DNA from: Massariosphaeria phaeospora
Lineage: Eukaryota; Ascomycota; Dothideomycetes; Pleosporales
Assembly: GCA_011032825.1 (NCBI GenBank)
Contig: JAADJZ010000004.1
Location: 1,612,001 to 1,676,000, forward strand
Length of the DNA stretch: 64,000 nucleotides
Direction: 5' to 3'
Position numbers and translations under genes: made by a program
Shown: one piece after another, positions 1 through 64,000 of the stretch
Layout: every line of letters begins with the position of its first letter
Position numbering within the stretch: the first letter of the stretch is position 1
The notes under the pieces: model-generated
The model's input: only the letters and a program-made list of their open reading frames with translations
The model's database searches: none
What the model was told of the DNA's origin: nothing

Positions 1-880
1 ACCTAGTGTATTTTGAAGACGGGCAGAAAAGAGCACATAACTTAGGTGCTGACACTATTTTCCAATGTGAAGTCTGTACGCAAGGTTCTACATGCGATCG
101 TCTGCCTGTCGGCTTTTGCAATCTCCAGAGACAAAGCAACATGGAGGACAGCGAATTCTTTTTTTAATAAAACAGCAGTGGTCTCTTGCATTGTATGTTT
201 CAAAGGTGACCAAGACGAGAAACTGGGTATTCTCCCGCATTCGCCGCAGGGAGTATATATGACTTGTCATAGGATGGTTTTTAACTTGGTAGTATATCAT
301 TCGTACCCTTGCGTCCACATGCCATGTCTTTCCAGTAATCACTCAAGGTTTTAAGGTATAGCGAGAGATAGTACAACTGCTGAGATAATTAGAGGATGAT
401 TTTGCACAAAGCTAGACTGAGGATTTTATGTGTTCCCAAGCGCAGCGCAGAGAGAACACCGGATGAAATTTAGCGACGAATCTTTTTAATAGTAACTATA
501 AGTTCAATATACTTTCACTACCATACAATGAAGCGCAAGTTTCTTCCAGAGTCTCGACGTAGCCAAAAACCATTTAATGTCTCTTGGGACTTTTTAGTAA
601 GCTCTGGCTGGTGTTGTAAACTTTAAATAGAAGGGTAATAGATATGTTTCTTGATTTGCCACAGAGGAAACACCACATCGCCAATTAGTCCAGAGGGTTT
701 ATTCCAGAGGTTTAATATGCCTTTCGTTCAAAGACACACAGCTAGCCTCTACACATCGGCGGATTCTGGGTTATCTTCTAAATAGACGAGAGAGAAGACA
801 TCCTAGGGTTGCACGCAGGCTTTAGAGAAGCATTTGCTGTTTCCGTAGTGAAGTAATTAGAGGGAGGTTGGGACAGGCAT
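1..880. other. Gene-free AT-rich leader of the first repeat block
   Basis: I see no gene here. The short open frames on both strands have no recognisable domain, no convincing start context and no splice signals that extend them. From about 780 onward, fragments resembling the downstream 221-bp repeat appear (an ACGAGAGAGAAGACAT-like stretch near 785, close to one near 1010), so this is probably a more diverged part of the same repeat block. Confidence 0.4.
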
Positions 881-3140
881 AAGCTTTTCCCTTGTAAGTT
901 TCCTGCCTTGCCGCAGAAGAAAAGAACAAAACAAAACATATAGAACGATATTCGTCTAGTTTAAATCCGAGCACTTCAACATAGATAGATTGAAGGTGCA
1001 CGTTTGGAAAGGCTAGAGAGAAGACATCTTTAGGTTGCACATAGCGTTTAGAGCAGCAACAGGTGTCTTTGTAATAAAGTAGTTGAAGAGATGTAGAGGA
1101 TTCGTATATGTTATTTCCTAGCTCGCCGCGGAGAGATGAGCAACCTATGCATGTTTTCCCATACAGTTATTGATAATTCAGATCCAAGCACTTCTCTACA
1201 CATGCGAACTTTTGGCATGCTTTTTAGGAAGGTGAGAAGGAGAAGACATTGAATTATCTGTATACTCTTTTAGACAAGCGCGGACAAGCTTTAGTTGAGT
1301 AAGAGAAGGAGTTTAAACCAGACATAACAAAGTTAGATTTCAAATTTCACCCTCTCGCGGAGAGAAGAGCAAACTGCATGAGTTTTTATGTGCCTAGTTT
1401 TGTATCTCAGATCCGAACACTTCTCTCTCCCCAACATAACAATCGAGTGGGCAGTTTTCGGACCCAGAAGGCAGAGAAACATTCATTGTCGGCATTTTCC
1501 CAGAGATCGAAACAGAGACGGACATAGAGAGACTGTACACTAGTTTCACCCTCCCGCAGAGAGAAGAGCAAGCTGCATAAAACTTTATAATCCTCGTTTT
1601 GATAGTCTAGATCCAAAGACCTCTCTCTCCCCCAACACGAAGCTTGTTCAACTTCAGTTTTTTGGCATGCGGGGAACTCAGAGGAGAGACATGTGAATTC
1701 TATATCCAAGTTTGGAGAGACACCAGCTATCTTCGTCGTAATGTAAGCAGAAGGAAGTTTGGCAGACATACAAACACTGCACCGTTGATTTTGTATTGCC
1801 ACAGAGTGAAGAACACATAGTGTTAGAACAGGCAGGATTTCAATGTAGCATCAGGGCATTTGGATTTTCCAGCATGTAGATAGCGTAGTTGCTTTTCAAA
1901 AGCTCGAGGAGAGCAGATAGATAAGCCATGTGTACAGTATACGTCTTTTAGTAGAACCATAACGCTTTTCGACTATTATTTTTGAAAACGGAAGACGCTG
2001 ATGTATAGTTTCCGCCACAGAAGACAAGCACATAGCGTTTTGTCTGAGCTTTCTGTGTGAAGCAATTTCTATTCTCCGATACTGCACACATCGTTGTGCA
2101 GCTCCAGGTACTTCAGAAAGGCAGAAACATTCGACCGGTGTCCAGTATTTTAATCAAACTGGGGTGATCTTTGTGGTAAAAGAGCCGAGAAAGTAGGCGA
2201 CTAGAAGGAGAGGAAGAGCTTATGTATCCAAGTCCCCGCCGCTGGAGATAGGCATGTTACTCCATGCTAGGTTATTTTGGATTATGCGCCGCTGTTACGC
2301 TGCAGGTCGCACACACACACATTAGTAGTTCGCATTGTCCCTTTTAGACGCGCAACGCAGGAGAGCCGTACTCGTTGTGGTCATGGTTTTAAAACAAGCG
2401 CTGAGTGAGGAAGTAAGAAGCGGAGGGGCTTATATATGCCAATCCCACCGCGGACGACAAGCACATCTTCCTGCATTACGATGACTTTTGGATCGTAACC
2501 CTCTTTTCGCGGCAGGTCGTGCACACGCACATGCGGTGTGTAACTTTTTATTTCTAGACGCACAACACAGGAGAGCCATATAAGTTTGGCAAGCGATTTT
2601 AGAAGAAGCTCAGGCACGCTTCATGTAGTGAATAAGGAAGTGAGAAGCAGGAGGGCTTATATATGTAAACCCAACTGCTGAAGACAAGCACATGATTTTT
2701 CTTCCCCATGGGTTTTAAATCGTAACCTGCTTCTCGCCGCAGAGCATTCCCACATACGTGTGCAGCTAGTATAGATATTTTAGACTCGCAAAGCAGGAGA
2801 GCCATGCCTGCTCTTGCTGTGTATTTTTCAAGAACCGCCGACTCTTCTTTACGCAACAAATGAGCAACACAAGAAGCCAAAGGACTTCATCTCAGTCCCA
2901 ACGTCCAGACACAAGCACATGCGTTTACCAAGGTAGGTTTATAACAACTCTATACGCTGCAGGTCGTGCGCGCGCACACCTCATGCGCTGGAATAATTTT
3001 GCTTTTTAGACTCGCGGGACCGGAGAACCATCAACTTTCCGTCTTTGTGATTTTAGAGGTGTTGGTCGCTTCGTGTAGTGGGTGAAGAAGTGAGTGAGGA
3101 GAGAACTAGAGGGGCTTATACATCCCCTGGCTTATCCACC
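880..3140. repeat. Degenerate tandem repeat, unit about 221 bp, about 10 units
   Basis: A landmark of the form CCRCAGARRAnAAGCACAT recurs at 911, 1126, 1355, 1554, 1799, 2015, 2239, 2448, 2675 and 2902, giving spacings of 215, 229, 199, 245, 216, 224, 209, 227 and 227 bp. A second landmark, ATCCGAGCACTTC, recurs in step at about 964, 1189, 1410 and 1609. A third, TTAGACTCGC...GGAGAGCCAT, recurs at about 2345, 2556, 2782 and 3008. A fourth, CTGCAGGTCG followed by a CA-rich run, recurs near 2302, 2510, 2740 and 2958. The co-moving landmarks show true tandem units that have diverged strongly. The later units add a GGGCTTATATATG element (near 2428, 2655, 3114). No transposase or other coding remnant is visible. 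Could be a satellite or decayed tandem non-autonomous elements. Confidence 0.75.
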
Positions 3141-3996
3141 GCAGGTAAGTCCACAGGTAGGTCCGCAACACCAGCTCAGCTTCTCACACATGCATAAATC
3201 GGCCAGTTTCTTTTCAAGCCTACACATCTCCTACTCCCATCCTCGCATCCACCTAACTCCACACTATTTTACTCCTCGACCGTTTTCCCGACTCATGCGC
3301 TCATTGGAACTTCCATTCCAGTTGAGACCATCCCATTTCTTGTAGACGCAACAGTGGGTGGGTTTGCGCAGCCAGACACATGTCGCAAATCCGGCTAATT
3401 TTTTTTCTCGCAGATACTGCCAATTTCCATTTCAGAGCCACGAGACCAACAAAACCAAAATTTCCAGAATATACGACCTTTTTAAAACCGACACGTCCAA
3501 CCAAGCCAGAAACATAAACAATAAGGCACGGCCTTTTCAAAAGCGACACGCCACGCCCAACAAAATCCAACATTTCCAGAAAATACATCCCTTTCAAAAG
3601 CGACACGCCCAACCAAACCACAGCCAGACACATCAACAAAACAAAATGGTATCTTTACACCCCACCCGCCCAGCGAACCCGCAGCATTTGAGCGGTTGAA
3701 ACGTGTTTTATAGAGCCCGCGCGGAAAGAAACACAGAGACATGTATCGTACATGACGCGTTTTATAGTCGCAGTAAAGACATTGAAGTCTTCCTCGTGCT
3801 TTTTAAGAAGAGCTGGGGGTTTCTTGCGTGCGTGGTAAGTAGGTGGAAAGGAGAGAAGGGAGATTAGGAGGGGGCTTATATACTTGGGGATCGGATAGCG
3901 GGGATTAGCTGTGCAGGGGTGCAGACTCGCACGTGACCAGACATTTACATTAGTCGCGCAAGTACAGTTCATACCTCCCACATCAGCTCACAACTT
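3140..3996. other. Gene-free tail of the first repeat block
   Basis: No supported gene. The stretch holds locally repeated C/A-rich fragments (CAAAAGCGACACGCC-like copies at about 3537 and 3596) and one further GGGGGCTTATATACTTGG element at about 3872-3888, matching the TATA-like element of the upstream units. The 3' end of the GH115 gene follows directly at 3997. Confidence 0.4.
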
Positions 3997-6900
3997 TTAG
4001 GATCCCCTCTTCTCCACCACCGTCCCATTCCCCCCAGCACCAACGCGCCAACTCTCCGGCGGCCCATTATGGCTCGCCCTCACGCCCCCCAAATCCACCA
4101 CCACCTTCTGCAAATTAACATTCGCCTCGGCGGCCCACACCCTCACCGTATGCCTCCCCGGCTGCACCGCGCCCCAACTCGTCGTATTATACCACGCGCT
4201 CTGCGCCACGGCCGCCAGCCACCCAACGGGGAACTTCGGCTGCGGCTGGTCGATGACGTACTGTCTGCGCTGCGGGGGCAGGTCGTCGAGCTGCGCGATG
4301 TAGGCGAGCGGCGCCTTGGGGTTGATGTTGAGCGTTGGGGACAGGATCAGCGTGAGGTTGAGCGGCCGCGCAGAAGTCGTCGGCGTGAAGGTGTAGATGT
4401 CGTATTCGAGGGCGGGGGCCGACGACGTGGTGAGGGACTCGGCGTGCGGGTCGGAGAGCTTAAGCGCCGAGAGCGTGCGCCCGTAGCCGGGAAGCAGCGT
4501 GTACGAGAGGTTGCCGGCGGGGCGCAGGCGCGTGTAGTGCTCGGCTTCGAAGGCGAGGTAGCCGCCGCCTTCGACGAAGCCGGCGGTGAAGGTCGAGGGC
4601 AGCGCGGTGTTATTGAGCGGGAGGGCGATGGTCGGCGCGCTGAACTGCGTGCCATAGTCGGTGGAGGAGGAGATGTTGAGCATGGTCTGCTTGCCGGTGC
4701 CGGCGGGGGCGCGCGTCCAATCGATGTCGATGTAGACGCGCACGTCGTCGCTGTCGGGCTCGAGGGTGCCGGCTTTCTGGGAGAGCTTGACGAAGGGCTC
4801 GGCGGAGATGTTCCAGGAGAAGGTGCTGGTGCCTACGCTGTAGATGTCGATGAAGGTGCGTGGGCTGTAGGGGGAGAGGGGTGCGAGTGTGAGCGAGCCG
4901 CCGCCATTGCTGTGCCAGAAGTCGTCGCCAGGTACTGTGGCGTTGCTGCCTTCGACGGTAACTCCCATATCGCCCGCTAACGAGCGCTCGCCGGGAATGA
5001 GCCAGCGGAGGAAAGGAGAACTCTGGCGCATGGGCTGTTGCCTATGACTTGTGAGCTTTTGCATGTGATAGGATGAATGAGACTGCTCACCAATGACCGT
5101 TGTACCCGATATGTGTTTGGTCCATCATATGCACCCACTTGCCATTCAACAACGCATGGTATTGCTTGGTAAGAGCATTGTCCTTCTTCATACCATCAAT
5201 CACGCGCTGGAACCACACGTTCGCGCTATTCCTCGCCTGGCCAGAGTAAATCTGGTTCTTAGCGCCAGAAACCTGGACGTCGATGGCATTACCCCCTGCC
5301 AAAACAGGGTGAAGCACCATCTCGAAGAATGACGGCTGTTGAACCTCAGGTAGACTATCGTACACAGCCTGCGCTCTCTTACCAACCTCTTCCCACTGTG
5401 CGATAAGCTTGTCTGCTTCTTCGTAGTTGAGCACGCTGTAGCTGTCCGCTTCAACAAGCTCGAACTTGCGCATGTTGGCGAGGTAGCTATACTTGTCGAT
5501 GATGTCCGAGATCTCTTTGGCGTGCTGCTCGTCGAAATTGCGGGTGGCCCAGGATTCAATCCATTGGGGGACGCTCGTCTCGTCATAGAGATCAATGTCG
5601 TATGCAATGTCGAACCAGTGGCTGATGGGGATCTCGTATGGCTTGATGTCTCCGACGTTGACGATCCAGATTCGGTCGGCATGGCGGTCGATGGCGAGAC
5701 GCATCTGCTCGTAGGTCTTCTGCAGCTGTATGGTGTTGATCCACTTGTAGTTCCTTGGGTCACCGACGTAGTCGAAGTGCTAGGGATCCATATCAATAAC
5801 GCGAACGAGAAGCAAAGATAACCAAACTCACGTAGTAGACACCAGCACCCCCCGATCGGTTAATCTCATCACCAACGGGCAGTCTCCTGATATTCTGCCA
5901 GTTATCCTCAGTCCACAACAGCGTGACCCAATCAGGCACCTTCATGCCCGCCTCAAAGTAGTCCTGTACTTCTTTGTACAAGCACCACATCTGCGGAACT
6001 TTGCTTGCATCGCCAAACACGTTGGTAAGAATCTCTTGTTGAGCCTCCACAACCGCTTCCAAAACGTCGGTTTGCACATCGGAGCTCATGGCAGTGTCGT
6101 GGTATCCACGCATACCGACAGTGACCACGTTCTCATACGGTGCAGCGCGCTCCGCACCTTCCGTGAAGTATTCATAGAGCGTTGCGTTGTTTGTGGCCCA
6201 CTGCCAGCCAGACTCGGCTCCCTTGGCGACCTTGGGCCACTCCTGCGTAGCACGTACCATGGGCTCGGTATGCGAAGTGCCCATGACGATACCGTACTCG
6301 TCTGCCAGAGGTTGATTGCGCGCATCGTCGACATTGAACATGCCATTCCACATGGCTGGCCAGAGGTAGTTCGCCCTTGAGCGGAGCAAAAGTTCGAAGA
6401 CATGGGAGTAGAACTCGGCTCCGAACGGTGCTCCGTAAGGCGACTTTGGGTATTTGCTGCTCGCCCATCCGGTCAGAGCAGGAGCTTCATCGTTGATGAA
6501 GAACCCTCTGTATTTGACCCGAGGAGACTTCTGCACTTTGATCTTCTTGAGGGCGTAGATGGCATCGTGCGATTTGGGCACTACGTCTGCGAACCAGTGC
6601 CATGGCGAGACACCAATTTGCTCGGAGATGTCGTAGAGGCCGTAGATGGTACCGCGCTTGTCGCTGCCTGTAAGTTGTTAGTTTGAGTGAGAAGAACTTG
6701 AAGCGGATCTTGAACGAACCGGCAATCACCAGTGCCTGAGTGCCATTCGTAGTAACCACAGTGCTAACGTACGACTCCCACTTCCCCTCGACCTCGCTCA
6801 CATCGATCTGACCGCTCGAGATCAACCCGTCAATGATGCTCGAGTTGCCGATAGTCCCCGCAATGATAGTCCCAACACCGGAACCACTCGACGTGCCATT

Positions 6901-7236
6901 GCTAGCCGCACCAACAGCCCAGTCCTCGCTGATACCGGTGACATTGAGGATGACCGAAGCATTCGCCGTGCCTTTGCCATTGACAGTCAACGATCCATTG
7001 ACGCCCGTAACCCGCCCAAAGTCCAGCGCAACGTCGTGCGCCGCACGCAGCACGCCCGGCCAATCCGCGCCATCGAGCATCAGACTGACTCCAGAGCTGC
7101 GCGTAGCAAGCAGATAGCTGCCATTCCCCGCCGTGAAACCAAGCGTCAATTTGCGATCAAACGACGCAGACACAAAGCCCGCCAAGCAAAGAACTAGGCA
7201 TAAACCGCTCAGCAGAGCGCGAGAAAACAACTCCAT
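3997..7236 (-). CDS. GH115 xylan alpha-1,2-glucuronidase, secreted
   Basis: Exons 7236-6720, 6667-5832, 5779-5091 and 5041-3997 give 1028 aa in frame. The introns are 52, 52 and 49 nt with GT-AG ends. The first 24 residues look like a signal peptide (LLSGLCLVLCLAGFVSA, cut before SFDRK), so the enzyme is probably secreted. GH115 hallmarks follow: a GTIYGLYDISEQIG block just after the first junction, RGFFINDEAPALTGW at about 226-240, YLWPAMWNGMF about 273-283, MGTSHTEPM about 301-309, GAGVYYHFDYVGDP across the second junction, and HMMDQTHIGY ending in WQQP across the third. Family enzymes remove (4-O-methyl)glucuronic acid from glucuronoxylan. Length fits the family, whose C-terminal beta domain lies in the last exon. 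A TATATAAT box sits about 70 nt upstream. The upstream in-frame codons lack a better ATG. Very sure of family; substrate is from family knowledge. Confidence 0.95.
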
Positions 7237-7304
7237 AGTGGCGAATTGTCGATTGAATGCAGGAGCGCCGTCACCCTTCACCCACGAGCCGGGGAGAACC
7301 TCCA

Positions 7305-7312
7305 ATTATATA
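7305..7312 (-). promoter_or_regulatory. TATA box of the GH115 gene
   Basis: On the minus strand the sequence reads TATATAAT, about 70 nt before the chosen ATG at 7236. The spacing fits a fungal TATA box of a regulated secreted enzyme. Seen directly; function inferred. Confidence 0.5.
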
Positions 7313-7992
7313 CTGTACATCCATAGCTGCAAGCAGAAGCTAGTCCAACGATCCCCTTAATAACCTAGCCTTGGACTTGCAGTCAATAGCTCTTTCTCGA
7401 TCCCGTTTTCCAGGTACCTCGCCATGCACGCCTAGTAAGCGGTCCGATAGATATGACGATCCGGGTATTCAGTATGGATAAAATGCGGCTTCGCTGCAGA
7501 CCTGCAGCGGTTCTCGAAGACTTCCCTTCTAGACCCTTGGCTGGGGTACCATCAACCACTTCGTCTCCGTTTCATTCGTGGAGATAGATGAACACGAGGC
7601 CGTTTGTCTGCGCGCGTCGACGTAACCACGGCTCCGCGAAATTCTTCCGGACTGCCATGGCTCCCCCTTTGAGCGCCGGACGTGGATTCAAGTGATCAGT
7701 CTATGACCGCTGGCCGAATTTGTAGGCCTCGAGACGGGTCCTCGGGTTGATGGAGGGCGATGGCGGTTGGGATGAATGGCTAAATGAGGCGTGTTTTCCC
7801 CACATCCGCGCTAGGCCTGTCTGAGCACTAGTGCGCGGGACATCGCTGTAAAGTTTCCGACGATTTCGCGGGGCGCCGCAGAATTTCATCCACGCGCCGC
7901 AATCCCAACGTCCTCCGACTCCACACATCTCCGCACGCACTTCCGGCCTCGGTTCTTCTTTCGAGTCTCTCTCTACCGCCGCGCTCATCGCC
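7313..7992. other. Intergenic region, divergent promoters
   Basis: This stretch separates the GH115 gene (-) from the UPF0390 gene (+), so both promoters lie here. I see no coding sequence that carries a recognisable domain; open frames at 7700-8036 on the minus strand are antisense to the downstream gene. Pyrimidine-rich sequence just before 7993 (CCGCACGCACTTCC...CTCTCTCTACCGCC) probably belongs to the 5' UTR of the UPF0390 gene. Confidence 0.4.
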
Positions 7993-8337
7993 ATGGCCCA
8001 AGGCGCCATAAAAAAATCCTCCAAGCCCTCCGCCAAAAAGTACGCCCCTCCCCATCTCCCTCTCGCTCTCCACCTGCCCGCAAACTAACCGCCCACCCCC
8101 GCCCACAGAACCCCCACCCACCTCCCTAAACGCGGCTCCCGCATCATCAAGCCCAAAAAAACCTCGCTCATCACGCAAAACCAAATCAAAAAGAAGTCGA
8201 CGTCCGGGCTGAACGCGCAGACGGAGAAGATGCTCGCGGAGAAGGCGGGCCATTTGGAGCTGTTGAAGGGGGGCAAGAAGGATCGGTTGAAGAGCGAGGT
8301 GGCTAAGGGGAAGAAAGAGGGGAAAGTCGCTGGGTGA
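7993..8337 (+). CDS. UPF0390 / DUF2462 small basic protein
   Basis: Two exons, 7993-8039 and 8109-8337, join across a 69-nt GT-AG intron to give 91 aa. The protein starts MAQGAIKKSSKPSAKK and continues with KRGSRIIKPKK, then an ITQNQIKKKSTSGLNAQTE stretch and a lysine-rich tail. This is the pattern of the UPF0390 (DUF2462) family, whose human member is C19orf53 (LYDG10): a short, very basic, probably nuclear or nucleolar protein of unknown biochemical role. The ATG sits in a CGCCATGG context and the second-exon frame is open to a TGA. Minus-strand open frames over this gene are shadows caused by its high GC. Family identification is firm; function is not known. Confidence 0.88.
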
Positions 8338-8795
8338 AGGGGGTGAGCGTCGGGCAGATGGGATTTGCTTTTGTGGGATTTGAGGGCATATGGTGGTGGA
8401 TGGGGATGGGGATGGAGGGGGTGGGACAACCGGTGGATATCGCCCGCTGGAGATGGAGAGGGAGGCAGGAAGTTATACCACGGCATAACAAATGTTCGGG
8501 TTGAGATGGCATGTATGGCACACGGACTCAAAGTCTTGTGGGAAGGAGCTACAGAACTGGAAGGCGTCGTGAGCTAGCAAGAGCCACGCATGCCCGCTCC
8601 GCTGCTGCTCTGCCCACTTCACACCCCACGAGCAAGAAATCGTCGGATTGAGGCGAAGTAATAACTCAAGCGCTCTGATAGCCAGTGCCTCCCATGCGCC
8701 ACCCATAGAAATAAACTAAGATAACCCCAAACACCGTCTCCAATGAACGTGCTCCAAAACACCATTGAGTGTCCCTCGCTGCGTGATGCCACTGC
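8338..8795. other. Convergent intergenic region (3' UTRs)
   Basis: Lies between the 3' ends of the UPF0390 gene (+) and MTC1 (-). A G-rich stretch at about 8380-8430 (GGTGGATGGGGATGGGGATGG type) is present. I see no gene. Confidence 0.4.
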
Positions 8796-10389
8796 TCAAA
8801 GAATTCCAGCTCGCGCTGCCTCACCACCCCCAGCCTCAACAGTCGCTTCACGCGTTTTCCCCCGTCCAATACCGCCCTCGCCGACTCCCATTCGCCGGGC
8901 AACGTACCGCTGGGCAACGACGCCAACACTCAAACTGATCGTCTCCTCCATCCACTCAGACACCCACTCGCGAGGGTCTACCCCTCCGCTCTGGATGATG
9001 TCGCGGATCTCAAGCGGCAGATGCGCGTCTTCGCCTTCCGCATCGGGTGGGGGTGAGGCGTCGAGCCACTCGACCCATTTTGTTGGGAACGATTGACTAG
9101 TCGTTTTGAAACTGATGCCGTGGATGGGATCGTGCAGATAAACCGCAAATGTAACCATCTTTTCATCTTCATTTGGTTCTTCCGCCACAGTAGAAAGTCC
9201 TGCATCTGGGGATGCCGAAGTGCCGAATAGATCTGCTGGCGCGGGATAGCTGATAGCCTGGATAGATAGGAATATGTCGCTGCTCCGCACGGGGTTCGTC
9301 TCGCTCAGCGTCTCCGTGGCCTGCTTGGCGGCTTCCTCGACGCCTCCGTGCGCAGCGAAGAAGTCGGTCGCATACGATTCCGCGCTTACTCGGGCTAGTT
9401 TCGTGCCCTCGACCAAACCCTCGACCACGCTGATGTCACGCTTATCGGTGTGGCGCCACCACGGTCCGTCGTTCCAGCCTCCGCCGCCGCCCCGATACCC
9501 GTCGAGAGAGCCACGACTGTGTGTTGATTCGGAACCGCGCTGGATGACTAGCAGATCGCCGCCCTCGACTTGGGCCATCACCGAGGAGAAGGTCTGGTAG
9601 ATTATCGGATCGAGCGAGGGGTAGCCAATGAGGTCATGCGTAATGTGGATCTGGAGTCGTTCGTGCTGGGAGATCGGAGGCGCCAGCGTGTGGAGGATGT
9701 TGGAGAAGGTGGGGAGAGCGCGCTTCCCAAGCTCGCCGCCTGGATGAAATTAGTACCGTACAATGAGCGTGGGCGACGGGGAGACATGAATCGAGACGTG
9801 ACCTACCTATGCCCCGCAGCGCTCCTACGTTTCCCCGGACTTGCTCTGCCCACCGCTGCGCTTCTTGGTTCTTCTGGATCTCCTGGTACGCAGCCTCAGC
9901 CTGCTTCCGGGCAGCAGTGGCAGTCGCGGTGGCTGTGGACAGGAAGCCGCCCCACCACGAGCCGCCGGCCTGCTGGGCTTCTGGCTCCGGCGCAGGTTTC
10001 GCGGGCTCCTCCTCGGTAGGAGCGAAGCTCTGGTGGAACGACCGCGCACTCTCGCCCGACTTCCGCGGTGCTTGTGCCTTGTCCTCGCTCGTGCGTGCAG
10101 AACTGCTCGAGGACGGTGTCGCCATGCCGGCGCGACGAGGATTGCTCGACGTGGTCGACGACGACGAGAGCTTCGGGGTGTTGGAGCGGCTCGTCGGACG
10201 AGGCAATTCCGGCTGCTGTGTCTTGCCCAGGGCCTCGAGTTCTTCGAGCTCTTTCAGGTCGGCGTTCTCTTGCTCAGCACTCTTCCGGGGGCCTTTCGCG
10301 GCCTTGGAGCTCTTGGGCGGGGGAGCTGCGGGTGCCTCCGCCTCCATCTCAAGCTCGGCAAGCTGTTCTTCGAGCGTCTTCCCCGACAT
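8796..10389 (-). CDS. MTC1: Maintenance of telomere capping protein 1 (MTC1-like)
   Basis: Exons 10389-9807 and 9739-8796, split by a 67-nt GT-AG intron, encode 508 aa. The N-terminus is MSGKTLEEQLAELEMEAE, followed by a long low-complexity Ser/Pro/Glu region with a coiled-coil-like KELEELEALGK stretch. The conserved part begins at GGSWWGGFLSTATATA, then QRWAEQVRGNVGALRGIG, GGELGKRALPTFSNILHTLA just after the junction, and QVEGGDLLVIQRG. That block is typical of the fungal MTC1 family (DUF5427). Yeast MTC1 was found by genetic interaction with cdc13-1; its molecular activity is unresolved. It is head-to-head with the large nuclear-type protein gene at 10904, 514 bp away, so the two may share a promoter. 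Family call is firm. Confidence 0.88.
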
Positions 10390-10903
10390 GGTGAATTGTG
10401 GGATAGCGCTGATATCAGGCAAACAGATGTGCGGGGGCTTGGGGCAGTGAATGGGGCCACTACAATAGGCGGCCGCTGCAGACGACGTTGTGTTGCGAGC
10501 TCGGTATTGTTGTCTGGCGCGGCGGGCCTGCCTCATGCCAGTCATCTAGCGGCTGTGCGCTGATTGGCCACGAGGAGCGTGCCAAGGCGTGGTTTTGTGA
10601 AGCAGCCACGAACTCTCCCAGGCAAAGATCACCACAACCACTTCTCTGTACTCTCTCATTTGCATTTCGCGGCTCCATTGAACCCCAGCTTGGTCTGTGA
10701 ACTGTTGGCTGCCGTTTGTGTGCCGTCCTTTCTAGCCGCTCCAGCGTTTTGTTGTACGCAGGATTGGCTGCATCTATCCTGTTCTCCCTGGCTTGGAATC
10801 CGCGCTACGCCCGCGACGGGTCCGTACATGCTGCCATCCTCCTCGATTGACCTCTATCAACGTCGAGTCCTCTACTCCTGGATTTTCTTGATTGCCCGCC
10901 GCC
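10390..10903. promoter_or_regulatory. Bidirectional promoter region with two inverted CCAAT boxes
   Basis: The 514-bp gap separates divergent MTC1 (-) and the large RG-rich gene (+). ATTGG (inverted CCAAT) occurs at 10563-10567 and 10763-10767, the second about 140 nt before the plus-strand ATG. CCAAT boxes are bound in fungi by the HAP/CBC complex. The motifs are seen directly; their use is inferred. Confidence 0.35.
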
Positions 10904-13897
10904 ATGCCTGGGGCACGAAATGCTCCCGCTCGTGGAGCGCACCGCCTAAATGCTCCCAAAGACGACCGCTCCATGCGAACCCGTTCCGGGCGAGTAGGCA
11001 AGTCAGCTTTGGCGAAAGGAGAAAGCCTCGCACCAAAGGCCAGCCCGAACCATGCCACCAATTCTGTTCTCACGCGAAAAATAACACGCACTTCTTCCAA
11101 TGTTTCCACTTATTCTTCAATCGATGTCGCTCCGCTGGGTGTGTACGCCAAGTACGACCAGCATGTTCTGATCGTTTATGGTCTGTCTCGCGAGTTCAGC
11201 AATGGTCTGAAAGAGCACGAGAAGCCAGCTAGAAAAACAAGACAAGTCACTCGGCCGGACCCGCGAACACTTCCTCCGCTTCCTTACCACTCTGACGATG
11301 AAAGTGAGTCGTCCGAGGACGAAAGCGATGTGCCAACACCGCCGCAGATCACCCCTGCTCGCCGAGGGCGCGGAGGTGGTCGCGGAAGCCGTGGCGGCCG
11401 AGGGCGAGCAAGAGGCAGAGGAGGAAGGAGCCGCGGACGAGGCGGCAGCAGCCTGACGCGAGACGCATCTCCAGTGCGCGCACGACTATCTCGCAATGCC
11501 AAACCCATGTTTTCTCTTACTGAAGTAGACGATGACGATCCGGCCAATGAGATCTCGCCAATCGGGGCCGCCAAGGACTCACCCGAGCCCAAAGAGGAAG
11601 CACCGCCCACCGAAGCATCGTCCGACGACGAGGAAGAGGAGGGGCCGGTAGAGACAATGGAGGGCATTGAGACGACTACTCCAGCAGGCTCACCATTACC
11701 GCCAGACCTCGGCGTTGGCCACGTCGATGACACAGCTCCCGGCCAACCTCCCATTCCTCAGATATCCTTGCCACGTGCATCTGCTTCGCAGACTCCTAAG
11801 CTTACCCCAAACCCCACTCCAAAACCTACTCCAAAACCAACCCCAAGGTCCACTCCCAAGCCCACACCCAAGCCCACTCCGACTGCGACTCCCAAACCCG
11901 CTTCGACGCCTACCCCGGCAGTGGTACCTAAACGACTAGACCCCGAGGACGATGTGCTCTTAGATGTGGATTTACCAGGTCCTTGGCTCGAAGGCCAACC
12001 ACCGCCGATCGAGGCCGAATGCGAGGATCGTGCTGACTACTTGCTTCAAACACGCTTCAAGCCGATGACGGATGTCCAAGACCTTGTCGCCACACTCACT
12101 AGATTCCCCGCATCTCAGCGCAGCACCGAGACCCTTTATGCTCTCGCCCAGAACACACAGAAGATTCTCAAGGCCTGGCAGGATGAGTTTCTTCTGTTAG
12201 ACGCTCGGGTAAGCCAAGATGAGTCAAATCTTTAATGCCTTGGCTAACGTTTGTAGACCGCACCGCATGCACATCCGCCAAAGAAGCCAGCACACGGTGG
12301 CCGCATACCGACTGCGCCACCCACATTCGAAGACATCAAAGAAGCTGATCTGTATAGCTACGTGTTCGACCCGAAGAAGCCACCAGGGTGTCAAGATCCT
12401 TTTACCCAACGTGTTGGTCAAGGGAAAGGGAATGGCAGAGAACTCCGTCAACGTCGCACGCGTGATATGCTCGACTCTGCTGCTGCTAGCGAGGATGATG
12501 ATGAGGAAGAAAAGGACGGCCGTTCAAACAGGCGCCAACGTCGTGTTCCCCGCCACTTTGACGGCAGTGAAAAAGGGACTGGCGTGGTCACGCCGAAGCG
12601 GAATGGCTGGGGCGGCGCACGCAAGAGGGGTGTCAGCAAGTACGCCCAAGATACATCGGAGACTCCAGAACCTGAGGGTCGTGCCGCCAAGCGCGCCCGG
12701 GTCGGCGCAAGTTCATTGCTCCATCAACGCATCCAAGAGATGCGCGAACAATCAGCAGTCACAAGCTCTGGCGAGGAGGGCTCAAATCCGAATTCTGCAG
12801 ACGACCAGAACGACCCGTATAAGAAACGAGGTCGACCTGCAGGCAGTAAGAACGTCGGTAAACGCAGCGATTATGGTGTCAAGAAGGGACCGCGGAAGAA
12901 GATTGCTGAGGCTCCCCCAGTTCCACCCTCCGCCCATGCGCCGAACATCCCGCCGCCACTACTGCAATCTCTCAGCGACGGGCAAAACCAATTCTCCCTC
13001 GCTCCTCAGCCCGCACCTCCATCCCAGCTTAGCTACCCACCCCCGGGCATGGCCATACAATCTACCGAAACCGTTTTCCAAGCAACGCCGCAGCCCGCGG
13101 GCGCACAAGACTCGGGCACCTTTATCACCCCTATGGCGGCTGGGAACGCTGATGCATACATGAACACGGCTCCTCTGAGCCAGTACAGCAGTCCTTACAT
13201 GGACGACTCAGGCGGAACCCCTACCTCCGGCTCGAGGCAAAAGCCGCGCGTCAAAAGTGAAAAGCGAAGCCAGTCTATGACGATATGGTGGGCTGAAAGA
13301 AAAGCTCGTCAGAAAGAGATAGACGAAAAGAACGGTGTCGTAACTCCCGTCAAACCCACCCCCTCGCGGTCGAACTCATCGTCCGGTCGAAAAGGTGGGC
13401 GCATATCAGGTGGCCCTGCACCCTCCATCGAGCCTTCAGAATCCCGTCGCTCATCCCTCGGCCGCTCCGAGCCTCTCCAAGATCCTCACGCCTTCTCCAC
13501 CCACAGCCACCCAGCGCACCAGCCCTTCTCTACAGCCCCGCCAAATCTCATCTACCCATCCGCCCCACAGCCGCCTCCTATGATGCTGCAGAGCTCGCAC
13601 TTCGCCGCGCTTCCATCGGGCTCGATATCCGGGCTTCCGCCCCCGAATCCCGCACCACGAGCCTCGAAACCAGCATTAGCACCTGCCCCGTTGCCGTCAC
13701 ACCCGCCGCAGCACTATCCAAGCCCATATGGCCCGCGGACGGTGCCCCGTCCCAGGAGCAGCGGTCCGCCTCCGCTGGCGCCCGCGCCGGCCCATATCAG
13801 TCCGTATCCGCCGATGGGCGCCGTGCACGCGGAGATGCCGTTCAAGGTGTTGGTGCCGGGGCCGCCGCCGGCGGAGACGAGGAGGCCGAGTCGTTAG
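10904..13897 (+). CDS. Large RG-rich, AT-hook nuclear-type protein, family not recognised
   Basis: Exons 10904-12208 and 12257-13897, separated by a 48-nt intron with a GCTAAC branch site, encode 981 aa. The first ATG is in the good context GCCGCCATGC. I do not recognise a named family. Visible parts: a short folded-looking segment at about 65-100 (VAPLGVYAKYDQHVLIVYGL); an acidic Ser/Glu patch; an RGRGGGRGSRGG-type arginine/glycine domain at about 150-186; a Pro-Thr-Lys repeat (KPTPKPTP) at about 300-340; a conserved-looking segment across the junction (TFEDIKEADLYSYVFDPKK); several basic nuclear-localisation-like clusters; an AT-hook, KKRGRPAGSKN, at about 624-634; and a Pro-rich disordered tail. 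This composition suggests a chromatin or RNA-associated scaffold, but that is inference only. Confidence 0.8.
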
Positions 13898-15180
13898 GTA
13901 CGGTGGGTGGTGTTGGGTGTGTTCTAATCGTCGGTTTGTTGTTTGCATGGGTTGTACAGTGAGTGTGCTTGGGCAAGGTTTGAGATGGATGGCACGCACG
14001 GGTGCATTAGACTTTTGCGATGGCGTAGGCGTACAGGAATTAGGTAAAGGCTGGTCTGTACTTTTTGTAGTATAGTGCTCAGGGGTCTTTGTACCATTGT
14101 TTTATAGACTTGTTTATTGTGTCCAGTGTGCGCCCTGGCTTTGGGGTTGCGCCTGGGTTTTCTACATACTGTTTTCTGTGCTTGGTCCACACCACCATAT
14201 CCCCATAGTCATCATCATCATCACCATCCCTCGAATCTCACGTCACGTCCTGCATCTATTCATCCAGCTGCGCCCTTTTCATCCCATAGTAAAGTTCGAA
14301 TCCCTTTTTCTTCACATATGGTTCCCTTCTCGTGCCTTTCATGTAGCACTCTCGTCTAAGTTCTAGAACCCCTCTCTTAACAGCGTTTTTTGTTCGCCCT
14401 CTTCTCTTCGGCCATAGTCTTGTCGAGAAGGACTTTTGGTACCTCTTCCTCCATCAAGGTTACCTCCTTTACATTTTTTACATCTCCCCTCCGAGAACGT
14501 TGTTAATTCACGGTCTTCTCTTTTTTTTAATTCACTTCTTCTCGTTCTCCATAACTAGTGTGCGGATGTGTTTTGTACCTCTTTCCCATCGACGTGCTGA
14601 CATTGCCTTTTTTGTACTATATTTCGCTATAGTTGATTGGATTGTTAATTTGCTGATTCTTGATTTTTGTTTAGACTAGACTGGCGTACCGCCTCTCTCT
14701 CTGTCGCACACATGCAATCTTTGTAGAATTGTTTCGGGGGGAGCTACGTTGTTTCCTACATGGGGCCCATATCTATGCGGTTGTGGATTTCACGCGTCCA
14801 TGACATGTCCTACGTTTCGATTTCGTGACTGGTGACTGTTGGACACGCTCATGGCAGTAGATTAAGGGTGTTTTGGTGTTTTCTGGAAGCACACGCACAC
14901 GCACAGGCTCATGAAAGTCATTCTCAAGATGGTTCCGTGTCGCCAGGAAGCACACACACACACACAGATACGCTCATGGCCCCGCGAGCTGTGTACTTTT
15001 TGGAGAAAACAGGACGCTTCCCCCACATAGTATTTGTATCCGGAACTTTCCGTAGCCACATGCTGAGTTGGGTCCATTACGCTTGCGGCCGGGAAGTTCT
15101 CCATGCAACGTCGTCGCGCAGATTTAGGACGCACTGCTGGAGGAAAGACTCATGTGTCAACCTTGCCACGAGTTTCTTGA
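13898..15180. other. 3' UTR and gene-free spacer
   Basis: The first several hundred bases after the stop at 13897 are probably 3' UTR of the large nuclear-type gene. Beyond about 14.2 kb the sequence becomes T-rich with simple stretches (CATCATCATCATCACC near 14210, a CA run at 14951-14966). CAGGAAGCACACAC-like fragments at about 14885 and 14945 foreshadow the tandem repeat downstream. No gene is supported. Confidence 0.45.
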
Positions 15181-16110
15181 AGGGGAAGCGCGTCGCGGCG
15201 TCTCGCACATGGTGGTAGGTAGTGGTGTTTTTGGCGCCATACCGTTCCGACAGATGTGTTTTAAGGCATTTTTAGTAACTTGTGGTGTTTGTAGGTTTTA
15301 GGACAGATTGGTAAAGACTCTCATGTGTTCGTATTCCTCGTGGTTTTGTTGAAAAGGAGGCGCGTCGCGGCGTCTCGCACATGTGGCGGCGGCCATGGTG
15401 TCTTTGGCGCCATAGAATCGTTCCTATCTTGTTTTGATCGGCCGGCGTGTTGTTTTGGTGTTTCTATAGTTTGGAGGACGGACTGCTGAAGATTCTCGTC
15501 CGCATTTGCTTGATGTCTTTATGGTAGAGGGAAAGGAGGCGGGTCTCGATATCCCGCGCACATGTCGCGGCGGTAGTGGTGTTTTTGGCGCCGTAGAACC
15601 GTCCCCATCCTGTTAGATCGACCGGCGTGTTACATTTATTGTTTCTGAAGTTTTTTGAGGTTTTGGGGACGGGCTGTGGGAGATTCTCATGCGATTAGTG
15701 TCCATGATGTTATCTTGGAGGGAGGGGGGATCGCACATGTAACAAGGGAGGTTGCTTTTCGGCGCCACGACATTCGTCCGAATTCTATTTGATTGAATGG
15801 ATGTATTTTAAGTTATTGTTGGTGTGGTTTTTGTGGGTTTTAGGACGGGCTGCTGGAGATTCTCATGTATAGGACGTTTATCTCTTTATAGTGGATGGGG
15901 AAGCAGGCTCGCACATTTGCTCATTAGAAATGGTTTTTGGAGCCATGACACTTTTTTCTGTTGTCATTTTTGGCCAGCCAATGTGTTCTAAGTCATTGGT
16001 GTTGTGGTTTTTGTAGGTTTCAGGACGGAGTGCCGGGGATTCTCATGAACCAGCTTTGTTATCGTTTCGTTGGAGGGAAGCGAGGCTCGCACATAGGTAG
16101 TGTGACTGCA
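15180..16110. repeat. Tandem repeat, unit about 177 bp
   Basis: The landmark TCGCACAT ends at 15210, 15382, 15563, 15738, 15916 and 16094: spacings 172, 181, 175, 178 and 178 bp. Between these, each unit repeats TTTTTGGCGCCATAGAACCG (variants near 15229, 15403, 15582, 15756, 15931) and GTTTTAGGACGG...GATTCTCATG (variants near 15295, 15472, 15665, 15838, 16017). The two internal landmarks stay in the same order and phase, so this is a genuine six-unit array. No coding remnant or terminal repeat is visible. The unit is unrelated in sequence to the 221-bp family at the window start, except for a general taste for ...CACATG motifs. Confidence 0.8.
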
Positions 16111-18430
16111 GGCGTAATTTTGTCAATGTCGGCACACTCATGGAACTGTTTTTAGGATGGTTCGAGACTTTTCCATTGTTCATTTTCGGTCTATTTTAGG
16201 TGCTGGGAAAACATCGATTCGGCGTGTAGTCTATTCTGCTGCAGGATAAAGAAGAATTTTTGTCGCCGTCGTCACACGTTATCGTTAATTCCTAGTCAGA
16301 TCTGCGACTGGTTCATGTTCCTTTTCTGACGTTCTTTCAGTTGGTACTGCTGGACACTGACATGGAATAATAATATAGATGATATCGGAGAGGAAATCAT
16401 CTCACATATGCCAGGCCTTGTATAGGCTTTTGTTGCCGTCGTCACACATCGTAATCCGTATCATTCTTTTCTGTAGCTACTGCACACTGTCCGATTGTAT
16501 ACCTCCCATTTTTGAAAGAGTGTGATCTCTCAGTTCTACTTCCACATAATGTGAAGTGCATCGGTTTTTGGTTTTCAAGTTTTCATTCTTGCTCGCGTTC
16601 GTCACATGATGCTTAATGTTCGGCATTTCCTTTTTATGATACTACGTTTATAGTATTCAAAGTACTTGCGGCACGTCATAAACAACGATGTTTTTCCTTT
16701 TTGAAAGACGGAAGTCTTTCTGCACATAAAGCTATCGCGACGGCTCTTTTACTTTCTATGTTTAGATCCGTGTCTGCATTTTTGTGAATATTTGATTCTT
16801 GGAACATCTCTCGTCATAACGTAGTTCTCGATGGTTCTCAACGCTTTAACCATTTTCAAAAAAGTCATGTTTGTTTAAACGTGCTCCACGGCTTTTTTCG
16901 CATAGACAGCCATTGGTATGTATTTCTAGCACAGCTTCCAAAGCTCCATTGCTCATTGTGGAGGCGTTTTTTAATTATAGGTGGAAGTCTCGATAGTCCT
17001 CGATCCCCGATTCCCGGCTTTTCCGTCCATGCTAGGTCTCTCTCAAGGTTTCTCGGTACCGCTCCAGTTCAATATTGATGTGTGGTTTTCGTGATTCCTG
17101 TCTGCCGGGACGGGCCCAGTGACTTCATTCCGATCTTGTCGGAAGTATCTCCTCCATGGAAATACTTGCATCGCTTTTTGTTGCTATCTTTTTAAACTCT
17201 ATTGTCGTGGTCTTTTCAGTGTTCCGGTGCTAGTTCATGGTGTCCACCCTGTTGTTTTTTAAGACTCCCTCCCCACATTTAGTTCTTGCTTGCAATTCGG
17301 ACTCGGTGAAGGTGCTTCGCACATGTTTGAATAGATAAGATCTTTTTCGTATCCGTCTTGGTCTCACGGCCACATTTTGATGCGTCGTATACCTTCGGTT
17401 TCTCCCCCATATAGTAGAACTTGTGCTCTTTTTATTTCTTACTACAAACCACGGAGAGTCATAACTCATCCTTATGGTCTAGTGTCCGCGGCTTATGCTT
17501 CGTCCTTCTTTCTTACATGTTAATATGCTTAGTTTTGGTTACGCCGCGCGCCATCACGCTCAGAGACTCGATTTTTATAAATCAAATCGAGTTCCCACGG
17601 AGTTCTACATAAGGGGTCATTTAAATAGTCGTGTTTTTGTTTTCAAGGTCATCATCCTCCTCCTCACTGAGTTTTCCATGCCTAGCAATAGTCTTTTCCT
17701 TCTGCACCACATACGACCGTTCCTCGAAATCTTTATTCTTTCGCACCAGACCATGCAAGGATTGCGAAGAAAATTCGTTCTCGCAGCATCATACCATCTT
17801 AACCAGGTATCTAGTTATTGTCTTCCAATCACTCTTTTAAATGATTATCCTTCCTTTCACTCTCGCTGCGACACACCATGGCGAGCTTCAAGTTCATTTT
17901 TCGTTTATCCCAGAGAGGTTGCCCAACAACATATGTTACGACGCAGTGCATTTTAGGGATCTGTTGGAGACGCGCCAAATTGTGGAGCGGCGTCGCATGG
18001 GAGATTTGGAAAACTTCTTTGTATCAACCATGGTTACGAGAGGCTTTGACTCCGCATATGGCTCTCCGTTTTCGATTTTGAAAATTACCACGGGCGCTCC
18101 TTCATGAGCTAAATAGCTCAGAATTTCTTTAAGTTTCAATTAGGATACTCTATATAGCATAAAAAGCTTTATACTTTCTGGTAAACATAGGTGTAGGTCA
18201 AGACTCTGACCGTGAAGTCATAATTGTAACTGAGATGCTATTTCTTTCGAGGGACAGGTGCTCCTCTTCAGTGCCTAACTTCCATGAATTTAATTATGAT
18301 ATCTGTTCGAGAACGCGGCTCCATAATCCGCGGTATAGTATGATTCGGAACTCGACGGTCCCATGCAAAATACCATTCCAAGTTTTTAGTGCTGCGCACG
18401 CAGCAGCGTTGAAGAGAGGAAATTGACTGA
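16110..18430. repeat. Diverged continuation of the repeat block
   Basis: Related but decayed fragments continue. GCCGTCGTCACAC occurs at about 16265 and 16435 (170 bp apart), and a similar GTTCGTCACATG follows near 16595. TTTTTGAAAGACGGAAGTC-like and CACAT motifs reappear irregularly to about 17.9 kb. Open frames in this block (for example 17495-17956 on the plus strand) are T-rich, have no domain and I do not treat them as genes. Confidence 0.4.
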
Positions 18431-21050
18431 GAGTAGTAGGCTTATATACGCGGGCTGAGAGCAGGCGGAACTGGACATTGGTCGTAAGTCGCTATTTCGG
18501 CGAGTCGCCAGACCTTCAGTTCGATCGTATGAGACGATCTGCACAGCGCGCGAGGGCTCATACGAACGCTATCTTCCCGTTTCAGCCACATTAAATACTT
18601 TGACTGTTCTTTCCATCCGCCGGACATCGCTAATTTGTCCGATTGTTTATACACAGTTGAGCTCATTCACCTGCGCTCTAATCTTTATGATATACTTTTT
18701 GTAACGCTCGCAAGACCCCACATTCCATCCTTGCCTTAGGTTTTTCACGTCACGACGCCAGCGGAAAGACATGATCCGTTCTGTAACTTGTTTTTAGAAA
18801 CGGAACGCACCATAGCTTTTCTCCCTTTCGTTTTATTGGTGCCGCAAAGACCAGTATGTGAAAGAAGGGATCCAGGAGAACCACCAGGAGAGCTTGTATA
18901 CCTGAAAAGGTATGAGGCCGCCGTATTCGCAGAACAGTCGGCATATTCTGTGCCAAAAATCTCCATATGTCGATCGATGTCGGTTTTCATCGACAGACTC
19001 CGACTTCGACATCGCAATGTGCATAAGCCCTTAGTTTCACCACACCGACCAACATGTAACGTTGGGATAGCGGTTTTGAAGACAGCAGAAGGTGGACCTA
19101 CAACTCTCCATGTGTCTCTTTGCCGCACAGTTCTACTCCAAACTCGTCCCATGGGGACGTTCATAGTGAAGTTCCGAACCCGCCACGCCATAAACGGATC
19201 CAAGGCGCTTTTTGGAAAAGAGACAAGCCATGGACCAGAGGTTTTTAGACTTTCAGACATATATTCTCAAGAAGCCTAGAGTCCAAACAAGAACATTATT
19301 CTCTGGGTTTTGCGTTTCTGACGTATAGCCATCGACCGAAAACCAGATTCTCCCATATGTGGTCCATAAAGCGTTTTGGAAGTCGGCGCAGCGAGACACC
19401 AGCCACGGGAAAGTGGGTTGTGCATTTGGGACGGAAAAACGTCCATCGACTCAGACCGATCAAGTTTAATTACACAGGAACCAGTAGGTAAGAGCCTGTA
19501 TGTACATGAGCAGGTACGGGGCTTATATACGCATCGCCGTTGATTAAATCAACTTAACACTGACTGTTAGAGCCTTCCATAATGGTTTGAGTGTACCACT
19601 TTTTAAAGAGTCGGACACGTCGTGGACCTCATGCACAATTTGCTGAAATTTTTCGCAGAAAGACCATCCCCTAGTATCCTTCGCTGCGGTTTTTAGTCCA
19701 GACGTTCAATGCGGACAAGATTGCGTGAAGAGAGAAAGACAGGAGAGACCTCGTGTGGGGAGCTTATATAGGTTTTGGAGGTAACGAATCTGATATAGGT
19801 TCGAAATTTTGCATAGCTTCTCTAGTAGTGTATTTTGGAAACCCACGCTCCACAAACTCTCATGATCGACCTCCAGCTTTTTTTTGTGGAGAGAAGAAGT
19901 TCTCATGTAATGTTTATCTAGTCCTTTTAGATGCCCAGAACTTAGATCAAAATGTATGACAAAAGAAGATACAGGCGCCAGACACTGCGCTCATGCAAAT
20001 TTCAGGAAGTCTTTTTGGAGCAAGCCGACCTCTTTCCATCAGTTCGTTACCTGGTATTTTTATAGTCGCCCGCTCAGCCAGATCTCATATGCAATCTCGA
20101 CGACGTATTCCAAAACGAGAACTCCATCGAGAATCTGTGTAAGAATTCTATCACAGAAACAGATCACCCCAAGCGTAGTAGTGAGAACCATACGTTGTGA
20201 CGTAGGACTTATATACACCTTCCAAACACAAACGCCCTCATGTCCTCTTTGCTCTATACTTCTGAACTCGCCAGTCCGCCGAGAACCATAGTCCATTTTC
20301 TTAGTACATTGTGTTTGCAGCGAGACGAACTCCATAGCACCAATTTCCTGTAGCTTTTAATATTCAACACGGCATACACATCCGCAAGTCGTGTCGATGT
20401 ATACTCTTTTAAGAGTCGAGACCGCACTTCTCCCCATGTTCGGACACCACTTCGAATTCGATATCACCGGTCCGCAGACCACCATTTGTATGAAGCGTAG
20501 GCCTTTTTAAAAAGACAGAAACTCCGTTACTTTAAGACGTTTTCGATTGAGGAGAAGAGAGAGGGACCCCATGGCTAGAGTTTGGGCGGATCAAATCGAG
20601 GCGAAGGAAGAGGAGCATTATAGTCTTCTAGGATAGTTTTTTTAGAGAGGGCGGATCCCCATTGTGTTCCTTCGCAATATTTTTAATCCACGAGAAAAAA
20701 GAGAACCCCCATGAGTATGACTCATGGTAAATTTAATCCAGAAGCTGAGAGCACAACTCCATAATCATGAACCACATCCAATTTAATCACCCGAGAAGAA
20801 ACAGGAACATCACACCATGATCCCATAGCGCTCGACTTTTAGAGACCGCAGAACCCCATGTTAGGAACTCATCCTGGTTTAATCGAGGAGAAGAGAGCGA
20901 CCCTCATGGAGCAAGACCTTGTTCGTTTTTAGTCGAGCAGAAGATACCGCAAGTGTGAAGACCAGCTTGGAGGGTTGAGACTGGGCTTATATATGCGCCG
21001 TCGAGAGCGACATCACCACCACTATTTATCCCTAAGTAGCCACATAATCA
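18430..21050. repeat. Gene-free block with recurring GGGCTTATATA elements
   Basis: The element RGGGCTTATATA recurs on the plus strand at about 18440, 19517, 19757, 20207 and 20984. Spacings of 240, 450 and 778 bp are roughly multiples of 220-260. It is often preceded by a purine-rich GTGAAGAGAGAAAGACAGG-like stretch, as in the units at 2.2-3.1 kb. This suggests a decayed relative of the 221-bp family. Long overlapping open frames on both strands at 18745-19279 have no domain and lie inside the repeat, so they are not annotated as genes. Confidence 0.5.
20490..20960. repeat. Short-period degenerate repeat, about 55-70 bp
   Basis: A composite motif, TTTAATC or TTTTAG, then a purine run such as GAGGAGAAGAGAG, then ACCCCATG or ACTCCAT, occurs repeatedly: near 20549-20570, 20637-20660, 20690-20712, 20741-20768, 20790-20817, 20836-20860, 20880-20908 and 20924-20945. 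Period is about 50-70 bp with strong divergence. It sits just upstream of the GGGCTTATATATG element at 20984. No coding function is visible. Confidence 0.5.
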
Positions 21051-21461
21051 CCCCGCCGCGATGATGCACAATACTGTCAGTCCAATAACGCGAGGTGTGT
21101 ACAGTAACTATATGAAGGCAAGACTGCGAGCTAAGCTGAGCTGGGCGCTATATTACACCTGTGGCGTGGAATTCGGGCCCAGATCTCCTGCCTTCGCGCC
21201 TGATGGATTATTGGCCGTTAGATTTGATGCAACATGTTTAGAACGTCCGTCCGTTAGGATCAATCATCAACTTGGACTATGAAGTACAGAATACAAGTAC
21301 AACTTAATGCACTCACTCCAAATCCCACATCGTAGCGGCAAATCCGCAGGAAAACACACTAGTCTCTGGGTTCCACCAAATCAGCCGAAGAAGACATGGA
21401 CCTGTTCACGCGCACCCAAAATCGCCGCATATATCACAGCACAACTCCTAAGCTTGAAATC

Positions 21462-24304
21462 CTAGAACTGGCCGTAACTCTGCATCCCCGTATCGGGCGC
21501 GAAGTTCCACAGCACCCCATCCGGTATGAACAGCGCCGACAGGTCTTCGTCACTGCCCATGATGCTAAGATCAAATTGCGTGAAATCGAAGTTTGGATCA
21601 AAGTTGCCCTGCGGCATGCCCAGCATACTCGACTGTGGTGCTGCTGTCATTCCAGGGTACCAATTTTGTTGTATCGACTGCTGCGCTTGCTGTGCGGCTT
21701 GCGCCTGGGCTTGCATCGAGCTCGGTTGTGGGGTCTGCGATTGCGTTCGAGAAGAACCGGTAGTGCTGCTGCCCATTGCGACTTCGGAGAGCAGATGGAG
21801 AGGCGTTTGGTTCGCGTCCGACGGGCGAGAGCGTGGAGCCGTGGTGGGCCGACATATGTCCTCATTGGGATCGGATGGCTCGGTACGAGATGCGCCTTCT
21901 TTGATCCGAGTAAAGCGCTCTTGGAGTCGCTTCGTGACGAAGTAGAACTTGCCATGGGGGCTCTGTGCATCGTGGGAAACGATGGTATTGAACATGTTCA
22001 CTAGACGCTCATTGTAGGACTCGATTTGTAAATGCTCCTTCTTGATGATGTCGCCGACCTCGACGGAGCTGGTTACTGATACCCACATCTTCATTAAACA
22101 AACGATAGCATAGACGGCTCGGACACCTGGTCAAAGTCAGCATATTCTAGATAGTAGAATTCAGGTGAACTAACAAAAGATTACAGGTAGGGTCAGTAAG
22201 ATCTCGAGCGGGACACTGAGGATTGTGTCAAGAATGCCGTGAGTGGCAGTCAAGCACTCGCCAATCGCCCCGATATGGGCTGGGCCGATCGCGTCCTTCT
22301 TGCCTACTGCAGGGGCAAATGTCTCTTGTGGAAAAGGTGGGTGGAATTCGGCTGCGCTTTGGTTGTTATGTAGAGCAATTTCATGCACATAAAGGTTAGT
22401 AACATGTTCCGCTAATCGTAACGCGGCTTTGAGACGTTAGCGAATATAGTAGATCGATCCTGGGTTCCACTTACGGTTTATTTCCTCTAATCGCGAATTC
22501 TCGTCTCTTAATTGTTGGAGCTCGTTCTCGAAGATCTTCAATGCATAAATGACTTTTGGCTCTGAGATGGAGACCTCCACCGACGGGTCATCCATGCAAA
22601 ACTGAGTCGATATGTTTTCGCCGATATGCGCCATTTTGACGTGCTGGCAGAGGATTTTGTCTGAAGGAAGCGCGTCTGGGGAAGTCGCCAGGAGATTGAC
22701 GCTCTCTTCCATGTATTTGGTCCAGCGCAGGAGAATCGGTCGGCGGAGGACCATTGTGATGCTCATGCACAAGTAGTAGCAGACCAGGAAGCTTCGCCGC
22801 GCTTCGATGCTGCTCGAGTTCGGATAGCTGCGGCGAAGAGGCCCATTCGCGAGCCTTACGACGGTCTGCGTTAGCCGTCTCCCCAGACCGAGATCGAGCG
22901 CCATGACTGCTGCACAGTTTACCATCATGTAGAAATTATGCTGCTCGTAGTGCAACGGGGGGCGATACCATAGAACACCCAGTTGCAGTGCCTGAACGAT
23001 CTCAAGCGACTTTTCGCCATTCCGCCAAATGATGTCTGCAAATTGGTCCTTTAACACCTTCGACAGCTCGCGCTGGACCTCTTGAGAGACAAGCTGCTCG
23101 GAGCCGCCATGTGATGATCCGGCCAGTATCGCAAGGAAAAGCAAGGGCTTCTTCTCGCGGACTTCGAGTGCCGTTGTTCCCGGGGTCAGCGGCACCGCAG
23201 GGAAGTGCGGACATATTTCGTTCACGTATCGGTGGAAGATACGCTCAGCGACCTCGGGAGACATGAGGTTGTCAATCAACGCGTTGATGTAGGAGTGGTC
23301 GGCTGGAATCACTTTCTTGTTGGCACGCTTCATCTCGGGATGCTCGACCAAGTCACGGTGGATAGCGTCCATGTGCTCGGGAATGGTCTGTCCGAGTATC
23401 AGTCGGAACTCTGCAGCCGATTGAAGACTTACCGCATGCCCATTTCCACTGGCCAGTTTCCTGCGCTTGGGCTCTGGGCCGCGGTGTATGTTCTGCGCGG
23501 GACTATAGCCCGGCGGCGCATCGGCGTATTGGCTCTGGCTCTGGGGCGGAGTCGACCACTCGTGGCTGACAGTGCCGAACCTGTACGCGCCTTCTGGCCG
23601 CGCGATTGTCGCCATTGTAGTCGCTGTGGGGCTCTCATACTGCGAGATGCCGCCGCGGTGGTCCAGCTGAGGCTGGGGCCCTTTCTGTGCATGGAGGGTG
23701 GCGGTCAAGGCATCGATCTTGCGCTCCAGCTCAGCGACGCGGCTGTCTGCCTTCTTCTGCCGTTTCCTGGTTGGCGGCGTCGTTATACTGCCCACGTTAG
23801 CTGCCGGAGCCGCAGGAACGTCAGCGAGACTCACCATGTCCGGTTGGCTTTCGCGCACCGCTTGCACGCCTGGTCGAGTCGTTCCTGGTCGCAACGCACC
23901 TAGCAGCTGTCAGCACAAGTCCAGCGCGCGAGCTACGTGCAGCTTGCCTTCAGGCCCCGGCACGAATCGCAGGCGCGCGGCCGCTTGAAGTCGCCGCCGC
24001 CTGGCGACCTGGCCGAGCCGGGGGTTTCGTGGGTCCCGTCGTGGTCGCCCTCGTGGTCGATGTCATCGTCGTCGTCGTCGGGCGACGCGTCGTGGTCTGC
24101 CGGCGACGTCTGCTCGAGGGCGGGATCGAGGTTGCTCGGCGGGGCGGGTGGGGGTGGAGCGTGGATCGGGGTGGGCAGGTAGTAGGGCGAGGGCTGGTGG
24201 CTGGCCGTCGTCTGTAGCGCGGGGCCCGGCGCGTACGACTGCGACAGCGTGCGCTGCGGGTGCGAGGCAGCGTACTGGAGCAGAGGGTCAATCGGATCAG
24301 TCAT
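21462..24304 (-). CDS. Zn2Cys6 fungal transcription factor 1
   Basis: Five exons (24304-23948, 23899-23835, 23787-22475, 22426-22175, 22126-21462) encode 883 aa in frame. Intron 1 has a GC donor (AAG then GCAAGC) and splits the zinc cluster; the others are GT-AG, 47-48 nt. The joined cluster is C112, C115, C122, C131, C134, C141 (CX2CX6CX8CX2CX6C), the binuclear zinc DNA-binding domain. A basic linker RKRQKKADSRVAELERKIDAL leads into a coiled coil, then a fungal middle-homology region with LGVLWYRPPLHYEQHNFY and AVMALDLGLGRRL. The C-terminus is Gln-rich and acidic (QAQAQAAQQAQQ, DFDFTQFDL-like), resembling an activation domain. For the fourth exon an alternative acceptor 15 nt downstream (22412) also keeps frame. 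Target genes cannot be read from the sequence. Confidence 0.88.
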
Positions 24305-24993
24305 GATGGCGAAGGCTGCTGCTGCCGTTCAGGTCGGAGGTCGGTGGTGAGAGCTTCCGGGCCGTACGGGAGTGAATGTTCTGTATTTGCGTGGTACGTG
24401 CGCACCCGAGCATGCTTTCCAATGCATAGGATGGGTACCCCGCTGGCGATACCAGGGGCCCTCTTCTTGACAGGTGGTGTTCAGACATGGATAAGTATGT
24501 TTGATACACTTTATTTTGTAAAGCTATAGGTGATCTATCTCTCTATTGCTAGAAACTCGTATACTGCCAAGTGCATTATCTGAGAACTTCTTCCGCCACA
24601 AATCATGCCAGGGATAGAGAGTCTAACCATATTTACTATTGACGGGTTATCACAACTTTGGACGCATATGAAGTCCTCGTATCGTATATTACTGTTCTTT
24701 AGATATTGCGGTACTGCTTCTTCCGAGCGGAGCGGCAACTTGTTCCTGGCTACAATACCGCAGCCGAATTCTAGTATTAACACCGACACCTACTAAAACA
24801 CACCCCGAGTAAAGTCAGAGAGCTCAGCTAGTACGCCAGAACACCGCGGAGCATGAGAATTCCGATACCGCTACCCAACTATCCCCAGTAGGCGTCTTTA
24901 TATTCCTCGGCTTACACTTATGCTGGCTACCCAGGATACGTTGCTGGATACAGTCCACGACGCCCAGTAGCATGAAGGACGTATCACAGTACC
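24305..24993. other. Intergenic, no gene seen
   Basis: Upstream region of transcription factor 1 and downstream of MOCS2A. It contains no open frame with a recognisable domain. The first part (24305-24480) is GC-rich and likely 5' UTR or promoter of the factor. Confidence 0.4.
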
Positions 24994-25284
24994 TCAGCCC
25001 GAGCTTACAGGGGGGATTATGGCGACCTCATCGCCTTCTTTGATGACCAGGTCCACGTTCGGCGCGTCGTCGCCATCGAGATCAATATATTCCAAGTTGA
25101 CCGTAACCGCACAGCTACTCAAGACCTTGTCTTTGATGCCGGGGTACTTCTGCTCTAGCCGGTCAAACAGCTTTCCAGCCTGCACGGGTGCAAGCAGGTG
25201 CTCGGTCGACTTGGCGGTGAAGGTCGAGGCGGCCGCGAAATAGAGGATGGAGAAGTGACCGGCGGGACTCTTCCCAGGCGTCAT
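24994..25284 (-). CDS. Molybdopterin synthase small (sulfur carrier) subunit, MOCS2A/MoaD type
   Basis: A single exon of 96 aa starting MTPGKSPAGHFSILYFA. The frame is open further upstream, but homologues of this family begin shortly before the GHFxxLYFA strand, which favours this ATG. The ubiquitin-like fold is indicated by ILYFAAASTFT, LFDRLEQKYPGI and CAVTVNLEYIDL, and the end is GDEVAIIPPVSSG. The C-terminal glycine is thiocarboxylated and donates sulfur to precursor Z in molybdenum cofactor synthesis; here the penultimate residue is Ser and not Gly, which I believe is usual in fungal members. A GTAAGC sits right at the C-terminal codons, so an alternative spliced end cannot be excluded. 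It is head-to-head with the CYT-4-like gene. Confidence 0.85.
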   Translation of the reverse strand: MTPGKSPAGHFSILYFAAASTFTAKSTEHLLAPVQAGKLFDRLEQKYPGIKDKVLSSCAVTVNLEYIDLDGDDAPNVDLVIKEGDEVAIIPPVSSG

Positions 25285-25665
25285 GACGCTGTCGCTGCTA
25301 GACCAGATGATTAGCCCACGCACTCGATCAACTCGCATAACTGCCGAGGGGTAGTCAAAAGATTTCTCAGTCGAAAAAGAATTCCGCACCCCAGCGCCGA
25401 AACGCCGGTCGGATAATACATGCTATTTTTAAAATCATCATAGGACGGGATAAGTGCATCGAGACAAGGAATAATATGCATACCTTCGCGGAGAAGTGGG
25501 TGGCGGAGGAGAGACTGCGTGGGGAGGGAAGAAGGAAGGAAGGGGAAAGGCCTGCTCGACATGTGAGTTCGTGGCTGCCAAGCGCGCACAGACCCATCTG
25601 TCGGTCGCGAGACTTCTCCAAAAGTTTTGAGGTCGGATGCTGTCCGCCACTCACACCCCGGCATC
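25285..25665. promoter_or_regulatory. Shared 381-bp divergent promoter (MOCS2A / CYT-4-like)
   Basis: The two ATGs lie 381 bp apart in opposite directions, so one short region must serve both genes. It includes a purine-rich stretch on the plus strand (about 25490-25550). I see no clear TATA box, which fits housekeeping promoters. Confidence 0.4.
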
Positions 25666-28600
25666 ATGTATCCGCGCAATCCGTGGCCGACTGCTGGAGT
25701 CTGCTGGAAGTGCCAATGGCAGCTGGCGTATTCAAGCCCCAGATTGCCCCAAAAACTCGCACGTCGAGATGGACTCGCTCCTCGGAGCGCCCTCTCACCC
25801 CCCCGACGAGCTTTCCACGCCACCAGAAAAGTATGCATCATTTCCCAAGCTTGTATCGTAGCCATGACTGACTTGTCTAGTACTCCAAACCTTCACTCGC
25901 GGCTGCAACAGCCTCAGAGACCCCTAATCCTGCGTTGCTTCCTGGTCTAGGGCCGCAGAACCATCCGATCCGTGAACACCTCCAACTATGGCAGCAGTCT
26001 TTCGGCCAGCCGAGCGAGGAGACTCTCAGAGCCTTCGAAAATTTTCCAGTGCCGAGCAACATTCACAATGATGTTTCGAGGATGAACTACAGCGCGAAGG
26101 CAGACGAGGCCGCACGCGATCAGGAGGATATGGATGAAGAGGGCAATGAAGGCGAAGATCTGATCACCATTGGCCTCTTCCTCGAGCCCGGTGACGCGGT
26201 TGAGCTCTCCACAGCCGGTCGTGAGCCAGTCCTTGCCGTCTTCGTTCAGCAGTTCAACGACTTGAGTCAGTTCCTCTCCATCAATGGAAGGTGGTGCCAT
26301 TCTCGCCTTGCTACAATCTCGTTTGCCATTCCCGGATGTATCGACCCCAAATTATTGCAGCCGCTTCTCCCTTATTTACCCACAAACCCCTTGGAAGCCG
26401 CGCCGAAAGGAGAAGTACAGGTTCCGCGCGATGCCATTGGGCCCATCCAAGACATCCTGGGGCGACTGACAGGAGAGGCCGAACACATCTACCGTAGCAA
26501 CGCTGCCGTTTTGGATAATGCATACTCCAAGCTGGCTGACCCAACTCGCACTCGTATGATGACGCTGACTCAAATCGCAAAGAAGTTGCTGGGAAGAAAT
26601 GACCCAGCGTGGACACCCTCGTCAGCCGCGCTACTCGCCGTCCGCAAAGCTTTGCATCAAAACGTGTTCCGCTTCCGTTCCGATAACCGAAGTCAACGGC
26701 TCACAAACGTGTTTGGTATCAGACCCAAGAACGATGTTCAGGTGGTTGAGTCCGTCCACGGATGGGTACGGGAATACCAGGAACACCAAGCCCTGATCGC
26801 CAACACGTCCGCTAGAATTCTTCCCAAGCCTAGCAAACAAACTACATATATTGCTGATTTCATCGAGAAGGCTTGCCGGTTAATTGCCATCAGCCGCAAC
26901 CATCGCGAACCGAATGCCGGGTTTCTTGGTCCTAGTTCGCGTCGGCTGCCACTCAGTGACCGTTCGTCCTCGATGCAGGCTGTGTGGGGTGAAGAGTTTA
27001 CCAGCAGTGACAAGGAAATCATCAACTTTCTGCAGGCTTGGGTTCTTACTAAACAGTTCAACCAGATGAACAGCCTCCATTCCGCATGCACGTCTATCCT
27101 TCAGGCAACGAAGGCATATGATGACAAGATCAACCACTATGAGGAAAATAGGATGGGGCAGTCAACGGGCCATCTCTTCCTACAGGAGATTGGGGTTTTA
27201 ACTCCCCATGAGAATCGGGCCATTTATGACGAGCAGCTCATGCTGCCGACCGTGCGGCTTTCCCGCAACTTGGAGCTACTCAATACCAAAGCGGAATTAA
27301 CGCGACGTAGTCCTGATTTCCGGGATTCAATGGCAAAACTGCGGCGGGACTGGGGAACCACAAACGTCTACTGCATTGATGATGCTGGAGCTAAAGAGAT
27401 TGACGACGGCGTCTCTATAGCCAAGATTGCAGGCAACGATGAGCAGTACTGGGTTCATGTGCATATTGCGAACCCAACGGCGTTCTTCGACAAGACCCAC
27501 GTTTTATCCGGGCTTTCAGCACATATGACAGAAACTGTCTATACTCCGGAGCGTGCTTTTCCCATGCTACCTCCATGGGTATCGCAGAACTACTTTAGTC
27601 TGGGCCGCGATCGACCAGTGATCACCTTTAGTTCACGCATAGATCTTTCTGGCGCGATCCTCGAGACTAAGATCCAGCACGGGATTGTACGGAACGTTTT
27701 TAATATCACGCCTGCTGAACTATCTGCGTCCCTGAGTGAGAACACTGAAGTAGAAGTAAAAAGAATGGTTGTAGGCGGAGAGGTACCATTGCAAGAAGCT
27801 AAATCAACTGGCCCAGAGCTTTCCTCCACCCAGGTCCAAGAGTTGCGAGATTTGTACACTGTGGCACGCGCTTTGTGGAAGGGGCGCAAAGCAGCTGGGG
27901 GAGTCCGAATTGGCATTCATAAAACAGAAGTACGCCTTTTCGAGAACTTGGGTCGTGCCGGTCTGGCCTGGACGCCTCCATCTGTGGACAGAGCCAGGTT
28001 AGTGCACGGTGACCCCATAATCGAGGTCTCTGCCAGAGCGTCGAAAAGCAGTTTAGAAAACGAGATCGATTCGAGGAACATTGTGGAGGAAGTAATGTTG
28101 CTGGCCTGCCAATCGGCGGCATCATGGTGCGCGAAACGAAGCATACCCGTCATGTATCGGGGAACCATCGCAACTAGCTCGAGTGATGTCAAAGATGTGG
28201 AGCAATTTCGACAGGAGGTCGTGAACCCGTACATGGACAAACATGGACAGCTGTCACTCGCACTCGGTTTCAAATACATCCACGCTCTAGGTCGAGCAAT
28301 CGCGCATTCTTCGCCCTTGCCCCACAGAATCATTGGAGCTCAGAGTTACCTAAAGGTGACTAGCCCACTTCGTCGATTCAGTGATATGATCGCGCACTGG
28401 CAGATTGAAGCGGCATTGCGGTATGAAGCAGAAACTGGAAAGACGTTCGATTCACATGCTATAGCAAATACATCCCGCCCAATCCTTCCATTCTCGCAAC
28501 GTCAGATGCAAGAGTCGATTACAACACTTTCGCCTCGAGAAAAGATCATCAGCCAAACACAGAGCAGTTCCACGCACTTTTGGTCAGTCCAAGCGTTCAT

Positions 28601-28868
28601 GCGAGCGTTTTATTACAACGAGACACCGCTTCCGGAAACATTTAAAGTTATGGTCAGAAGTTTGAAATTATCGCCCACGGAGGCTTCACTAGCGGCAGAT
28701 GGTTATCTGACGGATTTAAACGTCCGAGTCATTCTGCGACCGGCTGATGGAGTTGTATACCAGATCGGCGATGAATGGGAAGTGAAGATGAATCGAGTCG
28801 ATGTCTTTACGAGAATCATCAAAGTGGACCCCATCCGTCTCCTGCAAAGAGACCCCGACTTTGTGTGA
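25666..28868 (+). CDS. Mitochondrial RNase II-family exoribonuclease (CYT-4/Dss1-like)
   Basis: Exons 25666-25830 and 25881-28868, joined over a 50-nt intron with a CTGAC branch-like site, encode 1050 aa. The N-terminus is Arg/Ser-rich without acidic residues at first and contains RRAFHATRK, a typical mitochondrial presequence ending. The RNB catalytic domain lies in the second half: CIDDAGAKEIDDG at about 553-566 carries the metal-binding acidic cluster, followed by VHVHIANPTAFF, YTPERAFPMLP, an EEVMLLACQSAA helix, MYRGT and SPLRRFSDMIAHWQ. A basic S1-like tail ends the protein. In Neurospora CYT-4 and yeast Dss1, this enzyme degrades mitochondrial RNA 3' to 5' (with the helicase Suv3 in yeast's degradosome) and is needed for intron and end processing. 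Length matches CYT-4. Very sure of family. Confidence 0.93.
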
Positions 28869-30082
28869 ACGAAATAGGTTGCCCACCACATCATGCGACC
28901 TCCAGAACTATATAGATACCGTGGCTGAGGTGTGCGTACGGTCACAGCCTCACGTCACCTATCCCATGCAACACGAAGATCCACTTTTGTTGTGTCTTAT
29001 GTGACCTCGATTCACATGGCTTTAACAGAGCATGTGAATCCTTACATCAGCGCATGTATTCCTGCTCGGCGTGAACGACGCTGAGGGACGGTTCGTTTCC
29101 ACGATGGCGGGAATGGGGCGTTCGTGTCACACCATGGACGAGCTCATGATGATGTAGTCGACCGATTGACGAGTCTTTGAGTTCTATATGGGAGACCGCG
29201 CGGAGAACGGCTCCTTTTGACACAGTTTGAAACGATGGTCGATGCGGGACGAGGGCAGCTTCGAGGTAGTTAAAAGGTGATGCTATGGCGGAGGGGATCA
29301 GCACTACGCAGCAACACGAGCTCATGCAAGCCACCTGCAAGCCATATATGGTACCAACAACGGAGCACGATCCAACTAAGGCTACGTACCGTGCTGTCTT
29401 CATGTTCCCAACTCCACCAGCTCGGCGAGGATTCCGCGGTTGTTCTGGAAGCGAAGTAGAATAAGCAATCGGAACGGGGCACACGATCCCACGGGAAGGG
29501 TACGACGGACGCATGGCTGGGGAAGGGGAGCCAAAGGATCGGGCCGCCGTGCTGGGAAGGTGCCAGATCTGTGTATCATGTATCCATTCCGACCTGGTCG
29601 CCGGGACCCCCTAAATACCTTCACGCTCTGGCTCATCCACTTGGCGATATTTCTGTGTAACTTCACCACGGATCCTGACAAACGCCGGCCCACAACTACT
29701 ATGCACCATGACCGATTTGGCAGCCAAAGTCTCTGTCACAATCCGCTATGCCAGACCGACTTTCATCTCTCGGCGCCTCTCTCCCAATTGACGTCCCTTG
29801 GCTGAAAAATGAGGCTTTCAGTGCGTACATACTAATCAAATACTTTTCGAGCCAGAGAACAGTCCATTATCTTACTCGACATAAAACAGACATTCCTGTC
29901 GTGATATATTGTGGTGCGGCGTGACAACCAGCTTTGTCCTGCCCAGTGCTCATCGATGCTCACTTATCAAGTCCGTACTTCTCCGGATCGCTAGGCTCTC
30001 TGCACAGCACTAGCATCGCGTCTTTGCATTCTCAGCTGACGCACTGCTTTTCATTGGCGCTACGTGTCAATTGCTAGCCAGA
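28869..30082. other. Intergenic region, no supported gene
   Basis: A 1.2-kb gap. An open frame at 29047-29514 (-) contains a hydrophobic start (MKTARYVALVGSCSVVGTIY) but has no domain and no supporting splice structure; I leave it out. The last several hundred bases probably form the promoter and 5' UTR of transcription factor 2. Confidence 0.4.
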
Positions 30083-33000
30083 ATGAGTGATAATGCGTCT
30101 CTAGCCAACCCCTTCAAGTCCGGAGATGCTCCTACCGAGACTCTCCATAGTGTCGTCGACCCGCCGTCGACCCTAGCCGAAGGAAGCAGGAGAAAAGCAC
30201 AAGCACAGCAACCGCGGCAGCTGTTGTCTTGCACTAAATGCCGCGAACGAAAGGTCAAGGTAAGCTTCAATCACTCCAGTGTCCGAGCCGAGTCTGTTTT
30301 GCTATCAAAGGCACCTTCGCTTACTGATTTCTTCTCATAGTGCGATCGTACAAAACCCTGCTCGGCATGTTGCGCCCGCGGCTCGCCGAAGGAATGCCAT
30401 TTCGTTGCGGAAGGCGGCGACTACGCGCCCATCCAACAATCGTACGAGCTGCGCAAGCTACGGGCTGAAAACGTCCGTCTCAAGGACCGGCTGCGCGCCA
30501 GCAAGATCTCGATCGAGGACGAGGATTCAGACAACTCTGCATCGCCGGAGTCCCAGCTTGGCGACAGACCGGTCACTTCGGCTCATAAACGACGCAATGC
30601 AAAGCAAAAGCGCTTCCAGGGCCCCGGATGGTCTGACAGTATATATTTCGGAAGCCCAGGACTCGCCAGTATCATTAATGATGTAGGCAAAACTAAACCC
30701 ACAGCCACAAGCGACTAACAGCCTCGCAGTTTGCCAGTACCAATCTTGACCCAGCGTCGACCCAGTCACTCGCGCATCTCATGCCACGCGGAGCAGACAT
30801 GTACGCCCCACGGAACCCACCTCCCCACCCATTTGCGACGCTCTTCAAGGCGACACCCGAGGAATGCATTCCAGAGCTGTTGAGCTGTCTTCCTTCACGG
30901 ATGGAGCTTCTAGAATATCTGGACTCTTTCCAGAAGCGGGTTCATGTGTGTTCGTTCCCACATGTACCTGTGGAAATAACAAAATCAGAGGTTGAGCGGT
31001 TTCTGTCTGATGCGCGGAAAAATGCTCAAATGTGCCCTGACATGCTCGCGCTCCTCTTCGCGGCGTTAGCGCTAGGCTCGCAGCACAGCGGTTGGGACAA
31101 GGCCGGTGGACAATGGAAGGCTGATGTCATGAAGGAGGAATCGCAAAGGGGCAATGTCTACAGTAAGCAGATGGTGTCTGTCACAAGCAGTGTCAGCGTC
31201 GAACTGACTTGACGCACAGTTGCGGCAGCCATGCAAGCATTACGGCTCGCATCCTTCATGCACAAGCCAACTTTGCTCGGTATACAGGCTCTGATCATGA
31301 TCGGCCCTTACCTTACCAACAGCGGCCGCTTTCTCGATGCATGGACGCTGTTTGGAACAACCATTCGGCTGGCGCAATCTATCGGTCTCCATCGACATCC
31401 TAAGTTCCTCGATCCCGCTCCGCCCACACAGAGGGAGTGCTCGATTCGGCAAACACTATGGTGGTGGATGTTGCATATGGATCAGGAGTATTCAATGACT
31501 CTAGGCCGTCCTCTGGGTATCAGCGGTATCGGAGACTGCCCGCCCCCTCACGAACTGACCACGGATCCGCGTTTCTTGAGGTTTGGCCAGTTCGTCAATC
31601 ACTTCACCATTCTAGCGCGGCAAATATTGAGCAGCGATCGGCTAAGCAATGCTAAGATTGACGACTTCACTGATTCCCTGATGGGGCTGTTGGACACAAT
31701 GCCAGAGATGCTCCAATTCGGAGAGTCGTGGTTAAATAACGAGAAGGAAATTCCGGAATGGCCACTGGGAGCTATGGCTGCCGGTATGTACGCTTTTGAG
31801 CCTTTGTGACTCTTCTAACAGGGTATGGATCTAGTTTACTACTGCAAAACTCACAACTATCTTATCCTCCTGAATCGCCAACGGCATGAAAAACCAGCAC
31901 CTCATTCGTACCCCACCCCAACAAATCTCTCGACCAGGAAAACTCCGCCCCTTTCATTTCACCCGGTAAATCCCGCTACGTCCTCAGAATCCTCGCCTAT
32001 GACATCGCCAAAAGAGATCCTCCGCGGCCGCCCCCTGGTACTCAGTTCGTCTGAGGATCTTCTGACTGCGTTTCTTTTCTTTTACTACCGGATACCGGCA
32101 GCACTCATCTGTTGGGCTATTGCACAGCAAGCTTTCAACTCCTGCATGATATTGCTGTTGGATGCGATGGAGACCGGCGATCTGAGCCGGATATGGAAGG
32201 TGGAAAAAGTGTTTGCCGTTTTCCAGCTAATGCGAAATAATAGCGTACACCAGCTTGCTAGCCTGGCCGTCGAAAGGGTTAGTTGGGGACTGCATGAGCT
32301 TCAGAAGATACGGGAACAAGCCGAAGCAGCCGCCAGACTGTCGGACACGATCCCCGGAACAAGAAGAGATGGTAGTGATGACATCAACATGCGGGAAGCC
32401 GCTGAAAGTGAGGCAAGTCGGGTTCATGGGGTAATGCATGATACGGTCATGGGTAATACCGGCATGCTATTGCTTGAAGATTCAGGACTGCAGTCCTTCG
32501 TTTCTGAGGCTTTTGCGCCATTCACATGGGTCATGGCCGGGGGTGGCCAAGAAGGCGAGCTTCTGATGCGACCGAAACAAGTGCAGATGACAGGACAGAT
32601 CGGGTACCCCCATCGCAACAACATGGGGACAGGGAGACTAGACGAGGGTGGCCGTAACCTTCACAGTGCTCGATCCTCGGAGGAACTGGAGGTAGCACAA
32701 CAGTTACAGGGATCGTCCCAAGGATCGACACCAGCACGATACGCGACGTTCCATACAACGCCTTTACAGGAACATCATCAGCCACAGGGTCTGACGTCTC
32801 CGCCATCGCCCCCGCTCTCAGCGACATTGCAGCAGCAGCTACCCCGGCCCGGGGAAGGGGCAGGTGCAAGCGTTTCTCAACAACCGCCGCCACATCTACG
32901 ACATCACTCATATCCTTCACTACACGGACACGTTCCCGCACCTGTAGTCCGCCATGCCTCTCGCTCTAGCGTTCACTTGCAGCAACTCTCAAGACCTGTT

Positions 33001-33303
33001 CCACAAAAGTCATCTTCCTACTATTCCTTGGCACCCGGGCACGCACCGTCGCAATCTCCTCTACAGACTCTCCCCGAGATGATAGTACAGCCGTACCCGC
33101 TTCCCTACGCAGGCAACCCAGACGTTCATCCGTCCTGGGCAGCTCGTCCCGCTGCTCCAATATCGAGTCTTCTAGAGCCGTCACTGGCCTTCCCCCACAC
33201 ATCCGACCAACAGCATGATGAGGCTGTCCATGCTCCACAGCCAGCGCCGCACCGCCCGGGTGAGCTCTACCATACCCATTTCCATCCCAAACAGCGATTC
33301 TAG
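30083..33303 (+). CDS. Zn2Cys6 fungal transcription factor 2 with fungal-specific TF domain
   Basis: Five exons (30083-30259, 30341-30682, 30730-31162, 31220-31783, 31835-33303) give 994 aa. Intron 1 falls inside the zinc cluster, a common position in this family. The cluster is C50, C53, C60, C66, C69 and C78 (CTKCRERKVKCDRTKPCSAC). A basic, coiled-coil-like segment follows (SYELRKLRAENVRLKDRL). The middle-homology (Fungal_trans) domain is clear: LASFMHKPTLLGIQALIMIG, LAQSIGLHRHP, ECSIRQTLWWWMLHMDQ and the SMTLGRPLGI loop. Then AAVYYCKTHNYLILLNRQR is restored across intron 4, for which only the acceptor at 31834 keeps frame. The C-terminal third is Pro/Gln/His-rich and disordered. Such factors bind CGG-type motifs; targets are unknown. 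Confidence 0.9.
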
Positions 33304-36300
33304 AACGCGACACAGCAGTAGTGCCTCATCGGATGCAGAGCAATGGAGTTCGGAGTCCTGCGGTGGTGTGTCGAGGGCACATGGCCAGATAGAGCATGAA
33401 CCAGTTTGACAAGGGTCTATTTCATGCCGCCTTTATTTTTCATATGTTGGAGTCACACTATCGCTCCTCCAAAAACTTCGCACAGACTTCGGTCAGTACT
33501 ATATCACTCGGCCCGGAAAGCACCGTTATAGGCGTAGCTTTATGGAGGATCCCCAATATAGCATTCATTCGCAGCACCTGTTCAGAATCCGTCGACCATT
33601 TCTCGTTCTCTTTTCGGCAACTGGTCGCTCTTAGTAAGCGACGTCCGTTGCAAGCAACCCCCAAGCTCGATTTCTTCTCTTCTACCCCATAACGTCTCAG
33701 GCCCCAAATGTCACCTACAGCCAGCCCTCGATCCGCGCCTGGAATGCTTCCCAGTATCAATCGTCGCGGCTCCAGTACGTACGTAAAGCGATTTCTCAAC
33801 GTTTATCATTTAGCGGGCGGGCGCCGTACCTCTCAGTGATGAATCATCCGAAGATAGGATGGCTGGCATTTGCGCTAACGACTCGGCTCCGAAAGCTCGG
33901 GAGCGGCTTTCGGGTGGGGGAGGGACGGAACGTGCCCGAGATGCACGGCCAGCCGATTGTGAGGGACTCGCCGTCCTTCACTCTCGACAGTCAGTTGCTA
34001 TCCACTTTGCCCTCTTCTCCGCAATTCCTGCTCTAGCGATACGCCCACCAGCTGAGATACCCGCTGGCATACCCGCCGGTGTGGTCGCTTCCGACGGTAC
34101 GGCTGACAAGCGTTCGGACTCGGGTTCGACGTGGAAAAAGAAAAATAATTTATCGGCCAGTATGTGTCACGTTTCACGAATGCGCCCGGCGGGAGATGGT
34201 GGAGGTTTTTTTTTTGTTTTTCACGTTCACGTTTGGTGTGTGAGGGAAATGCTGAGGTCATGGACGATCGCCGGTGTCGGTGTCGGAAGAGTTGATCCGA
34301 ACGTGCGGTGGAGGAGCGGCGTGTGGCGCGTGTGGCGGTCCGGTCGAGTGTGCTTACCCTGGCCCGATGGGGTTGCTCAGCTTTAAACGGAGATCGTGGG
34401 GTCCGAGGACAGGTAGGTTTGTTTGTTTGCTTCGTGAGCCGGCTGATAGACGTGTGTAGGTTTTTTTGTTTGATAACTTTGTGGTGGTCTTATCAGTCTG
34501 ATATAGAAAGAGTTTGACATTAGTTCACCAAAACTGGCAATCCTTTCCAGTATTATCGAGCAGAACAGCCAAGGCCGAATAATGTTTACCTATCAGCTTG
34601 GCTCGTCAGGGCCCCATGCTTCAACACATGGCTCACTCCACCATGGCTTCGCGCACGCCGAAACCGACTTTACAGTAAAGCACGCTATTAGATCTCGTGC
34701 TACCTCAGCGAATCCGTGCCAACCGCAATAGTCCACTCCAGCCTCGTTCGAGTCTCCCACCCTTCGAGCGTTCCAGATCTGAGATTCTGGGCCAACACAT
34801 CTACTCAGCCAGTCGACTCATTAGCACCCATTTCGTGCCACACTGTCGCCAGCATAACACTCGATCATGCTCGCAGTACGCCTAGCCTGGCACCGTCTCG
34901 TGGATCTGATCTGGTGCCGTTCTGTGCAGTGCAGTCTAAGATTAGCTAGATGGATGAGATCAGATCGGACAGTGTGGCCGAGACTAGATCGCGAAACGAA
35001 TCGCACGTTACGCAGACCTTGCCGCGTCCCGCTTCTGACTGAAGCCAGCCTGGGAGATTCCAGACGAGTTTGTTATCGCCGAAGGCATCGATCAGATCGG
35101 GGCAGGGCAGGGCGAGCGCGTGAGTTGCTAGCTACGGATCTACCCGTGCTTCAAGGTACGCTATGCTAAGCCTGAGAGTGTTTGGTCGTTGATGCGGGTC
35201 GAAGGCATGTGAGCTACATCACACGTGTGTGATGGTGATGCAGGATTTACTCAGTGTGGCGCTTTCTTGGTCACCAACATCGCGAAATCGAACGGTACGG
35301 GTTGGGTTGGGTAGCGAGTCACCCGCCTTAACTTCATCCATCTAAAGAGTCGGAATCTACTACACTACGCTTTTATCTCGCCTCAGTCTCCCAATACACC
35401 ACACCACACCACACGTCGCATTCTGGATCCTATCTAAACCCAATCTCAAACCCAAACCCAATCCACCCCGCCACCCTCACACACAACCTCGCCTATGCCA
35501 CCACCATCACAGCGCCCCCAACGCCCCAATCGCTCCCTGCATCCAGCTGCAGCGGTCCCCAAGATCTTGGCAGCCGTTTCCAGCAGTTCATTTCCGCTCC
35601 GCGCGTGGCAATAGATCTAGTATCACCATGTGATACACCGAATCGCCTTTTCAGACTTGACCTACGCATGCGCCGACTGGGCCACGCGCGAAGGCCGGTT
35701 ATTAGATTGAATCGAATCTTGAACGCGCAGATGGATACTTTGCTCTGGCACGGAGGCCTTGATGATTAGGTGAGGATAGATGTTAGGTAGGTGGATAATA
35801 GCCTCGTTTCCTGCTTCACCGTTGGGTAGGCGGGGATGCATATATAGATAGATATATTAGCAAGGCCGCGAGACACGTGTAGGTACGCGGAGCAGAAAGT
35901 ATAGTTGCCTCTGGCAGGGCACATCCGAGCCTTCAATAGTTTCCAAAACGCAGTCATGGCCTCACCTCAGGCAAGCGTGCCAGATCCCGCCCACCTGCTT
36001 CCGCGAGCTCAGCTCTTGTCTCAACAACTCGTCAGTCCCAGTCTGTCTGTCTGTCTGTCTGTCTGTCCCAAAACGGTCTGCAGCAAGTGCTGTTTTGGAA
36101 GCTGTCTCGCTATATGTGGATGGCATGATTGATTCGAGACGAGGTTTCTGGTCGTGAGGTTCGATTTGATGTGGCAGAACGCGAGAGGCCTGTTTAGCTA
36201 GCTTCCCAGAAGAAGATATTGCATCGCAAGGAGGAGGTGGAGCTGCTTTGGTCGGTGTAGGGCGTGGATTCAATGGAAAACGCATGTAGTATCTTTGATG

Positions 36301-36807
36301 CTGGTTATGTTGCTAGTGAATAACGTAAAGGACGGCAGACTTTTTGCAGCAGCTAAGGATTTGTAGTACTTAATGGAGCTGGAACACATCTTCGCAAAGA
36401 CACGATCAGATTTAGCAACATGCGTCCGATCAATAACAACGGAACAAACTGTGCTAGCGATATCGGCTATGGGTCTAAGGGCTGTTGAGCTGCGGTATGC
36501 CACATGACCCCACACCTTGCTATGCTTACCTAGTGCTCTCTGTACTGTGCTCTCTATTGCAGCAACACCATGGCAGAGCTGTATTCCAGAGACGGCGAAC
36601 TTTGGTATCTTCATCGGCTATTTCGTCGTGCAGATACAACTATACAATATATGCATATAGCGGGAGCTCGAAGCCCCATACCAGCATATGACGAATCATC
36701 GACACGGCGTGCATGTGCAATACTTTTGATTTAGAATCCTAGGAGTGGCACAGGCAAGTTTTCTCATGGTGGACTATCTGATCCTTTATCTGGGCCACTA
36801 ACCATCA
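33304..36807. other. 3.5-kb gene-poor region
   Basis: No gene with a recognisable domain or consistent splicing. Sequence is mixed: a T run at 34206-34215, C/A-rich stretches near 35400-35520 that look like a promoter or UTR, a TCTG tetranucleotide tract at 36041-36067, and many GATC-containing words near 34.9-35.1 kb. The open frames near 33.8-34.4 kb overlap on several frames and look like chance. Confidence 0.4.
36041..36067. repeat. TCTG microsatellite
   Basis: About six perfect GTCT/TCTG tetranucleotide copies. Short and simple; probably polymorphic between strains. Confidence 0.85.
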
Positions 36808-37479
36808 CTAATTCATATCATTCACACAGACGGTCTCGTCGAACTCTGTCCTTGTAGTCACTACAGTGAGTCTCTTCGGCGCATCATCATAGTGCGGTCC
36901 AAAGGCGCGCATAAGTTCCTCGCAGTCGTCGCAGCGCGATACGACCTCATCTTTATGATCCGCGCACGCATTCCGAAACTTCTTCACGCCCGAGTACGAA
37001 CCAAAGAAGCTCTGGACCTCGCTGTCCGCAGCGCATCCTGTTGTCTGGTTCTTCCGACCCTCACGAAGTGCGTCCTCAGCCAACACCTCAACGTCCGTAA
37101 CCGTCTTCACAGCACCGAGATATCTCTTCGTGCGTATCCAGTCGCGCAAGTCATGCAGCAGGAAGTAATCCGCTTCCGCTTCAAGTTTGGTATAGAGAGC
37201 GTAGTCGAGGCCCGTCGCTTTTGTCCAGAAAAGGGGGAACTGTGACGGCCGGCGCATGAATTGCAAGACGTGCTCGAAGACGGCGGGGTCGGCGTCGATG
37301 AAGTAGGAGCCGTCGGCTTGGCGGTCGCTGCAAGAGGGCCATCGGGCTAGCAGGTTCTGGAAACAGGGGGAGGTTTGGAGGGTGGCTGAATGGGTGCGGT
37401 ATTTGCGGCCCGAGACGTTGAGGATGATGGGGTGGGGTGGGGGGCGCATGTTTGGCGTTGGGGGCTCTGGCGTGGTCAT
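36808..37479 (-). CDS. BTB/POZ (KCTD-like T1) domain protein
   Basis: One exon of 223 aa beginning MTTPEPPTPNMRPPP. The BTB/T1 fold starts with PIILNVSGRKYRTHSATLQ and continues FFIDADPAVFEHVLQFMRR-like elements (YFIDADPAVFEHVLQFMRR), then a YTKLEAEADYFLLHDLRDWI helix pair. That order is typical of potassium-channel-tetramerisation-type BTB domains, often Cul3 adaptors. The C-terminal part has four cysteines (CAADSEV, CADHKDEVVSRCDDC) of unknown use. An ATG 29 codons upstream (37566) is also in frame, but between them lies a good GTGAGT...CTCACAG intron of 40 nt whose removal would break that frame, so I read it as a 5' UTR intron. Family call is good; partner unknown. Confidence 0.82.
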   Translation of the reverse strand: MTTPEPPTPNMRPPPHPIILNVSGRKYRTHSATLQTSPCFQNLLARWPSCSDRQADGSYFIDADPAVFEHVLQFMRRPSQFPLFWTKATGLDYALYTKLEAEADYFLLHDLRDWIRTKRYLGAVKTVTDVEVLAEDALREGRKNQTTGCAADSEVQSFFGSYSGVKKFRNACADHKDEVVSRCDDCEELMRAFGPHYDDAPKRLTVVTTRTEFDETVCVNDMN

Positions 37480-37566
37480 GCTGTTGCAGTTCTCTGTGAG
37501 CGGTGATCGTGGGGGGCTCCGAAGGCTACTCACCTGTATTTTGGCTGTTACATATCCCAAAGGCAC

Positions 37567-38970
37567 TCCGTCTTGTTAGAGAGTACTCCCTATCTGGTCG
37601 TATTCTCCTAGTGTATGCTTGACTCTTTGAACGGCTCTCGATCAGTGTTCCTTACTGCTTAGTTTTGTGTGTGTGAAGAGATGAGGAGGACGAACGACGC
37701 GATGATATTGACATATAGGAGTCATCTTGACGAACCATGGTTCTGAGAGTGCGGCTCCACAAAATGGCCACCCATTCAGCTTACGCTGAAAACAAATGAG
37801 TCTGAGCTGCTCGCCTAAACTTTCTTTCATTTGTAGGCACAAGTGTTTAGTCGCATCGGTTGACATTACATCCCAGTGACGTATGTCGTGAAGCACAGCA
37901 GAGAGCTTATCGCCAAGCTCAATATCTAACAGAAACTGCGAATGGTGCAAGTTCATCCTAAGTTACAGATTCGGCCTGAGCCTTCCAACGACTATAGCTA
38001 GTCTAACTGCCAATTGTGTTTCAACCACAAGACTACCTTTGTACGGGCGGCTCGATGCGCCTGGAGCACTCCGTCTCCATGGCATTGCATTATAGTCATC
38101 CAAGGCGCGCGCCTGCTGTGCAGAGCAGGGAGACAAGAAACAAACCCGCACAAGACAAGAGACCCACTCCCTCGTCTCCCTCCATCTACACAACATCACA
38201 CAACCACCAACCCCGCCCATCGCGCCCATAGCGCCTGTCAGGCACTAGATCAACATCTCTATCGTATTTTCCGCGTTAGCTACACTCACTACCACCGTAC
38301 AGCCTCCCCCACCCCCCTTCCCTTCACTCCTGCGCGAACCCCATCCAAACACTCACCCTTCTCCATCGCGTCAAACCTCAACCTTCAATCCTCAAACCTC
38401 AAACCTCCCCTCCACACATCAACACTCACCAACAACGAGTTCAAAAAAGTCCTATCCTAATGACAACGAACGCGAGACGCACGTGCGATGGCGACTTTGA
38501 CCAGCTAGCCAGCCAGCCAGCCAACCAGCAAAGCAGCCATGCAATCCAATCCAATCCAACCCAGCACATGAAAGCATACACTTAACCACTAAAACCCTGC
38601 TTCCTTTCTTCCTTCCCTTCATCCATTCGTCCACTCTCCATCATTTTATTGTCCATTCATCCATTCTCTCATACCATGCAACCAACACAAAGTTCCAACG
38701 CATCAATGCCAGCGATCTGATCTGATCTGAACTGTTCATTCCAACTAATTCATCGTTTGCATCCATGCATGCACAGTAGAAACAACAAAACCTCCCAAGA
38801 AAAGCGACCATCCCAACCTAGCCCAGCCCAGCCGAGCCCAGCAACCCATCTTTCCCGCATAATACCCAACACCAATACCAATACCACCCAGAACAAAAAA
38901 ACAACGCTTGACCTCCTTGCCCACCGAGAAGAAACGAGAGAGAGAGAGGGGGGGAGAAAGCAGGAACCGT
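37567..38970. other. Intergenic region with simple repeats, no gene seen
   Basis: Contains low-complexity pyrimidine- and CCA-rich sequence (CAGCCAGCCAGCCAACC near 38508-38522, CATCCATTC-type words near 38625-38665, TCTGATCTGATCTG near 38717). Overlapping open frames at 38014-38460 have no domain. The part next to 38970 is probably 3' UTR of the FYVE-RING gene. Confidence 0.4.
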
Positions 38971-41191
38971 CTAATAATGCAACTGATGCGTCGGACACGC
39001 ACCCCTGCCCTTCTTCTCCCACCACTTCCTAATACACTCCTACGCCACCACGTTAGCACACCCGCCCCTATCCATGCGAATCGAAACTTCATATCACATA
39101 CCTCATGAAACTTGCACCAGCACACCAACCGCCCCATGCGATCCCCAGCCGCAAACTCCTCAAAGCAGATGATGCACTCCGCCGGCAGGCCCTCCTCGTC
39201 AGAGCAGTCCTTCTCCGTAGCCGTGTACACGACCATGCCGCGCGCCGAGATGCTATGTCGGTTGCTGGCGCCTTCGCCGTTGCCGTTGCCGGTGCCCGAG
39301 GGGTTGCTCATGCCGCGGGTGCGCTGGGCGGGGAGGCTGATGGATGTTTGGTCCGGGGTGGCTTGCGGCGAGGAGGCGTGTTGTGTGAGGCAGTCTTCGA
39401 CGTGCTGGGTGCGGGCCGACTCGTCGCCGTTGGGCCCCTTGGGGGGCAGCTCGTTGCCGCAGACCGGGCACTCGTCCTCCTCGGCGATTTGCATGGGCGG
39501 TGCGGGAGCTGATGGAGCGCGGGAGGGTATTATCGGGGGACGGGAAATATTGGGATTAGTGTCAAGTCCTAGTGGATTTGTCTCAAGTCCTAGTGGATTT
39601 GTCTCGTCCGCAAAACCAAACATTGGCGTCGGCCGTGACTGAGGAGGTGCCCGGTGATTATAGTGTGATGGCAGTGTTTGACCATGCGGCGCTTGCGGTG
39701 GCGGCCACAAGTCCGCAACGCGTGTGCTGTTGTGGAAACTTGCTCTGTTGCCATTGAAAGGGTCTGGGGCTTGCGTTATTTGTGTTGTTGGTGCTTGCCC
39801 GTGGCCAATTGTGCGCGCACCCTCGTCGACGCTTTGTGAGCTCCGGTGTGCCCGCGGGTGAGACAAGCCAAACGACGGTCTAGTGATGGAAGCAGGTCGC
39901 GCCGTGTTCCGCGACGCTGGATCGGGGGCGTATTGGGGGGGAGGATTGTAGTTCGGATCCGGGACACACGGATTGCAGACGCGAACTTCCTCGCCGCCGC
40001 CGAGCGCTGGGTTTCGGAACGGGCCAAAAGCTGACATGGAGTTGGCGTCCTCGCCCTCGGTGAGGTCGACGATGGCGCCAGCTGCAGATTCCGACGGCGG
40101 ACGGACGATGAACTGGCGAGGGATAGTTATGCGGTGCGGCGAACAGGCAGTGCACACCACACGCCCGCATTTTCTAACAGATCTCTAGTTAGCCTGGATA
40201 CATTCGCTAGTTGTCGCCGAAATTATAGGATTCGCGGAGAGTGAACGGTGTAGGACAGTTATGGCCAGAGTGTTATCCCTCCCGTCTTGAACACGAGTTG
40301 TAAAGGAGAACCTACGTACCTGCAATGATGTTTCCTATAGAACCATGTGAACTGGCTTCCGCACACCGGGCAGTACGAAACCTCGGCATCAGGCTGCCAC
40401 GAAGGCAAGACGATATCGCTTTCCCGCCGCTGTGGCCTTGCGCTGCGTTCAGACGGAATCGACGGCGGCGGCGGAGGACGCATCGACACGGGCGGCGAGT
40501 CGAGCACGATGGGGTCCGCGCTAGAAGCGCCAGCGGTACTGGAGTGCATCCTGATGCTCGAGGGCCGTCGCATGGGCGACTCAGCGGTAGTCAACCGCCT
40601 CTTGCGGTCTGAACTTCGCGACGCCGTCTCGCTCGAGTGCGGAGGACGACGGGGCAGCGCGAAATTTGACGACGACGACGACGGGTGGGCGTGGGCGTCT
40701 GGCGCGGTTCCATGGTTGGCGGGCTCGTCGGCTCCAGACTCTCGGAGGAAGTCCACCCACGTCTGCCCGCCGAACGCGTCTCGAGGCTGCGCGAGGAAAT
40801 GCGACGCAATCGCTCCGTGAGAGCGGCTCCGTGGGGGACTGCCTGCATCCGCCTGCACTGGTGTACCCCGCCTGCCATCGACCTGTCGAGGAAACACTCC
40901 GCCCTCTCGGCTCCGTGGCGGACTGCCTGCCTCCGCCTGCACCGACATCTCCCGCCTACTATCCACCCGTCGAGGAAACACTCCGCCCTCCCTCCTCCTA
41001 TCCGTCGCCGCGCCATCGAGCTGCGTTGGTGTTCGGGGACGGTGACGCAGCGGCGGCGATGTGATCGGACGCTGGCCCTGAGACGATACCGCCACCTGTG
41101 CTCTCAGCCCAGGCTCTCTCGCGGGCGGAGGCCGGTAGAAGGGATTCCGCTCGCGCGCTCCGCGTCTCGAGGATTCGTCTGTGGAGCTCAT
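38971..41191 (-). CDS. FYVE and RING finger E3 ubiquitin ligase (Pib1-like)
   Basis: Exons 41191-40320, 40173-39102 and 39039-38971 (introns 146 and 62 nt, GT-AG) encode 670 aa. A long disordered N-terminus leads into a FYVE zinc finger: C274 and C277 (CPVCGSQFTWFYRKHHC), then RKCGRVVC and CTAC restored across intron 1, with VCNPC closing it. The RKHHCRKCG core binds PI3P in this family. A CPVCGNEL...HVEDC C2HC finger follows. The C-terminus is a RING: CIICFEEF, then CWCKFHEEC restored across intron 2, then CPTH. Yeast Pib1 has the same FYVE-RING pairing and acts on endosome and vacuole membranes. The N-terminal region holds a tandem duplication (two EGGVFPR...GSPPRSR copies), and NPLGLETNPLGLDTNP is another. 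Architecture is clear; substrates unknown. Confidence 0.88.
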
Positions 41192-42383
41192 GGCTGCATT
41201 CCGGGCGCCTGCCAGGCTGCGGCGGATCGTATGGGGGGGTTGGTGGTAGTAATGTGGCAGACTTCTGAAGATAGATATAACTAGACAACCGGGTTCTACA
41301 GCCGCGTCGGTTCAGTTCAGTTACGCTCAGGCGATTCTTCCCGCTCGGGACGATAGTAGAGTTCACGAACAGAGAGAGAGAGAGAGAGAGAGACGCGTGC
41401 TGGGAAAGAGGCGGTGACAGTGGACGTACCTAGTGGAGCCGACGCTCAGTTCGAAGCTAGAAGTGGGAGCGAGCACGCACCGGGCGGGCGACGGGTGCTT
41501 GCTTGGTGAACAGCCGAACGGAACGGAACGGAGCGGGGAAGGTACGATGTGTATTCAAAACCAAGTCCCTGTGTCGTCGGTCGGTCGGTAGGTAAGTAGC
41601 TGAAGCCCGCAGAAGCCTCTCCAAGCGTGCGGTGCAGCTTGGAGGGTCGACGGGTGGGCGTCGATCAGAAGTCGCGAGTGGCGGCCTCAGGCTTATCGGC
41701 TCCTGGCCGCCTACCGCAGCACCGTGCACGCGACCGATGCTGTTTAGTCTAGCGGCTAAGTCCGAGATGCTCCGGGCTCTATCAAACAAACACGTACAAG
41801 AGCGCTGCTTCTAATCAAGTCGCTGTAGCACATGCAAGTAATAATTTCCAGGTCAATATTCGTGAATTATTTCTTTGGCTAGCCACGCCTACGTAACCCG
41901 TGCCCGAATATAAGAGTACGTAGGCAAGGTAGTACAGTATACACACAGCCCAGAACCCACCACCACCCATCAATCGTACACCCTCCCTCCCCTCTCCTTC
42001 AAACCCACCCCCCCAACCAACCAACGCCACCTCCCGGGCCTCTAGTATGTAGATGAAAAGGAACCTCCTCCCTAAGCGGATAGTAATATATATGCCCTAT
42101 GCTTCCCTACGCCGTGCCAAGCAAAAGAAAGCCAATTGCTCTTTTTGTTCTTTCGCCGAAGCAAACAAAAACCCAACCACCGCAAAGAAATATTGGAAGA
42201 GAAAGGAAAGGAAAGGAAAAACGCCAAAGTCCACTTTTTGACCGAATGTAGGTACGTACAGCCAAAGGAAATTCGTGACACAAAGTCCGACCGCTAAAAT
42301 ATCAGAACTTCAATTACAATAAAGAGCTGGGGCCCGAAAAGAAAGACAGTTGTGTTCGGTAGAATGTTCTTGAACCTGCAAAA
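41192..42383. other. Intergenic region, promoter side of FYVE-RING gene
   Basis: Contains an AG dinucleotide tract at 41371-41393 about 180 nt upstream of the FYVE-RING ATG, and C/A-rich sequence around 41950-42030. No gene is supported. Confidence 0.4.
41371..41393. repeat. AG microsatellite in the FYVE-RING promoter region
   Basis: An uninterrupted AG run of about 23 nt on the plus strand (CT on the gene's strand). CT-rich tracts are frequent in fungal promoters; whether this one acts there is inference. Confidence 0.7.
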
Positions 42384-45300
42384 TCAATGGGATCGGTAGG
42401 ACCCCAAGGTATGCTGTGTGCTTGTGCTCCGACTCCTGTCGACAAACTCTGCCGAAGCCTCGAGATGCATCCTCGCATCCTGCCCGTCGTTCTGGATGCT
42501 ATCCCGCGCCACATGTTGGTGAACATATCCCGTGTTCACCGGTCGTTCGCCTGTCGAGATGGCCTGCGCAGGTGCGAGGTCGTCGGTAGGGCCGAGAGCC
42601 GTCAGGTCACTCGCACTCGGACGGAACATACTGGATGCTGGCGATCGCTCCGGGGATGGTGATGGCTCAGCAGAGCCGAACGGCAGCCGAATCGGCAGCC
42701 CTCCGGGATTTGGATGCAAATGCTGGTTTGGGGGGATAGGCATGTGCGGCCCTGGGGACTCGGAAGGGGATGCGAGGACGGTGGATAATCTCGAGCTGCT
42801 ATTAAAGATGGCAGCATCGGTCGAGTTCGTACGTCGCGAACTCTTCCGAGGAATCGTCGGTGTACGCTTCGGACCACGACCCTGTGAAGCATGCGAAACC
42901 CGCGACCCTATTCTACTGGGGAGCTCAATACCCCCGCCGGAATCAATAGGCCCCAGGGCTGGCGCACTGTCCGAAACTCGGTGCATGTGGTGATCGAAGG
43001 GCTCGTCGTTGCTCGTGTCCGAGTCGCTCTCGTCTCCCGCACCATCACCACCAAATGCGATGTTCGGGCTTTCTCGCTTCTGCGGTCGATTCGCACTGGG
43101 CGGCGTGCCTGGGCTATCTTTGTACGGTTCATGTGAGAGGGGCGGAGACTCAATGTCTTCCGCTAATGGAATCATCTGGGGCGGTACACGTGTACTTCGG
43201 ACAACCTCGAAACCTTTGCCCTTTTCTTTCTTCTTCCCGCCAAGCATTGTCAGACTCTTAAACCAACCCGTGGCCGTCGAGACTGGGCCCATTGGATCTG
43301 CAGGGCCTGTTTTGAGCTTCCGCGTGGGTTGAGCCGACAAAGCAGGGCCACGGATCCCATAGTAGAAGTCAGACTCGCGCACCGCATAGTCTACATTATT
43401 CTGGCCTTCAGGAATATTTGGGTCCGAGTCGTCCCGATGCATACGGAGATATGCTGGTGTTATCGTGTTACGGTTCGGGGACCAGCCAGACGGCCCTTCG
43501 CCCGCATCACCAGTTTCAGCTTGCTCTGGGGTGTCCGCATATGGTACGTTGGTGAGATCGGCACTGCCCCCAGAGCGCCTGTCTTGCATGCCTGGCGTCA
43601 TGGATTCCATAGTCTGTTTCCGTGGCCGAGGAGGTCGATAGTATGGGTCGGCATTGTCTAACGTAGTCCCCAGTGTAGACCGCCGAGAAGTCTGCCCAGA
43701 TCCGCCTCCAAGATAACTCCATGGGGTTGGGTTTACGCCAGGAGTCGCCGGACTAGTGTTGCCGTTGTTGCTCAAGTCCCCGCCTTGGCTGAAATGATCA
43801 AAACCGACGCTGGCGCGTTGGCTTCCTGTGCCGCCATGAGGGTGGTTCAGAAGGACAGCGGAACTGCCTGATAGGCTCCGAGCTCGGCCAGCCATGAGCT
43901 GAATTGACTTACGATCTGCATCGTGCGTCAGCATTGCAGCGTTAGAGTTGAGGCTGCTCCGCTGATGACGGTGGCGTTTCGCGAGTTGACGTTTGCCAAA
44001 GACGACTTTGGTAAGACCTCCCCTCTGGTCGGCACCCGCGCCGGTGAGTCTTGCGCCCACCTCAATGAGCGTTTGAAGAGAGTTCAGAAAGAATCCGAAC
44101 ACAAGCACAGTGGCGTGCATGAGGAGCACGGCATAGCCAATCCACCCTTTGGTGGCTTCTGCAACCCCCAAAGACGGAACAAACGCGATCATTAGAAGCG
44201 TGCTCACGAGTCGAATGGCGGAGAAAAATGTGTGGTATGCATTCATCGATGTGTTGGACTGGAAGGGCCGGAAGGCGTGTAATGTGAGAATGAAGATTAC
44301 TTCGCAGATGGCGAGAATAATAAGTTGGGCGATACCGGAAGGCTGGATAGCACCAAAGGCAATGCCGCGGATAGTAGTTAGTAAAACTGGAATGAAAGCG
44401 AACGGCGCCGCATCGTCGGAGTAAGTATTATAGAGCGGGCCGTACATGAGAACGGTGGGGAGGTCGTCGAAGAGATGTGCCCGCGGCCGCGTCGTAAAAA
44501 TGAACCAGAAGATCCAGACCGTGACTCCCATGACTCCGACGAGAAGAATGACGGCGGTTGCCACCACTGCGGCCGGAGAGCGAGCTGCCACGACAAGCTG
44601 GAACAACGATAGAGATATGATCGGCAACATGAAGTAGTTGAGCGCAAGACGAACAACATGGCCAGCTGTGAAGGACCAGTTCTTCCCCCGTAAGTCCGTG
44701 TCCTGAGTATTGGTGAGGACATGGTATATCCATCGACCTGCGAAGCCCAGTTGAACGAGGAGCGTGACAATGACAATCACGCCGAGGAGCCACACGGCCA
44801 TGCCGGGCCATATATCCTGCTCTTCTGACATGCCCACGTACTGACCCAGCCGCGAGATTCCGTAGGTGCCATTAGCGAAATAAACCCCGTCCCTAAGACT
44901 GTGCGACCCATTGCCGTGGCTTGCAAGACTTTCATTGAACAGGAGCACTGACCAACTAGCTTGGCTGACTACTGGTTGGAAATAGCCAGGGTAATTAAGG
45001 TTTAAGCTGCCGGCCAACACAATGAACTGGATGTACTGGAGACAGTCGCCGAAACCTGGCGTCACGAGTCGAATCAGATCCTCGTCCCTACCATAGTTGC
45101 TGGTCCAACGGAAGATGTTCGATGTTCCCCAGGGGCTGCAGGTGGCTGCAAAGACAGTTGCAATGGCCACAAGGGCAAGTACCGCTGCGGGAAGATAGCA
45201 GAGTGCATCGGCTAGTCTTTTCCCCAAGTCAGGCGTGATATTGGCCGAGACACAAGCCAGGGTAGTCACGCTCTTGTCGCCGGAGACTATGCGCATCGTA

Positions 45301-45944
45301 GACGACCAAGTTGAGAATGAATAGCTGCTGTAGAAATCATGGGCTACCGTAAAGCCCGGTAGGTCGTACGGATCGCTGGCATTCTTCCGAAAAGCTGGCG
45401 TAATCGGGCAAGTTGTGTTTACGGTGAAGTTGCATAATTGGAGTGCTTCCGAATTGAACGCCGTATACGTCAGGACCTTGAAGCTGGAGAAGAGAGTCGT
45501 GAGCTTGTTGTTGGCCTTGTTCGCGTCCGTTATCTTGCCAAATTCGTCCTTGGGATCGTTCCATTTAGGACTGTCCCATTCCGGATATTCGCCCAGGGTC
45601 GACTGCCCGGAAACATTGCCGTAGACGGTGACATTGAGGTTGTGGCTCGGGGCTGATGTGTTGAAGTGAGCCCATACATGCATCGGCGTGAACTGCAGGC
45701 GGCGGGGGTCCTCGGCATTGCGGTAGGTGGGGTCCAGGCAATCCTCGAAATTTATGAATACAGCGTTGGACAGCGGGAGGAAGGTAATGAGGGCGAGGAG
45801 GGCGAGGAGCAGATTCGGGAGGCGGCGGCGCAGTGGGCTGATGTTGCGTTTCCGTCGTGAGCGTGGACACGGCCGCGAGGGCTCAAGTGAGGGTATCTCT
45901 CGTTGCCTGCTGCCAAGTGAGGGTGCTATGTGAGCATCTGCCAT
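42384..45944 (-). CDS. TRP-like ion channel / flavin-carrier family membrane protein
   Basis: A single uninterrupted frame of 1186 aa from ATG at 45944 (first ATG in the open frame; about 165 codons upstream are open but lack ATG). The N-terminus has basic residues then a hydrophobic segment, NLLLALLALITFLPLSNAVF, a signal peptide or anchor. The lumenal part carries cysteines and many N-glycosylation sequons (NLNVTVYGNVSG), matching the ML-like domain of fungal TRP/Flc proteins. About nine hydrophobic membrane segments follow (for example WPGMAVWLLGVIVIVTLLV, AVVATAVILLVGVMGVTVWI), with the conserved GPLYNTY and TLHAFRPF stretches. The last 450 residues are a Ser/Pro-rich cytoplasmic tail. 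Related proteins (yeast Flc1-3, S. pombe Pkd2 and Trp663) act in calcium homeostasis and cell-wall integrity. Family sure, ion or cargo not. Confidence 0.9.
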   Translation of the reverse strand: MADAHIAPSLGSRQREIPSLEPSRPCPRSRRKRNISPLRRRLPNLLLALLALITFLPLSNAVFINFEDCLDPTYRNAEDPRRLQFTPMHVWAHFNTSAPSHNLNVTVYGNVSGQSTLGEYPEWDSPKWNDPKDEFGKITDANKANNKLTTLFSSFKVLTYTAFNSEALQLCNFTVNTTCPITPAFRKNASDPYDLPGFTVAHDFYSSYSFSTWSSTMRIVSGDKSVTTLACVSANITPDLGKRLADALCYLPAAVLALVAIATVFAATCSPWGTSNIFRWTSNYGRDEDLIRLVTPGFGDCLQYIQFIVLAGSLNLNYPGYFQPVVSQASWSVLLFNESLASHGNGSHSLRDGVYFANGTYGISRLGQYVGMSEEQDIWPGMAVWLLGVIVIVTLLVQLGFAGRWIYHVLTNTQDTDLRGKNWSFTAGHVVRLALNYFMLPIISLSLFQLVVAARSPAAVVATAVILLVGVMGVTVWIFWFIFTTRPRAHLFDDLPTVLMYGPLYNTYSDDAAPFAFIPVLLTTIRGIAFGAIQPSGIAQLIILAICEVIFILTLHAFRPFQSNTSMNAYHTFFSAIRLVSTLLMIAFVPSLGVAEATKGWIGYAVLLMHATVLVFGFFLNSLQTLIEVGARLTGAGADQRGGLTKVVFGKRQLAKRHRHQRSSLNSNAAMLTHDADRKSIQLMAGRARSLSGSSAVLLNHPHGGTGSQRASVGFDHFSQGGDLSNNGNTSPATPGVNPTPWSYLGGGSGQTSRRSTLGTTLDNADPYYRPPRPRKQTMESMTPGMQDRRSGGSADLTNVPYADTPEQAETGDAGEGPSGWSPNRNTITPAYLRMHRDDSDPNIPEGQNNVDYAVRESDFYYGIRGPALSAQPTRKLKTGPADPMGPVSTATGWFKSLTMLGGKKKEKGKGFEVVRSTRVPPQMIPLAEDIESPPLSHEPYKDSPGTPPSANRPQKRESPNIAFGGDGAGDESDSDTSNDEPFDHHMHRVSDSAPALGPIDSGGGIELPSRIGSRVSHASQGRGPKRTPTIPRKSSRRTNSTDAAIFNSSSRLSTVLASPSESPGPHMPIPPNQHLHPNPGGLPIRLPFGSAEPSPSPERSPASSMFRPSASDLTALGPTDDLAPAQAISTGERPVNTGYVHQHVARDSIQNDGQDARMHLEASAEFVDRSRSTSTQHTLGSYRSH

Positions 45945-48733
45945 GGTCCCCTCGAAGCCCGCCTCTTCATGTTCGCCCTCCAGTGCTGCGCTGCCGGACA
46001 CGGCGCTTCCCGTCGGCGAGCAGATGTATGCTGACGGCGTCCAGTCCTGCAAGTTCGCCGCGAGAGGATGGCCGGATGCGATGGATTGGGTGTACGTGGT
46101 CGGGAGCAGAGAGCGAGACTCTTGCAGTAGTGCGCGGGAGGTCGTCGGTGGGCAGGAGGCCGGAGAGTGGGCGTGGTGGGAGGGCAGAGGTCGAGGTGAG
46201 CAGGAAGCTGCACACTGCACGCACAGCCGACGCGACTGCCTGCGAGAGTGAAACAGCGGCAGCGACGATGCGCTGGCAGCAGCGATGGCACAAGGCGGCC
46301 GTCGGCGGCGAAACGAGCACTGGCGCAAATGCTGGTCCGGGTGAAAAGGGCGTAAAGCGAGCGTACGAAGCAGACGGCAGCACTGAGCGAGCGACGCAGG
46401 GCGTGACGATTGTTTTGTGAAACTCCTGAGGCGAACCACGGGCGGGCGGGGGTGCCAGCCGCAGCAAGCAGATCACAGCACCAGTAACAGCGTCAAAGTC
46501 AGGCTAGTCCGTCTGGCTTGGCTGCTTGGAGACGCCGCGCGTGGAGCTACTGCAACGTCGCGGAGAGTGCAGTGGTGGCCGCAGCTTCGGCGTGGTGCAA
46601 TTGTTGACGTGCGAGGTCGCATGGGCTGGCGCGAATCTATGGCGGCGGCGGTGGGTGGACTGTGGAGGTGGCTCACTCGCTTTACCTCTCCAGCTCCAGC
46701 CGGGCGGAAACCCTGCGAATACCACCACGCTGATATCTACCGGTCTCCGCTACGTCATGGCTACACAGCAACGCGGCAGCTCAAGCTCGAACAGCTATTG
46801 GTGCTCCTTGCATCATCCCATCGCAAGTTCTCTCCGCAGCGTGCTGATCAACGAAAACCAAAACTTAGCAGAACTTATTCATAGAAACGCTGATACGATG
46901 CTAGCGCGGCGGGAGTGGCGGTCCTGTCGAGCACCCCTCAGAACACGCGTTATCGGACGATGCCATCACCAACCCACAGCATCACTGCTGCCAGATGGCT
47001 CGCAGCACTCGAACGATTGCGGCTTATCACACGCTTTCCCGCGAGATGATGCCATCTAACATGTTGGTGAACAGAGAAATCCCGTATCTCCATCCAGAGT
47101 GCAGCGAGCGAGGTGTTGAAAGCAAGCTGTCCCAATCGGGCAAGGCGCCGTCGGCCGTTTGAGGCGCAGCCGCCACATCCGGCTATCCTGACGCACACCC
47201 CAACTCACTTCGGCGACAGAGTTTCGACGTGTTCACCACCACCTGTCAAGGCAACGGGTGCTTTGGTCTAGCTCTGGCATCATGCTTCCACTTGCTCGAC
47301 ATTCTGTGTTTCACGAAGCAGCTCGAACGTCAAGGCCGACGACGCGGGAAAGCAGATGCCCAAGGCCCCCCTTTCTGGGGTCGAGTTACGCGGGTCCGCT
47401 GTTGTTAGGAACAGGTTTTAAAAAAAGATAGTTTTGGGCTGCTAGAGATAACGGAGGCTGTTATAAGTTGTTCGACAGGGCCTTCGGTAAGGGCTCTCGA
47501 CCAGCAGCTAATCATGCGTCAGCATCCGACATTCTCAACTCCCTGTGCAGATTGGACTGATCGTCATATCATCAGACGAACTTGAAAGATTATATATTAA
47601 TTTGCCTCACCACGGATGGTAAGGTCGCCAAGGAAGTTACCTTGGTGATCACCTAATAGAGTCGGGGTCTTTCTTATCGCCTCAGTCTTCATCACTCCCA
47701 TTCTTCGACCATTTCCCCCGATCACGGGAAACCTCTTGGAGAACACCATTTTTGAAAAAGATGCACAATTGTTCGTAGTGTAACTAATCAGAGCGCACCA
47801 TACACAGCGCATCTATTTCCTTCATCTCTACGTCGACCAAACACATCTAAACAAATGGCACGTGCTGCACTCGCAGCCCTGGAGGCATATATAAGCCCCA
47901 TTCGCTCCAATTCTCTCTGTTTTCACTTACTACCAAACTCAGCTTGTTTAAAAACACTTTAGCGCCCTGGTATGGTTCGCGCTCTCTGGGAGCTCATCCT
48001 AAGTGACACTCAAAGTTCAAAAATGAGACCCTTATGGTGCTCCTGGAAGGCGTGAACAAAACCCGATTACCACCATCGTCATGCTTCCCCTTGACTTGAA
48101 ACCGCTCCTAAAATATCTCATGCGGTAGTGTAGGGGATTACAAGAGTGACACGACGAATAGCCCATCTTTGCGGTCGCCTGCGTTATACGTTGATGGTAA
48201 CAACCACATCATTTTCATTCTGCGCTGGTGCCTATCATCTCTCTACGTCATCGGTCGACATGTTCTCCATTCCACAGAATTTTCATATTCTCGCAAAGCC
48301 TATATATATCCGCACTTTCGAGCTCTACTTTTTCTCCACCTCTTTGGTCCTCTGAGTCCGAAGCAATTAAAACAATGGATTCAACGACGATGGGTGGTGT
48401 CTCCGCGTCCCTAGAACAAAACACCTGCAGCGCGATGGTTCTGAAAGACCCAACGCAACCAATCCATGTGTTTCGATTCCTCTGCGAGATTAGCAAAAGT
48501 CTGTAATCAAAACCGTGCTGTGGATGTGCATATCACGAGCAACTCTGCCAATGGCATTCTGCACTGTGCCACACGCGCCGCATTTCTTCCGCGGGCATCC
48601 GTATAACAGTAGCCATGAGTCCCATACGCACCAATTCAGCGTTTTCTTTCATGTATTTACCTCGAGACTGACCGCGATCCTCAATCCACATTCCTCAAGA
48701 ATAGCAGCACCAGAAGGCGGTCAGCACCTCACC
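45945..48733. other. Gene-poor region, TRP gene promoter plus repeat fragment
   Basis: The first 1.4 kb next to 45945 is GC-rich, open in several frames on both strands and probably 5' UTR and promoter of the TRP-like gene. From about 47.6 kb the sequence becomes AT-richer. At 47886-47905 the minus strand reads ATGGGGCTTATATATGCC, preceded by a purine-rich GTAAGTGAAAACAGAGAG stretch, so an inverted fragment of the TATA-bearing repeat of 2.2-3.1 and 18.4-21 kb lies here. No gene is supported. Confidence 0.45.
47886..47903 (-). repeat. Inverted copy of the GGGGCTTATATATG repeat element
   Basis: Minus-strand GGGGCTTATATATGCC matches the copy at 2426-2440 (plus) base for base over 16 nt, with similar purine-rich upstream sequence. 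Seen directly by comparing the two places. Confidence 0.55.
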
Positions 48734-49003
48734 ATGGACACCATCACCGAGCTCCACCGACTCACCAACCAGCACGCCGTCCTCAAAAGCGGCATGGGCA
48801 CTCTCACGCTCGCCCCCAGGGTAAAGGGGGATGAGGAGAGGTGGGAGGAGGCGGTGGGGATTGTGAGGGAGGTGTTGGGGGGATGGGAGGTTGAGGTTGA
48901 GGTTTGTGGCGAATGTTGTGGTTGCTACGAAGTGAAGCGATATAGGGGGGAACCTATGGGTCAGTTGTACTGCTTCGATTTAGAACAGAGCTTCGGGGAA
49001 TAG
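48734..49003 (+). CDS. Possible small ORF, 89 aa, unrecognised
   Basis: An open frame with a good start context (CACCATGG) beginning MDTITELHRLTNQHAVLKSG. It has a Cys cluster (CGECCGCYE) and no signal peptide. I do not recognise it. It lies 498 nt before the DUF6914 gene on the same strand. G-rich codons in its second half may reflect composition and not coding. Low confidence that it is a gene. Confidence 0.25.
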   Translation: MDTITELHRLTNQHAVLKSGMGTLTLAPRVKGDEERWEEAVGIVREVLGGWEVEVEVCGECCGCYEVKRYRGEPMGQLYCFDLEQSFGE

Positions 49004-49501
49004 CTGATTGTTTCCGCCACGCAGAATGGCGTCGACCTCTTCGCCTGAAGTATCTCTCCATTGGACTCCGCCTCAAGGTATGCTTTCAACCGGATTTTCT
49101 TTACGTCGGCATTGATTAATGGCTGCCTCGTTGGATTCGTAGGCTGTCGGGCGCTTAATACGTTCCTATCTCGTCCACATCACGAAGCAGTATGTTACAG
49201 ACAGGCGATATCTACTCAAGCGTGGAACGAGCTACTGCTCCAGATCTGTAGCGATACGATCGCTGTAGCCGACTATCGAGTGACAAGTCACTGGAACTGT
49301 GCTGGGGGTGTTTCGAACCGAGCGCTTCTTGAAACTCTTGAATCTCGGCGGCTAAGGACCAAAGATAGAGCATGGAAATGCGGCGCAGTGTAAACGATGA
49401 TAAAAGCTCTATGCGTCGCAGGCCGATACACTGGCATTGGACATTTTCACGCATCGCAAATCTTTCAATCCATCATCCACATTTGTCTTGCCTCCACCGC
49501 G

Positions 49502-50118
49502 ATGCCGTCCAGCAAAGATCGCCTATACGTTGCACTCTATGCCCGAGGAGGCGCACCTACAATGCCAGGCAAAGAAGACACGTAAGTAGTACTCCCGAAT
49601 GTACCATACGTTCCGCCCCAAGTTGCAGCCCCATCCACTGACAGGCATGACAACGCAGCTACCATTGGGCACTTCTCGTCGGCCCCAAAGACGAGGTCGA
49701 GAACGGCGTCGGCATGCGCTACCACGCAAAAGAACGCATCACGGGGCCAAACACATCGGCGTGGCTCTTCGAAGAGAGAGAAACCACTTTGTCGGCGACG
49801 TCGATGCTACTGGTACGGGTGATGATAGCCAAGGTGGAAAAAAAGGATCGGTTGCTGGCTGCTATTCGGAATACACCGGTTAGGCAAGGCGTGGCGGAAT
49901 GGAACTGCGTTGCGTGGGTGCAGGAAGCTCTGCGGAATTTGGAAGTGGACGGAAGAGCTTTGGGAACTGGCGTGACTGAGTGGACGAAAGTCAGGAACGC
50001 GGCAATGGAATACTGCCAGCGGAAGAAGGACGGGCATCGGTTCGACGGCCAAGGCGATTACGACATGAAGAAAGTGCCTACGTATGACTTGGTGGAGGGG
50101 AAGGAGAAGATGCCATGA
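49502..50118 (+). CDS. DUF6914 family protein
   Basis: Exons 49502-49581 and 49659-50118, joined over a 77-nt GT-AG intron, give 179 aa. The start MPSSKDRLYVALYARGGAP follows a run without other in-frame ATGs of good context. Conserved-looking blocks are TYHWALLVGPK directly at the junction, MRYHAKERI, MLLVRVMIAKV, EWNCVAWVQEAL and HRFDGQGDYD. This arrangement matches a widespread fungal family of unknown function (DUF6914), often near metabolic or secreted-protein genes. The conserved Cys-Trp pair (WNCVAW) and His residues resemble a hydrolase-like fold (NlpC/P60-like) to my eye, but that is speculation. The neighbouring APH-like gene is convergent, 53 bp away. Confidence 0.75.
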
Positions 50119-50171
50119 GTACGCGCATCGCACAGTCAGCAGATTTTTAGGATTTGCTCCATTTAGATTCT

Positions 50172-51020
50172 TCATACGTCTCCGAAATACTTGAGCCGTA
50201 TCTGTTCCATCTCCAGTTCTTTAGGCATGGGCTGGAGGAACTTGTCGACCTCATCTCGCCAGAATTGATTCTGCGGGTTTACGTTCCAGGCAGTCGTGTA
50301 CTCCCAGTACGACGGGTACCATCCCGCGGTCTCCCAATCAACAATGCCAACGACCTCATCTCCAGAAGCGAGAACATTCAAGCTGCTCAAGTCTCCATGG
50401 GTGAAGACAGGAGCGGGCCACGGTCCATCGTGCTGAGCGATAAGCGCACCAATCTCCAGCTTATGGTCCGGGTGTGCTTCTAGGCCTCCTCGCAGGTGCT
50501 TGTGGAAGTCCTGGATGGTGCGGAAGGGCCCAAAACAATGCGATATACCAGGTATCCGGGGATCATGCAGAGAGCCACCGTCTACATGAGCGACCACGGA
50601 ACCTTCCGGAGGCGTTACGCAGCGCATCTCCTCCACCATGTCTCTAAGCTGATCTAGGATCTTCCTCCTACTCTCCTCCGAGCGCCTCAACCACCCCGCT
50701 CCGACTGACTGCCCACGCATTCTATCCATGACAATGTATGTTCGGTTGCGGTGCTCGAACGCGCAATGGACGCGAGGGACGGGTATCGACGTGTGGTGCG
50801 CAACGAATTGCAGGGTCGAGGCTTCGCCGAGACTAGTACTGGTGCCGTACTTCACACACAATCGCGGTGAAAGGAAGAGCACGGTGCCATGGCGTTTCCG
50901 GAAGCGCTTCAGTAGCTTGATGGCGAGGAGTGTGAGGGAACGTCTGAAGGCGGTGGCGTTGACCGGCGACTGGGCTGTGCAGGCAGGGCTCTCTTTCTCT
51001 GAGGCGTCGACATTGAACAT
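50172..51020 (-). CDS. APH/choline-kinase-like phosphotransferase
   Basis: One exon of 282 aa starting MFNVDASEKESPA. Kinase-like landmarks: SPRLCVKYG (lysine strand), EASTLQFVAHHTSIPVPRV (helix C region), TYIVMDRMRGQSV (hinge), then the Brenner motif HGDLSSLN at about 208-215 with the catalytic Asp, and VGIVDWETAGWYPSYWEY at about 225-242, the metal-binding DFG-equivalent. This is the aminoglycoside phosphotransferase superfamily (PF01636), very expanded in filamentous fungi with mostly unknown small-molecule substrates; it is not evidence of antibiotic resistance. A possible 5' extension through an intron (donor near 51130, acceptor near 51085 on the minus strand) exists but the internal ATG is adequate. 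Confidence 0.82.
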   Translation of the reverse strand: MFNVDASEKESPACTAQSPVNATAFRRSLTLLAIKLLKRFRKRHGTVLFLSPRLCVKYGTSTSLGEASTLQFVAHHTSIPVPRVHCAFEHRNRTYIVMDRMRGQSVGAGWLRRSEESRRKILDQLRDMVEEMRCVTPPEGSVVAHVDGGSLHDPRIPGISHCFGPFRTIQDFHKHLRGGLEAHPDHKLEIGALIAQHDGPWPAPVFTHGDLSSLNVLASGDEVVGIVDWETAGWYPSYWEYTTAWNVNPQNQFWRDEVDKFLQPMPKELEMEQIRLKYFGDV

Positions 51021-51563
51021 GTTACATTGTCGAGATTGACAGCAGAGACGTAGATGGACGAAAGTGACAGGCGGCGGCGGGAAGCTACGCTCGCACGGAC
51101 AACGGCACTTGCCGGCATGGACTTACTTTCTTCCGCGCTTAGTACCTGATTCACCCTCGCTCAAATCACCCTCGATCCTAAGCGCAACGACGTCCCCCAT
51201 CAGCATGGAGACGCGATGCGATGCCGATGATAAGTTGACGACAAATTGCGGTGCATCTGGAGCCTCCGCTGGTGAACTCGACTGGCCCAGGCCCGGGTCA
51301 CACGCAACCACCACAGCACAACCCAAGAAGTAGAGGGTCCCCGATGTAGAAGCCAGACGCAATACGTGCAAGGATGTTCCTATATGACACTCGCAAAATG
51401 GGCTGAGGGGATGGCTGATAAAATCTGGAGTCGGCATGGATGGTAAGTGTGTGGGGGCGCGGTAAACCCTCGCCACATTGACGCCTCACTTCACCTACAT
51501 CCTCAGCCAGAGGATCTAACTCTACTTGTTTTCTTTCTTCCCTTAGTTTCGTACACTGCCGCC

Positions 51564-52166
51564 ATGAGCGTTCTTCACCTGGTAGTAGACTCCATGTTGG
51601 TGATGCTCTCCCAGAGTGTCCAAATACCTGATTCTCGTCAATCAGCGCTCATGGAAACCGATGATTCGACCGAGTGGGTTCCTGGCTACAATCCGGACAC
51701 ATACTATACACGCGTAGCAGAAGCAGATCAGTTATTCGATATCAACGAGTTCACCGTGTCCCCGAACCCACCAGAAGGGCAAGTAACCTAACACCATTTG
51801 TCATCTTCTAGAACATTTTGCAGCTTCAAACGCAACTTCTTTTTTCTGTCCGGGGACCTGTACAAGGGGTATCTCCCAGGTCTTTCCAACGCCACGATCT
51901 CAGTCTTATTGAACTTTCCCGATCATCCCGAAGTACCCGAGCAAGAGGCAACGCGAAAGATTACAGATTTCTACCTTGTCACTGTGATTCATGAGGACGG
52001 CTGTGGCGGCCCGTTGTTACGGGGTGCAAATGAGATGGTGGGAAACGTGGAACTGAGAGCACCTGGGCGTCCTCATGAGAGCGGCAGAATTAATCTAGAA
52101 GTGATGGCTAGGTTGCCGGATCAGGTGTTGTTTGCTTTCCAAACAAACATTACGATTACGCTCTAG
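51564..52166 (+). CDS. ML-domain-like lipid-recognition protein (tentative)
   Basis: Exons 51564-51778 and 51824-52166 encode 185 aa. The intron (45 nt) has a GC donor (GG then GCAAGT) and an internal CTAAC. It restores SPNPPEG followed by FKRNFFFLSGDLYKGY, and the alternative acceptor at 51811 also keeps frame but makes a 33-nt intron, which is too short. The pattern ...FTVSPNPPEG...GDLYKGYLPG...DGCGGPL...FQTNITITL is like fungal ML (MD-2-related lipid-recognition / NPC2-like) proteins. A seven-base upstream exon (51436-51442, ATGGATG) with a GTAAGT donor and TTCCCTTAG acceptor would add MDVSYTAA in frame. The N-terminus is only weakly hydrophobic, so secretion is uncertain. Confidence 0.6.
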
Positions 52167-52342
52167 GTTCAATCAGACCTAATATGGCGCGTGCTACGCG
52201 CTTTGCTGTGTGAAAAGAAAGTAAATGGATCGGGAGTCATCAGAACGTGTTGCCGTGGAGACGATGTGGCTACCAAACTATCATAGCCTCAGATACAAGT
52301 AATCCCTTCATTGCACTGCTTTCGGATTCCTATCGACTAACG

Positions 52343-53169
52343 CTACTTCTTTGCAATAGCAACACTCGCCACCATACGGAGCACTGTATCTCCGTCTCCA
52401 TTCTTCGAGATACCGTCGCCGCTCTCCAGTTGCTCCACAATGTCCGCAATAGCCTCGTCCCACTTATTCTCATCATCCTGGCTCCAGCCATCAGGCAATG
52501 TGCCCAGGTAGCTCCAGGCGAGTTGAGCCCAGCGCTGCAAATCTGCAATTTTCAAGAAGCAATGCGTCTCCGAGCAGCTAATATCCTCCGCCTTGAATCC
52601 CCCAGCCTCCAGCGCCTTCCGCTGCTCGTTCTCCTGGAAGCTTCCCAGTGGCAAAAGGACCGGCATGGGTCCATTCTCACCACGCGTACGCCAGTGAGCG
52701 TGTTGCAAAGCGTCGACATGCGGCATGTGAGTCCAAATCGACGCGACAGCAGTACCGCCCGGCCGAAGCGTGCGGTACACCTCTTTCGCGGCGGCATCAT
52801 GGTCTCCCAAACAGTGGAAAGCGAAGCTCGTGAAAGAATAGTGAAGTGATTATCGGGAAACTCGAGGTCCTGCGCAGACATGACGGCGGTGTCAACGGGC
52901 CAGTTGTTGCTCTTCGCTTTTGCTGCGCATCCGGCTACCAACTGCGGATTGAGGTCTGTGGCTTCGATGTGGATGTTCGTCGGCTATAACTCTAGGATCG
53001 TCTCCGTCACGGCGCCGGAACCACATGCGTTGTCGTGCACGACGGCGTCGGCGCTGAAGCTGGGGATCAGACTGAGAGAGTGCTTGATGGCGGTTACGCT
53101 GACGTCGCCTTAAAGCTCTGCGAGATGGGATGCGTCATATTGAGTGAGCTGCTTTGGTTGGAAGGCCAT
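52343..53169 (-). pseudogene. Broken class I SAM-dependent methyltransferase
   Basis: Reading from ATG at 53169 gives MAFQPKQLTQYDASHLAEL, then a TAA at 53112-53110; then GDVSVTAIKHSLS and the SAM motif I VVHDNACGSGAVTE; then a TAG at 52986-52984; then PTNIHIEATDLNPQL. A one-base deletion near 52835-52840 shifts frame from DNHFTI to SFTSFAFHCLGDHDAA. The rest is open to a stop at 52343 and includes VYRTLRPGGTAVASIW. All joining pieces fit a UbiE/type-11 methyltransferase. Both stops sit where Gln (CAA, CAG) would be expected (AELQGD, LELQPT), so each is explained by one C-to-T change in a CpA context. No intron consensus can remove these lesions. Probably inactive. Confidence 0.8.
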
Positions 53170-53426
53170 CTTTTAAGCGAGCTAGTACAGTGGGAGCTTG
53201 TTGAAAATAATAGAAAAGGGGGTTTGAGTACAAAAACAAAATCTTCGGTATGTCCGGGAACTTGAAGATTATAGCGCCGACTGTGCCGTAAAGTAAGTTT
53301 GCCGTGCCACATTGGACGCCGGATTGGCGCTCTATTCAATTGTGGGAATGGTCATTTATTCTATGAACGTAACATGATGAGAGCTAACAGCCTTAGCAGT
53401 ATCACGTGTAATACCCAGTCCGTTTC

Positions 53427-54386
53427 TCAAGTCGGCTTTCGTCCACACACCACTTTGTACCGCCAGTGAGCACTAGAAACAGTGCCGCCCAATTCCTTTT
53501 CTAGCTCTGACTTGATCTGATGTACCCGTTCCTTCGGCAACGTCAAAGACTCTTGTGGAAACGCTGTGTCCTTGTTAGCTATGCCGACACGAATGGGATA
53601 TAACCTTACAAGCTACAACAGGAAGAATTCCACGCGCAGTCAGCAGTGCAGCCTCCTTCCCAACAGCCTCAAGCTGCTTATCCTCTCTCGTTCCATAGTT
53701 CGCTACGACGACTCGTTCCTCCACGTCAACAAGACCGAGCTCCTCAAACCAGCCCTTCACTCTATGGACATGCTCTAGACTAGATCCGATACAGCGAATC
53801 ATGTCACTGAGGCAAATCATCATGTCTCTCCATGCAGGTCCATCGTTTTCCGACGTCCAGTCCGCGAGCTCCACGATCTGGATCCAACCACCTGGTTTCA
53901 GCATCTCCGCGTAGTTGGCGATCAAGGACTTGGTGGCGACTCCATCGCCTGGACACGATAGTGCAAGGCGCTGGTGGACGATGTCGAACCCGTTAATCCA
54001 CTCTTTCGGCCATGGTTTCGTAACATTTTGCACCTGGTATTGCGTATTATTGCCCCATGGCTGAGCCGGAAAGTACGACTTCTCGATATCTGTGCCGACA
54101 AAAACTGGCTGTTGCTCCACCGTCGAAGGAGTCGAGGTTTGGAGATCGCGGATCCAGGTCCCTGAACGATGTCAACACCAAATGGGTATCCGGGCACCGT
54201 ATACTACTAACCATCGGCGGTGCAGGAGTCCAGAATTCGCAGCGGCGGCGAACTGTGGAGGTCAAGCGGCGCAAAGAGCAGTTGACCGCCCATTGCATCT
54301 TTGATGACTGCATGCTGCAGGTGCTGGCGCGTAAGTTCGTTCTCGTTGCGGAGGACGTACTGATTGTCGGAGGTGTCGTCGCTCAT
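53427..54386 (-). CDS. SAM-dependent methyltransferase (LaeA/type-11-like)
   Basis: Exons 54386-54212, 54161-53610 and 53563-53427 (introns 50 and 46 nt, the second with a GCTAAC branch site) encode 287 aa. SAM motif I is LRILDSCTADGTWIRDL, completed across intron 1; the acidic loop is VFVGTDIEKSYFP; FDIVHQRLAL and MLKPGGWIQIVELADW give motifs II and III. The C-terminal exon adds SFPQESLTLPKERVHQIK and ends RYKVVCGRKPT. Such enzymes methylate small molecules, often in fungal secondary metabolism, but no backbone synthase is near. It lies beside the broken methyltransferase, though the two are not obvious recent copies: their motif I regions differ. Substrate unknown. Confidence 0.82.
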
Positions 54387-55804
54387 GATGTCGATGTTCA
54401 GAGGCGGTAGAGTCGGAGCACCAACTAGCTATCGAAAAGTTAGGATGTTTCAAGACGCGATTCTACCGAAGCTGATCACTTTTGAGCTACCGGTGGATAG
54501 AATCAACTCAATGTGCATCAACCAGCGGAATGTATACGTTATAGAAACACTGGAGTTGTTAGGGGAGCGCCAAAGTAGGGAGGTTCCAATGAGGAAAGTG
54601 ATGGATTCGATGAGATTCTATCTGTAAGATGGAAAGGGTTTTATACCCTCTGCACTCGGCCGGAATCTCTCGGGCGACAGCCGGGAGTGGCGGAACAATT
54701 TCGTACAAGCCTTGCTCTAACCAACGTCCAGAGACCGAGACATTCCACTAGGCATCCGAACATTACAGGAAGTACTTCAAATATCTTTTGGGACCTACAA
54801 ATATAACTCCGAGCACTGTCCGGACGCATGGGAAAGTAATCACGTGGCTGTGGTGACGGGCAATTCTCGATCGATCTTAGACTTCATATGGCTCGCAGTA
54901 GGTGGACTACACGTAATCCTGTTGTTTACCTATGTCCTGGTATTTTCAATATCAAAGTATATTCTAATGCTCTGCGGTACCTTTGTCCAATTAATTACTA
55001 GGTTTCTTGTTGGCCAAACCCTTGCAGCTGACGTCACGTGGCCTTTGTGCCCCAATTTCCGCCACATCGGCCTCTATGTGTCTAAATACCTCTGAGTGCA
55101 CTAGAGCATATATATCTTCAAACTAGCTTTCAAATCTATCTAGGAATCGAAAACGTAGAATTGGAACCGAGCACTAAGTAGGGATGTCCGCTAGAAATTT
55201 CGAATGATTGAGGAAGCCGATACGCAACCTCGACGTTTTTAAGTAGCTCAGAAACTGTTCAAAGTCATTGGCTGCTTTTTGGGCGTTTCTAGATCGTAAG
55301 GCGCGAATGCGAGCTCAGTGCGCTTGTTTGAGCATGGTGGCAAGCTGACTATGCAACCTCGAGGGTCGGATACATCTGCGAGCTTTTCTATGAAATACCT
55401 CAGGTTTTCCGCGGTCCATGTAGGTGTGTTTGGAGCCAACCCCAATCTGTTTCATCGAATGCGAGCTTGGTGAGTTCCTGGTTTGTTATTGGGGCAGAAT
55501 GGGTTTGATGTTCCTCTTCGACGCTCGGAAACATTTGCGAGTTATCTTGTAAGGCTTTTGAGGAGTATCTGAGTTGATTGAGCGCTGCATAAATCAATCT
55601 CACGCACTAGAAAATTTGAAGTTCGAAGACGTAGGATCTATTCGGTAAAGACTGACTGTAGACGCGACCAAGCTATAATACTAGAAACAAAAACTCTCCA
55701 ACTCGCACTCCTTCACCTGGTAACTTGTTGCTCACTCAATGATCCTAAGTAAACCCCAATGCCCGTATCGCAGGCCCGTGGTTCGTCAGAGTCGGCGTGC
55801 AGGT
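54387..55804. other. Intergenic region, no supported gene
   Basis: A 1.4-kb gap. Small minus-strand frames at 55248-55603 (with EELTKLAFDETDWGW-like and ELAFAPYDLETPKK segments) may be remnants of a short gene, but they are in different frames without a usable intron. A plus-strand frame at 54844-55095 is hydrophobic and lacks an ATG start. None is annotated as a gene. Confidence 0.4.
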
Positions 55805-56252
55805 TTACTTCTTCACGTTGAAGCAGCCCGCCCTGTTGGGGTCCGATCTACTCGGTATTAGTACGGCGAGCAAAGGTCAAAGTGATTCAGCACACTTACG
55901 TGAACCTCCAGTTGCTATAAGTGCTGGAGCCGCCGCCCTCGCAGCCGTAGATCTCCTTCTTGAGGCGCTCTTTGCAGTCCGCATCCTGCAGAGTCTCGTC
56001 GGCATCGCCGTGCCACTCCGTCGTAAAGGAGAAGCTGGTGCTGTCGGTTACAGCCTTGCAATAAGGCTTGACTTGGCCAGGAGTGAAGGTGCCGGCAATG
56101 CCTCCGGGGTTGCAGATGGAGTCAACCATGGCCGCGGCGCCGTCCATGTCGGCCTGAGTGCCCCAGTACTGCGCGCTCGTGCCCGAACCGAAGCAGCCAG
56201 CCTGGGCGGTGGCGAGGGACGCGGCGATGACGAAGATGCTAGTGAGTTGCAT
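55805..56252 (-). CDS. Small secreted cysteine-rich protein, Y3-lectin-like
   Basis: Exons 56252-55900 and 55847-55805 (52-nt intron) give 131 aa. Residues 1-18 (MQLTSIFVIAASLATAQA) form a signal peptide, cut before GCFG. The mature part has six cysteines (C20, SIC, YC, DC, GC, GC), enough for three disulfides. The second exon supplies SDPNRAGCFNVKK, so the last cysteine is only present when the intron is removed. The layout GCFG...CNPGG...YC...ADCKERLKKEIYGC EGGG...NWRFTSDPN...GC resembles the glycan-binding Y3-like family of small fungal secreted proteins. A role in surface binding or host interaction is possible but inferred. A TATA box lies about 140 nt upstream. Alternative: another class of candidate effector. 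Confidence 0.72.
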
Positions 56253-56391
56253 GGTGGAGATTGTGGTGGAGGAAGTCTTGGAGGGTGATGAAGGAATGTA
56301 TGTGTGAGAAGAGAATGCAGAAAGATTGTGCAAGAAGTGAATGTGCTGTGAAGATGCTGAGATACTGGACCAAGGACGTTCTCGCCGCGCT

Positions 56392-56399
56392 CTTATATA
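56392..56399 (-). promoter_or_regulatory. TATA box of the secreted protein gene
   Basis: The minus strand reads GGGTATATAAGAGC, about 140 nt before the ATG at 56252. A strong consensus TATA fits an inducible secreted-protein gene. Confidence 0.6.
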
Positions 56400-56911
56400 C
56401 CCGTTTTCCTCTCACTATCACCGCCTCCTCATCTCCGTCTCACTTTCCATCCTCGTTTCCATCCCCGCTTCCAGGCACGCCCGCCACCACCAGCGGACAT
56501 TACCTTCACCCTCGAAGCAGAGTAAGTGGGTTGCTCGGTCGCCGATGAACGTCGCGAATAGCTTGAGACGCATCCATCGCATCCTCCTGGGTATCACAAT
56601 GACGCGAAACAGGACAAAATCGATCAAATGCAGCAGGGCGAACTCGATCTACACTGAAGTCCGTCTTACGTTTTTCGATGGCATGTGGGACTAGCGGACA
56701 GGGCTACTGTGATGTGGTGTAGTATGATACCAGCGCTGGGTGTCAATGGTGGTGGTGTTTACGTACACATTGAATTGGGCAATACGGAGAAGAATCGGGC
56801 AACACTATGCCGTATGGGATACTACTTGCGGATGTGGATGCGGGTGATCAAATCCATTGGGGGCGGTCAGCATAGTAAGCAAAAGTTGAAGAGAAATGAA
56901 TGAATTGGGGC

Positions 56912-56975
56912 CAGCGTTCTGCATGGACGGGAACGGAGACGGAAGCTATTGAATGTCCGTCCATGCAGAACGCTG
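56912..56975. repeat. Perfect 19-bp inverted repeat with 26-nt loop
   Basis: The left arm CAGCGTTCTGCATGGACGG (56912-56930) and right arm (56957-56975) are exact reverse complements, separated by 26 nt. It could be a hairpin terminator-like structure, a small foldback element or recombination scar. No flanking target duplication is obvious. Confidence 0.8.
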
Positions 56976-57310
56976 ATCGGGACCGGGTCGATTTTCGCAG
57001 ATCAGACCGATTCACTGCCGATTCACTGCCCTGGATAGTACTCAAACAGATACCTTTTAAATCAGCACTGATGCTCGCACTACTAAGGATTGATCAGAGT
57101 GGCTAGAAGTTGAGCAACCGCCAACCTATACCAAAGGGACATGTCAATCTCGATTATTGTTAGCAGTAGACGCTGTCTACGCGCCGCACATCCAGCCCTA
57201 GAGATTCCACAGGGTATTTTTCCGGTAGTTGGCGATATAGCATAGTTTCAAAATCCCATGTGTGGCCCGCCTTACCATGCGGGTGGTGAGACGCAAATAC
57301 CCGAGGCCGG

Positions 57311-57480
57311 AATAGGTACTCCGCTGGAGTATTCATTCCTTTCTGCATCCTTCAGCCTTACACTATTTCGGTTAATGATCGTATCCATTTCCGCTATTCG
57401 TGAGGCTGTAATAGGTACTCCGCCGGAAAGGTTCTTGTTTATCTTCCATCTTCAGCCTTACAAAATTTCCGTTTCCATGG
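57311..57480. repeat. Diverged direct duplication, spacing about 100 bp
   Basis: AATAGGTACTCCGCTGGA (about 57313) recurs as AATAGGTACTCCGCCGGA (about 57411), and CTTCAGCCTTACACTATTTC (about 57350) recurs as CTTCAGCCTTACAAAATTTC (about 57449). Order and spacing are kept, so this is a tandem duplication. Confidence 0.65.
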
Positions 57481-58549
57481 TTCGCATCGGTTTCCCTCAC
57501 TGAATCTGGTTTTAGTTCAGTTTATGGGATCGACCAGTCTCGGCGTGCAGCGTGCCGCCGAGCCTGCGGTACTATGCGCGCATATCAAGTGATTCAGATC
57601 GCTTTCCGAGAGAAGAGGTGAGCCCGGAAGTTGGATGGTCAGCAACCCCACCGCGGACTTAGAAGCTTGTCGCACCTCATCTCTATCGCGTTCTCATGTA
57701 TCACCACCTTCGATGCAGGGTTTTACGTACAGATATCCCGGTCTTCGCCATCTGGGATGTGTTCGGAAATCTTCCCTGTGCTCTTTATGTTCCCCCCTAC
57801 TGTTTTGTATCAAGTACTCTACAGAGCTCACAGCAAACACCCAGACGTACGTCCGCTAGGATTTAATAAATAATGTTTTCCAATCGGCCGTAGAGCAACA
57901 AATGAAGCTCGTCTATGGGTCCGCGAGTTTGTTTCCACGGCCGTGGGATCGTCCATGTCTCAGATGGCACCCTTCAATGAAGATTCGTTCCTTCGGATGA
58001 CGCGGCGGTTCTCCTGAGAATCGCTAGCAGGGAGATTAGATATTCAGACCTTTTGGTTGAAGTACTTCATTCAAATGCCTGTACAACGCTAGTCAAATTC
58101 CCAAAGCTCTTGAGAGTCGAGAGTCACTTATTGAAGACTAACTGTGAATCTTTTCAAGAGTTCCATAAAAGCGATCTATGCAGTGTGCCCGTCCAACTCT
58201 GTCCAAGTAGTTTCCAAGCAGTCGCTATTGCAGTCGAGCCCAGGCTGGGTATGGTGATAGATCGTTGAGCCCCTTCTTAGCGCCCAAATCGAACTCCGAG
58301 TCTTCTAAGCGGTCGTTTAAGCTGACCCGAACTCAATGTATGTGTTTTAAATCATTCCCGGGAAGTAGTCGCTGACTGCGTGCTCGCGTCTCAACCTAGG
58401 CTTGAGAGCAGTCACCCCTCGCCGCTCGAAATAGGCTGCGAGCTTTATGCCCGCCTTTGAAGGTTGTTTAGATTGGTTCATTGTACTGCGAGCTGTTTCC
58501 GAGCAGGGATGGCACGATGCGAGGTCAGTGGCGTCGTGAGTTGGTGGTT

Positions 58550-59240
58550 GGGTGATGCGCGACGCTCGCAGATCGATACGAAGAACTTTACAATGGTATT
58601 CAGCTCAGTTTGAGTCTTCTGTTGTCGTCCGAACATATTCTGTTCATTTTGGGTCGTCTGTTGTCATCCAAACAGATCTCGAGCGTGGTCGGTAGTCTCA
58701 GACCTCGAAGGGCTTTCTAGCGCGGGTTACAGGTCTTCTCAGCATTCGCAAACGTTGCGAAAATTCTCTATCGCTTTAATAACTTTTTCTGGAGGAGGTT
58801 TGCGAGCTACTCGCAAGCAACGATGATTGAATGCGAGAACTTGGGGTCGTCACCTCCAGCTTGGCAGGAGTTAACCTAATGACATGTCACCACGCTCGCA
58901 AACGTTGCGAGAATTCTCAATCGCTTTAATAACTTATTCTGAGCTTAGGAAGTGTTTGCGAGCTACTCGCAAGCAACGGTTGTTGCCTGCGAACTCAGGG
59001 TCGTCCGTCGCCTGCTTCTAGCTCAGCAGGATATTATCTAATGACAGGTTTCAACGCTCGTAAAATTTGCGAGACTTCTCAGTGGAACAAGTAGGCTGTT
59101 CTGAGCTCAGGAGACGTTTGCGAGCTATTCGCAAGTAACGGTTGTTAAATGCGAGCTCGGGGTCGTCCGTCGCCCTCGGCAGGAGACAACCTAACGACAG
59201 GTTGGGACGCTCGCAAACTTTGCGAGAGTATGGAGTAGCT
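58550..59240. repeat. Tandem repeat, unit about 156 bp, with paired palindromes
   Basis: Each unit contains two palindromes. One is TCGCAAACGTTGCGA, at 58746, 58896, then variants near 59058 and 59211 (spacings 150, 162, 153). The other is TTGCGAGCTACTCGCAA, at 58800, 58956 and, with one mismatch, 59118 (spacings 156, 162). Between them lie conserved stretches: ATTCTCAATCGCTTTAATAA, GGTCGTCCGTCGCC and AACCTAATGACAGG. The unit is therefore well defined, and the palindromic core is better conserved than the rest. No coding remnant is seen. Confidence 0.8.
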
Positions 59241-59691
59241 TATCTCGATCGACATCATTCCAAAACATCCTTGAGACCCAGTTTCCGAGCAGTGGTCATC
59301 GGTTCGCAAGCGCGGAGACCGTTTCGGGTGTGGGGTCCATTAGAACTTGACGGAAAGTAGCTATGATGTTCGCGGTCGAACGGAAAGTTTTCTAAACCTT
59401 TATTTGATAGCTTTGTATCGATATCTTCTCCTCCAAGATATTTCCAAGCAGTAGTGAGCCCATGCGAGCTCAGTGGCGTCGCCGGTCCAGTATACATACA
59501 AATGGAATGCAACAAGTAGTCGCGTTGCTTGGGATTTCCTGTGAGAGTTCTCGCAATGATGAGGAAGCTGATTGAGACCATCTATGATGTTGTGAGCGTT
59601 TGCGAGTAGTATTGCTGCGGGGAAAAGCGGGTGGCCGTGACTAGCTTAAGCGCCTAGTTGCACATTGGAAAGGCTTACCGGTACCGGTACT

Positions 59692-59729
59692 GTGTTTGCG
59701 CACGTGCCGCCCGTGTCGCGTGGCGCCCG
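59692..59729 (+). repeat. Left terminal inverted repeat of the pogo-type element
   Basis: 38 bp, exact reverse complement of 61769-61806; ends GGCGCCCG on the inner side. Confidence 0.92.
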
Positions 59730-59841
59730 AAAATCAACATGCTCACTATTACAAAGATGAGGTTATTGCAACAGCAATACAAGCTATGATCGCGAGATTT
59801 TTTATTGTCGTTACTCTGTACATACATGCGATCACTTTGTA

Positions 59842-61760
59842 CTATCTATATTTCTTCGGAAAAACGATTGCGCAGCCCCGAGAGTTGACTTTAGGTGGAG
59901 CGGCCGGTGCAGCGTCTAGAGACGACGCGACAGCTGCAGAGCCGCCCTTGGCTCTCTTTGCCCTGGGCTTCGACGGAGGCCTTTTTGAGGCTTTTCGCTT
60001 GGTAGAGGAGGCGTTTTGTATAGCTTTTTTAGTGTTTTGGGCGTCGATTTTGGCCGCGCGGTCAGCAGCCTTGGCCGCCTTCTCCTGATCCTTCACTACC
60101 TTAGCTGCCTCTCTCGCCACACGCCTCTCCTCAGCCTCCTGCTCTCAGAGGAGTTTTGCAGCAGCTTGAAGCTCCTTTCGGTTAGCTTTTGCCCGCTGTT
60201 TTTTTCTCTTTTTCTTGCTCTTTCACAGCGTTACGTGCACGAGCCTCTCGAAGCTTGCGCGGTGACTAGAAGACAGCACCACTATAGTACTCCTGCCGCT
60301 GCTGCAAGTCGAGAGGCTTGCCGCGCTTTTTGTAATTTCTCTTAGCAGTAAGGGCGTCGCGCAGGCCACTGTTCTTATCGTGGAGGAGTTGGTTTTGTAC
60401 CTGGAGTTGGTGGAGGGTTTGGAAGAGCGTCTTTGACGCGTCAGTGATAGTACTGGTCACTGCAGCGCGTATTTGAGAGTTCAAACGGCTCCAAGGGACC
60501 TCCCTGAGGGCCACTGAGGCTGCTTCACCTTCCTCCTGTCCCTTGCTTTTGAAGCGTTTTAGCACAGGCTCAGGATTCATAGGCCATATACCAGTAGCTT
60601 CAAAGGAGCGTTTAATAAGCTCAGTCTTGAGCGAAGACACCCACGCTCTCTAGAACAGTAGGAAGAAGTCTCCCTTGTAGACAGGCGTTATCTCGAAGCT
60701 TCGCTGGAGGTGAGTAGTAAGCTCCTTAGTGTAGGAGCTGCTGAGAGGTTTGAAGCAAACAACGTCAAGAGGCTGCAGCGAGTAGGTTGAATGAGGCGGA
60801 AACACCATAAGGAGGATCCTGTGAGTGTTGCAATACTCGAAAAACTCCATAGTAAAGTAACTGCCGTGGCCATCAAGGATAAGGAGGCGCCACTCCCTCT
60901 CTCGCCGCGCTTTCTGCTTTGTTCTGCGGTTGAAAACCTGCTCTAACTAGGCTAATCCAACGTCGTTGTTCGTCCATCTAGATAGTGTTGAAGTCACAAA
61001 CACGTCGTGCTTTCCTGCTTCAATAGAAGCTACCCAAGTAGACTGCAGGTTGCTAGATGCGCTAGCAAAGATAAGGCCGGGCAGCAGCGTCGTCCTATCT
61101 GCACAAACAGTTGCCAGAACAGTTACCTATTCACGGGAGCTATCCTGAAGTGAGTCCTTCACCTCCTTTCTCTCCTAAACGTTCCGACTAAACACCCGTT
61201 TTGAGCGTCCTGTGACACTAATCATAAAGCCCTTTTCATCTATATTGTAGGTATTAGAGGGGAGTACGTTGTACTCCTTTATCTTAGAGTGCAGCAGGTT
61301 AAAGTACTGTTTGTACTTAACGTTTGAATCAGCTTTGTAGCGAGAAAAGTCCATCCTAGAGGTCTATTTTGAGACGAGATGATGGCCGTTTCGGTGCAGA
61401 AAGCGCGTCACCTAGGCCTGGCTCACAGGCTGTTCAGCAACTGAGGACGCGTAATTTTGAATTATATCTCTTGTAGGAGGCAGGGCTTGCTTGCTAAGAC
61501 TTTCAATATAGCGTACAAGCTCGGCTTCTTGTTGTGCGTTGAGCTTGCTTTAGGTGTTGTTTTTCGCGTCGACTGGGGCCTGACAACCGCGGTGTCTTCG
61601 GGACAAAGTAGTTCTGCTCACACCCTATTTATTAGCAATTGTAGTATAGCAGAGTTTCTCTCCTGCATCTAGCGATTTAATTTCTTCAAGCGCGTCTTCT
61701 ATAGCTGCCGTGGTGGTTGAGTTATAACGCGTCAAAAGTAGTGGCTTGTCTGAAGTTTTG
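59842..61760 (-). pseudogene. Decayed Fot1/pogo transposase (DDE superfamily)
   Basis: One long reading frame interrupted by stops. In order: an N-terminal helix-turn-helix region (IEDALEEIKSL, then TTIANK*GVSRTTLSRRHRG); LVRYIESLSKQALPPTRDII and SQA*VTRFLHRNG (CENP-B-type HTH); the first catalytic Asp in YNIDEKGFMI; DRTTLLPGLIF; the second in LLILDGHGSYFT; YSLQPLDVVCFKPL; RSFEATGIWPMNPE; LDLQQRQEYYSGAVF*SPRK; and a Lys/Ala-rich tail ending in PKKYR. At least nine in-frame stops are present; seven or more stand where Trp is expected and read TAG. A frameshift lies in an A/T run at about 60199-60205. No ATG is visible at the start. Not functional as read. Confidence 0.85.
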
Positions 61761-61768
61761 GTGTTCTG

Positions 61769-61806
61769 CGGGCGCCACGCGACACGGGCGGCACGTGCGC
61801 AAACAC
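61769..61806 (-). repeat. Right terminal inverted repeat of the pogo-type element
   Basis: 38 bp, exact reverse complement of 59692-59729. One extra base separates it from the TA on this side compared with the left end. Confidence 0.92.
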
Positions 61807-61881
61807 GGGTATCCGACTAGTGCACCATTAAAATAGCCTTGCTATCCCACATTTTTGAGGGATTTCCACCCACAGTCAAAC

Positions 61882-62675
61882 ATGGCCGAATCTATTGATG
61901 AATTTTTCGCAGATGACAGACTTACTGACTCCAATCTACGCGACAGCGTACTACACATCCACAAATATCTCGAGCGCAAAGCCACGGCACAGGAAACTGT
62001 GCAAAGCATAACGGCTTCCCTGAGCGCGATCTCTCTCTCCGAGGTACTGGATGAGTGCATTGTTCGTGCGGCTGAGCAGCTGCCAGAAACCCACAATGAC
62101 TTAGTCGAGTTGGTTGTGCAGTTAAGGTCTCAGCAGCAGCACAAGAGCGAAAATGACGGTGCTGAGTTCGATCATTCATTGGTTATGGCACTCGGAGAGA
62201 GGTGGGTATGCTACGGTGATCCGGATCCACAAAACGCGTGGAAAGAGGAAGCACGCGCTGAATGGACAAACTTGAATTATTTCGCGGCGCTTCTGTTCTC
62301 AGCCGGGATCAAGAGATTAGCATCATTCGGGGGGAGAAGTCTCCAAATGACGCTGAAGAGAAGATCATGGGGAGTTAACTGGGGTGGCCTAGAGAGTAAG
62401 TTATGTTCGTTCCCTGTAACCGTGATTAAAGACTAACGAGTGTGACTCCAGATACTTCTGATAGTATAATCGCGTTCGAGGGCCATGCTGAAGCCGCCGC
62501 GCATTGGATTATTATTTGTGGAAGACAGCTGTATGATGAAAGCAATGACGTTAAGACGGAGTTCACGACACTCCAGGCAAATCTAGCATGGATATTAGAA
62601 CTAGACGACCTGAACAACGATATCAAGTCCAAGTTGCAGGAAGCCAAGACAGCGATGGATGAAATTAGCGCATAA
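61882..62675 (+). CDS. DUF3632-like fungal protein
   Basis: Exons 61882-62395 and 62452-62675, joined over a 56-nt GT-AG intron with a GACTAAC branch site, encode 245 aa. It starts MAESIDEFFADDRLTDSNL. Helical pattern with IVRAAEQLPETHNDLVELV in the middle, then ERWVCYGDPDPQNAWKEEAR and EWTNLNYFAALLFSAGIKRL, resembles the DUF3632 family of fungal proteins with unknown function; I hold this family call with moderate confidence. The C-terminal exon ends with a helix rich in Lys/Glu. The pogo-type transposon ends only 73 bp before the ATG, so the native promoter may be displaced or replaced by transposon sequence. The frame itself is intact. Confidence 0.65.
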
Positions 62676-62768
62676 ATCATGGCTACAACTAGCCAAATCT
62701 ATTACGATTGAGATTGTGCCTGGCTGGTCTGGTTTGCTCAACGCTGAGCAGTGTTTACTCTCGAATGG

Positions 62769-63350
62769 TCGATGCTCGCGTTAGTTGCGAAGCATCTCGC
62801 AAGTTTCTGCGGCTCACGATCTCTCAATTGGCCCCGCGTTTGGCTGTTTCTGAGTTGTTTTGATCCATTCGCAGCCAGAGGCGTTGGTGTTGCATATGCC
62901 CCCCTGAAATAGATCAAAACCGAACCTGAACGCTCGCAATAGTTGCGAAGTATCTCGCAAGCTTCGGCGACTCATCCCCTCTCAATTGATGCCGCACTTG
63001 GTCGTTTCTGAGTCGTATTGATCTATTCGCAGCCGGAGGGGTCAGTGTTGTATATGCCCTCCTAAAATATATCAAGACTGAACATGAACCCTCGCATCAG
63101 TTGCGATGTATCTCGAAAGCTTCGGCGACTCGTCCTCTCTCAATTGACCCCGCATTTGGCTGTTCTTAAGTCGTTTTGATCCATTCGCAGCCGGAGGCGT
63201 CGGTCTCGTGTAGGGTTTCCCAATATATTATATATTAAACTAGACCTCAACACTCGCGAGTGTTGCAAAGTATCTGACATGCTTCTGCGCCTTATTACCT
63301 CTCAACTAATCGCGCTTTTGGTTGTTTCTGACTCGGTTTCGTTGATTCGC
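62769..63350. repeat. Tandem repeat, unit about 158 bp, four units
   Basis: GCTCGC or variant starts each unit at 62774, 62932, 63090 and 63252 (spacings 158, 158, 162). Each unit carries TTGCGAAG.ATCTCGCAAG near its start, CTCTCAATTG in the middle and a GATCCATTCGCAGCCGGAGG block near its end. The TCGCAA/TTGCGA palindromic core is shared with the array at 58.5-59.2 kb, but the sequence between cores is different. Confidence 0.8.
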
Positions 63351-64000
63351 AGCCGGAGGTGTCGGGTAGGCCTTGTACCTAGGATGCTTGCTTGCAACCT
63401 TGCGATGGCCGCGTAAAAGCCGCGATAGTGGCGAGCATCTTCTTGCACATGTCTTCAGTAGTCTTCTACCTTGCGAGCTGCTCGCAAGCTATGCTCGTTG
63501 ATCCGCAGCCCAGAGGCGTTGGGTAGGCCTTGTACGTAGAATGCTTATTCACAACCTTGCGGTGCCTCGTAAAAGCCGCGATAGTGGCGAGCATCTTCTT
63601 GCTTACATCCCTAGCTAATTCCCTGCTTGCAAACTCGTCGCAAGTTATGCTTGTTGATTCGCAGCTAGAGGCGTTAGGTAGGCCTTATACGTAGGATACT
63701 TGCTTACAACCTTGCGGCAGTAGCCTCGTAAAAGCCGCGACTGTAGCGAGCTTCTTCTTTCTTACATTCTAGGCTATTTTCTAGATTGCGAGCTCCTCGC
63801 AACCTTTGCTTGTCAATTCGCAGTGGTCGTAAGGGTGAAAGTAACGCTAAAGTTTTACAGGACTTATGTTTCAGCGTCGTAAAAGCTGCGACAGTAACGA
63901 GCATCTTCTTTCTTATATTCCTAGCCATTTTCCTAGCTCTCCAGATCCTCGCAAGCTTTGCTCGTCGAATCGCAGTAGTCCAAAGCCTAGGAGTGATACT
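63345..64000. repeat. Tandem repeat, unit about 155 bp, continuing off the window
   Basis: The block TTCGCAGCnnGAGG recurs at about 63345, 63498, 63652, 63813 and 63965. CGTAAAAGCCGCGATAGTGG recurs near 63412, 63568, 63735 and 63886. Palindromes such as CTTGCGAGCTGCTCGCAAG (near 63471) and TTGCGAGCTCCTCGCAA (near 63786) sit once per unit. The first landmark is shared with the previous array, so the switch from one unit type to the other happens at that point. The array runs to the window end. Confidence 0.78.

What the first reader, a model, noticed from the sequence alone, without database searches (positions are those of the whole stretch)
58550..59240. 156-bp repeats carrying two different perfect palindromes per unit
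TCGCAAACGTTGCGA and TTGCGAGCTACTCGCAA use the same half-site (TTGCGAG) in opposite arrangements, alternate along the array and are better conserved than the intervening DNA. This suggests binding of a dimeric protein at nucleosome-scale spacing, possibly a chromatin-organising or boundary system.
Basis: partly seen in the sequence, partly recalled or inferred. Interest (0 to 1): 0.75.

Follow-up and report, generated by a model that had tools for sequence, protein, structure and literature searches.

The report
Single-locus fungal array of paired half-sites
In one place of a fungal genome, about fourteen repeats of roughly 156 bases carry short mirror-image sites that stayed nearly unchanged while the DNA between them drifted almost to randomness, which points to a protein that binds there, around one conserved gene.

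Summary
In Massariosphaeria phaeospora (Pleosporales), 14 units of 150-162 bp span 58.7-64.3 kb, split by a decayed pogo-type transposon and an intact DUF3632 gene. Every unit has a divergent site A (CTCGCAA-N3-TTGCGAG); nine of 14 also have a convergent site B (TTGCGAG-N3-CTCGCAA), 61 bp after A in seven of nine. All eight perfect 7-3-7 sites found in the 42-Mb assembly lie here. Comparing the left block with the right units that keep B, the A-B spacer is 30-40% identical (random 25%), the half-sites 73-96%. Half-sites alternate in direction at 10-11 bp. The two arms change independently, against an RNA or cruciform hairpin (low power). Best reading: a homotypic array bound on one DNA face by a dimerising or oligomerising protein, acting locally. 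Not shown: the protein, its binding, any chromatin role, or conservation in other species. Against an ordinary regulon: the dyad is not enriched elsewhere, and the other eight DUF3632 loci lack it. The chromatin-boundary idea is untested. A second, unrelated one-strand array lies 4.7 kb downstream, beyond the window.

The parts
58745..59351 (+). Left block (subfamily L): units starting at A sites 58745, 58895, 59057, 59210; the fourth unit keeps A but its B is decayed
58745..58761 (.). A site, unit 1 (TTCGCAAACGTTGCGAA; both outer bases changed symmetrically)
58800..58816 (.). B site, unit 1, no mismatch
58895..58911 (.). A site, unit 2, no mismatch
58956..58972 (.). B site, unit 2, no mismatch
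59057..59073 (.). A site, unit 3, one mismatch
59118..59134 (.). B site, unit 3, one mismatch
59210..59226 (.). A site, unit 4, no mismatch
59690..61809 (-). Later insertion: decayed pogo-type (DDE_1) transposon with 48-bp terminal inverted repeats (92% complementary) and TA at both ends; no long open frame; not part of the array
   Evidence: exact ends read from the sequence, uncertain by a base or two
61882..62675 (+). Intact DUF3632 gene (245 aa, intron 62396-62451) lying between the two blocks
62775..63409 (+). Right block, subfamily M: 4 units (A at 62775, 62933, 63091, 63253); B absent; a third half-site follows A in three of them
63410..64000 (+). Right block, subfamilies R1 and R2: A at 63410, 63566, 63725, 63876 and, beyond the window, 64029, 64181; B at 63471, 63627, 63786, 63938 and, beyond, 64090, 64242; array ends near 64290 (L003:6290)
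63471..63487 (.). B site, no mismatch
63786..63823 (.). B site, no mismatch, followed by two weaker half-sites: four half-sites of alternating direction at offsets 0, 10, 20 and 31
   Evidence: offsets read from the sequence

Best explanation
The array is a homotypic cluster of binding sites for a sequence-specific protein that reads the half-site TTGCGAG and dimerises or oligomerises along one face of the DNA. Half-sites alternate in direction at 10-11 bp, so neighbouring monomers would sit on the same side of the helix. In nine units two such clusters, A and B, stand about 61 bp (about six turns) apart, and the unit is repeated about 14 times. Shown from sequence: presence at one locus, conserved sites in drifted spacer, near-constant A-B distance, 10-11 bp phasing, and no sign that the two arms change together. 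Inferred: the protein and its cooperative binding. Inferred more weakly, from position alone: that it acts in cis on the DUF3632 gene, whose start codon would lie about 0.4 kb after the left block without the transposon and whose stop codon lies 100 bp before the right block, or on the gene-poor stretch around it.
For: All perfect 7-3-7 sites of the assembly are here: 4 of 4 B and 4 of 4 A. With 6-bp cores, 6 of 8 divergent and 6 of 6 convergent sites are here (reversed controls 7 and 2). In the units with exactly 61 bp (2 left, 3 R1, 2 R2; two of nine dropped), left against R1 and R2: inner spacer 0.30 and 0.40 (random pairs 0.25, 95th percentile 0.36), A 0.73 and 0.96, B 0.90 and 0.89; A-to-B distance is 61 bp in 7 of 9 units, while B-to-A takes six values from 90 to 101 in 8 intervals (Levene p = 0.03). 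Half-site pairs: convergent at 10 bp (7) and 11 bp (3), divergent at 10 bp (8), with 0.003-0.01 expected per shuffle for those seen in shuffles. Over the 46 half-sites of the 14 A and 9 B sites, the C of TTGCGAG is kept in 46, the A in 45 and the G between them in 43; 21 of 46 are exact and 36 have at most one mismatch. Arms do not covary beyond shuffles: A 80.2% paired cells against 79.7%, B 85.7% against 84.9%. No recurring dyad of this strength in 27 control loci (121 kb; 26 of 27 have at most 2 copies, one has 3) or in 14 five-kb tiles outside the array (at most 2), against 6 and 8 in the array tiles; the control loci are those around transposon copies and DUF3632 genes, not random ones.
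Against: No protein is identified; none of 40 open frames scanned with Pfam, some of them tens of kb away, gave a DNA-binding domain other than the transposase piece of the inserted element. Near matches are not enriched elsewhere, so no regulon supports a transcription factor. The other eight DUF3632 loci show no array in the 1.5 kb of flank held on each side. M units lack B, R1 units have degraded A sites, and one of the nine B sites (63938) has lost one arm. Some half-site distances (25 bp in tandem, 36 bp convergent, three each) do not fit the 10-11 bp phasing. No relative's DNA was read, so conservation between species is untested.
Confidence: 0.6

Rival explanations
1. Old neutral satellite: units spread by unequal crossing-over, and the dyads look conserved because short inverted repeats are repaired or copied onto each other (template switching).
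For: Tandem, single-locus, with weaker matches at the edges and neighbouring subfamilies more alike than distant ones; two A sites have both outer bases changed in a paired way.
Against: Spacers near random identity while sites stay; arms do not covary overall; A-B distance mostly kept without indels.
Confidence: 0.17
2. The units act as RNA: a non-coding transcript with repeated small hairpins (7-bp stem, 3-base loop).
For: A and B both can pair; the left block folds somewhat better than shuffles (mean z -0.76 and -1.67 on the two strands, 4 tiles; right block -0.64 and -0.48, 10 tiles; control 52-58 kb 0.05 and 0.11, 40 tiles). A second one-strand repeat array and base skew follow downstream.
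Against: No covariation in the stems beyond shuffles (low power); R1 units lose pairing at inner positions; no Rfam match at gathering score in L003-L005, which include the array from 58001 on; the downstream array has z near 0.
Confidence: 0.08
3. Part of a larger special chromosome region (58-71 kb), for example a short regional centromere or a pairing locus, with the sites serving that function rather than the gene.
For: About 13 kb with few genes, mostly single-locus sequence and two kinds of repeat arrays. Centromeres of Zymoseptoria tritici, another Dothideomycete, are 5.57-13.55 kb, each unique in sequence, and contain expressed genes (PMC4589918, passages seen).
Against: The same passages say those centromeres show no common motif and are overall poor in DNA repeats; nothing here measures CenH3; the other chromosomes were not scanned for similar regions.
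Confidence: 0.08
4. Subterminal repeats of a DNA transposon.
For: Clusters of half-sites in both directions lie on both sides of an intervening gene.
Against: The two blocks have the same, not opposite, orientation; the unit was found nowhere else; the transposon found between them belongs to a separate multi-copy family.
Confidence: 0.03

Closest known systems
Heat shock elements (HSF sites)
   Same: [quoted passage not shown]
   Different: Unit is TTGCGAG with 3-4 bp gaps (10-11 bp period), not nGAAn with 5-bp period; tandem 156-bp higher-order unit; one locus only
Satellite DNA with a protein-binding box (CENP-B type)
   Same: Nucleosome-scale tandem unit with a conserved site-like motif in drifting sequence (general knowledge; reviews seen only as a search listing)
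   Different: About 14 units at one locus around a gene, not large arrays; the site is a dyad in two arrangements
Homotypic transcription-factor site clusters
   Same: Many copies of one site next to one gene (general knowledge)
   Different: Sites sit in a tandem array with near-constant inner spacing, on both sides of the gene, and are not enriched elsewhere in the genome
Xist A-repeat / sme2-type repeated-motif RNAs (for the downstream array only)
   Same: Many same-strand copies of a GC-rich core with A-rich linkers (recalled comparison; passages on meiRNA at sme2 in PMC12566771)
   Different: No transcript shown, no structure signal

Membership tests
Heat shock element | nGAAn units in alternating direction | tested here: not met
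   Alternation is seen, but the unit is TTGCGAG, so it works like an HSE in layout only
Zn2Cys6 (CGG) dyad | CGG half-sites, inverted or everted | tested here: not met
   Half-site consensus TTGCGAG has no CGG; the motif definition is recalled
Satellite DNA | Tandem head-to-tail units | tested here: met
   14 units, all + strand
Satellite DNA | Abundant, large or multi-locus arrays | tested here: not met
   Single locus in the assembly; diverged copies and collapsed repeats could be missed
CENP-B box satellite | CENP-B box sequence | not tested
   No search for that motif was run
DNA-transposon subterminal repeats | Blocks in opposite orientation at two ends, with terminal inverted repeats | tested here: not met
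   Same orientation; the one inverted-repeat pair of 40 bp or more in the window is that of the inserted pogo-type element
Structured RNA repeat | Compensatory changes in stems | tested here: inconclusive
   Observed equals shuffled, with only 13 and 8 distinct sequences
Regional centromere | CenH3 occupancy | not testable with these tools
   No ChIP data
Chromatin boundary / insulator | Stops spread of chromatin marks or enhancer action | not testable with these tools
   No functional data

The most novel reading that the evidence does not exclude
A locus-specific nucleoprotein scaffold: an unknown fungal protein polymerises along alternately directed half-sites at one chromosomal place only and, together with the second one-strand repeat array 4.7 kb downstream, marks a single special chromosome region such as a centromere, pairing site or silencing centre.
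Probability: 0.12. Interest if true: 0.85.

Novelty: new variant of a known kind. Interest (0 to 1): 0.55.

Why it matters
Fungal binding sites are usually scattered over many promoters. Here a well-defined dyad, apparently kept by selection for long enough for its spacers to drift almost to randomness, occurs at one locus only. If a dedicated protein binds it, this is a simple, defined system for asking how a repeated array of sites organises or controls one place on a chromosome. The half-site and spacing are explicit enough for a direct pull-down.

Full report
Place and organism. The window is C34:1612001-1676000 of a 42.08-Mb assembly in 51 contigs. Two proteins encoded in it match deposited Massariosphaeria phaeospora proteins at 99 and 100% over the aligned part, on a contig of the same length, 2,182,507 bases, so this is a pleosporalean fungus. 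I read 24 kb beyond the window.

What is there. Scanning for TTGCGAG half-sites in 7-3-7 arrangement gave two kinds of site: A, divergent (CTCGCAA-N3-TTGCGAG), and B, convergent (TTGCGAG-N3-CTCGCAA). Cutting at A, with some degraded A sites placed by homology to their neighbours, gives 14 units of 150-162 bp: four in a left block (58745-59351) and ten in a right block (62775-64290). A profile of these units recovers all 14 at E <= 2.3e-22, all on the + strand, and no further copy above its inclusion threshold in 50-72 kb. The right block has three subfamilies: M (4 units, without B), R1 (4) and R2 (2). A weaker single half-site follows B about 31 bp on; it points one way in the left block and the other way in the right block. 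Between the blocks lie a decayed pogo-type transposon (48-bp terminal inverted repeats, DDE_1; 73 matching pieces in the genome including its own, a lower bound) and an intact two-exon DUF3632 gene whose translation equals deposited protein P0001.

More than chance. In the whole assembly TTGCGAG-N(0-8)-CTCGCAA occurs 4 times, all here and all with a 3-base gap (reversed control 1). CTCGCAA-N3-TTGCGAG occurs 4 times without mismatch, all here. With 6-bp cores, 6 of 8 divergent and 6 of 6 convergent sites are here (reversed controls 7 and 2). With up to two mismatches the dyads are not enriched over reversed controls: 131 against 195 and 162 against 169, locus included. The unit itself was not found elsewhere (searches by similarity, so strongly diverged copies could be missed).

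Are the sites conserved beyond the spacer? Yes. Between subfamilies, mean identity is 0.74 for A, 0.54 for B with M units and 0.86 without them, 0.39 for spacer (0.43 without M); two random 17-column windows reach the A+B value in 253 of 20,000 draws, draws with many gaps being skipped but counted in the total. That test used 13 of 14 units (59210 left out), and its alignment was cut at A, which favours A. Without any alignment, 56 of 74 eight-base word placements shared by the left and R1/R2 blocks overlap a site by 5 or more bases in both, 3.3 expected; for the M block 8 of 22, 0.5 expected. Comparing directly the units with exactly 61 bp between A and B (7 of 9), left against R1 and R2, the inner spacer is 0.30 and 0.40 identical (random pairs 0.25, 95th percentile 0.36), while A is 0.73 and 0.96 and B 0.90 and 0.89; R1 against R2 gives 0.52, 0.69 and 0.87. 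Over all 46 half-sites, 21 are exact and 36 have at most one mismatch.

Geometry. A-to-B distances are 55, 61, 61, 61, 61, 61, 62, 61, 61; B-to-A distances are 95, 101, 92, 95, 98, 90, 91, 91. So the A-B stretch mostly kept its length while its sequence drifted; the other spacer did not (Levene p = 0.03, small sample). Half-site pairs pile up at 10-11 bp: convergent 7 and 3, divergent 8 at 10 bp. Further distances fall partly near 20 and 30 bp (19, 20, 21, 29, 30, 31) and partly not (25 and 36 bp, three each). From the B site at 63786, four half-sites stand at 0, 10, 20 and 31 with alternating direction (read from the sequence). This is close to one helix face. A and B are therefore best seen as two junctions of one alternating lattice, as in heat shock elements, and not as two unrelated palindromes.

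Protein site or hairpin? In a stem, changes in one arm should be matched in the other. Overall they are not: paired cells are 80.2% against 79.7% in shuffles for A and 85.7% against 84.9% for B. Two A sites have a matched change of both outer bases, but the total equals chance. Power is low (13 and 8 distinct sequences). Folding is mildly better than shuffled in the array, as any inverted repeats would give. Half-sites varying independently is what a protein reading each half-site would leave.

Wider locus. Beyond the window, 64.3-71.4 kb is gene-poor and skewed in base composition. From 68.96 to 71.0 kb it holds a second array: 31 profile matches at E <= 1 (25 of them below 0.01), 31 of 31 on the + strand, with core ATGTGCGGCGTGAGCGAGTCGCC followed by A-rich linkers. 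It too is at this locus only (6 matches with up to 3 mismatches, all here, reversed control 0; itself plus one 55-bp stray match). It shows no RNA-structure signal. Two unrelated arrays side by side raise the possibility of a special chromosome region. Short centromeres of unique sequence with expressed genes are described in Zymoseptoria tritici (PMC4589918, passages), but those lack a common motif and are poor in repeats, and nothing here tests it.

Verdict. Evidence against an ordinary transcription factor is the absence of enrichment elsewhere.

Noticed in passing
L004:959-3011 (window scale 68959-71011, beyond the window): Second single-locus repeat array: 31 profile matches at E <= 1, all + strand, GC-rich core ATGTGCGGCGTGAGCGAGTCGCC plus A-rich linker, spacing often 50-60 bp; no RNA-structure signal.
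   Followed up: partly
[not shown]
   Followed up: partly
59690-61809: Decayed pogo-type transposon with 48-bp terminal inverted repeats, many relatives in the genome (73 matching pieces, the best at 92-98% identity), RIP-like base bias, inserted about 73 bp upstream of the DUF3632 start codon.
   Followed up: partly
L003:6300-10000 (window scale 64300-68000): Low-GC stretch with C over G skew and weak two-copy repeats spaced mostly 87-279 bp, found only here in the genome.
   Followed up: partly
L004:4028-5287 (window scale 72028-73287): Glycosyl hydrolase family 16 gene on the minus strand, the first recognised gene downstream of the arrays.
   Followed up: no
G000:C51:799730-799784 (L049): Isolated 55-bp, 84% match to the downstream repeat region, with no tandem repeats around it.
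   Followed up: yes
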